From Selaginella tamariscina (lineage: Eukaryota; Streptophyta; Lycopodiopsida; Selaginellales; Selaginellaceae), in contig PUQB01000379.1 of the NCBI GenBank assembly GCA_003024785.1, positions 157,695 through 221,694 of the forward strand: 64,000 nucleotides of DNA, in the 5' to 3' direction. The notes below the pieces were generated by a model. The model was not told the DNA's origin and made no database searches. It saw nothing but the letters and a program-made list of their open reading frames with translations. Positions 1 through 64,000 of this stretch are shown piece by piece (within the stretch, counting starts at the first letter, position 1; every line of letters begins with the position of its first letter). A program made the translations under genes and the position numbers.

Positions 1-75
1 TTCTTTAAGACTTGGGACTGGATTACACAATCAAGATAGAAGGAGACACACTTTAGAGAGGGTTACGAGGGTCTT

Positions 76-588
76 TTGGAGCTAAAGATAAAGTTGCCAA
101 TACCTTTTATACATGTTCCAGGGATAGAACTGCATGGTGCTAAGGAGCAGCCTTTGATCTTCAAAATGACAGTTGAGGGACTAGGTTCAAGAGTTGACTA
201 CATCAAAAGGTGTCAAAGTGGAGGAGATCTTCACAATCAATGGGTTTTGGACCACACACACCGTATACCAGACTGGGCAACAATTGGAATACATCTTTAT
301 GATCCATTGTAAGTTGTAGAACACTTCATAACACTTTCTATTCTTTGTTATTTAATGCTTTCTTACAGCGTCAGATCCATGGTCACTATAGCTTATGCAG
401 ATATGTGCCACGAAGATAATGTTGCATTGCTGAAGTTCTTGAACACAATGTTAAAGGTTTGTAAGAAACAAGGTTTGAAGAATGTAAACTTTGCTGGTTT
501 CATGTCGGATGAGGCTAGAGCAATATGGATAGCTTTGCATCAAGTATTCAACAACGGAGCAAAGATGAAAGGAAGGGAAAGAAGCTGT
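76..588 (+). pseudogene. Transposase-like relic, 5' part (split by C1)
   Basis: Two open segments (76-312 and 355-588) look like the 5' half of one decayed gene. The second has a plant transposase-like stretch (FAGFMSDEARAIW, then VFNNGAKMKGRERSC) that stops exactly where retroelement C1 begins. The same reading continues at 6553 beyond C1, so one gene was split by the insertion. MULE/FAR1-like affiliation rests mainly on the SWIM-like finger in the 3' half. The segment begins before the window or is truncated; no clean start codon is seen. Function is not assignable beyond transposase-derived. Confidence 0.5.
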
Positions 589-1136
589 TGTCACGACCCG
601 ATACAGGATGCAGGATACAGGATATGGATTACAGGATATGCCTATAGGATATACCTACAGGATATGCATGCAAGATATTCCTACAGGATATACCTACAAG
701 ATATTCTTATAGGATATGCTTATAGGATATACCTATAGGATATGCCTACAGGATATTTCTATAAGATATACCTACAGGATATTCCTACAGGATATGCCTA
801 TAGGATATACTATAGGATATGCTTAGAGGATAAGGGTCATTATTTTTAGCTCATGACCAGATTAGACATGACCAGATTAGCTTGGAGTTGTGAGTATAAA
901 AGCTCCGACCTAATTGTTGTACAATCAATTACTATTAGCATTAGTCTTTCTACGATCAATCTTGTCTTGTCTTGTTCTTGTCTTATCTTGCTCCTTGCCT
1001 CTTACTCTTGTCTTGTTTCTGGTTCTTAGTTCCTATCATGCTCTAGTTCCTGTCCTACTCCTTGTCCTACTTCTGAGTCAAGCTTCCTTATTTTCGGAAT
1101 CCTGCTCACTTCTTGTTCCTAAATCGTGGCTTGACA
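589..1136 (+). repeat. 5' LTR of C1
   Basis: TG...CA-bounded LTR of 548 bp. The first 250 bp are a degenerate array of ACAGGAT/ATAGGATAT words, most likely U3. A TATA box (tataaa, 895-900) precedes the expected RNA start. The last part is rich in TCTTG/TCCTG words. The primer-like motif present in C2 is altered here at two positions (near 924). Confidence 0.85.
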
Positions 1137-1138
1137 GT

Positions 1139-1151
1139 TTGATAGTAACTG
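1139..1151 (+). promoter_or_regulatory. Putative self-priming primer-binding site of C1
   Basis: TTGATAGTAACTG lies 2 nt after the 5' LTR, where a tRNA-primed element would carry TGG... It is the exact reverse complement of CAGTTACTATCAA at 6350-6362 in the C1 3' LTR, 28 bp downstream of the TATA box at 6322. See the finding on self-priming. Confidence 0.7.
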
Positions 1152-1233
1152 CTTTCATAGCTTTCCAATTTTCAGCTATTATTTTTTTCCTTGATTCTTC
1201 TCCTTCTTTTTCTCCTCTTTTTTTTCATAGATC

Positions 1234-4200
1234 ATGACCGATTTTGAGCAATTTCAACGCGAGCACCAAATATTGCTTCATGAGCTGGCCACTTTGCGCC
1301 AAGTGGTCACAGATCTGCAAGGTTTTACCAACACGGCGCATGCAGCTGCTGATGCATCTTCCAAGGCTGCTGCGCAGGCTCTTTCAAGCATCCGTGGTTT
1401 CCTCTCCATTGAACACTTCTTCGGAGCCAAAGATTAGCATATCAAAAAGTTCAATGGCAATCGTGCTAATTTACAAGGGTTTCTGAATCAGATCAGGCTT
1501 TTGATTCACATGCAACCACACTGCTACTCGACTGATGCACAAAAGGTTGGCCTTTTGGCATCCCTACTAGTTAGATCTCCATGGGCTTGGGTTGCTCCTT
1601 TGTTGAAGCGTGACGACCCATTGATGGAAGACTTTGAAGTTTTCGTGGCTGCCTTTGAAGCTTGCTTTGGAGATCCCGATAAATACCGTTCCGCATGCAT
1701 GAAGTTACGAAAGCTCACACAAGGATCTCGACCAACTTCCGTCTATGCATCCGAATTTCAGCAACTTTGCACGAACATTCCATAGGATGAAATTGCATTG
1801 ATTAAACACTTCCGTTTTGGGTTGAGGGATGACGTGAAGGACCTTCTTCTTACGTTACTGGATGCCAAACATTAGTGGAGATCATGCAGCAAGTTGTTCG
1901 CTGCGACAACATTTTGTTCGAGCGTCGTTAGGAAAAATCCCGTCAACAGTTCCTGCAAACCAATCCTGGAGCTGTGGTACATACTCTTGCGACACCTTCT
2001 GGAGTAGTTCCTATGGAGGTTGAGAAATACAAGCATGGCTCATTTTTTGCTGATGAGAAACAATGTCGCCGCAGTGAGAATCTATGTTTGTATTGTGGTG
2101 AAGCAGGACACAAGGCGGCGGAATGTCCTATTAAAGCCAAGAAGTTCAAGACGTGTGAAGTTGAAGCTTAAGTTCAGCCGGAAAACCTCAATGTTCACTT
2201 CGTCTAGGAGCCACGAAGTTGGACGTAGGTGCAGGCTCCATTGGTGCTGCTCATACCATTCCATCACTCAAGTTTCTTGTACACATTCATCTCAATAATC
2301 GAGAGCTCAAGGAGTTTGCCTGTTAAACACTATGCAAATGCATGCTTCATGGATACACTTTTGTAACTCAACATGGCATTTCGGTGGTGAAGTTGAAGTG
2401 CAGTTCTTATAAAGGTGGCCGATGGTTGTCTGATTGCTTCTGGCGCAGTTACCCATGCTACCAAACCTCTCTCTTGCAGTCATGGCTCATTCAACTGTTC
2501 GATTTCCTTCAACTTGATCAAGACTCAGTTGACTCCCATCATTTTGGGCATGCCATGGTTCATTGTTGCAAATCCTCAGATCGACTGGAGGTCTAGGACA
2601 CTCACATTTTCCTCTCTGGCAACTAGGATCAATCCTGTACCTTCCTGTGTGCAGGATACATCCTTAGTGTCTGAGGCAGTACAAGCTATAGGATTGACCC
2701 TGTTCTTATATCAGTGTTGAAGACTCCTCCTCGACAGGATTCACCTCATGTCAGTTCCTCAGCACATCCGCAGGCTCTCTCCACTCCTGTAAGTTTGCAG
2801 ATTCCTGTACAGGGTTCTTCCAATCCTGTATCAGTGTCGAAGGTTCCTCCTCAACAGGATCCACCTTTATTGGTTCGTCAGCACACTCACAGGCTCTCCT
2901 CACTCCTGTGCATCCACGGACTTCTATACAGGATTCTTCAATCCTGTACACTTTCAACATCACACATATCTCCCAATTGCCTCTTTTCATTACTCTTCTT
3001 CTATTCCACCCCCAAGATCCTTCCTCTTTTTCAATCACAGCTCCCTCCTTCTCCTCTCCGAGTTCTTACCACTACCATGCATGAACTTGCCACTGACCTG
3101 CTCCTTTTCATCTTTTTGCCTTCCAAGTAACTCCTACGTCCTCTTCTACCTTTCTGTATCTACTCCCCTGTTTTTCAATCTCCTTCTTCTGTTCCTTCTT
3201 CTCCTCTTCCTTCTTCCCTGCCATCCAAGTATCACTCCTTTAGGATGTTTTTGACAAGCACAAGGCTGCAGTTCTTCTGTTCACAGGTCCTACGACTGTC
3301 CTATCGATCTTGTGGAAGGAAAGACTCCACCATTCGGACGATTTATGCACTGTCACTACAGAATTGGAGGTTCTTCGTTAGTACATCGAGGAAACTTGGC
3401 ATCCGGCTTCATTCACACTCAAAGTCCCCTGCAGAGCACCTATCTTCTTTGTCAAGAAGAAAGATGGAGTTTACGTTTGGTTGTGGACTACAAAGGTTTG
3501 AATCAAGTCACCATTCGAATCGGTACCCGTTGCCATTGATCCGGAACTTCAATCGGCTGTAAGGAGCAAAGGTGTTCACGAAGATCGACTTACAGGGGCT
3601 TACAATCTTGTACGGATTCGTCCAGGCGATGAATGAAACTGCCTTTCGTACAAGGTATGGACACTTCGAGTACATGGTGATGCCTTTCGGACTTACCAAT
3701 GCCCCAACCGTGTTCCAACACATGGTGAACGACATCTTTCGTACTTCTTGGACCAGTTTGTGGTAATCTACCTCATGACATTTTATTTTCTCCAAGGACC
3801 AGGCTCATGACAAGCATGTATGACTAGTCTTACAGAGGCTTCGCGAGCATGGCCTGTATGCGAAGTTGGAAAGTGTTTCTTCGACAGGATACTGTGGAGT
3901 TCTTGGGCTACATCGTCTCTCCTATGGCGTTTCCATGGACATGCACAAGGTGAAGACTATCACGAAGTGGGACAGGCCCAAGTCTATACGAGACGTATAA
4001 TGTTTCCTTGGCTTTGCAAACTTCTACAAGCATTTCATACAGGACTTCTCCAAGCGTGTACTTCCACTCACAACTCACAAGCGCACAGGAGTGTTCTCTT
4101 GGTCCGACAAGGCGGAACATGCATTCACAACACTCAAGGACGCCTTCACAAGCTCCGATTTTAGCACATCCTGATCCTTCTCGTTTCTTCTTCGTTGAAG

Positions 4201-6112
4201 CAAATGCCTCGATTTTGTAGTAGGATCTGTTTTATCACAAGTTGGAGAAGACAAGTTGCTTCATCTGTAGCTTTTCACTCTCGTAAGTTCCTTTCGGTGG
4301 AGATCAATTACGAGATTCATGACAAGAACTCAAGGCCATTGTGATTCGTTCGAGGAGTGGCATTTCCTGGACTTACCATCCTAAATCAATTCTTACGGAT
4401 CACAAGAACCTGGAGTATTTTCAAACGGCTCGAGTTCTCAGTCGGCGACAGCTAGGTGGGCGGAGTTCCTATCACGTTTTGATTTTCATCATCTACAGGC
4501 CTGGTTTTCGAAATGGCAAGGCGGATGCATTGTTAGGCGCTCTTACCTTGCACCGACCCCGCATCCTGCATATACTGTCAAAAGCAAGTGTTGTTGGGTC
4601 TTGATCGACTTGACAAGTTCATCAGGCTCCAGCAGATTCCACACTCCTACAGGACATCCGTTTGCAGTTGGCTATAGACGACTTGGCAAAGTTTTCACAC
4701 ATTAGTCCTGACATCGCAAGTTCCTCTTCCTCCAGTTCTGTACAGACTATAAGTTGTTTGCCATACAGATGGACTCATGTACCAGGAAGGTCTCTTGTAC
4801 GTTCCTGTTGGTGTTTACAGGACTCATGTGGTATAGGATTGTCATGATACCCCGGCTACAGACATTTTGGTGTGGCCAAGACAATTGAGTTGGTGACTCG
4901 CAACTATTATGGCCTGGGTTGCAGGTTTTGTGGACAAGTTTGTACGGAGTTGTGACACCTGCAATAGGTCGAAGATGCCTCGTCACGCGCCTTTTGGTCT
5001 TCTTCGTCCTCTTCCTGCTCCTTCTACTCCTTGGAATTCATTTTTATGGATTTCCTCACAGATCTTCCTCCTTCTCGTGGATTTGATGCAGTTCTTGTGT
5101 GGTTGACCGTTTCACCAAACAGGTCATTTCCTACCATGTCACAAGACTGCTACAGGCCAGACAACCGTTGAGTTGGTGATCCGTGAAGTATTCCGACACC
5201 ATGGTCTCCTGAGAGCATTGTTTCTGATCGAGGTCCACAATTCATGTCCAAGTTTTGGCGAGAATTTCTCCGGAGTCTACAGGTTAAAGCGGACCTTTCT
5301 TCAGGATACCATCACAAACTGATGGGCAGTCAGAACGCACGATTCAAACCTTGAAGCAATATCTTTGCTGCTTCATTAGTTACCAACAGGACAACTGGTT
5401 GGACCTTCTTCCAATGGCGGAGTTTGCCTACAACAACTCCGTTCACGCATCTACAGGCCAGACACCTTTCTTTGCTCTTACAAGCTACCATCCACGTTTT
5501 GACTTTGCTCCTCCTGCTTCTCCTTCTTCTGCTCCTACAGTACAGGATCGTCTCCAGCATCTTCGTCAGGTACATGAGGATCTCCGGGTTCATCTTCAGC
5601 AGGCACAGGAACGGTACAAGCATCATGCTGATGCTCATCGTCAACCAGCACCTGCATACAAGATTGGTGCAGGTGATCTCGTCGTGGCATATTCGCACCA
5701 ACAGGCCTTCTTCTAAGTTGATTTTCAACGATTGGGCCCTTACAGGATTGCGGTTAGGTCAATCCTGTAGCTTTCCGACTCGAGTTACCATCTACGGTGA
5801 AATTCATCTTGTTTCACACCTCTTTGTTGGAGCCGTATCATCCTTCTTCTCTTCCTGGTCGTGCTTCTTCTCCTCCCCCTCCTATGGTCATTGACAGTGA
5901 ACCTGAGTACAAAGTTGCAGCCATCCTTGATTCTCGTCTTCATCACCGCCAATTCAATACTTGGTGGATTGGAAAGGTTATTTGACTACCGATCGCACTT
6001 GGGAACCTATATCCAACTTACTCCATGCTTCTTCCAAAGTTGCTCTTTCCATCGGCATTATCCTGTTAAACCAGGTCCCAAGACTCGTGGAACTCGTCTT
6101 AAGAGGAGGTGC
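1234..6112 (+). pseudogene. Decayed gag-pol of C1
   Basis: Gag begins at ATG 1234 (MTDFEQFQREHQ) and carries a CCHC zinc knuckle (CLYCGEAGHKAAEC) near 2085-2130. RT pieces lie near 3470-3770 (MPFGLTNAP), RNase H near 4300-4530, integrase zinc-finger and core pieces at 4850-5480, and chromodomain remnants near 5880-6100. No reading frame stays open across a whole domain. Order and sequence follow C2 closely, so C2 is the best reference for it. There is no coding potential. A short purine-rich tract (aagaggaggtgc) abuts the 3' LTR at 6113. Confidence 0.88.
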
Positions 6113-6552
6113 TGTCACGATCTGATACAGGATGTAGGATACAGGATACGGGTTATAGGATATGCCTATAGGATATGCCTGCAAGATATGCCTACAGGAT
6201 ATTCCTGATATACCTACAGGATATACCTACAGGATATGCCTATAGGATATACTACAAGATATGCCTAGAGGATAAGGGTCACTATTTTTAGCTCATGACC
6301 AGATTAGCTTGGAGTTGTGAGTATAAAAGCTCCGACCTAATTGTACAATCAGTTACTATCAACACCAGTCTTTTACGATTAATCTTGTCTTATTCTTGTC
6401 TTGTCTTGCTCCTTGCCTCTACTCTTGTCTTGTTCCTAGTTCCTAGTTCCTAGTTCCTGTCCTGCTCCAGTTCTTGTCCTGCTTCTTGTCCTGCTTTTGA
6501 GTCAAGCTTCCTTGTTCTCGGAATCCTGCTCACTCTAGATCGTGGCTTGACA
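6113..6552 (+). repeat. 3' LTR of C1
   Basis: 440 bp, TGTCACGA...TTGACA. TATA box tataaaag at 6322-6329; primer-like CAGTTACTATCAA at 6350-6362. It is shorter than the 5' LTR because part of the ACAGGAT array is missing. Confidence 0.85.
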
Positions 6553-7990
6553 GCTGTTTGTCACTTTATGCAATCTGTGTGTCAAGTGACAAAGAAATGG
6601 ATCATAGAAAAACATCATGAAGAACACATGAAGCTTGCTCGTGCTTGGCCTGCAACTCTAAATGAACAATCCAAAAAGGAACAACTAGCAATTCTTGAGT
6701 CTTTTTGGGAAGGACAAGCATCAAACATTTGTGCTTTAAAGACATGGCTGTCTTGGTGGATCAGGCATGAGGACCACAACAAACAATGCAGAAGTGATTC
6801 ACGCGAGAGCAAGAAGAGCAAGATTGGCCAAAAGAGTACCACTGCTAGAGGCAAAAATGTTAGACCTCACTGATGCAGTTCTGTAGAGTGCGAAGGTGAA
6901 AGCAGTGATAGAAGGGAGGTATATAGGGTCAGGTCCTTCAAAGGAAACTCTATTGAAACAAGTACAACACAAACTCTCTGAGGGGAAAAGTGTATCTCCA
7001 TCAACAATTATCAATCTGGTGGAAGACGAGGAACACTTAACCAGCCCGAAGTTCACGAGTACCACTAACGTTTGAGTGCAAACTATCAGAAGAACAATCA
7101 CAGGAACAGAACAGTCTGATACTCAACGTTCACATAGACATGATATAGAGTACACAGAGCGGGTGGTACAAAACAACATGAGAAAGAGGTTAAGGTTTGA
7201 AGAGGTTTTGGAGAAAGAGATTGCATAAATAGAGTGGGCCATCAGATGAATTGGAGCATCTAGTAAGGTTAAGTGTTTGAGGATGAATTGGGAAGGAACT
7301 GCTTTGTGTGGAAAACCAATCAGTTATCCAAGCAGAGTGTCAGCACCAGGATTTTACGAAAAATGAATGTACAGTATGTATGGGGAATGAGGAGTATGTA
7401 CAACAAATGATGTGGTTCTGCCCAAGAGATTCTGGGTGTTTCACGCGGCCAAACGGCAAAATTCTTTAGTTAAGAATTCTAGCACCACCAACGGTTTAAC
7501 CTATGCTCAAAGAAACAAAGCTGACAACTGAGGAGGTCAGAGAATTATAGGATGTATGCTTTGTTTTGGAAGGTTTACAGGGGATGGTAGCAAGAGTGGA
7601 CGAGGATCAGAAGGACAAAACACCATTGCCACCACGTGGAGTTGGATCTACAACAATTCCACCTTTCAAAAGACATGGTTCGAACTCCAACAAAAATGTC
7701 CAAGGAACAATAGAAGAATTTTCAAGACATTTTTAAGTTGAGTGAGAAATGTTGAAGTGACAGTTAAAGGACGGAAGGAAGCTTTTATTGTCTCAGCAGG
7801 AAATGACTTTGCAAAAGTGACTATTAATACTTATCCTGCATGCAATTATTCTACTTTCTAAAAGAGCAAAAGCTGGAGCCCATGTGTACACATGTACTTT
7901 GGCTATAGTCGTGTGCTTGGATTAAACCCAAACGTCACATACTTTTTACAAAGGCTCTTGCTTAGTGAGATGGAGGTCCACTGTTTGCTT
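6553..7990 (+). pseudogene. Transposase-like relic, 3' part with SWIM-like finger
   Basis: Continuation of the gene broken by C1. The first 320 bp are open (HFMQSV, KKWIIEKHHEEHMK, WWIRHEDHNKQ), then scattered stops interrupt the frame. Near 7820-7900 one frame gives a Cys-rich stretch (PACNYSTF, stop, KSKSWSPCVHMYFG) resembling the C-x-C...C-x-H SWIM zinc finger of MULE and FAR1-type transposases. A basic Lys/Arg-rich segment lies at 6790-6870. The gene is dead through several stops and frameshifts. It could be a domesticated FAR1-type gene rather than a mobile transposase; the sequence does not decide. Confidence 0.5.
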
Positions 7991-8548
7991 GTCAATTGTA
8001 GCAGGGTTCATGCACCAGTGCTACAGGGTTAAATGGTATACATTGTTTAAATATTAACTTATTAAACTTTTTTATATAGTATTAAAAAAAAATTTCAAAA
8101 ATTTAAATGATTTATTTGTTGGTTGGTGAATATAGCATATTAAAAAAACTTATATAAAAAAATATTCTTGAAAATATTCCAAAATATGCTAAAATATACC
8201 TGAAATACTAGAATATTCTGAAGCCTCCTGAGCCCGATCCTCCCTTTCACCGAGACCCCACATTGAACGTTTAAAGTACTTTGCAACGATCAATCCTCCT
8301 GCTCTTGTTGATGTTTTTGAGCCATCCAATGCACGGAGTAGTGTAAAGATCCTACGGTTAACGAACTGGATGAGTCAACCATATATGACCACTGTGTGTA
8401 ACTAATAATACACACACATACTTTACACGTTCAATTTAACAATATTATTACCCGACAACAGAACAAACAAACGTCCCACGAAACTTTCGTGGGCAACTGA
8501 GACTGAGACCTAATTGTACAGATGTCTGCTCTACACTATAAACAGCTA
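7991..8548. other. AT-rich spacer
   Basis: No gene recognised. 8040-8220 is very AT-rich with repeated aatatt words. 8400-8548 is probably the 3' flank of the LEA2 gene on the minus strand. Confidence 0.6.
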
Positions 8549-9871
8549 TCAAAAGTCGTTCCCTTTGAGCTGAACGTCCTGGCTCAAAATGTCGTTGCTA
8601 ACGGGATCCACTTTAATGTCGTAGCCTACTGCAGCCTGCAACTCATCAACCATTACAAATAAAAAATTTGCACACAACCAAACCAACCCACACTTACCTT
8701 GATATGTGGTTTCAACCACCAAATGCCCATATTCCCATTAAACTCAATCACAGCGTTCATAGGAACTTCCCTCTTGGAAACATCGCTCAGAAGCTGTGCC
8801 GAGTTATAAGCAATCTCGGCTCCTCTCAGATTCAAATTGGCTTGAATGGTGGACGCGTCCCGAGCTGCAATCTCACCCCCATCAAGTTCTCCCCTGCAAA
8901 CTTCGTAGCCGTAGTAAAACACGTATACCGTGATCTTGTCGTATTTGACTCCCACCACGTTTCTGTTTCTAATATTGAGCTCCAGGGAAAAGTTAATGTC
9001 CAATACCACTTCAGGGATGTAGGAATTCTCTGCAAATTTGCTGTCTGCTGATAGGCCCAGAAGCTGGAAATTCTGCACTGTGATCTCCGGAATCTTCGGC
9101 CACAGTATCCAAACCACTGTCGCCAGCACAAGGAGCCCAACTCCCACCACCAAAGCAATCATGTACCAATTGCTCATTGAAAACTTGCTTTTGCTCAGCA
9201 GCAAAAGCAAGGGGTGTTCCACCAATTCTGGTCCTCCTGCCCGGCACTGCTCCTGGAGAATCTCATTGTTGCTTAGATCGACAACCAGATAACAGGACAC
9301 CGTGCCCTGGATGGATTCCAAATGGTTAGTAGAGATACCATTTGAGCTTGCAAGGAAAACTGACCTTAACGTGTGGATTGAGTAAAAGAATTCCAATGTT
9401 ACCCGAGAAATCAGCTGTAATGGTCACTGGAATTAAATTACGAGAGGCATCCGAGATGAGCTGAGCAACATGCTTGACAGCTGTCACGCCTTCTACTTTG
9501 ACATGAGCAGTGAGGTTGACAGAGCTCCTGGCAGGAAGGGCCGATGATTTAGAAGACGCAGTGCCAATCTCATCACCACGGTAGGAAATGTAGAGCATGA
9601 GCTGATCATAGCGGATGCTAAAGAAGTTGAGGTTGTTCGCTTCAATCCACATAGCAAGTTCAACATCCAGGTGCACTCCTGAACTTGTGTTTACATTCAT
9701 TCCTTTCAAGTCCACATTTACAACACGGATCTCAACTTGTCTAGGCCACAGGAAGAATACTGAAATTGCCAGCGTCAGAAACACCAAACACAGACACCAT
9801 GGCTTTAAACGTATCCTGCCACTTGATCGCGGCTGCCGATAGTAGGAGGGAAGCTCCTCGTAATCAGCCAT
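8549..9871 (-). CDS. Double LEA2-domain membrane protein (two LEA14/NHL-like units in one frame)
   Basis: Three exons: 9365-9871, 8698-9306 and 8549-8635. Introns are 58 and 62 bp, both GT-AG and both phase 0. The product is about 400 aa. ATG 9871 opens MADYEELPSYYR, then a membrane segment (about 23-42, ending in FFLWPRQ) and a LEA2 domain ending NPHVK. Exon 2 completes that domain (VDLSNNEILQEQC) and then runs on without a stop into a second membrane segment (MIALVVGVGLLVLATVVW) and a second LEA2 domain ending KPHIK; exon 3 supplies DPVSNDILSQDVQLKGNDF. Each unit has its intron at the same place, so this is a tandem duplication whose first stop codon was lost, or two genes if an internal start at 9177 is used. 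LEA2/NHL proteins are membrane-anchored stress and defence proteins; the role here is inferred from family. Confidence 0.85.
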
Positions 9872-9902
9872 CCCTTCCTTGTGGTTAATCTGGGGTTAGT
9901 CC

Positions 9903-9925
9903 CATATATATGTCGTCACCACGTG
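9903..9925 (-). promoter_or_regulatory. TATA and ABRE/G-box of the LEA2 gene
   Basis: A TATA-like tatata (about 9905-9910) sits 34 bp upstream of the ATG. CACGTG at 9920-9925 reads ACACGTGG on the gene strand, an ABRE-type G-box typical of ABA-responsive LEA genes. The regulation itself is inference. Confidence 0.5.
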
Positions 9926-10219
9926 TCGCGGATGCCACTTGTAGAACATGCCCAATGCCACACAGACAGGTCGGCTTGACATGTTTAGCTCCCGGATTGG
10001 GTGACCTTAATCACGTTGAATTAAGACATGGTGACAGGCCTTTTGCATTACTATCAGCCAAACCTAATGTAAAGACACCCATATGTGTTTAAACTGCAGT
10101 GGAGACAGATTTTGGCCATGCAATGACAATAAAACCATTATCTCTGCTTCCGATTCAAGATGAACAGAACAGGTACATTGCTCAGAATACTCTGATTTCC
10201 ACGTATAGCGAATGTCCGG
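9926..10219. other. Intergenic, no gene recognised
   Basis: Low-coding sequence between the LEA2 promoter and a PPR fragment. No conserved motif was recognised. Confidence 0.5.
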
Positions 10220-10620
10220 GACTTCCATCATGACGTGATTTCCTGGAGAATGGAAAGAGTTTGATGGCCCTGGATCTTTTGAACGTGCACCAAACTGGGA
10301 AACGGTAACTGGCCTTAACAACCGACACTGAGTCGACAAGGAGACACCATTCATAGACAAGCAAGACATGTTTGTGGCAAGCACCCCTGTTGTGTGGTGA
10401 CATGCTACATGCACGCGATGTTTTCAATGGAATGATGCAATCCTGGAACATTATAATTCTTGGGTATGTGGATAACAGAGAGTGTCGGGTGGACATGGAC
10501 AGCATGTTCAATAGCATGCACATGGACAGCGTGTTCAATAGCATGCACTGCACCCCAAACCACGTTGGGAGCATCACAAAATGGACAAAGAATCCATCGT
10601 CGAGTTTGCAAGCTTGGTAG
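10220..10620 (+). pseudogene. PPR repeat fragment
   Basis: PPR-like words appear in shifting frames: HDVISW near 10228, then ARDVFNGMMQSWNIIILGYV at about 10410-10475. Frames break repeatedly and there is no start. The segment 10494-10547 is a tandem duplication of a 27-bp unit encoding MDSMFNSMH and MDSVFNSMH. It is probably a broken copy of a P/PLS-type pentatricopeptide gene, a family greatly expanded in lycophytes. It lies opposite the 3' flank of the galactosyltransferase gene. Confidence 0.5.
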
Positions 10621-10837
10621 GCAGAGGTTTGCATGGCGCCGCGATGCGCCCGGAGGGTTTTGGGGCTAGCAGCACGTGTCAGGTGTTTAGTGCGCAAATG
10701 AACAGTGTTACATCCTGTAGCCATGGAGGAGCTACGGTATTATGGTATTAACCATACATGTGAGGAAGCTATGGCAGGTATAAACTCGATATCAGTTTGA
10801 GAGAAGATATGCATTTGAATATAGGAAGAAATAAAGG

Positions 10838-12974
10838 CTAGCAACAAATTGGGCCTAGTGTCTGCAGCTTCTTCCACAAACACAACATGTCTTTGGGCTT
10901 TTGATAGTGTGCGATGACGTAGCCAGGCGCGCACTCTAGGTTCAAGAACTTGTCGTGGTTCACGTACTCCACTCGCCTGCCCTTGCTTGCATACTCGCTT
11001 ATCCATATTCCCATCGCTACGTCCTCAAGCTTGAACAGCTGCAACGGTGCATGCGTGTCTATATATATGCATTCAATATTGTCACGTAGGAGACGTACCT
11101 TGAGCCGAGACCTTTCATATGACTCCACGACATGCTTGCCAATCTCTCTAGAGATCAAGTAGCCAGGGCCATGTGCCCATGGTGGGTAATAAGGATGAGA
11201 CCACTCCTGAAAGTGACAAATAAATACACACACGCGTCCTCAAAAAATAGTTGCATTACATGATCTACCTCTTCTGTGATGTACCATTTGCTGTTCTTGT
11301 CTCGGTTGGGCCGAGCACTGTACTCGATGAGTCCAAGGAGAAGGGCTGTCTTTGGATTAACATCCTTGACCAACGCAAGGACTTCATCAACCCTCACAAA
11401 CGTGTCATCGTCCGCCTTCATCAGAAACTTGGATTTAGCCACTTTAATCTGCACTCAAATCATGAACTTAAACGTTCGATAGTGTGTGATATAACTATAT
11501 TATTTACACCATAAATGCAGATGGCTAGAGCCTTGAGTGTTATCAACTCGTAATGCTCAACGAACGGCAACAACTGCATATCCTTGTAAGCCATTGCTTC
11601 AGCCCAAAGCTCGGAATTCACTCTTGCAAGCTTATCCTGGAGGAGTTGCAATTGATTACTCTATTGTGAATAATGAATACTTTGCTTGTTTACCAGCCCC
11701 ACAAAGAATCGGACAGTAACTCTTCCAGATCTCACGGCCTGATATTGCATCCACGACCTGCGTATTGCCATTCTTCTGTCAAAGTTGTTAGCAGTCGAAA
11801 ACACTCCAATAAGTAGAGTCAGCTTTGTAGACAGGGGTGGAGCTTCGAGGTACTCGGGATGAGACATCTGCTTGGCACTCTCAGCAACTGGAAGACCAGT
11901 CGCCATGAGAGAATACACCTTTACGTTACCTACTATCTCTACAGCATTCACCAACCATGGCTCATGCCCCTGCATTCATTGATAGACAAACATCACACAA
12001 ACACACACACACACACACACACCCTTTCCGTATTCGTACGAGGTAGAATGCTTTCCATCAACTGACATGTGAAATCCGTGCCATCCAAGCCTGAGTGTGG
12101 CAGCAAATGGTAAACCAAATTTAAATGGAAAACCCATGCTCATGTTTTCTGATTTTGCTCAGAATGTTGAGTCTTCTGGAAGCAAGCGTTCAGTCCATCC
12201 ACTACTTGCACACATAACCAGCTTAATCCTTGCTCATTTTAGTAAGTACTGAAAATTTACCTTTGGCAGTTCTTGTAACAGCAGAAGGACATTTCTCTTC
12301 GGAGCTGGAGGAACCCGTGCTTTGGATGACTGATGACTCACGGAGTCGCACATGGTAGTCCAGGATGGTAATGGAGTGGGAAGCACTACTAGCATTGAGA
12401 TATAACAGCCGTATTCCGAAAGAGCCGTGAGGAACAGCAATCAAAGTGACAGAGGAATCTAGAATGAGACCGCATGGAATTCAACGGCAGCGTTTCTCGA
12501 CTTGGCCCCGTCACTGTTATTCCACTGGACTGAGTAACTGCATTCCTCGCCAAGGAAAGGATCATCCTCCTGGTCAGAAATGATCTTCACCAAGGATTTC
12601 CAAGACGTCACAGCCTCGAGAATTGCCTGCCTTGTAGATTCCCATAACAGATCTGAGCTCACTGCAAGCCGCTTTAGCTGGTTCCACACGGCTACAGCAT
12701 GTAGCTGATTGGGCAATAGCTTGCTGTTACTGATATTAAAGAGACTACCAAGCTGTGAGTCATTCAGCCCACCCGCAAGGGATGGTGGATTTGTTCTTTG
12801 TGCTGCATTCTGATCTGGATTGAACACAGCATCTACATATTCATTGAAGGCTTGAATTTCGGCTGCATCCAATGTGTTGCTGGTAGAATTATTGTGTGGA
12901 GTGAAGCAAAGCTTGATGAAAACCACCGAGAAACTGAACACCAGTAAGCCCAGTCCAGCTGCCTCCTTTCTCAT
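10838..12974 (-). CDS. GT31 galactosyltransferase with galectin domain (hydroxyproline O-galactosyltransferase-like)
   Basis: Seven exons: 12261-12974, 12021-12148, 11694-11969, 11508-11636, 11269-11448, 11099-11206 and 10838-11038, encoding about 578 aa. The N-terminus is a type II signal anchor (GLGLLVFSFSVVFIKLCF), as for a Golgi enzyme. A galectin-type lectin domain follows (VPHGSFGIRLL to VDGKHSTSYEYGK), then the GT31 domain (LTLLIGVFSTANNF, RRSWMQYQ), the metal-binding MKADDDTFVRVDEV and HGPGYLIS. This order matches plant GALTs that put the first galactose on arabinogalactan-protein hydroxyproline; substrate is inferred. One base is missing at about 12478-12482: exon 1 ends in a premature stop, while IPCGLILDSSVT continues in the next frame. 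Exon phases agree only if one base is restored, so this is a sequence error or a recent frameshift. Confidence 0.85.
12000..12021 (-). repeat. (CA)n microsatellite at a GALT splice donor
   Basis: A CA/GT dinucleotide run begins directly at the donor of GALT intron 2, so any of several GT steps could serve as donor. Only the one after GGT keeps phase. Confidence 0.8.
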
Positions 12975-13099
12975 TCCCTCTACTACCGCTGGGACCTAAC
13001 CAGCTCCGTTTAACTAAACATTATTCCGTGCTTATGGCATAACAATGCAACTTACAGCCAGGATATCATTCAGGAAGCTGAATGGTGATCTTAAGAGTG

Positions 13100-14890
13100 G
13101 TCATGCCCCAGTATACGGTCAGCAACAAAGGAGTGTCACCAATGCAAGACTGTTAGCCTGCATTCCCGCTTCATCGATCGACCGGTTGGTGTCCTCAAGG
13201 AGGCCAACGCGTCCGAGCACATGTACCAGATACGTGCAATAATCCCTTGTTGATGTGCACATCCCGTGATCAAGAGCCATAGAGGTGAATCTGCCTACAA
13301 TAGCTGTGTGAGCATATCATTGAACGAATTCAAAATTGACACTTCATCTGTAGCTATACCAGCATCAGCATCTCCCGAAACAAGTCAACGCATCATTGTC
13401 TGGTAAAAGTACGAGATACCTTGTGGGTAACGTCTGGCATTATCTTCAGCAGCAGCCGCACTCTATGACCATGTCCGTGTTGGGTGTACGCTGAAACCAT
13501 TGTAGCCCAGGAGAATGTGTTTCTCTCTGGCATTCTGGTAAAAGTCTCATGTGCTCTGTCCATGAGTAGCCAGCAACCATGATATTCCATGAAACAATGT
13601 CATGCTATCAAACAAGTCTTGCGCCTCGTTCAGACGTCCGGTTCGAGCATATGTCCACATCATGGCGCTCCAAGTCACATGGTCCCGCTCCGGCATGTGA
13701 TCGAACGTCTCCTTGGCTCTGTCGGGACCGTGAACCACGAGCACCGTATTCCATGTGGATAGATCCCACTCAGGCATCACAGATGACAAGGCAATAGCGG
13801 CAGGTGATTGTCCAGTGTCCACGACGAGCGTGACTTGCCAGCAACGTTAAAGGAGACGACATTTCTATAAGGCATGAGGTTGAACAACTCCAAAGCGATG
13901 TCCAAGTTATTCACGTAGCATGCGAGGATGGTATTCCATGAAAAGATGTCTCTGATGGAAATATCATTGGCTTGATTGATGCGGTCATGAATTCTGTAAA
14001 CAACCATCATTGAATTCCATGAGACAAGGCTGCGCTTCGGCATCACTTGAAAGAGGCACTCGGTGTTCCATCCCACTATATCGCGTCCGGGCATAGCATC
14101 AAAAAGTCTGCTTCACACGCTCCATGTCGCCCGATCGGGCGTGCATGCGGATCAATATGGTCCAAGAGACAACAATCTGGTAGAACAGTAGATCAAATGC
14201 TTGCTAAGTGCTGCTGCACTCGCTGTAAACCTGCATTATGATTGTCCAGGCGACGATGTCTCGAAACGGAGTGAGTTCATCAAACATTTCTTGAGCTTGT
14301 TCGAAGTGTCTGTGAGGGTGTAGGATTTCATCATGTTATTCCAGGAAGGAATGCTCCATCCCGGTTGCGAGTTGAAAAGGAGCTTAGCTTCAGAAAGATT
14401 CCCGTCCGCAGCAACCATAGTGTTCCAGGACACAATGTCCCATTCCCGCATGCTTTCAAATACGTGTCTTGCTCCTTTATGAGCCGCCTGTCTACGTATG
14501 CCTCGTTGATGACAACAGATTCCACGCAGGCAATACAGTCGTAAAGTTCTTGCATGATGATATATCCATTCTGGGCATATGCCCAGAGCATTGTCGCCCC
14601 TCGCCATGTCGCGTTCAACCATGTTTTCGAAAAACTGCCGGGCCTGGTACATATATTCGTTTCCACCTCTCTCATATGCACACAACATGGCGTTCCAAGG
14701 TTAGGAGATGTAATCTCCTTGAACGCAGCATACGCATCTGCAATTCTTCCGACATCTGGATGAGCCGGTAACTGCGATCCTCGCTGCGGAGAATGTGATC
14801 ATGGATATGTGCCAGTGGATAGGTCGTTTGGCCGAAGACAAACGGGTTCGGGGAAGGGCCCGGGTAGCTCGGAGTCCGACGTCCGCCCAT
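13100..14890 (-). pseudogene. PPR protein pseudogene
   Basis: Degenerate pentatricopeptide repeats run the length of this segment in all three minus frames. Examples are HIHDHILRSEDRS near the N-terminal side (about 14800), DIVSWNTMVAADGNLSEAKLLF, RSLVSWNSMMVVYR, DIFSWNTILACYV, DHVTWSAMMWTYARTGRLNEAQDLF and RNTFSWATMVSAYTQHGH. An E-domain-like tail (TYLVHVLGRVGLLEDTN) lies at 13150-13240. Order is collinear with a PLS-class organelle RNA-processing protein, but frameshifts and stops break it throughout. No RNA-editing DYW domain is seen. The 125 bp before the GALT start (12975-13099) hold only its promoter. Confidence 0.75.
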
Positions 14891-15038
14891 GTTGCACCGG
14901 TGTACTTACGGGGGGTGGATACCATCCAGGAGTTGGGTAGTTCGGCCGTGGGGGAATACAAGAACACCTGCAGGAATAGCGAGGCTTTATACATTTTAAT
15001 GAATGTCAAACTTGTGGATTATACAAGATGTTGTTTTG

Positions 15039-16937
15039 TTAATTCTTTACAGCTGCATTGGGAGTCAATGAATGGAACAAGTCAGCCAGCATAGTCTCCA
15101 CGTTATGAGCCGACAATCTTGCAGGAGAGGGGTCAATGAGCGGTGCATAGCTCTGAAGGTAGCTCCTGTAAGCTGGGATGACATCGTGTACAATAGCGGA
15201 TCTCGTGGCGTCGCATAGCTCAGCGTCAGGGATGACACAGCCACGGTGCCTACGGCAAGTCTCCTCAAGCACAGTAGCAAAGTTGTCCAGCCTTTGTTTT
15301 ACAAGCTGACGGGATGCATCAGCAGCTGAGAGTCCCAAGAAGAGTCCCTGTTGCCGACTGACCTGTACAAGCACATTTCCCCACACTTGCTTTTGGTAGC
15401 TCAAGCCATGCTGCTGCACACTTATGCGCCTCTCACGCAACCACGGATCGCCGTTTACCAGCAGCTGCTGCATACTTCTCATCCGCTTAAATACAAAATA
15501 AGCATTGTTCATGAGGAAGATCCGCTGCTGCACCGGCTCTTTGTACTGTTTGCTCTTTGCATCAAGTGCCGTCTCCAAGCTGCTCATAATCTCCTTGAAC
15601 GAGCTTTCCAGCAGGTTTTTGCTGGATACTTTCTGGCTTCTCCAGCTTGCCTCAATCCGCAGCACCTGCTCCATGATGGGGCTATAAAACTCAGACATGA
15701 TATGCTTGAGGTATTCAACAACATAGCTGCTCAGTTTGTCCACCCCTGCATCCTGGGGCGGGCTGTGATTTGGGTTTGCAATCATGTACTTGAAGTTTGA
15801 GAAACTCTTAGCTGCACCGTCCACCACCAGCTTGTGGAGCTCCCTAGTACGGATCCGGATACGGGAGCAGCACGGACCCTGTCCCCTGAACAAAAGCTCG
15901 GATACCAGGCTGCTAACATTCTGGAGACTCTCAAACATGTCCAGCAGATTGAAGAGCTTATCTACTGACTTACAACTGGCAACTTGACCCTCTCCGAAGT
16001 CAAGGAGGGAGCTCATCCCTGGCATTCCCACCCTTGCAACACATTCGGTCAACAACTCCTCCTCCATGACTTCCCCAAACACCTTGCAACACAGGTTCAT
16101 CTCCCCCATGTACAAAACTTCTACCAATACCTGAAAGGTGGCACTCCATTCCTCCACACTGTTGAATAAATGTTGCAAGTTGTTGATTGTTTCGATACGC
16201 TGTTCTTCGTACATTTGTATGCATTTCTCCAACACTGGAGGGGAGATGGCAGCTACGCCCTTGGCTATCATTTGCAGCTTCTGCACGGTAGAGACCCTCA
16301 CAGGCATGTACTCATGCTCCTTCCCCTTTTTCTTCTTCTTCTTCCTAGCCCTCTTACGTTGCTGCTCCTCATGCTCCTTGGTGAGCTTGGCCATTTCAAT
16401 TGGACAGGCATTATCCTGGAGTAGCCTCCCAAATTCCATTTGCAACTTGTCCAATGCCACATCCATGATCTGAGCACCCACTGCCAGATCATCGCCCAAG
16501 TTCTCATTCTTCTTATCAAATGTTGTTTTCGTTGCAGCAGCATAAGAGTGAAATGCCCGGTGAAGACATTGCAGAGTCCCTGGGCAATTGGTGCGGAGAT
16601 ATGTGAGGGTCTCATCCAGGGTCTGAACTGCGACCAAGTAGCTGCCGATGTCCTGGTGCGGGTCCCCGAGCAGGATTTTGTCCTTGAGCTGCTTCAATTG
16701 TTCAAATCTCTTCAGAACACAAGCTGCTGACTTAAGAGCTACATCTTTCTGAAAATCTGCCTTGTCTACTTGCTCTGAAGCCCTAGGGGCAAACCTGGCT
16801 CGCAACGTAGGCAGCCTATTCCCAATTTTCTCCAGCCCAATGTGGACCTCTTCTAGCCCAGAAGCCACATTTGCGGCCTTAGACATGGATTGCCTCAGCA
16901 ATTGCACTAGCTCTTCTTGCTGATCCGTCTTTCCCAT
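15039..16937 (-). CDS. EXO70: Exocyst complex subunit EXO70 family protein
   Basis: An uninterrupted frame of 632 aa from ATG 16937 to TAA 15039, normal for plant EXO70. EXO70 binds membrane phosphoinositides and tethers secretory vesicles to the plasma membrane within the octameric exocyst. The N-terminal third is helical and charged. A lysine run (KRARKKKKKKGKEHEY, about 200-215) sits in the linker. The conserved C-terminal part includes ELHKLVVDGAAKSFSNF, the IFLMNNAYFVFKRM segment (family form LFLMNN-HYIV), a DPWLRERR segment and VIPAYRSYLQSY near the end, followed by the usual terminal helix (NVETMLADLF). The frame extends to 16955 with a splice-acceptor-like sequence, so a 5' UTR exon is possible; the ATG at 16937 is the first in frame. 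It lies downstream of FATA on the same strand with 347 bp between. The family copy (A-H) is not decided here. Confidence 0.9.
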   Translation of the reverse strand: MGKTDQQEELVQLLRQSMSKAANVASGLEEVHIGLEKIGNRLPTLRARFAPRASEQVDKADFQKDVALKSAACVLKRFEQLKQLKDKILLGDPHQDIGSYLVAVQTLDETLTYLRTNCPGTLQCLHRAFHSYAAATKTTFDKKNENLGDDLAVGAQIMDVALDKLQMEFGRLLQDNACPIEMAKLTKEHEEQQRKRARKKKKKKGKEHEYMPVRVSTVQKLQMIAKGVAAISPPVLEKCIQMYEEQRIETINNLQHLFNSVEEWSATFQVLVEVLYMGEMNLCCKVFGEVMEEELLTECVARVGMPGMSSLLDFGEGQVASCKSVDKLFNLLDMFESLQNVSSLVSELLFRGQGPCCSRIRIRTRELHKLVVDGAAKSFSNFKYMIANPNHSPPQDAGVDKLSSYVVEYLKHIMSEFYSPIMEQVLRIEASWRSQKVSSKNLLESSFKEIMSSLETALDAKSKQYKEPVQQRIFLMNNAYFVFKRMRSMQQLLVNGDPWLRERRISVQQHGLSYQKQVWGNVLVQVSRQQGLFLGLSAADASRQLVKQRLDNFATVLEETCRRHRGCVIPDAELCDATRSAIVHDVIPAYRSYLQSYAPLIDPSPARLSAHNVETMLADLFHSLTPNAAVKN

Positions 16938-17284
16938 CTCCAAGCAAGCCTGCAATTGTTGAATTGAAGCTAAAGCACATTGGCATTTGCCATTAACTAC
17001 CTAGTAGTGAATCTCACCTTGGGAAGCACCTAGTGGAGGCACCTTGGCTTGTTGCTTTTTCTAACTTTAGTGCTTCTCCTACCACCAACATCACCAACAA
17101 ACTTGGAAACGAAATGTGAACAGCTTTGAAAGTTCAAAGTCAACTAACCCACACGCACTCTCTGCCAGCCTTGCAATGCAAAAATTTTGGTGCGCTCTTG
17201 ATTATTTCTTTTTTTCCTATTCTTTAGAAGTGAGAATGAGTAACAAAAAAAAGACATCTCTCTCCGTTATTATCTCCCAGATGC
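16938..17284 (-). promoter_or_regulatory. EXO70 promoter region / FATA 3' flank
   Basis: 347 bp between the FATA stop and the EXO70 start. No distinct TATA box was picked out. It carries T-rich runs on the plus strand (16990-17240). Confidence 0.4.
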
Positions 17285-18620
17285 CTACGACTCAATCTTC
17301 ACCCAGTGTGTCCAACCTCTGTTGATCTCCTTGTTGGTACCCTCTAGCATCAAAATATGCATATATTGCTCTTCATCTCCTTGTTCCACACAGACCGGGG
17401 CTGCCATGGACTCCACACTATCATCGTGACTGCATTCTCTCCTGAACTCCAAAATCACGGATCGCAACTCGTGACTCTTCTCCAACGAGGCGGGAAGGCT
17501 CTGCATGCAAGACACCGCTTTATGACACACAAGATTGATATCAAAACTTACCTCCAACATCCAGCCTATGTATGCCACGTTATTCACGTGTTGATTCATA
17601 TCCAAATCTGCCCTCCTCGGCTACACAAGCGAAACACACGTCAGCGTGTATGCCTGATATAGAGTTTCATACCTTCAGATTGGTGATATGATATAGTGGG
17701 GTCTCTAGACGTGCCAAGTGTTGCTTCTGGTAGGTGAGGTGATCTTCTGGAAAAGCGAATCTGGTAGACAACTCTTTATGTAAGATACTCTTGGAAAAGG
17801 GACACTACACTCAAACCTTGCAGGTTCCAATGCGTATTGAAGATACTCTGTTCTGACCTCTTCATTTACTCTAGCAACCCGCCTAGTCTCTTGATTCATC
17901 ACACCCAAGTGCTGCCAATTGCATTGTCATTATTATCTAAACTAGAACATACACCGTACCTGGTTGCCCGACCAATTATAGCACCCGTATTGGCATTTCT
18001 GACTACCCAATCTCGTCTCGTGCCACTTTTGCCTCCTGAAACCATGTCTGTAGCTCCACGGCATCTCCCCTAAAGAAAAAAAAAACGTCGAATCACAGAC
18101 ACACACACACCAGCCACGTACCAGAAGGAATAACTCTAGCATTTCAATGTGCATGCGTATTGTCACCCAGATGAGATGATGCTTTCTCATGGACAAAGTG
18201 GTGGCAAAACCATCAGTGGAAAACCCTAACGTACGGACTTGGTTACAAGCCACTTCCTGGGAGAAACTAAAATGGTTCTAGATGAATGACAAAGTAACAG
18301 AGTTTGCACACCTGGAGAAGATTGGCAATGGCCTGAATTGACGCCCTCCTGTTGATGCCAACCTCGTAACAACGTATTGTGAAGACCTCACTGTAGAGAA
18401 TTCCATTGGCATTCTCTTTGTTGCTGAGGAGAAGCGCAACCCCGTTTTGCGACTGAGACTGGGTCTGCGACTGCGACTGGAGCGTGGAATTGAGAGCGCA
18501 TGCAACACCAGGATCGCGATGCCGCATTCTGCATAGCGAGCTCCTTGGAGCAGCAGATGAGATCAAGTCCTTGACCTGCCCAGCAACATTTGCAGCGGCA
18601 GCAATCTGGCAATCCGCCAT
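17285..18620 (-). CDS. FATA: Acyl-ACP thioesterase, FATA type
   Basis: Seven exons: 18312-18620, 18111-18256, 17960-18069, 17817-17911, 17673-17760, 17552-17620 and 17285-17500, giving about 344 aa. FATA hydrolyses oleoyl-ACP in the plastid and releases fatty acids for export. The first about 75 residues are Ser/Gln-rich and transit-peptide-like. Family signatures follow: YSEVFTIRCYEVG, then GFSTDGFATTLSMRKHHLIW (FATA-specific), GTRRDWVVRN, the catalytic DMNQHVNNVAYIGW (Asp, Asn, His), FRRECSHDD (Glu) and KEINRGWTHW near the end. Two single bases appear to be missing, after TWFQ in exon 3 (about 18035) and before MNQETRR in exon 4 (about 17898). Restoring them makes every exon phase fit. Either base errors or a gene in early decay; all catalytic residues are present. 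Confidence 0.88.
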
Positions 18621-18982
18621 GAGTGCCCGATCGAGCTTCTTGCTGCCGTATCCTCAGGTGCTAGGGAATAATAGGGAGGGCCTTTTCACCTCCGCCGCAC
18701 ACGTGTTCGAAATTTTCACAGACAGCGCAATAGCCCTAAAAACAGAGACCGTACGTACGTACGTTGAAGACCGGATTATAGGATAATTATTTTGGGATTA
18801 GGGCTTTTGGCAGTGGATTCATCGCGCTCATGTCGATCGAAGGTTTGTGTGCAAAATTGAGCAGCGAATACAACCGCTGAGTCTTGTCTTTTTGTGCATG
18901 ATTCGTCTGGCGTCTGTCCTTGTTTGCGATTGGGATATATGGCATCATCAGTGTGAGTCTTCTTTTGTTATTTACAGGTACT
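18621..18982. promoter_or_regulatory. Divergent FATA/VPS55 promoter
   Basis: 362 bp between two head-to-head start codons. It contains a CACGTG G-box (about 18700), a GTACGTACGTACGT run (18751-18764), and an acceptor-like ttacag just before the VPS55 ATG. VPS55 may therefore have a 5' UTR intron. Confidence 0.5.
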
Positions 18983-19549
18983 ATGGACTGGTCAGCTTAC
19001 AATGGTTGCTTGCACCCCTGCAGACTTGCTGGATTGGCTTTCATGTTTGCTACCGGAGTCCTGCTACAGTTTCTGGTAAGATTAACCCAATCTTTCTTGC
19101 GTTTTCAATTTTCCCTTTTACAGGCTTGCATATTGTACAGCAATTGGTGGCCTTTGCTCACAGGTACCTCCTTTTATTTTGACTTGCGTTTCGGATGATA
19201 TTTTCTCCAACCTGCTGCAGCAATCATGTACGTAATGGTTCCAATGCCTTGCTTGTTCTTTGGAGGGGGTTCTTCGTCAGATTTCTTACTCATGGGGGAC
19301 GAGGGTGGAGAGTAAGTGTGCAATTTTTTCATGTAGACATGTGTATTTACGTTGTTGTGCAGCTGGGTAGATACAGCCAAGTTTTTAACGGGGTTCTCTA
19401 CGGTGGGTAGCATTGCGATTCCGGCCATTCTACGACACGCAATGCTCATAGAAGTGGGTGCAATGCTACTGGCTTATGCATCTTTCTTCGTTCTATCAGC
19501 CACCATACTCTTGTTTCAATACGTGAACCGGGAGAATGATTTTTATTAA
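18983..19549 (+). CDS. VPS55: Vacuolar protein sorting 55 homologue (LEPROT/Vps55 family)
   Basis: Four exons (18983-19075, 19124-19163, 19221-19311, 19363-19549) with introns of 48-57 bp and fitting phases, encoding 136 aa; family members are about 130-140 aa. Four hydrophobic segments are visible: LAGLAFMFATGVLLQFL, then a second across the WWPLL/YVMVPMPCLFF region, KFLTGFSTVGSIAIPAIL, and LAYASFFVLSATILLF. The NWWPLL, VPMPCLFFGG and WVDTAKFLTG blocks are diagnostic. Vps55 forms a complex with Vps68 on endosomes and aids late endosome-to-vacuole traffic; LEPROT is the animal homologue. The gene looks intact. It faces FATA head-to-head and converges tail-to-tail with RPA32. Confidence 0.92.
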
Positions 19550-19955
19550 CTCAGGCTAAAAGGTATTACATAACGCATTTGTTTGTAACGATCGTCTTTG
19601 TGGAGTAAATATATTCACTACGAAATTCTACTATTAATAACCCCACACACACACAAACGGAAGTCAATACCGAGATCGTTACGCGCGCACACACCAATTC
19701 TATGGTATATTATGACAGACCCCCGTGGAAGACGTTTTAATGTAGAAGCAGCGGGATAATTCTTGTTAGCCGCTATGTTCAGATACAGGCCGAGTTTCTA
19801 ACGGGTTCTCTTTGTGCACGTGTTGAACCAAGAAAAATTTTAACTCAGCAAAATATAAATAGATTCCTGACATATTCCAAAGAATCTTACTAACGGATAA
19901 TTTCAAAATAAATATAAAATAGTCCATTTAATGAGCTTTTCTCACATATCAATCA
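19550..19955. other. Convergent intergenic region
   Basis: 3' flanks of VPS55 (+) and RPA32 (-). AT-rich, with short CA repeats near 19640 and 19690. No gene recognised. Confidence 0.6.
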
Positions 19956-21334
19956 CTATGCATTCGTAGATTTGTAATGATCGTCATCTATAGTGGAGTA
20001 GATATACCCTTCATTCACTAAGAAATCCACAGCCTCCCTGTAATGAATCCTTAATAAGTAATCTAGCTATACATAAAGAAGAGTGGCTCAGTACCTGACT
20101 TGGTTCCTAGAGTAACCGCTTTTCCTGACCACCTCATCAAAGTGGAGCCCCTGCTCAATGCGCCTGCCAAACTCAGATAGATTACTTTCAGTTTTCATTC
20201 TAGAAACTAATAAATGACTCACACGGTAGCCGGCTCTTCGAAAACCGAATGGACCCGACGCTGGCAGTCATCCATGCCATTGTTTTGTACCGGAGGCGGA
20301 GCAACGTACTGCAGCAGCATATGTTAATAGTAGAAAGTAGGAAGACAAAAGTTGTAGGCAAACCTGGCTGTAAGGGTTGGGTTTGTTTCCATAACCAACA
20401 GCAGCAGCTTGATTACCGGTACCAGCTCCAGCCCCACCAGTCCCCTGCACAAACCGGTGATAACCCAACTTATGTAAGATATTGGACACACACCTGGTGT
20501 TTTGTGTTTTGAAGATGAACAGCGATGCACTCCAGGAAGTGGAATGGAATCTCGTTGAAGTCAGTGACAGGCCTGAGAAGAAAGTAGCTAGCTAGTCGGC
20601 ACACACAAAACGTATACATGCATATCTATGAATATATCTACATCATACTATTTGTGTGAGGAATGTATATAGGTCGTGCACATGCCTCACGGAAAATGCC
20701 ACTATGGTTTTCTTGTTCTGGAATGTCCTTAGATGCCCATGAACACGGACATATTCTCCGTGCCTGCACCATACAACTCAGATTAAAGTCAGGAGAAACG
20801 AATCTACTTACTGCATGTTGTGCAGTTGCAGGGCTTCGGGGGCATCCGGCGACTCAATCCTGTACAAATAAGAGAAATACATTGGCGTGAGAAAATACTA
20901 GGCAACAAATTTACCATCTCTTCACTTCGACTCTGCCCGTCCCATCGTCCAGTATGAAAGAAATGTCCGTCATTCTCTCCTCTTTGTTGGAAAGCATCCC
21001 CACTAGTGTGACCTGGAAATCCAAGACATCAAACAACATACGCCACACACGCATATGAATACCCACATTGCTAATATCCTGGCCATCGACGACCAGGGTA
21101 TCATCTCCGGAAGTTTGAATAGCCCGATTCATCTGCTTCACGGTAAGTGGGAAGAGGCCGCTGCTTGGCATTCCAGATTTCTGAATCAAGAAACAGAAGT
21201 GTGATCGCCAGGGTAGAGGACAGATAGAAACTTACCCTTGAAAAAGCATCTGCAGCAGTAAGTGTAGCGGGCTGCGAGGGCATGAAGCCCCCGCCGCTGA
21301 AATCCGCAACAGCATCCGCTCCTCCGGTGTACAT
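19956..21334 (-). CDS. RPA2: Replication protein A 32-kDa subunit
   Basis: Ten exons: 21236-21334, 21067-21180, 20915-21012, 20812-20859, 20686-20763, 20494-20572, 20364-20444, 20225-20308, 20095-20171 and 19956-20037. All phases fit and the product is 279 aa, normal for plant RPA32. RPA binds single-stranded DNA in replication and repair. The N-terminus is Gly/Ser-rich ([12 protein letters not shown]), usually a phosphorylation region. The OB fold includes [33 protein letters not shown] and [12 protein letters not shown]. The C-terminal winged helix contains [14 protein letters not shown] and ends [16 protein letters not shown]. The intron after exon 5 has a GC donor (GC-AG). No lesion was found. 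The 5' leader carries a telo-box and the promoter an E2F site. Confidence 0.95.
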
Positions 21335-21593
21335 GATAAACCCTAGACTACTTCCACTATAGGGTTCCTCTGCTTTGGCGCGCATTTCGCCACGTGTTCG
21401 CTAAACGCTCGCGCGCATTTAGGCCACGTGTTTTCACATGGAAGATGTTTGACTTTGGCGAAGGCGACAGTTCATCTTCTAAATCTCGTCTTTACGTGCA
21501 AAGTCAGAACTGCAATGGTGATTTTTAGAGAACTAGTTATTCATGTGAGCTGACCCGTTTGTTTTTGTATACAATTGCAATTTGTGTGCTAAG
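21335..21593. promoter_or_regulatory. Bidirectional RPA32/PHO1 promoter
   Basis: 259 bp between head-to-head ATGs. It contains a telo-box (AAACCCTA, about 21338-21345) in the RPA32 leader, a perfect E2F site TTTGGCGC (21374-21381), and two G-boxes in identical context gccacgtgtt (21391-21396 and 21425-21430). A second TTTGGCGA lies near 21454. E2F plus telo-box is typical of plant replication genes. Confidence 0.65.
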
Positions 21594-24242
21594 ATGAAGT
21601 TTCAGAAGCACCTTGAATGGCACATAGTGCCAGATTGGCGCGATGCATATTTTCAGTTACAAGCAGCTGAAGAAGGACCTGAAGAGATTGAAGGACGAAG
21701 AAGAACTGTTGACATTGTCTCCAAGGTCCAAAGTTGATGTCAACACACTTGACAGGCTCTGGGGAGCCTTAATTGTTGAAGACCATCGCAGCCTGAAGCT
21801 GAAAAGCATGTTTGAAACCGAAGCTAGCTGCGTCCAGTGGATTTATGGTAGGTAATGTTTTATTAATTTGCTTTTTGATGAAAATCGTCCAGGTAGTGCA
21901 CCAGAGGACTCTTCGCACTTACACATATGAAGAGATTTTCTATGAGACGGAGTTGCTTGGACCTTTCTCTGATGCTGAGCATGTGCGGAGTTTTTTTACC
22001 AAGCTTGATTCGCAGCTCAATATGATCAACAGTTTCTATAAGCACAAGGAGACCGAGTATGTTTACTATGCTCAGCAGCTAGAAAACCAGCTACACTTGC
22101 TGCTTGAGAGGCAAAGCCATCCTCCAGGTTTGACCTGTGCAAGGTTTTAATTACACCTAAACACTGATGTCCACAGACGTTCAAGTGAGTTCCACTCGTG
22201 CAATGAAGCTCTTGCGCTCTGGGTTTATGGAGTTTTATAGAAGCCTTGGACTTCTAAAGAGCTACAGCCTTTTAAACAGGACGGCTTTTGGAAAGATTCT
22301 CAAGAAGCATGACAAGGTACGCGCGCGCGCGCACACACACACTGAGTTTTACATGGTCGTATCCAGGTTACAGGAAAATGTGCATCAGAAACATACTTGA
22401 GGGCGGTTTTCATGTCTTACTTTTCAACTTCAGACAAGGTACCCGAGTTTTTTCTTTTTTTCTGTAGTGGCTTGCTTTATTCACGTTTCTTGCAGATACT
22501 GAGGATGATGGAGCATGTGAAATCTTTATTTACAAATTATTTCCTCAAGGGTAATAGTAAGAAAGCATTGGCATGTTTACAGCCGATGCGTCAGCGATCA
22601 ACCAGCATAAGCTTCGTCCTAGGTACTAATATAATAAAAAGGATTTCATATTCAAGCACACACATGTATGTGTATTTTTTCTTGGCCAGGGCTTTTCACT
22701 GGATGCTCTTGCAGCCTTATAATAACCTTCGTTCTATTGCTTACGCTGTTGCATAATGAGAGGTTTCCTCGTCTCCACATTGCATTCCCTATATTCAGGT
22801 TGCAAGATTAATTATGTATCTGGGTTCCCTTACAATATCTGGTTGTTTTCACAGTACGCTAGTGCTCTTCTACTACACATGTATGTGTACGCTTGTGATA
22901 TATATTTCTGGAGGAGGGCTAGGATAAACTACTCCTACATCTTCGAGTTTAACCCTCGGACAAACCTCAAGTGTCAAGAAGTCTTACTGCTGAGCATATT
23001 ATGTACCTTGTTTTGATTGCTTGCGTCCTTTTCTATCTCATAATGTATACTAGATCTGGGATGCTTTGGCAACGGTTTATTCCACTTGGTACACTTATAG
23101 TAAGCAATTAACATGTATCAACATGAACATTCTCATGACGATTCTTTTCATAAATACAGGTGCCGGCCTCACTTCTTGGCTGCCCTTTCAATGTTCTTTA
23201 TAAGCCAGAAAGGTTCATATTTCTGACGTCACTTGTGCGTATAGCATTTGCTCCTTTGTTCAAGGTAAACGAGGTGAACACTGTCGTCACATATAGTCTA
23301 ACTTCTGAAGCGACTTAGGTTGTTCTAGCGGATTTCTTCCTTGCGGATCAACTCACCAGCCAGGTGAGCGAAGTATAATCATTGAGGCTAAAAGAGTTTA
23401 AGTAAGGGATACCAGGTCATCGCTTTAAAGAACCTTGGGGTTACATTATGCTACTATGCTGGCAACTATTTTAGAACAGACAATGGCGCATGTGCTTCCA
23501 AGTTTTCTTTGCAGTATCCCCTGGCTGTGCTACCTTATTGGTGGCGTCTAATGCAGGTAAGCTTGTCAATGTTTTGATTATATATCGTGAGACTGCGTGT
23601 GCAGTGCATAAGAAGGTGGGTGGACATGAGAGATCCCGTCCAACTTACAAATGCAGGCAAATACTTGAGCGCTCTAGCGGCAATTGTTATGAAAATCACC
23701 TACAACTGGATGAGATCCTCAGTATGGAAAGGGATGTTTATAGCTTCTTCAGTCTTTGCTACTTCATATCATCTCTACTGGGACCTTGTCGAAGACTGGG
23801 GTCTCATGCAGAGAAGGTCAAGAAATCCTTGGCTGAGGGATCAGTTGATGGTCAAAAACAAGTGGTTTTACTACTTCTCCATTGTAAGGAACTGTGTGTA
23901 CTTATATAGAATGTGACTCACTGTGTGTGTGTGTGGGCAGATGATCAATACCGTGTTTAGGCTGCTGTGGTTGTTGTCATTATTCCATTTGGAGTTTGGG
24001 GTAACCAAGGGTATGGGTGTGGAGTTCATGCTGGGGGCCCTTGAAGTGATCAGGCGAGGATTGTGGAACTTCTTACGGTAAGTTTCAACGGTTGCTAAAT
24101 GCTTTGGGTATTCATGTTCTTCTCTTGTTGCGCATAAAGACTAGAGAATGAACACCTTAACAACGCTGGAAACTACAGAATGATTAAGGTGGTTCCATTG
24201 CCATTTGAAGACACAGAAATACTGCAAAACTCACTTTGGTAA
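21594..24242 (+). CDS. PHO1: PHO1/XPR1-like phosphate exporter (SPX + EXS)
   Basis: About thirteen exons: 21594-21847, 21897-22127, 22177-22316, 22365-22436, 22496-22622, 22690-22762, about 22855-23088, 23160-23264, 23319-23363, 23416-23556, 23605-23883, 23941-24077 and 24140-24242. The N-terminal SPX domain ([33 protein letters not shown]) binds inositol pyrophosphates. Hydrophobic segments follow, then the EXS domain (NIYFWRR-type [50 protein letters not shown]). PHO1 proteins export phosphate, classically into the xylem; that role is inferred. One extra base is needed out at about 21651, one appears missing at about 23010, and the junctions around exon 7 do not fit phase, so a clean protein cannot be read here. 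Base errors or young decay. Confidence 0.85.
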
Positions 24243-24635
24243 AGTGGAGAAGTGAGTTTTTTTGTATTAATGAATGTCTAATATATTTCACAGAATATTT
24301 TAAACTAACTATCCCAATTCAGAATTTTAAAGAATATTCTACACTTTGTAGAATAACATAATAGAATATTGTAAGGTTCCATGGTATATACTATGTATAT
24401 ATGCCACCTATACTCTACCATGGAGGTGCCATGTGGCATTAGGATTCAGGCACACTAATCTGGGCGCTAGCTAATCTAAGCACCATGATTTACTTGGCAC
24501 CAAGAGTGCTAATCCTGGCACAGACACTTAGTATAAATACCTTGTATGAGTCAGACTTAATCGAATCATATTTGGTATTCACACCTCTTTCATTGGTGGA
24601 GAAGTTGGGTAGTCCTTTTATGGCTTAGTTTTTTT
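24243..24635. other. Spacer, possible LTR remnant of element E
   Basis: AT-rich with repeated gaatatt words (24270-24370), an 8-bp inverted repeat CCATGGTA...TACCATGG (about 24379-24424), and a TATA box (tataaatac, about 24532) 100 bp before the gag relic. This would suit the promoter end of an LTR, but no TG...CA ends were fixed. Confidence 0.35.
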
Positions 24636-25589
24636 GTGTTCTTTTTGTATTCCTTTCCCTTTGTGTTCTTGTTCGTGATGGCAAACGAAGAAAGGTGGTT
24701 GCAGTTGTTTAATGCACTACAGTTGAGCATGGCGAATCAGACTGCTCTTTTGTGGGAAATTCATCAAAATGCAACAGAATGCCAGTATGCCATAGAGTCC
24801 CAATCCACACCTTTTGGGTTCAAATCCACGTGTTCGTCTAGAGTTCTTCAAGGGGGAGGTTGGAGCATACGTGTACCATTGGTGAGAACACTTTCAAGGG
24901 ATTGCTGACTACCATGGATGGTTTAAATCCCAACGGTTGCGAGAGTTCCCAACGTGTTTGCAAGGACTTGCCTTGAAATGGTACAATGGTGTCCCCGTTC
25001 TTGATTGACAAGATTGGAACATCTTGTCCCAGCGGTTCAAGCAAGCTTTTGGTAAGCATGAGGATTCCACTGCAGCTTTTTGTGAGCTTCACGACTTGAA
25101 GCAAGTGTCAGGAGAGATCGTTCAATGATTCAGGATCAAATTTCAGAACTTGGTCAATCATGCGAATCCAAGTATGACATAACGGGTACAGTTGGGCTTG
25201 TTGTGGCCGGCTCTTCGCCTTGATTTGGCTGGCTTGGTGGAGGGATTTGGTCCTTCGACTATGGAGGAGGCCTTGTGGATTGCACAACGATTTGAGAACT
25301 CGTTGGGTGTAGCACAACGTGTGTATCCTGTGCCGGCACCTATTCTTGGAACTTCTTCGACATTCGATCCTGTTTCGATGTAGGTGGGTGCTGTTCAGAT
25401 GGAGGACACGTGCTCAAGCTGCAGGAGGAGCCAAGGCCAAGTTGCTGGTTGGCGTGGTCGTGGGCGGAACATTCAATGTTATGAGTGCCGAAGTTGGGGA
25501 CATGTTTCATGAGCATGTGCAAATCGACATTGAGACTGCAGAAGAAGTTGAGATGCTTCCTCAACCAGAAAATGAGGAGTAGTGCATGG
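24636..25589 (+). pseudogene. gag relic of gypsy element E
   Basis: Broken reading frames resemble retrotransposon gag: a start-like MANEERWLQLFNALQLSM, then CELHDLKQVSGEI and LLWPALRLDLAGLVEGF, and a CCHC knuckle (CYECRSWGHVS, stop, AC) near 25476-25520. The segment is cut at 25589 by the LTR of element B. RNase H and integrase pieces of a similar + strand gypsy element reappear at 44392-47625, so it may be the 5' end of the same element into which B inserted. Confidence 0.6.
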
Positions 25590-26512
25590 TGTTAGAGTTT
25601 TTACCTGGTGCCACAAAGGCGGCTTGCCATGTGCCAACCCTGGAATCCTCTCTTTGAAAACCCCACGGAATCTAGTAAAGTAATCCGTATTAGGAACTCA
25701 ACCCTTAGGAACTTAAGCCCTTAGCTAACCAAGTCCACGAACGAGGCTCACCTTGTGAGTTAGGACATGTAGACTAGCTGAGCTACATGTATCGTTCCTA
25801 GCTTGGCGTGGTTGAGGCGGTCGAGGCAAGGCCTCAACCACTAGTTCTGTGGAACATGAATTTGGGCAATGCCTTTTGAGCGTGTGAGTAGGTTTTCGGG
25901 CCAAGGAATCTGACTAACTCCTTGGAAGTAATGTACCCCTGTCACAAAGGCGTGATCCTGCCAACAATAAGGATAGTCTAACCCAAAGGTGGGACGTACC
26001 CCTGTCGTGTGGAAGTTAGGGCGGCACAACAGAGGGTTGCGCCTTGACGACACAAGAAAGCCTCACTACATATACTTTACCTTATTTATGTGACAAACCC
26101 CCCCCGGCCCTGTTTTCCTAAGTGAGTAAGTGGGCTAGCACGGAAATGCCAGCCCTCAGAGAAAATGAGTTGTCCTAACCTAACCATAAACCTAACCCCT
26201 AGGGGGGGTTTAGGACAACCCTAGGGTTAGGTCAACCCTAGGGTGTCCCTAACCCTTTTTTGACAAGCTATACTTTAACGAAAAACCTACATTGGAATGT
26301 CAAACCGGAGGAGAGTTTTCTAGAAGGTAACTTCTAGCTTTGCCTAGAGTTTCCTGAAAATACCTAATGACACCCAGCCGGACCATCACTAGATACCCAA
26401 GTGCACTAAACGGGCATGTTTCCTACTACATCTAGGGTTTGTTACACAACTCGGTAAATAACAACAATCAAACCTCAAAGTAAAGGGTCGAGTCATAGTA
26501 AAAACTATGACA
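25590..26512 (-). repeat. 3' LTR of element B (type I)
   Basis: 923 bp, from TGTTAGAGTTTTT to ACTATGACA on the + strand. It matches the 974-978-bp LTRs of D across its length with small indels. The gene-strand 5' end (TGTCATAG) is shared with the longer type II LTRs; the other end (acctggtgccacaaagg) is not. Confidence 0.85.
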
Positions 26513-26574
26513 CACTCCTCGCCTTTGAAAATGTCAACGTCCTCGTTGACGTCTAACTTCAAGACTAGACTAGG

Positions 26575-28183
26575 TGTCAGAGTTTTAACCCAAAGGGCAA
26601 CACGTGGCATCACGTGGCTGCCAGGTGGCCATTCGGCGTCATCACCCTGTGTGAGCAACGCTAAGTTTCCCAGAACAACCCCAACGACCCCTAGGGTTAG
26701 ACTCCAATGCCCAAGTGGACATGAGACTTAGGGTTTAGCCTAAGTCTCCCTAGAATGTCTGCCCCAGAACTTGAGGGATAACCCTAGTTGACTTAGGTTT
26801 AGCCTAAGTCCCTAGAGTGTCTACTCCCAAAACCCTTGAGGGATAACCCTAGTTGACTTAAGGTCTTGCCCTAGAAGACCTAGACAAGCTCATGCCCTAA
26901 CCCCCATCAAGGAGACGTGTGTTCCACACATACCCCTGGACAAGCTAAGGCATCGTCATTACCCTTGAGGAATCACCCTCATGGGAGTACAACCCTTTAG
27001 GGCGACAAGGGGTACCCTGAATCACAAAACCCCTAAGGGTTTGAGTGGCCAGTTATACCTTAGACCTAGGGCTAGTACTTAGTGAGGACACGAGTGTGTG
27101 CCGTAGGCAGACACGAGTGTTCTACTAAGCAAACTCCCTAAGGCTAGGTTTGGGATAACCCTAAACACATGACCTTGCGAGTGCCTTACGAAAGGGCTCC
27201 TGCTAACATGTTTAGGTTGTTCAACCCTTGAATTCCAAGGAAAACAACTCCCCCCTAGCCAAGTGTGCCAAAGCACACCTAGTTATGAGACAACCTCCCT
27301 TGAGCGGATGCCCAAGGCTTAGCACCCTAGTGCAAGCACAAGCATGTCTGTTTGCTAAGTATCCAACCCCTTAAGCCCATGACATAACCCCAAAGGGCGT
27401 GCCTCAGGTTGTACATGTGACGTTTAGCCCAGTGTCACATCTCCATGTGACACTCGATGTGGGCTATCATGCCATAGCCCTTAGATTCAAGAGTTGCACC
27501 AAGTGCCACAAACGTGGCTCCTAAATGCCAACTCTAGAACCCTCAATTATCCCTCAAGACTCGGTAAGGAAACCTGTCAATCAAGAACCCACACCCACAG
27601 TTGGACAAGGACACGATGCCTGGTTAGTTGAGTGTTGCTCCTAGCTTGACGTGGAGGAGGAGGCTGGAGACAAGCCTCAACCTTTGCTCTTGGAACGTGC
27701 ATCCCACAAGTCCTCCAGGCATGGATTCAACGTTAAGGGTAAGCTACCCCGAAGGTGGGACGTACCCCTGTTGTCTAAGTTAGGGCGGTACAACAGAGGG
27801 TTGTACCTTAACGACACAAGCTGAAGCTTGCACCGGCAGAAGAGCAACGAACTCATCATGAACCCAGGAGCTCTCCCATATACTCTACCTTATTTATGTG
27901 ACGGAGCCCCCCCCCCTTGTTTTCCTATATGAGTAAGTGGGTGGCACTGAAATGCTAGCCCTTAGAGAAAATGAGTTGTCCAAACCTAACCCTAAACCTA
28001 ACCCCTAGGGGGGGTTTAGGCGTGGGGTTAGGTCAACCCTAGAGGTGTCCCTAACCCTTATTTTGACAAGCTATACTTTGCAAAAAACCCTAACCTGGAA
28101 CGTCAAAATGGGGGAGAGTTTTCTAAATGGAAGTGCTAGCTTCGCCTAGAGTTTCTTGCAAATACCTAACGACACCCGGCCGG
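26575..28183 (-). repeat. 3' LTR of LARD-A, first segment
   Basis: Start of the left type II LTR. It is interrupted at 28183 by C2 and resumes at 34607-34733. It is about 50 bp shorter overall than the 5' LTR through scattered small deletions. Confidence 0.85.
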
Positions 28184-28852
28184 TGTCAAGCCACGATCCA
28201 GGAACCAGGAAGAGAACAGGATTCCAAGGACATGAAGGCTTGACTCAGGAACAGGACCGAGAGCAGGACAGGAACTAGGAATAGGAACAGGACGGATCTA
28301 GAAGCAAGACAGGATCAGGATAGGATCCGGGAGCAAGACAGGAAAGCACAGGATAGGATCCGGGAGCAAGACAGGAACAGGACAGGATCCCGGAGTAGGA
28401 TAGGATCCAGGAACAGGACAGGAAATAGGAGCGAGACAGGAACATGACAGGAAACAAGACAAGAACAAGACAAGATAAGATTGATCGTAGTAAGACTGGT
28501 GTTGATAGTAACTGATTGTACAACAATTAGGTCGGAGCTTTTATGCTCACAACTCCAAGAGCTAATCTAGGCATGCATGCAAAAGTGGTTGCATGCATGC
28601 AAAAGTGATTGCATGCATGCAGAGGCTAAGATGAGTCCACATGTCCCTTATCCTCTAGGCATATCCTATGGCATATCCTGTAGGAATATCTTGTAGGAAT
28701 ATCCTGCAACCGAATCCTGTGTCCGGAATCCTGGTAGGAATATCCTGTAGGAAAATCCTGCAACCCATATCCTGTATCCGGAATCCTGTAGGAAAGTCCT
28801 GCAACCCATGTCCTGTATCCGGAATCCTGTATTCTGTATCGGGGTCGTGACA
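28184..28852 (-). repeat. 3' LTR of C2
   Basis: Gene-strand start TGTCACGACC. Left of the TATA box (gene strand cataaaag, about 28537-28544) lie three near-identical units with CATGCATGC (28572-28622). The U3 start is an array of ACAGGAT words, and R/U5 is full of TCCTGTC/CTTGTC words. Confidence 0.92.
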
Positions 28853-28863
28853 GCACCTCCTCC

Positions 28864-31800
28864 CTAAAGACGAGTTCCACGAGTCTTGGGACCTGGTTTA
28901 GCAGGATAATGCCGATGGAAGGCAGCAACCTTGGAAGAAGCATGGAGTAAGTTGGATGCAGGTTCCCAAGTGCGATCAGTAGGCAGGTACCCTTTCCAAT
29001 CCACCAAGTATTGGAGTTGGTGACGATGAAGACGAGAGTCAAGGATGGCTGCGACTTCGTACTCAGGTTCCGTGTCAATGACCACAGGGGGGGAGGAGAA
29101 GAAACACGACCGGGAAGAGAAGAAGGATGATACGGCTCCAACAAAGAGGTGTGAAACACAGGATGAAGTTTCACCGTGGATGGTAACTCGAGTCGGAAAG
29201 CTACAGGATTTACCTCCGCCACGATCCTATAAGGGCCCAATCGTTGAAAATCCAACTTAGAAGAAGGCCTGTTGGTGCGAATGTGTCGACGAAGAAGCCA
29301 CACGAGATCACCAATCTTGTATGCAGGTGCCGGCTGACGGTGAGCATCAGCATGATGCTTGTATCGTTCCTGTGCCTGTTGAAGATGAACCTGGAGATCA
29401 TCCTGTACCTGCCGAAGATGCTGAAGACGATCCTGTACTGCAGGAGCGGAAGAAGGAGAAGCGGGAGGAGCAAAGTCAAAACGTGGATGGTGGCCTGTAA
29501 GAGCAAAGAAAGGTGTCTGTCCTGTAGATGCGTGGATGGAGTTGTTGTAGGCAAACTCGCCATTGGAAGGAGGTCCAACCAGTTGTCCTGCTGGTAACTG
29601 ATGAAGCAACGAAGATACTGTTCTAAGGTCTGAATTGTGCGTTCGGACTGCCCATCGGTTTGTGGGTGATATCCTGAAGAAAGATCCGCTTTGACCTGTA
29701 GACTCCGAAGAAGCTCTCGCCAAAACTTGGACATGAATTGTGGACCTCGATCGGAAACAATGCTCTCAGGAAGACCATGATGTCGGAACACCTCGCGGAT
29801 CACCAACTCGGCAGTTGTCTGACCTGTAGCTGTCTTGTTGCAGGGTAGGAAATGAGCCTGCTTGGTGAAACGGTCAACCACCACAAGAACTGCATCAAAT
29901 CCACGAGAAGGAGGAAGATCTGTGAGGAAATCCATAGAAATGGATCTCCAAGGAGCAGACGGAACAGGAAGAGGACGAAGAAGACCAGAGGGTGCATGAT
30001 GAGGCATCTTCGACCTGCTACAAGTGTCACAACTCCGTACAAACCTCTCCACAAAACCTCGCAACCCAGGCCACCAATAGTTGCGAGTCACCAACTCCAC
30101 TGTCTTGGCCACACCAAAATGTCCTGTAGCCGGGGTATCATGACAATCCTGTACCACACGAGTCCTGGAAATACCAACAGGAACGTACAGGAGACCTTCC
30201 CGGTACAGGAGTCCATCCTGTATGGTGAACAGGTTGTAGTCTGGACGGGAACTGGAGGAAGAGGAACTTGCAACGTCAGGATGAATGTGTGAGAACACAT
30301 TCTTTGCCAAGTCGTCTGTAGCCAACTGCGAACGGACGTCCTGTAGGAGTGTTGAATTTGCTGGAGCCTGATGAACCTGCAGTGCCGCAAGCCGGAAACG
30401 ATCAGGACCCAACAACACTTGCCTTTGACCGTCAAATGCAGGATCGCCCGGGCTTGGTGCAAGGTAAGAGCGCCTAGACAATGCGTCCGCCTTGCCATTC
30501 CGAAAGCCGGGCCTGTAGACGATGACGAAGTCAAAACGTGATAGGAACTCTGCCCACCTAGCCTGTCGCCGACTGAGGACCCGAGCCGTTTGAAAGTACT
30601 CCAGGTTCTTGTGATCCGTAAGAACTTGTACAGGATGTGCAGCACCTTCCAGGAAATGCCGCCACTCCTCAAACGAATCCACAATGGCCTTGAGTTCCTT
30701 GTCATGAATCTCGTAGTTGATCTCCGCCGACAGGAACTTACGAGAGTGAAAAGCTACAGGATGAAGCAACTTGTCCTCTCCAACTTGCGATAGACGGATC
30801 CTACTGCAAAATCCGAGGCATCTGCTTCAATGAAGAAAGGATGAGAAGGGTCAGGATGTGCTAAAATCGGAGCTGTCGTGAAAACGTCCTTGAGTGTTGT
30901 GAACGCGTGTTCCGCCTTGTCGGACCAAGAGAAAAGTCCTGTGCGCTTGGTGAGTTCTGTGAGTGGAAGTACACGCTTGGAGAAGTCCTGTATGAACCGC
31001 CTGTAGAAGTTTGCAAAGCCAAGGAAACATTGTACATCTCGTACCGACTTGGGCCTCTCCCACTCCACGATGGTCTTCACCTTGTGCATGTCCATGGAAA
31101 CGCCAGCAGGAGAGACGATGTAGCCCAAGAACTCCACCGAATCCCTATCGAAAAAACACTTCTCCAACTTCGCGTACAGGCCATGCTCGCGAAGCCGCTC
31201 TAAAACTAGTCGTACATGCTTGTCATGTGCCGCCTGGTCCTTGGAGAAAATCAAGATGTCGTCGAGGTAGATCACCACAAACTGGTCCAAGAAGTCACGG
31301 AAAATGTCGTTCACCATGTGTTGGAATACAGCTGGGGCATTGGTAAGGCCGAAAGGCATTACCGTGTACTCAAAATGTCCATACCTTGTACGAAAGGCAG
31401 TCTTCCACTCATCGCCGGGACGAATCCGTACAAGGTTGTAGGCTCCTCGTAAGTCGATCTTCGTGAACACCTTTGCTCCTCGCAGCCGATCGAGAAGTTC
31501 CGGGATCAATGGCAACGGGTACCGATTCCGAATGGTGACTTGATTCAAACCCCTGTAGTCCACAACCAAACGTAAACTCCCATCCTTCTTCTTGACAAAG
31601 AAGATAGGAGCTCCTGCAGGGGACTTTGAGTGACGAATGAAGCCGGATGCCAAGTTGTCCTCGATGTACTGACGAAGAACCTCCAACTCTGTGGGTGACA
31701 ATGCATAAATCGGTCCGAATGGTGGAGTCTTTCCTTCCGCAAGATCAATAGGACAGTCGTAGGACCTGTGAACAGGAAGAACTGCAGCCTTGTGCTTGTC

Positions 31801-32890
31801 AAAAACGTCCTTAAAGTCGTGGTACTTGGATGGTAGGGAAGAAGGAGGAGAAGGAGAAGGAGAAGGAGAAAAAACAGGGGAGTCGGATACAGGAAAGGTA
31901 GAAGAGGACGTAGGAGTTACTTGAAAGGCAAAAAGGTGGAAGGGAGCAGGATCAGTGGCGAGTTCATGCATGGTAGTGGTAAGAACTCGGAGAGGAGAAG
32001 GAGGGAGCTGTGACTGAAAAAGAGGAAGGATCTTGGGGGATGGAACAGAGCAGGGTAACAGAGAAGCAGAGGAACAGAAAGAAGCAGGATTGGAAAAAAC
32101 CTGTGTGGGTTGATGAGTGTACAGGATTGGAAGAATCCTGTACAGGAGTCCGTGGTTGCGCAAGAGTGGAAGAAGCCTGCGAATGTGCTGACGAATCAAC
32201 AGGAGGTGGATCCTGTTGAGGAGGAACCTTCGACACTGATACAGGATTGGAAGAACCCTGTACAGGACACCGCAAACTTACAGGAGTGGAGAGAGCCTGG
32301 ATGTGCTGAGGAACTGACATGAGGTGAATCCTGTCGAGGAGGAGTCTTCAACACTGGTACAGGAACAGGCACGGTCAATCCTGTAGCTTGTACTGCCTCA
32401 GATACTAAGGATGTATCCTGCACGCAGGAAGGTACAGGATTGATCCTAGCAGTTGGAGAGGAAAACGTGAGCGTCCTAGACCTCCAGTCGATCTGCGGAT
32501 TTGCAACAACGAACCATGGCATGCCCAAAATGATGGGAGTCGACCGAGTCTTGATCAAGTTGAAGGAAATTGAACAGTTGAATGTGCCATACCTGCAGGA
32601 GAGAGGTTCGGTAGCATGGGTAACTGCACCAGAAGCAATTAGACGCCCATCGGCCACCTCTACAGGAACTGCACGCTTCAACTTCACCACCGAAATGCCA
32701 TGTTGAGTTGCAAACGTGTCATCCATGAAGCATGCATTTGCACCAGTGTCTAACAAGGCAAACTCCATGAGCTCTCGATTATTAAGATGAATGTGTACAG
32801 GAAACTTAAGTGACGGGATGGTATGAGCAGCACCAATGGAGCCTGCACCTACGTCCAACTTCGCGGCTCCTAGACGAAGTGGACATTGGA
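28864..32890 (-). pseudogene. pol: pol of C2 (PR-RT-RH-INT-chromodomain), a few frameshifts
   Basis: Protease at 32196-32858 has the active site LLDTGANACF. A Ser/Pro-rich linker with repeated [18 protein letters not shown] units follows. RT (30754-32199) has [18 protein letters not shown] and the catalytic YLDDIL. RNase H has EADASDF and [16 protein letters not shown]. Integrase (29210-30769) has an HHCC finger ([16 protein letters not shown]) and the DDE core ([28 protein letters not shown]). A GPY/F-type module and a chromodomain (YLVDWKGYLPTDRTWEP) close the protein at 28864. Frameshifts lie near 32290, 32200, 30795, 29560 and 29085, so as printed it is not one open frame. Homopolymer base errors could explain some of them. 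Confidence 0.88.
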
Positions 32891-33847
32891 GTTTTCCGAC
32901 TGAACTTCAGCTTCAACTTCACGCGTCTTGAAGTTCCTGGCTTTAATAGGACAATCTGCCACCTTGTGTCCTGCTCCACCACAATACAAGCACAGGTTCT
33001 CACTGCGACGACGTTGCTTCTCGGCAGCGGAAAGAGAGCCACGCTTGGATTTCTCAACCTCCATAGGAACTACTCCAGAAGGTGGTGCAGGAACATGTAC
33101 CACAGCTGCAGGATTGGTTTGCAGGAACTGTTGACGGGATCTTTCCTGACGACGCTCGAACAAACGGTTGTCGCAACGAACAGCTTGTTGCATGATCTCC
33201 GCTAATGTTTGGGCATCCGGTAACGTAAGGAGAAGGTCCTTCACGTCGTCCCTCAACCCAAAACGGAAGTGTTCGATCAATGCAGTCTCGTCCCATGGAA
33301 TGTTCGTGCAAAGTTGCTGAAATTCGGATGCATAGACGGAAGCTGGTCGGGATCCTTGAGTGAGCTTCCGTAACTTCGTGCATGCAGAACGGTACTTATC
33401 AGGATCTCCAAAACAGGCTTCAAAGGCAGCCACGAAACCTTCAAAGTCTTCCATCAATGGATCGTCACGCTCCAGCAAGGGGGCAACCCAAGCCCGTGGA
33501 GATCCACTTAGTAAGGATGCCAAAAGACCCACCTTTTGAGCATCAGTCGAGTAGCGCCGTGGTTGCATACGGATCAAGAGCCGGATCTGATTCAGGAAAC
33601 CTTGGAAATCGGCACGATTACCACTGAACTTCTCTGGCATGCTAACCTTCGGCTCCGAAGAAAAGTTTGATGAAGAGGGAACCACCGATGCCTGGGAGAG
33701 AGCCTGCGCAGCAGCCTTGGAGGATGCATCAGCAGCTGCATGTGCCGCAGTGGTGGAACCTTGCAGGTCGGTGACCACTTGGCGCAAAGTGGCCAGCTCA
33801 TGAAGTAGCATTTGGTGCTCGTGTTGAAAACGCTCAAAATCAGCCAT
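32870..33847 (-). CDS. gag: Gag of C2
   Basis: An intact frame of 325 aa from ATG 33847 (MADFERFQHEHQ), about 90 bp inside the 5' LTR. The first 70 residues form a coiled-coil-like helix. A Ty3-type capsid region follows (YRSACTKLRKLTQGSRPASVYASEFQQL), then one CCHC zinc knuckle (CLYCGGAGHKVADC) near residues 290-303, preceded by a basic stretch (KQRRRSENL). The frame ends in TAG at 32870. The protease frame overlaps it in the -1 position, so frameshifting could join them, although no classical slippery heptamer was recognised. The alternative is a small lesion at the junction. Confidence 0.9.
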   Translation of the reverse strand: MADFERFQHEHQMLLHELATLRQVVTDLQGSTTAAHAAADASSKAAAQALSQASVVPSSSNFSSEPKVSMPEKFSGNRADFQGFLNQIRLLIRMQPRRYSTDAQKVGLLASLLSGSPRAWVAPLLERDDPLMEDFEGFVAAFEACFGDPDKYRSACTKLRKLTQGSRPASVYASEFQQLCTNIPWDETALIEHFRFGLRDDVKDLLLTLPDAQTLAEIMQQAVRCDNRLFERRQERSRQQFLQTNPAAVVHVPAPPSGVVPMEVEKSKRGSLSAAEKQRRRSENLCLYCGGAGHKVADCPIKARNFKTREVEAEVQSENSNVHFV

Positions 33848-33925
33848 GATCTAGGAAAGAAAAAAGGAGGAAAATGAAGGAAAGGAATCAAGAAAAAGGT
33901 AGCTGGAAAACGGAGAACTATGAAG

Positions 33926-33938
33926 CAGTTACTATCAA
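33926..33938 (-). promoter_or_regulatory. Putative self-priming primer-binding site of C2
   Basis: On the gene strand TTGATAGTAACTG begins 2 nt after the 5' LTR. It is a perfect 13-nt complement of CAGTTACTATCAA, which starts 30 bp downstream of the TATA box in the same LTR (34254-34266). No TGG-type tRNA site is present at this place. Confidence 0.7.
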
Positions 33939-33940
33939 AC

Positions 33941-34601
33941 TGTCAAGCCACGATCCAGGAACCAGGAAGAGAACAGGATTCCAAGGACATGAAGGCTTGA
34001 CTCAGGAACAGGACCGAGAGCAGGACAGGAACTAGGAATAGGAACAGGACGGATCTAGGAGCAAGACAGGATCAGGATAGGATCCGGGAGCAAGACAGGG
34101 AATCAGGATAGGATCCGGAGCAAGACAGGAACAGGACAGGATCCCGGAGCAGGACAGGATCCAGGAACAGGACAGGAAATAGGAGCGAGACAGGAACAGG
34201 ACAGGAAACAGACAAGAACAAGACAAGAAAGATTGATCGTAGTAAGACTGGTGTTGATAGTAACTGATTGTACAACAATTAGGTCGGAGCTTTTATGCTC
34301 ACAACTCCAAGAGCTAATCTAGGCATGCATGCAAAAGTGGTTGCATGCATGCAAAAGTGATTGCATGCATGCAGAGGCTAAGATGAGTCCACATGTCCCT
34401 TATCCTCTAGGCATATCCTGTGGCATATCCTGTAGGAATATCCTGTAGGAATCCTGCAACCGAATCCTGTGTCCGGAATCCTGGTAGGAATATCCTGTAG
34501 GAAAATCCTGCAACCCATATCCTGTATCCGGAATCCTGTAGGAAAGTCCTGCAACCCATGTCCTGTATCCGGAATCCTGTATTCTGTATCGGGTCGTGAC
34601 A
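33941..34601 (-). repeat. 5' LTR of C2
   Basis: Near-identical partner of the 28184-28852 LTR. TATA box at 34290-34297, primer-like motif (TTGATAGTAACTG on the + strand) at 34254-34266, CATGCATGC triplet array at 34323-34375. Confidence 0.92.
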
Positions 34602-34606
34602 GCCGG

Positions 34607-34733
34607 ACCATACTAGATACCAAGTGCACTATACGAGCCTGTTTCTTCTACATCTAGGGTTCGTCACATAATTCAGTAGGTAACAACAGTCAACATCCAA
34701 AGTAAAAGAGGAGTCATAATAGAAACTATGACA
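34607..34733 (-). repeat. 3' LTR of LARD-A, second segment
   Basis: Remainder of the left LTR after C2 and its duplicated GCCGG. It ends ACTATGACA next to the polypurine tract. Confidence 0.85.
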
Positions 34734-37700
34734 CACTCCCCGCCTTTGAAAATGTCAACGTCCTCGTTAACATCCAACTCCAAGACTAGATAATGTTAGA
34801 AAAAACTAACCAAAATTAACATATCACTCTATGCAGAGTTAGCCAAAAGTTCACATAATTTCATTACCCCCTTGCATTACGCGAAGTCAAGTACTTCAGA
34901 ATCGTCATTCACTGAGTTGTAAACCCAGCTGCCGGAGGCACCACCTGCGACATGAAGTCACTTGGAGACCTTTTGCACGTCTGCAAAGTTTGTCACCCGA
35001 CGCACACAACACTGGTTAATTTCTTTACTTAACTAGAATTTATATTGGAGGCCTCTAATTAGTGTTGTTGCTGGCCCCTTGGTTATAAGAAAAAAGACTT
35101 GCTTTATTCCTAATATTAAGTGCTATTGACGACCTCTGTCATCTAACACACAACAAGCACTTCTCAAATGCTTGACCAAACACCTTCGCATTTCTTTTGA
35201 TTTTTCAATGGTCCCACATCTCCACATGTTACGATATTATAGCTTACATCTCTGCATCCCTCGATGCTTCTTATTACCCCTTTTCATAAGGGTCTGCTAC
35301 TATACCTATCTCTCATTAGTATATAGCTATGCCAGACTAAGTATGAGACTTTTATCGGAATCAAGTTCTTTTCCGATACAAGAGTACAATTCATAAAACC
35401 CTGTTCTTTGTAAACATGTCAATCTGGCCAAAGGCGATCACAGAGGCGCATGGCTGTACACATGTATACAACAAGGTCTTGCCAATCTTGGTGTGTTATT
35501 AACATAAATTTATTCCTGATAGGATTCAACTTCAGTCAAATCCACGACCAAGTGTGATAGCCTTACCATTTGTCCTTCACAACCATCTTTGTACTCTTTC
35601 ATAACACCGACCAGTTCAGGGACCAGATAAGCTAACATACCATTCTTACAAACTAATGTGGAAACCAGGAAATTCAAACCATCTCTAGTGCTTTAAATAG
35701 CAATCTTTAAATAGCACGTGTCTTAACTAACACTCTCATTGTACTCATTCTCCAAAGAGCACATTATACTAGATGCCATTCAATAATTCCTAACTCCTTA
35801 TCGTACTAAGTTCAAAAATACCAAATTTTAAAACTTAGTTTCCACGATAAGAGTCTCCCTGAACTCGTAATACTGCACGCCTCCATAACATTTATACCGA
35901 TTTCCAACTTTAAAATTGATTATGTAAATGTTTCTCAACACTACATCGAAGTATAGTATTTTCACTAATTCAAGCAATTTAAACATATTTTTAAACTAAT
36001 CCTTATTCCATAAACAGTTGTAATTTCAATATTGATACTCTTGAATTGATAATGATCATTTTAACGTTCAATCAAATCCTAAGTTTATCAACTAGTTGTT
36101 ATACTAGTGGATATAAATTTACAATTATATCAATCTATCAAAATGCTACAACTATAATATAGACATGGTCTTAGTTTACATGAACCGAACTTGAGTTTTT
36201 AAGATGGACATATAATGTTATAATAGTATTCCGAGGAACTTGTTCAGAGACTAAAGGAATCATGAACTAATGTCTGGTTCATCTAATTGATTTAATAAGA
36301 TATCAACCTCCACATAAATGTTATCATAACACTGAAGTGTTATATCAACTTCATGTTTTTAGTCATACCTTATAATTCAATAGATCTCCCCAAACATGAA
36401 TAAAATATCTAGTTCAGTACATTGAACTAAGATACATTATTCACTCTAGACACCTAGCAATCCAGAAAGTATCCCATTGCCCCTCAAGCAATGTATTGAG
36501 AAATGTCTCATTTCTCAACTAACTTGAAAACAACGTTTCAAGTTATATACACTAAGGTAGTGCCTTACCAAAGTGTTAAGACTCAAATCCACTTGAGTCT
36601 TTATATTATATGATTACGATCACCTCATATGATCATAATCAAGTTTGATATTGAGCGCTCCAAACTCAATATTGAAGAAATATCATACCATACTTTGACA
36701 AGTCATTTATAACTAATCTTGAAAGATTGTCATAAATTCTGCCAAAGTTTAGAATATAAATATCTCAACAGATGAGGTGATAGGAGACCTCATATTCTCG
36801 AACCGGATATTGCAACGAACCTTGAACTACAATCATCAAGAAAGGGACACCATCTTCTTGAGCTAATCTCGCTACATAATATCATACTTATAAGAATATT
36901 GAACCAACTTAAGGAACACCATCAAACCTTAAGATAGAACTAACAACTAACCCAAGGAATAAATCACAAACCTTGAATCAAGAGTAGTTTTTATTTTTCA
37001 ATATTCCGAAAGATTGAAGATACATACTTTATTTGTTCTTTAAGTGCTCACATTTGCGACCATGATGCAGAGTCAAGAAACCGTCTTTTGAATAATCGTA
37101 TTCGACTCTAAAAAATGAAATTGATATTGAAATCAATATCAACTTCTAATTCTCATCGAACGCCGACTCTCTGAGGAGGTACATGCACTTAAACCTCTAA
37201 TGAAAATCCGACTATCACTAGCTCATTGGTAATTCTCAACATAAGTTTATCAAACTTAGCAAGTTTCCTTACTTAGTTGATAAACAAAGTGAAGAATCCC
37301 AAATCATGCTCTTCTTAACCAAGGAATCATCCTTGTTCAAGAGCTTATCCCCACATTGCAAACAACGTTACAGATTTCAAGATTAAAGATTAAGTTAAAA
37401 TGAAAATGCACAAGTGTTGGCCGAATGCCTTCACTATGTAAGTCCTTATTACTCAGTAAAATTGAAACTGTAAACGTATGTTTCCAACATTTCTCTTTCT
37501 GATAGATCATGCCATCTATCCCAAAACTGTATCGATAAGAAACCGAAATCCTCAAACTATTATCCCAAGTCTTTCTCATGATCCCATATAAAAACTTCAT
37601 AATCAAGTTAGTCGAGCTAGCTAACTTGAATACAGAGTGCGTGCTTACAACTAACTAAGGTTTCATGTATACTTTTTCAAATCAAGGTGACTTGAACTTA

Positions 37701-38477
37701 GTAAACTATTCCACCTAATGTTACTTGCAGCTAGCATCATCAAAATATTGCGAACATCAGACAATACTTTGACTACATTGGATCTTCAAACCCATTGCTT
37801 AACATATTTCATATGTTAATATTTGACATTCTTGTATTATAAGTTCATCACCATAGTCTGCTTCTGAGTTACACTCTGGAAAACATGCACTATAATGAGA
37901 GCTTATTTTACACACTTTGTCAAAATGTAGTGTTCATCTTATGTTTGAATATGCCCCTTCTCCCAAGTCAAAGATGCACTTCTGAACATAAGTCTTTCCC
38001 CGTTTGAACACTATTGGAACCGATATTGAATCTTGACATAGCCAAAACTCAAAGGACATTGTCGTTCTCAAATCATGTGTTATCCCAAATTCAAACACCT
38101 TAAAGAAAAAGAAAAATTTTCAATAATGTGTAGACTTAGGATATCACAAGATCCACTTCACAAGACTTAGTTTGTAAGCCAGAACAAACTAACATGCCAC
38201 GTCTTGTGGAATATGGTAAAGTAACCTGGACAAAGGTAACCTGGCATACAACTTGGAAGTGCTTCCAAGTGCTACCTTCTAAGTCCATAACCCACACCCA
38301 CTTATGAAGTAGGTGTACTCTGAAGAGTTATAGATCTCAGGACCAACTCTCCACGCAGAATTCAGACATTAGCCGAAAGTGATAGAGTACTTCAAGAATT
38401 TAGAACTAACTAAACCCTAAAATACACTACACTTTAGGTAGTCCTACTGACCGCAGAGAATAGGCTCCGATACCAAT
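34734..38477 (-). mobile_element. LARD-A interior: AT-rich non-coding sequence packed with inverted repeats
   Basis: 3,744 bp with no recognisable protein; the longest frames (under 90 codons) show no domain. The first 350 bp from 34734 and about 130 bp next to the primer site (38345-38463) match element D. Between them (about 35.8-38.3 kb) short perfect inverted repeats follow one another every 30-120 bp. Examples: 35797-35851 (two stacked 8-bp stems), 36496-36518 (10-bp stem, 3-nt loop), 36521-36544, 36579-36600, 36908-36933, 37121-37142, 37501-37520, 37604-37628, 37799-37819, 37928-38013 (nested), 38159-38208 (nested), 38251-38270. LARD-B carries a diverged copy. Confidence 0.8.
38464..38475 (-). 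promoter_or_regulatory. tRNA-iMet primer-binding site of LARD-A
   Basis: TGGTATCGGAGC on the gene strand, 2 nt from the 5' LTR. It matches the common plant initiator-Met site (TGGTATCAGAGC) but for one base and is identical to the D site. Confidence 0.88.
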
Positions 38478-40264
38478 TGTCAGAGTTTTAACCCAAAGGG
38501 CCAACACGTGGCAACACGTGGCTGCCAGGTGGCCATTCGGCGTCATCACCCTTGTGTGAGCAACGCTAAGTTTCCCAGAACAACCCCAACGACCCCTAGG
38601 GTTAGACTCTAATGCCCAAGTGGACAGGAGACTTAGGGTTTAGCCTAAGTCTCCCTAGAATGTCTGCCCCCAGAACCCTTGAGGGATAACCCTAGTTGAC
38701 TTAGGGTTTAGCCTAAGTCTCCCTAGAGTGTCTACCCCAAAACCCTTGAGGGATAACCCTAGTTGACTTAGGGTCTTGCCCTAGAAGACCTAGACAGGCT
38801 CATGCCCTAACCCCCATCAAGGAGACGTGTGTTCCACACATACCCCTGACAGAGCTAAGGCATCGTCACTTACCCCTTGAGGAATCACCCTCATCCGGGA
38901 GTACAACCCCTTTAGGGCGACAAGGGGTACCCTGAACCACGACTAACCCCTAAGGGTTTGAGTGGCCAAGTTATACCCTAGACCTAGGGCTAGTACTTAG
39001 TGAGGACACGAGTGTGTGCCGTAGGCGGACACGAGTGTTCTGCTAAGCAAACTCCCTAAGGCTAGGTTTGGGATAACCCTAAGCACATGACCTTGCGAGT
39101 GCCTCACGAAAGGGCTCTGCTAACATGTTAGGTTGTTCAACCCTTGAATTCCAAGGAGAACACTCCCCTAGCCAAGTGTGCCAAAGCACACCTAGTTATG
39201 AGACCTAACCTCCCTTGAGCGGATGCCCAAGGCTTAGCACCCTAGTGCAAGCACAAGCATGTCTGTTTGAAGTATCCAACCCCTTGGCGACAAGCCCATG
39301 ACATAACCCCAAAGGGCGTGCCTCAGGCGTTGTACCATGTGACGTTTAGCCCAGTGTCACATCTCCATGTGACACTGCCTTCCCCGATGTGGGCTATCAT
39401 GCCATAGCCCTTAGATTCAAGAGTTGCACCAAGTACCACAAACGTGGCTCCTAAATGCCAACTCTAGAACCCTCAATTATCCCTCAAGACTCGGTAAGGA
39501 ACCTGTCAATCAAGAACCCACACCCACAGTTGGACAAGACACGAACGTGCCTGCTTGCTGTGAGTGTTGCTCCTAGCTTGACGTGGAGGAGGAGGCTGGA
39601 GACAAGCCTCAACCTTGCTCTTGGAACGTGCATCCCGACAAGTCCTCCAGGCATGGATTCGCAACGTTAAGGGTAAGCTACCCCGAAGGTGGGACGTACC
39701 CCTGGTCTGAAGTTAGGGCGGCACACAGAGGGTTGTACCTTAACGACACAAGCTGAAGCTTGCACCGGCAAAGAGCAACGAACTCAGTCATGAACCCAGG
39801 AGCTCTCCCATATACTCTACCTTATTTATGTGACGGAGCCCCCCCCCCCCTGTTTTCCTATATGAGTAAGTGGGTGGCACTGAAATGCTAGCCCTTAGAG
39901 AAAATGAGTTGTCCAAACCTAACCTAAACCTAACCCCTAAGGGGGGGGTTTAGGGCGTGGGGTTAGGGCAACCCTAGGGTTAGGTCAACCCTAGGGGTGT
40001 CCCTAACCCTTATTTTGACAAGCTATACTTTGCAAAAACCCCTAACCTGGAACGTCAAAACAAGGGAGAGTTTTCTAAATGGAAGTGCTAGCTTCGCCTA
40101 GAGTTTCTTGCAAATACCTAACGACACCTGGCCGGACCATCACTAGATACCCAAGTACACTATACAGGCCTGTTTCTTCTACATCTAGGGTTCGTCACAT
40201 AATCCAGTAGGTAGCAACAGTCAACGTCCAAAGTAAAAGAGGAGTCGTAGTAGAAACTATGACA
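38478..40264 (-). repeat. 5' LTR of LARD-A (type II, 1,787 bp)
   Basis: TGTCAGAGTTTTAACCC...AAACTATGACA on the + strand. It contains a tandem about 85-bp unit (agacttagggtttagcctaag..., 38630-38790), a palindromic hairpin near 39353-39378, many CCCTAA/CCCTAG words and a poly-C run (39840-39850). Confidence 0.88.
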
Positions 40265-40564
40265 CTAGGTTAGGAAAATTAATCAAAAATTAACGCTAAT
40301 CACTCTATGCAGAGTCAGCAAAAGTTCACAAGTTTTGTTACCCCCCTTGCATTACGAGAAGCTAAATACTTCAGAACCATCGTTCACTGAGTGAGAACTC
40401 AGCTGCTAGAGGTACTACCTGCGACAAGAAGTCATTTGGAGACCTTTTGCATGTTTGTAAAGTCTGTTTCCCAACACAAACAACAAGTTAGTTAATCGAA
40501 TTTATATTGGAGGCCTCTAATTAATGTTGTATGTCGGCCCCTAGGTTAAGAAGAAATAACTTTA

Positions 40565-43500
40565 TTTCTTAATCAGTTTGAGACCTCGCCTCAAACTCAT
40601 TCACCAACTCCATTTGATTCCCATGTCGACTCGCATGCCGGGTATCCTTTCCACCTAACAAAATATTCATGTTTATGTTTTCGCCGTCCATGAATGTTTC
40701 ACCCCTTTAATATTGCCTCAACTTCGAATTCTTTCTCCTCACCAATTAATTCTAGAGGCAGACGTAAACTATGATATCTATCTGGATGTTTCTCATCCTT
40801 GTGGAATGGCTCGAGCAAATTGACATGAAACACATTGTGTATTGTTCCCAACTCTGGAGGAAGATCTAACCCATAAGCCACTTTCCTTACTCGCTTCACA
40901 ACCTTGTATGGACCTATGTAGTGCGATAGAAAATTCTTCAAAAGTTGTTAGAACCTTCAGGTTTCTAGTACTCAACAATATCATATCCCCAACTTGATAT
41001 TCTACATGCCATTGATGTATATCATACTGCTGACGATACCTTTTCTGTGCTATAGCCATCACTTGACGAGCAGCTTCCCATGTCCAATACAACTGTCTAG
41101 TGAACTTTGCTATAGAGGGAACTCGATTGACATCGTCTTTCAATAACACCATACTCTGAGGAATACCACTTTTATTCCCAATTAACACTTCCATCGGGCT
41201 ACACCCGATCATAGTGTGTATTGAGTTATTGTAACATATCTCAGCCATATCCAAGTGTTTAGCCCAATCAAGTTGATCACCTTGAACATCGCATCTGAGA
41301 TAGTCCTTGACTTGTCAATTCACCCTCTCCATTTGACCATTAGTTTGCGGATGGTAGGCTGTACTGAACTTTAGCATCGTACCAAACTGCTTAAACAACG
41401 TTCCCCAAAACTTGTTTGTAAATCAAGAATCCCGATCTGAGATCATCGTTTCCAGTAGCCCGCGTACTCTTATGATTTTGTGGAAGAATAACTTTGTTGC
41501 TTGAATTGCATTCATTGTCTCTATAGTTGGAATGAAATGAGCAACCTTTCAAAACTGATCGGCTGCCACCATGAGCGTGTTAAAACCACAAGATTTTGGC
41601 AATCCCATGATAAAGTCCAAAGTAACACTTTGAAATGGCCGCTCTAGAATCGGTATACACTACAACTTCCCAGTTCATTTTTGCGATCGGCTCTTCACTT
41701 GTTGACATGTGGGGCATGTGGCAACATCGTCTATCATACCCGACCAATAGAATCCTTGTTTCAACAAAGCCAACGTCTTATGCCTTTCACCATGTCCTAC
41801 CAAAGGAACGTTGTGATGCTCTCTTAACAGCCTCTCCCTCCATGTCCCTTCTAGAACATAGAGTCTCCTTTCTTTATAATAAAGAACTCCATCTCGTACT
41901 GCAAAATGCGCATGTTTGAGTGCATCCATTCGATTTTCTATTCCTGCTGGAATATTACCATCTCTTCGTAGTTGATGAACTTATTTCCTCTTTACCACCA
42001 TGCTCAAAGCCTCCTTAGCAAACTTGTCCTGAGGATACGCCGTCACAAATTCATCCACCAAAGTTGACACGGGTGCTGACATAATACGAAGATGACCCTT
42101 CCTATTGAGTGCATCAGCTACCACATTGTCCTTTCCCGCCTTATATCTGATTTCAGGCTGGAATCATGCCAACTTCTGCTGCCATCTAGCATACTTTGGC
42201 AATAGCTTCAGCTGCGTTTCAAAATCCTTAGAGTTACACTATCTATCCAAACCACAGTGCCATGACTTGGAAGATAATGACGCCAATACTCCAAGGAAGC
42301 AACAATAGCATATATCTCTTTTTCATGAGTAGGCCATCGAGTTTGCGCGGCATCTAACTTCTTTGAGAAAAAGGACACTGGATGTCCTTTCTGTTGCAAT
42401 ACACCATCAATTGCAAAGTCGGAAGCGTCACATTCTACTTTAAAGGGATCTTCAAAGATGAGAACTGCAAAACTGGCTCAGAAGAGATAGCTTCTTTTAG
42501 TTTGATGAATGCACGTTGGCACTCTAGAGTCCAATGTCATAGAATGTTCTTTATAAGATCTGTCAATGGGGCTGCTATTTCTGAGTAACCCTTTATGAAT
42601 CTTCGGTAATACCCTGACAAACTAAGAAATAATCTAACTTCATGCACGTCTTTTAAAGTCATCCACTCGATAATAGCTTGAATTTTCTTTGAATCTATGG
42701 CAACCTCCCCACCTAAGATCAAGTGTCCCAAGAAATCTATCTTGGTTTGACCAAATGCACACTTGTTTTCTTTAGCATACAACTAGTTCTCTCTCAACCT
42801 CTGAAACACTCTTTTTGTGTTCCACATGTTCCTCAATTATCGAACAGAAAACCAGAATGTCATCAATATACACCACTACGAACTTGTCTAGATAGTCTCT
42901 AAACACGTCATCCATCATTGTGCAAAAAGTTGCTGGAGCATTGCACAACCTGAATGGCAAAACTAGAAACTCAAATGATCCATAACGCGTTCAAAATCAG
43001 TTAGCATTTCCATTTTGAGCATTGTTTTTCTAATGTCCTCTTTATCTGGTACAAGCGTGATTCGATTATCTCTGGAATACCTCATTTCGATTACATGTTT
43101 ATGGAACCATTCCATACCCAAACAAAGTCAAACCCCGTCATTCAAGACAACTAAGTTTAGCTTAGCCTTTCAACCTTTGATTTGGACAGGAACTGCCCTT
43201 TCTATATTATTAATATTTTGAGAACCTTTGCCAAAATTGATATTTATTTCACACATCTTTATTACATCCAAATTCAATCGACGAGCTAGACTAGTCGATA
43301 TGAAGTTGTATGTTGCTCCAGTATCGATCATCATTTGGACTCGGTCCCCTCGTATCCTTCCTGTCAAATATAGTAAAGGGTCGGTTTTGTCTTGAATAGC
43401 GAATAAGGCAGGTTGTGTATGGCACAACATTACCTCTTCTGACACATCTTCTGGATCTTCAAGCGTTTCTGGTTTAGCAACTTCTTCTTCTACCATCGCC

Positions 43501-44391
43501 TTGAAATGACCCAAATGTTGTGAGGGTGCCCGACATTGTTTAGCGACATGACCAGGCTTGTTACAATTATAACATGTCGGAACCCCACCTACGGATTGCG
43601 AGGGAGCAGACTTTGGAGCCGATCCCTTGGCCTGCTGAGGTGGTGGTAAAGCTAATGATTTTCGAGATCCGATGAGTCTTGATGTATCCAAAAACTTAGA
43701 ACTACCGATAAAGGGACTTGCATTTCGATTCGATGGTGGTTGATCTGGTTGCCTATCAAACCTTATGAACCCAGACTTTGGAGGAAACCTCCTTGATTTA
43801 GGTTTTGCTTCCTCCCCTTTGTACAAGTCTTCTAACGACATGCCATAAGCAACCTTTTGAGCTGCCTCTTGACATTCCCGATAGCTTGTTGGCTTGTACC
43901 TTAAGATTTCCTTTCACATCTTCTCAATCAAGCTAGACATGAAACAACTTCGAGCTTCATCATCGCTCATATTTGGCACCAATCACCGTACACTTTTGAA
44001 TTGATAAACGTGATCCATTGGACTTCTTCGAACTCCTTGTTGACAAAGTGCCAGGTCAGCACGCAATCGCAAACCGAGATCATCCGGCATATACTGCTTT
44101 TTGATCTCCTTTTTTATGTGTTTCTAGCTGTTTTGGTATCCACGTTCACCTTCAACAATTGCCACCAAGTCTTAACTTCTCCTTTAAGAAACTGCTTGGC
44201 ATATGCAACCTTTTCTGTCTTTCTCACTGAAGCAGCCTCGAAATAGCTTTCCATATCATACAACCAGTCATCTAAAACCTTGTAATCCTTTGAACCCATG
44301 AAATCCAAAGGCTTTACTAGTTTGAATTTACTGGGACCTCCACCACCTACTTCCGTCGAAGAATCTGATTTAGAGGAACCTAACATACGTA
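40565..44391 (-). pseudogene. gag-pol of element B, decayed
   Basis: In gene order: gag (44114-44391; DWLYDMESYFEAASVRKTEK), gag plus zinc knuckle and protease (43170-43841; CYNCNKPGHVAKQC, MIDTGATYNFIS), then RT from MPFRLCNAPATF and YIDDIL (42772-42960), RNase H (42208-42399), integrase finger (41675-41929), the integrase tail (40793-41254) and part of a chromodomain (to about 40565). The N-terminal half of RT is missing: sequence jumps at about 42990-43000 from the RT middle to the region after the protease, where D has about 570 bp more. With frameshifts in every domain, B cannot be autonomous. Confidence 0.85.
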
Positions 44392-44785
44392 GGGAAGTTT
44401 GTTCCACGGTTCTCAGATCTGACAACCCCGTTGCGAGGATTGTTAAAACAAGGAGCTCAGTTCTGATGGTCCAAGAAGTGTCAGAAGGTGTTCGAGGATG
44501 TTAAGGCATTGTTGGGATCTCCACCTTTGTTGCGGTATCTGGACTTCACCAAATCCTTTATTCTTCACACCGATGCTTTAGATGTCGAGTTGGGGGTAGA
44601 TTTGTTTCAGGAGACTCCTGATGGTCAGCGGTACCCAATCACTTATGCAAGTCGGAGCCTTAGTGATGCAGAGAAAAATTATTTCATCACGGACAAGGAA
44701 TGTTTGGCAGTCGTATGGGCCTTTCAAAAGTTCCATGCGTATCTACATGGCTCCATGGCTCCAACTTTTGAGCCTCCACAATGTC
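44392..44785 (+). pseudogene. RT/RNase H relic of gypsy element E
   Basis: + strand frame FVPRFSDLTTPLRGLLKQGAQF, a stop, then KKCQKVFEDVKALLGSPPLL and the RNase H start (FILHTDALDVELG, YPITYASRSLSDAEKNYF, TDKECLAVVWAFQKF). It begins abruptly where element B gag ends, so this is the right-hand flank of the B insertion or of a later deletion. Confidence 0.75.
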
Positions 44786-45035
44786 TTCTCGTCTCGGAAG
44801 GACGTGATCAAGGAGGGCATCCGACAACAATGTCACAGGGGCTGCTACTGCCATAGGAGCTTGGGATAACACGTCCACGTCTGCCATGCTAGATCCTGGG
44901 TGATGAACAACTCGAAAATGATATCCTTGCAAAATTAATGCCCAACGTGCAAGTTGTCCCATAACATTTCTCCTCTTCATGATTGAGTTGCAGTTCCGAG
45001 TGTCATGTGGTGGCACTAATTTACATTAACTCCTG
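44765..45035 (-). pseudogene. Inverted RNase H end segment of E
   Basis: Minus-strand frame with GQLARWALILQGYHFRVVHHPGSSMADVDVLSQAP, the part that normally follows directly after the RNase H piece to its left. Here it is flipped relative to both that piece and the integrase to its right. Confidence 0.7.
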
Positions 45036-45043
45036 GTTGCAGT

Positions 45044-46758
45044 TGTCATAGTTTTTACTATGACTCGACCCTTTACTTTGGAGGTTGATTGTTGTTACCT
45101 ACTGCACTATGTTGACGAATCTTAGATGTAGTGAGAAACAGCCCCATTTAGTGCACTTAGTTGTTTAGGAGTAGTTCGACCGGCTATCTTTAGATGTCGT
45201 AAGAAACTCTAAGCAAAGGTAACACTTACCTTCTAGAAAACCCACCCCCGATTTTGATGTCCTAGTTAAGATGAGTTTGGCATGTTAAATAGGGTTAGGA
45301 ACATCCCTAGTGTTGACCTAACCCTAGGGTTGCCCTAACCCACGCCCTAAAACCCCACCCCCTTGGGTAGGGTTTAGGGGTAGGGGTTAGTGTGCAAACT
45401 CATCTCATTAACTAAGGGGTTGGCATTCCATGCTAGCCCACTTACACATACAAGAAAAGAGGGGGGGGCTCCGTCACATAAATAAGGTAGAGTATGTAGG
45501 AGTGAGGGTTCTTGGGTTTATGACTGAGCTCGTTACTCTTCTCCCCGTTCAAGCTCTAGCTTGTGTCGTCAAGGCACAACCCTCTATTGTGCCACCCTAA
45601 CTTCCAGATGACAGGGGTACATCCCACTTTTGGGGTAGCTTACCCTTAACGTTGGCAAATCCATGCCTGGGAGGTCCTGTCAGACTACACGTTCCAAGAG
45701 GCAAAGGTAAAGGCTTGTCTCCGGCCTCCTCCTTCACATCAAGCTAGGTGTAGCACTCACGGCCAAGCAAGACACATCCGTGTCCCTGTCCAACTGTGGG
45801 CGTGGGATCTTATTTGACATGTTCCCGTTACCTAGTTCCTGAGGGTTCACTAAGGGGTTCTAGATTTAGCATTTAAGAGCCACATTTGTGGCACTTGGTG
45901 CAACTCTTGAATCTAAGGGCTATGGCATGATAGCCCATGTCGTGGAAGGCAGTGTCACATGGAGATGAGACACAGGGCTAGACGTCACACGATACAACAC
46001 CCGAGGCACGCTTGGGGATGTGTCATGTGTTTGTAGCCAAGGGGTTGGATACTCTAGCAAATAGGCATGTTTGTGCTCGCACTAGGGTGCTAAGCTTTGG
46101 GCATTTGCTCAAGGGAGGTTAGGTCTCATAACTAGGTGTGCTTAGGCACACTACAATATAGCGTCAACAGATAAATGTGAAAGGGACCAAGCAAGTGAGT
46201 TGCAAAGCATTTAAGAGGCAATGCTCATGTACTTAGGGTTTTCCAAACCTAGCCTTAGGGAGTTTGCTTAGTAAAACACTCGTGTCTACCTACGGCGCAC
46301 ACTCGTGTCCTCACTAAGTACTAGCCCTAGTTCTAGGGTATGACTTAGCCACCCAAACCCTTATGGGTTAGTCATGGTTCAGGGTACCCCTTGTCGCCCT
46401 AAAGGGGTTGTACTCCCAGATGAAGGTGATTCCTCAAGGGGTAAGTGACGATACCTTAGCTCTGTTACAAGGGTATGTGTGAGACACATCTTTTTTGTGG
46501 GGCTAGGGCATGAGCATGTCTAAGTCTATTGGGACAGGATCCTAAAGTTTACTCGAGTTATCCTCTAGGGTTCACGGGATGGTCATTTTAGGGGACTCAG
46601 GGTAGGACTCTAAGTCTTTTGACTAATTGGGCCCTTGAGCTAGACTTTTAGGGTTATCTTGGAAGACTTAACGTTGTTCACACAGGGTGATGATGCCGAA
46701 TAGCCACTTGGCAGCCACGTGTTGCTACGTGTTGGCCCTTTGGGTTAAAACTTTGATA
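45044..46758 (+). repeat. Solo LTR (type II), + orientation
   Basis: 1,715 bp from TGTCATAGTTTTTACTATG to a worn end (aactttgata). The 5-bp TSD GCAGT (45039-45043 and 46759-46763) shows an insertion into E followed by LTR-LTR recombination. Confidence 0.85.
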
Positions 46759-46763
46759 GCAGT

Positions 46764-47625
46764 TCTTTCATGACAATCCGATGTTCGAACACATGGGATT
46801 TCAACGATGCCTTGAAAGGATTTGGCAGCACTTGTATTGGCCCTGATTGCAGCAAAACTTGCATGAGTACAATCATATGTGTCCGGAGTGTCAACAGCAT
46901 AACGTGTCCACACTTCCTCTTGCAGCAACCTTGGAGCCAATTTGAGTTTCTCGCCCCTTTGAGCTGGTAGCGTATGATATCATGGGACCATTCCCTATGT
47001 CGCAGTTTAGTAATCGATACATCATTGTGTGCTTTGCCAAATGCTACAACACAACTTCTATCATTAAGTTCCCACTAGCTCAAGTGGTGCTGAGGCATGG
47101 TGCCCCGAACGAATTTTATCTGATCAAGGACCGGGCCTAGCAGCAGAAGTAGTAGCTTTGTTGATGCGACGGTTGCATATCCAACAATCTTTTGCCTCAG
47201 CTTATCATCATGAGACTGATGGTTTGGTGGAGTAGATGACAAAACTTTCAAAGTCATGCTTGCCAAGTATGTGAGCCCTAACCATACAGATTGGGATATG
47301 TGGCTTCCATATCTCTAATTCGCTTATGTTTCAACCCCTCACAAGTCAACAGGGATTTCCCCATTCAAAGCTTTGTATGGTCGTGAACTTGTATTGCCAC
47401 TAATAGTTGGCATCACTCTGCACAAGGCACGGTATATGGATGGGCGTATGTGGTTGGAGCATTTGAACCAAGTCCTTCCTCTATTGTATGCTCAAGGTGG
47501 AGAACAGTTAGCTCGGGCACAGGAGTATCAGCGTCGGACTTACAATCAATGACATCAAGTGCCACTTCAATATGAAGTGGGAGATTTGGTTCTTGTCAAG
47601 TTTCCAAGGCTAGGGGATCAAACGG
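46764..47625 (+). pseudogene. Integrase relic of element E
   Basis: Frameshifted + strand integrase: HHCC-finger pieces (FEHMGFQRCLERIWQHLYW, CPECQQHNVSTLPLA), core start (YDIMGPF, NRYIIVCF), then RLHIQQSFASAYHHETDG, STPHKSTGISPFKALYGRELVLP and a tail GDLVLVKFPRLGDQTGK. Differs clearly from the C and B/D integrases. It is cut at 47626 by the truncated LTR of LARD-B. Confidence 0.8.
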
Positions 47626-48370
47626 GGAAGCCAGTGTCACATGGAGATGTGACACTGGACTAGATGTCACACTATACAATGCCTGAGGCACGCCCTCTGG
47701 GGTTGTGTCATGGGCTTGTCGCCAAGGGTTGGATACTTTAGCAAACAGACATGCTTGTGCTCGCACTAGGGTGCTAAGCCTTGGGCATTTGCTCAAGGGA
47801 GGTTAGGTCTCGTAACTAGGTGTGCTTAGGCACACCTGGCTAGGGGAGTGCTCTCCTTGGAATCCAGGGGTTGAACAACCTAAACTTATTATCGTGTCTA
47901 CCTACGGCGCACACTCGTGTCTTCACTAAGTATTAGCCCTAGGTCTAGGGTATGACTTGGCCACCCAAACCCTTAGGGGTTAGTCGTGGTTCAGGGTACC
48001 CCTTGTCACCCTAAAGGGGTTGTACTCCTGAATGAGGGTGATTCCTCAAGGGGTAAGTGACGATGCCTTGGCTTTGTCACAGGGGTATGTGTGAGATACA
48101 TCTCTTTTGTGGGATTAGGGCATGATCCTGTCTAGGTCTACTAAGACAGGATCCTAAAGTCTACTTGGGTTATCCTCTAGGGTTCAAGGCATGGTCATTC
48201 TAGGGGACTTAGGGTAGGACTCTAAGTCTTCTACCTAATTGGGCCTTTGAGTCAGACTCTTAGGGTTATCTTGGAAGACTTAGCGTTGTTCACACAAGGT
48301 GATGACACCGAATGGCCACTTGGCAGCCACGTGTTGCCACGTGTTGGCCCTTCAGGTTAAAACTCTAACA
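47626..48370 (+). repeat. Truncated 5' LTR of LARD-B
   Basis: Only the last about 740 bp of a type II LTR. The break falls at the palindrome CCAGTGTCACAT-GGAG-ATGTGACACTGG (47631-47658). It ends aactctaaca next to the primer site. Confidence 0.8.
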
Positions 48371-51300
48371 ATTGGTATCAAAGCTATTCTCTATGGTCAG
48401 TAGGACTGCCTAAAGTGTGGTGTGTTTCAGGGTTTAGTTAGTTCTAAATTCTTGAAGTACTTTATCACTTTCGGCTAATGTCTGAATTCTACATGGAGAG
48501 ATGGTCTTGAGGTCTATAACTCTTCAAAGTACACCTACTCCATAAGTGGGTATGGGTTATGGACTCCAATGTTGAAGGTAGCACTTGAAAGGCAACTTCC
48601 AAGTTATATGCCAGGTTACTTTACCTTATAGATGTTCAGGTTATGTTACCATATACTTCCACAAGACATGACATGATAGTTTGTTTTGGCTTACAAACTA
48701 AGTCTTGTGAGGTGGGTCTTGTGATATCCTAAGTCTACACATTATTGAATTTTTTTTTTTCTTTTTCTTTAAGGTGTTTGAACTTGGGATAACACATGAT
48801 TTAAGAACGTGACTATGTCGATTAAGTTTTGGCTTAGGTCAAGATTCAATATCGAGTCCAACTATAGTGTTCAAACGGGGAAAGGCTTATGTTAAATGTG
48901 CATCTTTGACTTCAAAAAAAGGGCATATTCAATCATAAGAGTGAACACTACATTTTGACATAAGGTGTAAAATAAGCTCTCATTATAGTGCATGTTTCTG
49001 AGAGTGTAACTCTAAAAGTAGACTATGGTGTTCAACTTGTAATATAATGGAATGTCGGATATTAACATATGATGAATATGTTAAGCAGTTAGTTCGAAGA
49101 TCCAATGTAGTCAAAGTATTATCTGATGTTCGCAATATTTTGATGACGCTAACTACAAGTAACATTAAGTGGAATAGTTTACTAGGTTCAAGTCACCTAA
49201 TTTGAACATGTATAACTTGAAACCTTAGTTAGTTGTAAGCGTGCACTCTATATTCAAGTTAGTTAGCTCTACTAACTTGATTATGAAGTTATCTCATGTG
49301 GGATCATAAGAATGAAATAGAATAATAGATTTTGGTAGCAGATAGATTTAATGTTGCATCCCTAACAATGCAATAGATGGCATGATCTACTAAAAGGAGT
49401 AATGTTGGAAACATACGTTTATATTTTCAGGTTACTGAGTAATAAAGGACTTGCATAGTGAAGGCGTTCGACGCACACTCATGCATTTTCATTATTAACT
49501 CTTTAATATTGAAATTTGTAACGTTGTTTGCAATGTAGGGTTAAGCTCTTGAACAAGAGTGATTCCTTGGTTAAAAAGAGCATGATTTGGGATTCTCCAC
49601 TTTGGTTATCGACTAAGTAAGGAAACTTGTTAAGTTTAATAACTTATGTTGAGAAATACTAATAAACTAATAACAGTCGGATTTTCATTGGAGGTTTAAG
49701 TGCATGTACCTCCTCAGAGAGTCGGTATTCGATGAGAATTAAAAGTTGATATTGGTTTCCAATATCAATTTCATTTTAAAGTTGAATACAATTATTCAAA
49801 TATGGTTTTTTAACTTTGCATCATGGTCGCAAATGTGGGCACTCAAAGAACTTATCAAGTAGGTATCTTCAGTTCTTTGGAATATTGAAAAATAAAACTA
49901 TTCTTGACTCAAGGTTTGATTGTATTCCTTGAGTTAGTTGTCGGTTTTATCTCAAGGTCTGATGGTGTTCCTTGAGTTGGTTCAAAATTCTTGTAGGTAT
50001 TATATTGAGTTGCAGGATTAACTCAAGAAGTTGGTGTCCCTTCTTGATGATCATAGTTCATGGTTCCTAGCATATGGTTCAATATCTGATACGAAAATAT
50101 GAGGTTTCCTATCACCTTATTTGTTGAGATATTCATATTCTAAACTTTGAAAGTATTTGTGACAATCTTTTCAAGATTGGTTATAAATGACTTGTCAAAG
50201 TATGATATGATATCTCCTTAATATTGAATTTGGAGCGCTCAATATTGGAACTTGGTTATGATCACATAAGGTAGCCATAATCATAAAATATAAAAGACTC
50301 AAGCAGACCTGAGTTCGACACTTTGGTAAGGCACTACCTTAGTGTTATAACTTGAAACGTGTTTTCAAGTTAGTTGTGAAATGAGTTTAAAGAGCACTGT
50401 GGTGCTTTGTGAATTACTAGGTGTTTAATGGATAATGTATCTTAGTTCAATGTGTTGAACTAAATATCTTATTCATGTTTGGGAAATTTGTTAAATTATG
50501 AGATATGACTGAAACATGAAGTTAATATGACACTTTAATGTTATGATAATATTTATGTGGAAGTTAATATTTTACTAAATTAGTTAGATGAACCAAACAC
50601 TAATTCATGATTACTCTTAGTCTCTGAACAGTTCCTCGGAATATTGTCGTAACAATATTATTTCCATCTCAAAATTGAAATTCAGTTCATGTAAACTAAG
50701 ACCATATCTATATTATAGTTATAGCATTTTGATAATTAATATGATTGTAAAGTTATATCTGTTAGTGTAACAACTAGTTGGTAAACTCAGGATTTGAACA
50801 TTCAGACGATCGATATCCATTCAATAGTATCAATATTGAAATTGCAATTGTTTATGGATTTAGGATTAGTGCAAATGCTATACCTCAGTATAGTGTGAGA
50901 GACGTAAATCAGTTTGAGAGTTGGAAATAGATATAATGTTATAGCAGCGTGTAGTATTCTGAGTTCATGGAGACTCTTATCGTGGAAACTAAGTTTTAAA
51001 ATTTGATATTTTTAAACTTAGTGAGATGAGAGTTAGGAATTATGGAATGGCATCTAGTATGATGTGCTCTTTGGGAAATGAGTACAATAAGAGTGTTAGT
51101 TAAGACATGTGCTATCTAAAGATTGCTGTTTGAAGCACTAGAGATGGGTTGAATTTCCTGGTTTCCACATTGGTTTGTAAGAAAGATATGTTAGCTTATT
51201 TGGTCCCTGAACTGGTCGGTGTTATGAAAAAGTACAAAGTTGGTTACAAAGGATGAATATTAGTGCTATAACACTTGGTAGTAGATTTGACTTGAATTTA

Positions 51301-52095
51301 ATTTTCATTGGGAATGAAGTTATGTCAATGACACATCAAGTGGATGGGCTAATTTCAAGTTGACATGACCTTTTTGTAAGCCTCTGTGATCGCCTCTGGC
51401 CATATTGACATATTTACAAAGAATAAGGTTTTGAGAGAAGTACTCTAGCATCGGAAAAGAGCTTGATTCTGATAAAAGTCTCATACCTAGTCTGGCGTAA
51501 CTATATACTAAAGGGGGATAGGTATAGTAGCAAACCCTTATAAAAAGGGGTAATGAGAAACACCGAGGGATGCAGAAATGTAAGCTATAATATCGTAACA
51601 TGTGGAGATGTGGGACCATTGAAAAATCAAAGAAATGCGAAGGTGTTTGGTCAAGCATTTGAGAAGTGCTTGTTGTGCGTTAGATGATAGAGGTCGTCAA
51701 TAGCGTTTAATATTAAGGAATAAAGCAAATCTTTATTTCTTATTAACCAAGGGGCCAGCAACAACACTAATTAGAGGCCTCCAATATAAATTCTAGTTAA
51801 GTAAAGAATTAACCAGTGTTGTGTGCGTCGGGTGACAAACTTTGCAGACGTGCAAAAGGTCTCCAAGTGACTTCATGTCGCAGGTGGTGCCTCCGGCAGC
51901 TGGGTTTACAACTCAGTGAATGACGATTCTGAAGTACTTGACTTCGTGTAATGCAAGGGGGGTAATGAAATTATGTGAACTTTTGGCTAACTCTGCATAG
52001 AGTGATATGTTAATTTTGGTTAGTTTTTTCTAACATTATCTAGTCTTGGAGTTGGATGTTAACGAGGACGTTGACATTTTCAAAGGCGGGGAGTG
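48371..52095 (+). mobile_element. LARD-B interior
   Basis: 3,725 bp, non-coding. Inverted repeats seen in LARD-A recur at matching places: 48660-48709 (nested), 49062-49084 (same 9-bp arms, different loop), 49255-49279 (same arms, different loop), 49951-49976 (both arms changed together), 50349-50371. Other stems have decayed. Confidence 0.78.
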
Positions 52096-52230
52096 TGTCA
52101 TAGTTTCTATTATGACTCCTCTTTTACTTTGGATGTTGACTGTTGTTACCTACTGAATTATGTGACGAACCCTAGATGTAGAAGAAACAGGCTCGTATAG
52201 TGCACTTGGGTATCTAGTGATGGTCCGGCT

Positions 52231-52329
52231 GTCACGACCCGATACAGAATACAGGATTCCGGATACAGGACATGGGTTGCAGGACTTTCCTACAGGATTC
52301 CGGATATAGGATATGGGTTGCAGGATTTT
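52231..52329 (+). repeat. 99-bp fragment of a C-family LTR
   Basis: TGTCACGACCCGATACAG..., nearly identical to the first 99 bp of the C2 5' LTR. It sits at exactly the same position (ggtccggc|tgtcacg) of the LARD LTR as C2 does in LARD-A. Confidence 0.85.
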
Positions 52330-52484
52330 CCGGACTTAGTTAGCTAGGGGTTTGAGTTCCTAGGGCTTGGGCTTGGGTTCTTAATACGGGTTATTTTACT
52401 AGATTTTGTGGGGTTTCTAGAGAGGGGATTCCAGGGTTGGCACCTGGCAAGTCGCCTTTGTGGCACCAAGTAAAAACTCTGACA
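52330..52484 (+). repeat. Fragment of a type I LTR end
   Basis: + orientation 155-bp terminus of the B/D LTR, ending gtaaaaactctgaca. Joined directly to the C fragment without a TSD: a recombination scar. Confidence 0.75.
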
Positions 52485-52733
52485 TGTATCTGGTGATGGT
52501 CCGGCTGGGTGTCATTAGGTATTTGTAGGAAACTTTAAACGAAGCTAGAACTTACCTTCTAGGAAACCCACTCCCAATTTTGACGTCCTAATTAGGCTGA
52601 TTGGTTAATGTAGATGAGTTTGGCATGTTTAGTAGGGTTAGGAACACCCTAGGGTTGACCTAAAAACCCCCACCCCTTTGGGTAGGGTTTTAGGGTTAGA
52701 GTTAGGATAAGTTAAACACTCTCTCATTAACTT
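52485..52733 (+). repeat. Type II LTR, left segment
   Basis: + orientation LTR sequence (ggtccggctgggtgtcattagg...) that continues at 61725-63096 after the nested insertions. Its start repeats about 19 bp already present at 52212-52230. Confidence 0.7.
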
Positions 52734-52997
52734 TGTCAGAGTTTTGACCCAACACGTGGCTGCCAGGTGGCCATTTGGTGTCATCACCCTGTGTGAGCAA
52801 CGCTAAGTTTCCCAGAACAACCCCAATGACCCCTAGGGTTAGACTCTAATGTCCAAGTGGGTAGGAGACTTAGGGTTTAGCCTAAGTCTCCCTAGAATGT
52901 CTGCCCCCAGAACCCTTGAGGGATAACCCTAGTTGACTTAGGGTTTAACCTAAGTCTCCCTAGAGTGTCTGCCCCCAAAATCCTTGAGGGATAAAAC

Positions 52998-53975
52998 TGT
53001 CAGATTTTTTACCTGGTGCCACAAAGGCGCTTGCCAGGTGCCAACCTTGGAATCCCCTCTCTGGAAACCCCACAGAATCTGGTAAAATAACCCATATTAG
53101 GAACCCAAGCCTTAGGAACTCAAACCCTTAACTGACTAAGCCCACGAACAAGACTCACCTTGTGGATCAGGATACACGGACTAGCCGAGCTTTAGGTGTC
53201 GTTCCTAGCTTGGCGTGGTTGAGGCGGCCGGAGCAAGGCCTCAACCACTAGTTCTGCGGAACGTGAACTCGGGCAATGTCTTTGAGCTTGCGGGCAGGTT
53301 TTCGGACCAAGGAATCTGACTAACTCCTTGGAAGTGACGTGCCCCTATCTCAAAGGCAAGATCCTACCAACGATAAGGATAGCCTAACCCTAGGGTGGGT
53401 TGTACCCCTGTCGTGTGGAAGTTTGGGCGGCACAATGGAGGGTTGCACCTTGACGACACAAGCTTAGCTTGCACCGGTAGGAGGTTAACGAGCTCTCTTG
53501 AACCCAGGAAGCCTCACTACATATACTCTACCTTATTTATGTGACGGACCCCCCCCCCCTGTTTACCTAAGTGAGTAAGTGGGCTGGCACGGAAATGCCA
53601 GCCCTTAGAGAAAATGGTTGTCCTAACCTAATCCTAAACCTAACCCCTAGGGGGGGGGTTTAGGACGTGGGGTTAGGGCAACCCTAGGGTTAGGTCAACC
53701 CTAGGGGTGTCCCTAACCCTTATTTTGACAAGCTATAATTTGCAAAGAACCCTAACCTGGAACGTCAAAACGGGGGAGGGTTCTCTAAATGGAAGTGCTA
53801 GCTTCGCCTAGAGTTTCTTGCAAATACCTAACGACACCCGGCCGGACCATCACTAGATACCCAAGTGCACTATGCGGGCCTGTTTCTTCTACATCTAGGG
53901 TTCGTCACATAATCCAGTAGGTAACAACAGTCAAACCCCAAAGTAAAGGGTCGAGTCATAGTAAAAACTATGACA
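52998..53975 (-). repeat. 3' LTR of D (type I)
   Basis: TGTCAGATTTTTTACC...ACTATGACA. It contains the conserved cttatttatgtgac block followed by a poly-C run (53549-53558). Confidence 0.88.
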
Positions 53976-54369
53976 CACTCCCCGCCTTTGAAAATGTCAA
54001 CGTCCTCGTTGACGTCTAACTCCAAGACTAGACTAGGTTAGGAAAAATTAACTGAAAACTAACGCTAATCACTCTATGCGGAGTCAGCAAAAAGTTCACA
54101 AGTTTTATTACCCCCTTGCATTACGCGAAGCCAAATACTTCAGAACCGTCGTTCACTGAGTGAGAACTCAGCTGCCGGAGGTACCACCTGCGACAAGAAG
54201 TCATTTGGAGACCTTTTGCACGTCTGCAAAGTCTGTCACCCGACACAGACAACAAGTTAGTTAATTTCTTTTAGTTAACTAGAATTTATATCGGAGGCCT
54301 CTAGTTAATGTTGTCTGTCGGCCCCTAGGTTAAGAAGAAATAACTTTATTCTTAATTAGTTTGAGACCT

Positions 54370-57300
54370 TGCCTCAAACTCATTCACCAACTCCATCGCG
54401 TTTTGTAGATTCTCCAATGGTTCCCATGTCGATTCGCACGCTGGATAGCCTTTCCATTTGACGAGATACTCAAACTTACGTTTTCGCGTCCATAAACCTT
54501 CCTTTTGCCCAATATGGATTCGACTTCGTACTCCGTACCTTCATGAACCAGCTCAGGGGGCGGACGTAAGTTTTCATATCTTTGCGGATGTTTCTCATCT
54601 TTGTGGAATGGCTCGAGCAAATTGACATGAAACACATTGTGTATTGTTCCCAACTCTGGAGGAAGATCCAACTCATAAGCCACTTTCCCTACTTGCTTCA
54701 CCACCTTGTATGGACCTATGTAGTGCGATAGAAACTTCCTCGAAAGAGTCATTGGAACCTTCAGGTTTTTGGTACTCAACAATACCATATCCCCAACCTG
54801 ATACTCTACATCCCGCCGATGCTTATCGTACTGCTGACGATACCTTTCCTGTGCTGCAGCCATCGCTTGACGAGCAGCTTCCCATGTTCGATACAATTGT
54901 CCCGTGAACTCTGCTACAGATGGAACTCGATTGCTATCGTCTTTCGGTAACACCATACTCTGAGGAATACCACCCTTATTCCCAGTTAACACTTCCATCG
55001 GGCTACATCCGATTGCAGTGTGCATCGAGTTATTGTAACATATCTCAGCCATATCTAAGTGTTCAGCCCAATCAAGTTGATCACCTTGAACATAGCATCT
55101 GAGATAGTCCTCGACTTGTCGGTTCACCCTTCCGTTTGACCATCAGTTTGCGGATGGTAGCTGTACTAAACTTGAGCATCGTACCAAACTTTAAAAATGT
55201 TCCCCAAAACTTCCTAAACCGAGGATCCGATCTGAGATCATGTTTCCGGTAGTCCGCGCACTCTTATGACTTCGTGGAAGAACAACTTCCTGCTTGAATT
55301 GCATTCACTGTCTCTACAGTTGGAATGAAATGAGCAACCTTTGAAAACCGATCGACTACCACCATGAGCATTAAAACCACAAGATTTTGGCAATCCCATG
55401 ATAAAGTCCAAAGTAACACTTTGAAATGGCCGCTCTGGAATCGGTATACATTGCAACTTCCCAGCTCGTTTTTGCGATCGGCTCTTTACTTGTTGACATG
55501 TGGGGCATGTCTTGACATATTGGCAACATCATCTATCATACCCGGCCAATAGAATCCCTTCAACAACCAACGTCTTATGCCTTCCACCATGTCCTGCCAA
55601 AGGAACATCGTGATGCTCTCTTAACAGCCTCTCCCTCCATGTCCCTTCTGGAACATAGAGTCTCTTTTCTTTATAATAAAGAACTCCATCTCGTACTGCA
55701 AAATGCGCCTGTTTGAGTGCATCCATTCGACTTTCTATTCCTGCTGGAATATTACCATCTCTTCGTAACTGATGAACTTGTTTCCTCTTTGCCACCAGGC
55801 TCAAAGCCTCCTTAGCAAACTTGTCCTGAGGATACGCCGTCACAAATTCATCCACCAAAGTTGACATGGGTGCTGACATAATCGAAGATGACCCTTTCCT
55901 ACTGAGTGCATCAGCTACCACATTGTCCTTTCCCGCTTTATGTTTGATTTCAGGCTGAAATCGTGCTGCCATCTAGCATACTTTGGCATAGCTTCGGCTG
56001 CGTTTCAAAATACCTTAGAGTTACACTATCTGTCCAAACCACAGTGCCATGACTTGGAAGATAATGACGCCAATACTCCAAGGAAGCAACAATAGCATAC
56101 ATCTCCTTTTCGTGAGTAGGCCATCGAGTTTGCGCGGCATCTAACTTTTCGAGAAGAAGGACACTGGATGTCCTTTTTGTTGCAATACACCACCAATTGC
56201 AAAGTCGGAAGCGTCACATTCTACTTCAAAGGGATCTTCAAAGATGGGCAACTGCAAAACTGGCTCAGAAGAGATAGCCTCTTTGAGTTTGACGAACGCA
56301 CGTTGGCACTCTGGAGTCCAATGCCATGGAATGTTTTTCGTAAGATCTGTCAATGGGGCCGCTATTTCCGAGTAACCCTTTATGAATCTTCGGTAATACC
56401 CTAGACCAAGAAATGATCTAACTTCATGCACATCTTTTAAAGTCATCCACTCAGTAATAGCTTGAATTTTCTTTGGGTCCATGGCAACCTCCCCACCTGA
56501 GATCAAGTGTCCCAAGAAATCTATCTTGGTTTGACCAAATGCGCACTTGCTTTCTTTAGCATACAACTGGTTCTCTCTCAATCTGAAACACTTTTTCTAA
56601 GTGTTCCACATGTTCCTCAATTGTCGAACTGAAAATCAGAATGTCATCAATATACACCACTACGAACTCGTCTAGATAGTCTCTAAACACATCATCCATC
56701 ATTGTGCAAAAAGTTGCTGGAGCATTGCACAACCCGAATGGCAAGACTAGAAACTCAAATGATCCATAACGCGTTCGAAAAGCGGTCTTCTCAATGTCAT
56801 TCTCTGCTACCCGAATCTGATGGTACCCGATCTCAAGTCTATTCTTGAAAAATACTTTGCTTTCGATAGCCTATCAAATAAGTCGTCCACTCTGGAAGAG
56901 GATACTTATTTTTGATAGTTATCGCGTTCAGCGCTCGATAGTCCACACACATTCGCATCGTACCATCCTTTTTCATTACAAAAATAGGTGCACCATATGA
57001 TCGACTAGGTCGAATGTGTCCTCGACCAATCAATTCTGTCAGCTGTCTCTTCAATTCTACTAACTCTTGAGGATTCAACCGATATGGGGCTCTTGCCGGT
57101 GGAGACGAACCTGGCAAAATCTCTATCCTGTGGTCCACAACTCGACGTGGAGGTAACTCGGGCGGCAAGTCTTCTGGCAACACATCCTTAAACATGTTCA
57201 AGACTTCCAAAATAGGTTTAGGAACATTCTTGACCATCTCCTATTTTGACTTCACCAGTATCCAAAACCATTGCAAGAAACACACGTTCCCGATGTCTAA

Positions 57301-58917
57301 CTGCCTTACGCAACTGAGTTAAGGTAAGGAACATAGGATTCCAATCCTTATCAGTTAGCGTTTCCATTTTGAGCGTGGTCTTTCTAATGTTCTTTATCTG
57401 CTGCAAGCGTGATTCGATTGTCTCCGAACCCCTCATTTCGATTACATGTTTATGGAACCATTCCATACCCAAAACAAAGTCAAACCCCGTCATATTCAAG
57501 ACAACTAAGTCTAGCTTAGCCTTCCAATCTTTGATTTGGACAGGAACTGCCCTTGCTATATTATTAGTATTTTGAGAACCTTTGCCAAAATTGATCTTTA
57601 TTTCACACATCTTTATTACATCCAAATTCAATCGACGAGCTAGACTAGTCGATATGAAGTTGTATGTTGCTCCAGTATCGATCATCATTCGGACTCGGTC
57701 CCCTCGTATCCTTCCTGTCAAATATAGCAAAGGGTCAGTTTTGTCTTGAATAGCGAATAAGGCAGGTTGTGTCTGGCACAACATTACCTCTTCTGACTCA
57801 TCTTCCGGATCTTCAAGCGTTTCTGGTTCAGCAACTTCCTCTTCTACCATCGCCTTGAAATGTCCTGATTGTTGTGAGGGTGCCGGACACTCTTTAGCAA
57901 AATGACCAGGCTTGTTACAATTATAACATTTCACACCCCGCCTGCGGAACGCGGGGGAGCAGACTTTGGAGCCGATCCTTTGGCTGCTGAGGAGGTGGTA
58001 ACGCCAATGGTTTCCGAAATCCGGTGGGTCTTGATGTGTCCGAAAACTTGGAACTGCCACACAAAGGGACTTGCACTTCGAATTGATGGCGATTGATCTG
58101 GTCGCCTATCAAACCTTCTGAACCCAGACTTTGGAGGAAACTCCTTGGTTTAGGTTTTGCTTCCTCCCCTTTGTACAAGTCTTCTAACGACATGCCATAA
58201 GCAACCTTTTGAGCTGCCTCTTGACATTCCCGATAGCTTGTTGGCTTGTACCTTAAGATTTCTCTTCGCGTCTTCTCATTCAAGCTAGCCATGAAGCAAC
58301 AAAGTGCCAGGTCAGCACGCAATCGCAAACCGAGATCATCCGGCATATATTGCTTTTTGATCTCCTTTTTCATGTGCTTCCAGCTATTTCGGTATCCACG
58401 TTCACCTTCAACAATTCGCCACCAAGTCTTAGCTTCTTCTTTAAGAAATTGCTTGGCACATGCAACCTTTTCTGTCTTTCTCACGGAAGCAGCCTCGAAA
58501 TAGCTTTCCATATCATACAACCAGTCATCCAAAACCTTGTAATCCTTTGAACCCATGAAATTCGAAGGCTTTACCGGTTTGAATTTACTGGGACCTCACC
58601 ACCTACTTCCGTCGAAGAATCTGATTCAGAGGAACCTGACTCTGAGTCATGCTTCTTCTTCTTTTTCCGTGTGTCTTGTTGTGGAACATCTGGCACTGCA
58701 GTATTTGTCAAAATCCGAACATCAACATTATTGATTCGGTCATTCAACCTAAAACTCTCCTCGGAGTTCGGTTTAGGGCATCCATCATTATTTCTTGCCA
58801 TCCAGGTCGTTGTCTAACTCTAGGGGGTCGACCTGGATCAGCCTCATCCATCTCCTCATTTTGAGCCTCTGTGACAGCCCTCTCTGCCTCAGGCTCTGGT
58901 TGCTTTCTCTTGCTCAT
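54370..58917 (-). pseudogene. gag-pol of D, chromodomain gypsy, frameshifted
   Basis: Gag starts at ATG 58917 (MSKRKQPEPEAERAV). It continues with the capsid region (57921-58556; WLYDMESYFEAASVRKTEK), the zinc knuckle CYNCNKPGHFAKEC and protease MIDTGATYNFIS (57218-58060). RT follows (56839-57237; FVMKKDGTMRMCVDYRALN) and (56556-56744; MPFGLCNAPATF, YIDDIL), RNase H (56141-56581; ECDASDFAIGGVLQQKGHPV), integrase pieces (55238-55972), a long open integrase tail (54384-55127; GCSPMEVLTGNKGG, VGDMVLLSTKNLKV, FHVNLLEPFHKDEK) and the chromodomain end. At least eight frameshifts break it. Gag lacks a segment of about 90 bp that B keeps (B 43930-44050). Confidence 0.87.
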
Positions 58918-59231
58918 CGTATTGAACCCTAGTGTCAACACTCAGAGAATATGCTTGGAATATTCCCAATGTGAAAACTGGAAACACCCTGCACAAGTTG
59001 TACACCCACACACATCAACTTAAGCTAGCATAAGACTTTTGGACATACCTAGAATCTCACGCCGACTCACTGAGCAGTGTTCTCCGAAGTTTGACAACTC
59101 ATTGGATCAAACTCTCTGCGCAGAATACAGACATGTCAACCGTAAGTAATAGAGTATATCAAGAATTTAGAGTTATCTAAACATTGAAACACCCTACGAC
59201 TTAAGGCAGTCCTACTGACCACAGAGAACTT

Positions 59232-59243
59232 GCTCCGATACCA
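59232..59243 (-). promoter_or_regulatory. tRNA-iMet primer-binding site of D
   Basis: TGGTATCGGAGC on the gene strand, 2 nt from the 5' LTR, one base off the common plant iMet site. Confidence 0.88.
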
Positions 59244-59245
59244 AT

Positions 59246-60219
59246 TGTCTGAGTTTTTACCTGGTGCCACAAAGGCGGCTTGCCAGGTGCCAACCCTGGA
59301 ATCCCCTCTCTGGAAACCCACGGAATCTTGGTAAAATAACCTGTATTAGGAACCCAAGCCTTAGGAACTCAAACCTTAACTGACTAAGCCACGAACAAGA
59401 CTCACCTTGTGGATCAGGATACACGGACTAGCCGAGCTTTAGGTGTCGTTCCTAGCTTGGCGTGGTTGAGGCGGCCGGAGCAAGGCCTCAACCACTAGTT
59501 CTGCGGAACGTGAACTCTGCAATGTCTTTGAGCTTGCGAGCAGGTTTTCGGACCAAGGAATCTGACTAAACTCCTTGGAAGTGACGTGCCCCTATTCTCA
59601 AAGGCAAGATCCTGCCAACGATAAGGATAGCCTAACCTAGGGTGGGTTGTACCCCTGTCGTGTGGAAGTTTGGGCGGCACAACGGAGGGTTACACCTTGA
59701 CACAAGCTTAGCTTGCACCGGTAGGAGGTTAACGAGCTCTCTCTTGAACCCAGGAAGCCTCACTACATATACTCTACCTTATTTATGTGACGGACCCCCC
59801 CCCCCCCCCTGTTTACCTAAGTGGTAAGTGGCTGGCACGGAAATGCCAGCCCTTAGAGAAAATGGTTGTCCTAACCTAATCCTAAACCTAACCCCTAGGG
59901 GGGGTTTAGGACGTGGGGTTAGGGCAACCCTAGGGTTAGGTGAACCCTAGGGGTGTCCCTAACCCTTATTTTGACAAGCTATAATTTGCAAAGAACCTAA
60001 CCTAGAACGTCAAAACAGAGGAGGGTTCTCTAAATGGAAGTGCTAGCTTCGCCTAGAGTTTCTTGCAAATACTTAACGACACCCGGCCGGACCATCACTA
60101 GATACCCAAGTGCACTATGCGGGCCTGTTTCTTCTACATCTAGGGTTCGTCACATAATCAGTAGGTAACAACAGTCAAACCCCAAAGTAAAGGGTCGAGT
60201 CATAGTAAAAACTATGACA
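59246..60219 (-). repeat. 5' LTR of D (type I)
   Basis: TGTCTGAGTTTTTACC...ACTATGACA. The poly-C run after cttatttatgtgac is longer here (about 59796-59809) than in the 3' LTR. Confidence 0.88.
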
Positions 60220-61724
60220 ATAACCCTAGTTGACTTAGGGTCTTGCCCTAGAAGACCTAGACAGGCTCATGCCCTAACCCCTATCAAGGAGACGTGTGTT
60301 CCACACATACCCCTGGACAGAGCTAAGGCATCGTCACTTACCCCTTGAGGAATCACCCTCATCCGGGAGTACAACCCGTTTAGGGCGACAAGGGGTACCC
60401 TGAACCACGACTAACCCCTAAGGGTTTGAGTGGCCAAGTTATACCCTAGACCTAGGGCTAGTACTTAGTGAGGACATGAGTGTGCGCCGTAGGCGGACAC
60501 GAGTGTTCTGCTAAGCAAACTCCCTAAGGCTAGGTTTGGGATAACCTTAAGCACATGACCTTGCGAGTGCCTCACGAAAGGCTCATGCTGACATGTTTAG
60601 GTTGTTCAACCCTTGAATTCCAAGGAGAACACTCCCCTAGCCAAGTGTGCCAAAGCACACCTAGTTATGAGACCTAACCTCCCTTGAGCGGATGCCCAAG
60701 GCTTAGCACCCTAATGCAAGCACAAGCATGTCTGTTTGCTAAAGTATCCAACCCCTTGGCGACAAGCCCATGACATAACCCCAAAGGGCGTGCCTTAGGC
60801 GTTGTACCATGTGACGTTTAGCCCAGTGTCACATCTTCATGTGACACTGGCTTCCTCGATGTGGACTATCATGCCATAGCCTTAGATTTAAGACTTGCAC
60901 CAAGTGCCACAAACGTGGCTCCTAAATGCCGACTCTAAAACCCCTCAATGAACCCTTAGGAACCAAGTAACATGAACATGTCAAACAAGATCCCACGCTC
61001 ACAGTTGGACAAGGACATAGATGTGCCTTGCTTGGCTGTGAGTGCTACACCTAGCTTGACGTGGAGGAGGAGGCTGGAGACAAGCCTCAACCTCTGCCTC
61101 TTGGAACGTGCATTCCGACAAGACCTCCCAGGCATGGATTCGCCAACGTTAAGGGTAAGCTACCCCGAAGGTGGGACGTACCCTTGGCATCTGGAAGTTA
61201 GGGCGGCACAACAAAGGGTTGTGCCTTGACGACAAGCTAGAGCTTGCACCGGGAGAAGAGTAACGAGCTCAGTCATGAACCTAAGAACCCTCACTCCTAT
61301 ATACTACCTTATTTATGTGACAGAGGGCCCCCCCTATTTTCCTGTTTACATAAGTGGGCTAGCACTGAAATCTCATTCCCAGAGGGAACATACTTGGTGA
61401 GTTATCCATCGACCCCTAAACCCTAACCTGTCAAACCTGGGGGTATTTCTAAGCATATTCGACATGCCAAACTCACCGGAACTAGCCATTAATCTAACCA
61501 GGACACAGAAAACCAAGGTAAGAGTTTTCTAGAAGGTAAGTGCTACCTTCGCTTAGAGTTTCTCGCGATATTTAAGGACAGTTGGCCGGACTACCCCTAA
61601 ACACATCAGTGCACTAAGCGGGGCTGTTTCTCATTACATCTAGGGCTTGTCAACATAGTACAGTAGGTAACAACAGTCAATGTCCAAAGTAAAGAAGAGT
61701 CATAGTAAAAACTATGACAAACTT

Positions 61725-63096
61725 AATAAGGGGCTAGCTAAATTAGTGCTAGCCCACATACACATTCAGGAAAAGAGGGGGGGGGGGGGGGGCTCCATCA
61801 CATAAATAAGGTAGAGTATGTAGGAGTGAGGGTTCCTGGGTTTATGACTGAGCTCGTTACTCTTCTCCTGGTGCAAGCTCTAGCTTGTGTCGTCAAGGCA
61901 TAACCCTCTGTTGTGCTGCCTAACTTCCAGATGACAGGGGTATGTCCCACCTTTGGGGTAGCTTACCCTTAACATTGGCGAATCCATGCCTGGGAGGTCC
62001 TGTCGGACTACACGTTCCAAGAGGCAAAGGTAGAGGCTTGTCTCTGGCCTCCTCCTCCACGTCAAGCTAGGTGTAGCACTCACAGCTAAGCAAGACACAT
62101 CCGTGTCCCTGTCCAATTGTGGGCTTGGGATCTTGTTTAACATGTTCCCGTTACCTAGTTCTTGAGGGTTCACTAAGGGTTCTAAAGTTGGCATTTAGGA
62201 GCCACGTTTGTGGCACTTGGTACAACTCTTGAATCTAAGGGCTATGGCATGATAGCCCATGTCGTGGAAGGTAGTGTCACATGGAAATGAGACACATGGC
62301 TAGATGTCACACGATACAACACCCAAGGCACGCTCTTTGGGGATGTGTCATGGGTTTGTCACCAAGGGGTTTGATACTCTAGCAAACGGGCATGTTTGTG
62401 CTTGCACTAGGGTGCTAAGCTTTGGGCATTTGCTCAAGGGAGGTTAGGTCTCATAACTAGGTGTTGCTTAGGCACACTTGGTTAGGGAAGTGTTCTTCTT
62501 TGGAATCCAGGGGTTGAACAACTTAAGCTTGTTAGCATGAGCCCTTTTATGAGGCATTCGTAAGGTCATGTACTTAGGGTTATCCAAACCTAGCCTTAGT
62601 GAGTTTGCTTAGCAGAACATTTGAGCCACCTAAGGCGCACACTCATGTCCTCACTAAGTACTAGCCCTAGGTCTAGGTATGACTTGGCCACTCAAACCCT
62701 AGGGGTTAGTCGTGGTTCAAGGTACCCCTTGTCGCCCTAAAGGGGTTGTTCTCCCAGATGAGGGTGATTCCTCAAGGGGTAAGTGATGATGCCTTAGCTC
62801 TGTCACGGGGGCATGTGTGAGACACATCTCCTTTATGGGGTTAGGGCATGAGCCTGTCTAGGTCTACTGGGATAGGATCCTAAAGTCTACTCGGGATATC
62901 CTTTATGGTTTGGGGGATGGTCATTCTAGGGAGCTTAGAGTATTACTCTAAGCCTTCTGTTTAACTAGGCATCTAAATCAGACTCTTAGGGTCATCTTGG
63001 AAGACCTAGCGTTGCTCACACAAGGAATTGACGCCGAAAGGCCACTTGGTAGCCACGTGTTGCCACGTGTTAGCCCTCTAGGTTAAAACTCTAATA
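61725..63096 (+). repeat. Type II LTR, right segment
   Basis: Continuation of 52485-52733 after the AACTT duplication. It includes a G-run (61777-61792) and ends with worn aactctaata at 63096. Confidence 0.7.
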
Positions 63097-63834
63097 GCAT
63101 GCCCTTTGGGTTGTGTCAATGGTTTGTTGTCAAGGGGTTGGATATTCTACTTAACAGGCATGCTTGTGCTCACACTAAGGTGCTAAGTCTCTCAAGGGAG
63201 GTTAGGTCTCATAACTAGGTGTGCTTTGGCACACTTGCCTAGGGGTGTTCTCTTTAGGATTTAAAGGGTTGAACAACCTAAACTCATTAGCAGGAGATCT
63301 TTTGTGAGGCATTCACAAGATCATGTACTTAGGGTTATCTAAACCTACACTTTAGGGATTTTTGCTTAGTTTTTGCCTACGACACACACTAGTGACCTCA
63401 CTAAGTACGAGCCCTAAGTCTAGGGTACGAATTGGCCACTCAAACCCTCAAGAATTGGTCATGGTTCAGAGTACCCCTTGTTGCCCTAAATGGGTTGTAC
63501 TCCTAAATGAAAGTGATTCCTCAAGGGGTAAGTGATGATGCCTTAACTTTGTTATGGGGTATGTTTAAGTCATGTCTCCTTAATGAGGTTAGGGCATGAG
63601 CATGTCTAGGTCTCCTGGGCAGAGTTCTAAAGTCTACTCGGGTTGTCCTCTAGGGTTCAGGGGATAGCCAATCTAAAGGACTTAGGGTAGAACCCTAAGT
63701 ATCATGCCTATTTGGGCATTTGAGTCAGACTCTTAAGGTTGTTTTGGAAAGACTTAGCATTGCTTACATAGGGTGATGATGCCGGATGGCCACTTGGCAA
63801 CCACGTGTTGACCCTTTGGGTTTAAACTCTGACA
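63097..63834 (+). repeat. Truncated type II LTR end
   Basis: A second, more diverged copy of the last about 740 bp of the type II LTR, ending tttaaactctgaca at 63834. The start is truncated close to where LARD-B's LTR is cut. Confidence 0.65.
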
Positions 63835-64000
63835 CATGAGAAAGCATGAAGCATTAGCACTTACCAAATGAGGGTTCTCAATGGAGTGCATAACACATGC
63901 TTTAGTGATGACAATAGAGGTAGAGAGGTTTTGTTTTTCACCATATTGAATGCTCCTCAAATGTGCTTGGCACAACCAACCAAGGTGTTTGTGTTGATTA
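63835..64000 (-). other. Unrecognised coding-like remnant at window end
   Basis: Outside the LTR, the minus strand is open from the window edge: CQAHLRSIQYGEKQNLS, then TKACVMHSIENPHLV. Family not recognised; it may be the host gene or element in which the LTR landed. Confidence 0.3.

Follow-up and report, generated by a model that had tools for sequence, protein, structure and literature searches.

The window, the whole 64,000-nt stretch of DNA that was analysed, contains an LTR retrotransposon (family C copy 1, C1; Table 1) that is very probably a self-priming chromovirus of the Tf1/sushi group, most plausibly a member of the plant Tcn1 clade. Self-priming of reverse transcription, in which the 5' end of the element's own RNA would serve as primer, is strongly supported by three lines of evidence: the recurrence of the same layout in related families, the presence in the C1 genome of a second family and of a linked variant, and a scar at the junction past the primer-binding site (PBS).

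Two complementary sites within C1

The LTRs of C1 are separated by a K2P distance of 0.012. The PBS-side 13-mer TTGATAGTAACTG (33926-33938, minus strand) starts 2 nt past the 5' LTR, where the boundary reads ...GGCTTGACA / GT / TTGATAG..., and it is the exact complement of CAGTTACTATCAA, which both LTRs carry (5' LTR, 34254-34266; 3' LTR, 28502-28514). TGG is absent from the first 20 nt past the 5' LTR, so that C1 lacks the TGG... PBS that marks tRNA-primed plant chromoviruses; the comparison with tRNAs consisted of this TGG (3'-CCA) rule. ARAGORN predicted zero tRNA genes in the window or the remainder of its contig. These results confirm a sequence-only reading of this DNA, which had noted the lack of a tRNA-type site, the complement at these coordinates and its position about 30 bp downstream of the TATA box; the distance from the first base of the box to A34265 is 32 nt. 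Of the 13-nt pairing proposed in that reading the exact match is real, while the primer itself is better taken as 12 nt. A helix of 12 bp, AGUUACUAUCAA paired to TTGATAGTAACT, is the best reading, and the thirteenth pair (C34266-G33926) probably lies outside the primer, because base 33926 belongs to a junction that varies among copies, which a 12-nt primer starting at A34265 fits better.

Table 1. Features of the two family C copies, in window positions
Feature	Positions	Strand	Remarks
C1, LTR retrotransposon, Ty3/gypsy chromovirus	28184-34601	minus	LTR pair, target-site duplication (TSD), gag/PR/RT/RNH/INT/chromodomain
C1 5' LTR	33941-34601	minus	661 nt
C1 3' LTR	28184-28852	minus	669 nt
C1 TSD CCGGC, 5' side	34602-34606	.	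5 nt
C1 TSD CCGGC, 3' side	28179-28183	.	
C1 TATA box CATAAAAG	34290-34297	minus	TATAAAAG in copy 2
Proposed self-primer, RNA first 12 nt AGTTACTATCAA	34254-34265	minus	PBS complement; linked variants
3' LTR counterpart of primer segment	28502-28513	minus	
Spacer GT, LTR end to PBS	33939-33940	minus	2 nt, likewise in related families sharing the layout
PBS TTGATAGTAACT	33927-33938	minus	
PBS/leader junction nucleotide	33926	minus	G in C1; differs among copies
U5 inverted repeat, 5' arm GTCAAGCC	33994-34001	minus	U5-only folds, copies 1 and 2
U5 inverted repeat, 3' arm GGCTTGAC	33942-33949	minus	Adjoins LTR end; U5-only folds, copies 1 and 2
C1 gag	32870-33847	minus	Retrotrans_gag, Ty3_capsid
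C1 ORF, aspartic protease matches	32196-32906	minus	
C1 ORF, reverse transcriptase and RNase H start	30754-32277	minus	RVT_1
C1 ORF, RNase H and integrase	29210-30826	minus	H2C2, rve
C1 chromodomain-reading stretch	28867-29109	minus	PF00385, 6.9e-15
C1 SH3_Tf2-1 domain	in ORF 28626-29765	minus	PF24626; ORF neighbours chromodomain stretch
C1 polypurine tract AGGGAGGAGG	28856-28865	minus	Adjoins 3' LTR upstream; named from position
Family C copy 2 (C2)	589-6552	plus	LTRs 589-1136 and 6113-6552; TSD GCTGT
C2 5' LTR primer site CAATTACTATTAG	926-938	plus	Decayed
C2 PBS	1139-1150	plus	Exact
C2 3' LTR primer site	6350-6362	plus	Exact

In the mechanism that we propose, the RNA would start at A34265, as the TATA spacing and the CA step suggest, and its first 12 nt would fold back on the PBS. 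The RNA would then be cut after CAA and before CACC, probably by the element's own RNase H, by analogy with Tf1, whose RNase H frees the primer; the freed 3' OH would prime minus-strand DNA. Plus-strand strong-stop DNA would copy the primer up to its 5' end, so that each new copy would receive a PBS templated by the 5' end of the RNA then in use, and 0-3 nt might be added at the run-off of synthesis.

Matched primer/PBS pairs and linked variants

The assembly of the window's genome comprises 300.7 Mb in 1391 contigs. The sequence-only reading had suggested a genome-wide search for family members and a test for conservation and covariation of the two sites. In this genome 1181 exact 19-mers spanning the LTR end and PBS and 3126 exact primer 17-mers are present, the reversed controls giving 0 in each case. 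A sub-lineage of family C carries a variant primer (174 sites) and a variant PBS (39 sites), and the variant primer lies upstream in 21 of the 24 PBS-variant sites that could be checked; at 44 canonical PBS sites the canonical primer was found 26 times, the variant once and neither exact form 17 times. This linkage may have originated in one ancestral double change. The PBS 13-mer of C2 (1139-1151) is identical to that of C1 and pairs at 9/11 positions with its own decayed LTR. The layout is broken in C3 (PBS mutated), C4 (PBS deleted) and L186 (PBS altered). A second family in the same genome (family E) has a different matched primer/PBS pair, in which the A of AGAATCATTCAA, the predicted RNA start, corresponds to A34265.

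Related loci share a layout of GACA, 2 nt and TTG..., with a TATA box 31-33 nt upstream of the complement, and their primer sequences differ; this spacing and the CA step are compatible with the primer segment being the RNA 5' end. The strict layout fits 8 of 63 loci, as against a mean of 0.37 and a maximum of 2 in 300 shuffles, in a test from which the duplicates L062, L063 and L066 were dropped. As the GACA+2 layout was fixed after the first matches had been seen, a control with all 256 tetramers answers this post-hoc choice in part: GACA recovered 11 loci and the next best tetramer 4, with three contigs counted twice (L062, L063 and L066 being the same DNA as L002, L001 and L003). A looser layout (ACA, offsets 0-3, TATA) gave 9 matches in the 63 loci, as against shuffled counts with a mean of 2.7 and a maximum of 6 and 0-5 for other motifs, and the strict layout was therefore adopted.

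Apart from the decayed case of C2, each PBS pairs at 11/11 positions with its own LTR, versus 6-9/11 with the LTRs of other families. Across seven distinct primer/PBS pairs 97.6% of cells are paired, versus 63.3% when shuffled and 26-45% when slid, a level that is partly due to construction, since most rows were found by requesting a 9-11-nt complement; this selection affects neither the 63-locus shuffle test nor L171, a variant copy whose reading involved no such request. Counted from the A, families C and E share a primer length of 12 nt with L001, as against 11 nt in L002, L003, L006, L008 and L024; the Tf1 primer is about 11 nt.

Two loci were left out of the pair tables: L009, a formal fit without TTG/CAA ends and with its sites about 60 nt apart, and L049, with a match of only 9 nt. 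In L067, which shares a bin with L001, a 9-nt check found the layout. It was not found in L004, L016 and L018, nor in 6 of the 16 sequences inspected on the 5' side of RNase H matches, and no matching primer is present in L005. When complements of at least 11 nt were first scanned for, many matches came without TATA box or LTR end, mostly due to chance, and simple repeats dominated a blind scan of the 249-kb contig. Integrase scans of viral contigs yielded zero confirmed relatives; among 61 loci the integrase rows are identical in two pairs. Some relatives come from a bin named Trichormus, and their source is perhaps the fern Azolla.

These data bear on whether the C1 complement is a chance match in a single copy, as might be entertained given that the sites are short and the LTR repetitive. 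Exact 13-mer complements are expected 7.6e-6 times by composition (4.6e-5 for six offsets), and dinucleotide shuffling of the LTR, repeated 20,000 times, never reached 13 nt, the longest complement being 12 nt in one shuffle. Together with the recurrence in families of different sequence and in more than 1000 copies, this makes coincidence vanishingly improbable.

The junction past the PBS

In similar copies of family E the PBS is fixed, and the next 0-3 nt are strongly variable. Diversity at this junction reaches 0.82 (34 copies), whereas the R-U5 columns average 0.018, with a largest value of 0.39, and the leader stands at 0.000 over 20 columns (33 copies). In family C the junction G is kept in 20/20 of the closest copies, so that strong variability is clear only in family E. 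On balance we favor the view that every new copy bears a run-off scar, namely 0-3 mostly purine nucleotides gained or lost past the 12-nt PBS, where reverse transcriptase met the RNA 5' end of the self-primer, and that the genome thereby keeps a record, in every copy, of the transcript 5' end used in its transposition.

Priming at the C1 PBS by a tRNA or tRNA fragment, with the LTR complement secondary or fortuitous, is very unlikely. The host itself probably supports tRNA priming, as tRNA-Met-like sites lie at two LTR ends in the window, one (TGGTATCGGAGC, 59232-59243) in another element 3 nt after a terminal GACA and one, placed likewise, at 38464-38475, although the pattern scan alone is at chance level (6 matches versus 5.2 expected). 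Against its use by C1, apart from the missing TGG in the 20 nt past the LTR, stand PBS sequences that are unrelated between families and yet match their own LTRs, a PBS variant that travels with the matching LTR variant, and variability that starts at the point copied from the predicted 5' end of the RNA.

The complementary sites might instead pair in the RNA for some other purpose, such as packaging, dimerisation or translation control, while a different primer is used. The predicted R-U5-PBS fold indeed exceeds 100 shuffles in stability (z -2.6), and the primer/PBS helix is predicted to be flanked by either another R-U5 helix or a U5 hairpin. Tentatively, a second helix would join R just 3' of the primer to the U5 end: the minimum-energy folds contain it for L001, L002, L006, L008 and copy 2, and lack it for L003, L024 and copy 1. 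However, one arm of the complement starts 2 nt past the LTR, where a PBS canonically lies, in an element without a tRNA-type PBS, and a structural role does not predict copy-to-copy differences just past the PBS beside a constant leader. A purely structural helix is hence extremely unlikely, and self-priming remains the preferred reading.

Classification and relation to known or predicted self-priming elements

The chromodomain of C1 lies at the integrase C-terminus, as in the Tf1/sushi group, and the neighbouring ORF has the SH3_Tf2-1 domain; EYEV...DWKGY is present by eye and may hold the aromatic cage expected of the plant Tcn1 clade. In a tree of 77 integrase-region rows, which includes no named Tcn1 or Tf1 row, C1 falls in a 23-row clade (SH-aLRT 99) nested in a 46-row group (SH-aLRT 88) whose members include one protein each from a catfish and a frog; two other window elements fall outside the C1 group by construction, as the tree was rooted on them. 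The catfish and frog proteins (P0058, P0070), of the vertebrate sushi type, are among the 120 best listed integrase matches and are 47% identical to the C1 integrase in the matched part.

The sequence-only reading knew of no described plant example, a statement that does not hold. In the passages drawn on here, Neumann et al. 2019 (PMC6317226) report that a tRNA PBS is missing from most chromoviruses of the plant Tcn1 clade, for which they predict self-priming (with mosses and club-mosses among the hosts), and make the same prediction for the TAR-lineage Ty1/copia elements of plants (Houba, Osr-1), which resemble C1 in this prediction but belong to another superfamily. The word 'fern' is absent from the main text of that paper. 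Its criterion, a PBS complement of at least 10 bp to the element's own LTR located 0-5 nt past it, compares with 13 nt at offset 2 and no TGG in C1. As described there, the Tcn1 clade shares with C1 the Ty3/gypsy affiliation, chromodomain, probably non-seed plant hosts, lack of a tRNA PBS and a PBS complementary to the own LTR. Predicted self-priming in plant relatives is thus already known; to the Tcn1 prediction as given in those passages C1 adds matched families, and the linked variants and proposed run-off scar are the newer elements.

In two elements of fission yeasts, Tf1 (Schizosaccharomyces pombe) and Tj1 (S. japonicus), the PBS complements the mRNA 5' end (PMC4600332), as is predicted for C1, and the title of a paper cited there points to RNA structure near the PBS. 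These elements differ from C1 in host kingdom, and C1 is known here from sequence alone. An Exo70 gene in the window has its nearest match in Selaginella moellendorffii among 9 proteins listed (43% over residues 250-640) in a search limited to a region; the unrestricted search gave one protein, perhaps swamped by a lysine run.

For SM-Tcn1 of Selaginella moellendorffii, Novikova et al. 2010 (PMC2864245), in the section concerned, found no sign of priming by a tRNA or by the element itself and so leave its priming mode open; in the sources cited, self-priming of plant chromoviruses has so far been a sequence prediction. A high-copy family with matched variants and a scar brings this prediction near a natural genetic test, and makes the C1 family a testable system for self-priming. 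If true, the run-off scar would render self-priming readable from DNA alone. The findings fit the idea that this priming mode is common to fungal, vertebrate and plant chromoviruses.

The family C element and its primer-binding site

Copy 1 of family C is a Ty3/gypsy LTR retrotransposon with LTRs of 661 nt and 669 nt, flanked by the 5-nt target duplication CCGGC and matching gag, protease, RT, RNase H, integrase and chromodomain sequences. Its coding region is spread over several frames, and it is therefore probably non-autonomous. The two LTRs are separated by a K2P distance of 0.012 (8 substitutions over 661 sites, with 8 gap columns). The sequences flanking this copy apparently represent a single split LTR of another element, within which it appears to have inserted. 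The older copy 2 has kept the primer-binding site (PBS) exactly, and its primer site is exact in the 3' LTR but not in the 5' LTR. In a Pfam scan of six ORFs, the host genes identified were a pair of adjoining ORFs with LEA_2 domains and one gene for Exo70. The nearest counterpart of this Exo70 gene among the proteins listed is from Selaginella moellendorffii (43% over residues 250-640), followed by the entry Gb_28526 (34%).

Features of the window
Feature	Position	Strand	Evidence or remark
Family C copy 1, Ty3/gypsy LTR retrotransposon	28184-34601	minus	LTR pair, target duplication, domain matches
Family C copy 2, older than copy 1	589-6552	plus	TSD GCTGT
PBS of copy 1, TTGATAGTAACTG	33926-33938		2 nt beyond the 5' LTR
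Primer site of copy 1, CAGTTACTATCAA	34254-34266		exact complement of the PBS
TATA box of copy 1, CATAAAAG	34290-34297
Flanks of copy 1	26575-28183, 34602-34733		apparently one split LTR
tRNA-Met-like PBS of another element, TGGTATCGGAGC	59232-59243	minus	3 nt after GACA, LTR end
tRNA-Met-like PBS at a further LTR end, TGGTATCGGAGC	38464-38475	minus	3 nt after GACA
LEA_2 domain ORFs (two)	8653-9895	minus	Pfam
Exo70 gene	15039-17000	minus	Pfam

The sequence-only reading had proposed that the RNA 5' end folds back onto the PBS and primes reverse transcription in place of a tRNA. The exact 13-nt complementarity between PBS and LTR on which it drew is confirmed, and 20,000 dinucleotide-shuffled versions of the LTR gave no LTR-leader complement longer than 12 nt, a length reached in one shuffle. 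Counted from the first base of the TATA box, A34265 of the primer site is 32 nt downstream. The reported lack of a tRNA-type TGG site also holds, as TGG is absent from the first 20 nt after the 5' LTR of copy 1. This probably self-priming element contrasts with other elements of the window that carry TGGTATCGGAGC, one mismatch from a tRNA-Met PBS. A scan of the window for such sites is at chance level on its own (6 matches against 5.2 expected), and the two TGGTATCGGAGC sites become likely tRNA-Met-like sites only through their position at LTR ends.

Family C copies and a linked variant

The search for further family members suggested by the sequence-only reading covered the 300.7-Mb assembly containing the window. 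The 19-mer comprising the LTR end, the PBS and the next G occurs 1181 times and the primer-site 17-mer 3126 times, with no occurrence of either reversed control. A 421-nt query, extending from the TATA box through the leader, retrieved 3189 candidates, of which 40 were scored, all with 95-100% identity across at least 418 nt of the query; exact primer and exact PBS are present in 20/20 copies fetched from those 40. These 20 belong to the set that most resembles the query, also in its PBS. Two further copies on the window's contig have the PBS mutated in one case and deleted in the other.

One family C copy (L171), chosen by RNase H position rather than by primer and one of five outside the canonical PBS list, combines the primer AGTTACAATCAA with the PBS TTGATTGTAACT, with one change per side and pairing still at 12/12. 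Genome-wide counts are 174 for the variant primer 17-mer and 39 for the variant PBS 19-mer. Against the 100 places listed for the variant primer, 24 of the 39 PBS sites could be checked: 21 have it upstream (196-353 nt, same strand) and it is absent in 3. Among 44 canonical PBS sites, namely those on contigs shared by the canonical primer and PBS listings, the canonical primer is upstream in 26, the variant in 1 and neither exact form in 17. The Fisher value for this linkage (1e-12) assumes independent copies, an assumption that does not hold, and one ancestral double change could lie behind it. One copy in the genome (G000, C1:945465 and C1:945682) is mixed: its 5' LTR carries the variant primer but its PBS is canonical, and a primer site of the canonical form follows some 5.6 kb further downstream; it perhaps arose by recombination or gene conversion.

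Relatives with other primer and PBS sequences

Contigs of bacterial and archaeal genomes contain eukaryotic contaminants, and scanning them yielded 61 loci (L001-L061); these retrotransposon contigs, found in many assemblies, look like eukaryotic contamination. The same layout is seen in L001, L002, L003, L006 and L008, from a bin named uncultured Trichormus that, judging from the species name Trichormus azollae, may derive from the fern Azolla, and in L024 from another bin. In these six the LTR ends in GACA, followed by two nucleotides and TTG..., and the PBS complement lies 31-33 nt after a TATA box; a C precedes the primer's A, and the primer closes with CAA, after which comes CAC, or CGC in L024. 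With the two window copies added and repeat fetches dropped, the strict layout is found in 8 of 63 loci, one of them (L009) a weak case, whereas 300 shuffles gave 0.37 such loci on average and never more than 2; the fraction is not a rate, the remaining loci being mostly of other clades or cut short. The PBS pairs 11/11 with its own LTR versus 6-9/11 with LTRs of other families, whereas L002, L003, L006 and L008 cross-match one another at 10-11. The copy 2 PBS pairs 9/11 with its own decayed 5' LTR, and L005 is a counter-example with no matching primer. In L002, L003, L006, L008 and L024 an extra PBS-like sequence (with one mismatch in L024) lies between the TATA box and the proposed RNA start, which thus falls within an inverted repeat, e.g. 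GTTCGCCTTG...CAAGGCGAAC.

Across seven distinct sequences (window, L171, the second family E, L001, L002, L008 and L024) 97.6% of cells are paired, as against 63.3% when shuffled and 26-45% with slid partners; 9 of 12 pairs changed on both sides, and covariation is 0.960 versus 0.230. The measure for pairs changed on both sides was matched by 17/500 shuffles and that for further pair types by 2/500, and another set of seven gave 95.2% pairing and a covariation of 0.754. High pairing is partly by construction, and the 63-locus shuffles are the fairer test because most rows in the pairing counts were found by asking for a complement.

In the predicted fold of the copy 1 R-U5-PBS RNA the primer helix is closed (z -2.6, 0/100 shuffles as stable). 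U5-only folds of both window copies contain an inverted repeat, GTCAAGCC/GGCTTGAC, ending next to the LTR end, with one C fewer in copy 2; a U5-IR-like structure is reportedly required in Tf1, going by the title of a paper cited in PMC4600332. In full folds of L001, L002, L006, L008 and copy 2, the part of R directly following the primer is paired to the U5 end instead, a pairing absent from those of L003, L024 and copy 1.

The PBS/leader junction and the mode of priming

Family E, with primer AGAATCATTCAA and PBS TTGAATGATTCT, has the same layout. Upstream of RNase H matches to a related element, 16 stretches comprised 7 with the family E layout, 1 of family C, 6 without the layout, one with a family E PBS (found by motif) and one with the family E primer only. 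The junction sample of 43 family E stretches joins 8 of these, kept for showing the family, to 35 fetched solely by RNase H position; 5 lack an LTR, the region is present in 38, and the exact 12-nt PBS was parsed in 35 (all except L132, L141 and L148). Between PBS and leader GTAGTG stand GG (8), G (7), AG (7), GAG (6) or rare forms (7). Two copies differ here with probability 0.82 (34 copies keeping the first leader bases), compared with a mean of 0.018 per column and a largest value of 0.39 over 126 R-U5 columns, and 0.000 for the 20 leader columns that follow, compared in 33 copies. If the RNA begins with the A of AGAATCATTCAA, a copy of it would end at this position. Plus-strand strong-stop synthesis would run off the primer RNA 5' end, with nucleotides added or trimmed, which may be the source of the variation.

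The family C junction is G in 20/20 closest copies, and the 1181 19-mers include this G by definition. Among less selected stretches L129, L170, L177, L180 and L182 have other forms, L169, L171 and L189 have G then C, and L186 has an altered PBS; in one set of 20, 14 have no readable primer/PBS pair. Elements primed by tRNA may also vary after the PBS: three sites in the window differ there, but they differ also in age and family.

Judged from sequence, self-priming is very probably the correct reading and by far the best explanation, given the layout count, the linked variants and the variable junction. The same layout is described for Tj1 of fission yeast (PMC4600332). Within Selaginella, Novikova et al. 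2010 (PMC2864245) saw evidence of neither tRNA priming nor self-priming for SM-Tcn1 of S. moellendorffii, and a 2012 paper (PMC3350952) gives tRNA-Met PBSs for other chromoviruses. Among the titles and abstract openings listed, mostly outside subscription journals, none deals with scars at the junction or with linked variants of primer and PBS in plants. The suggestion that this would be the first plant case has to be given up, as Neumann et al. 2019 (PMC6317226) had already predicted self-priming for the majority of plant Tcn1-clade chromoviruses, which lack a tRNA PBS, and for TAR copia elements. The element belongs to a known kind, of which it is a new and unusually well supported example.
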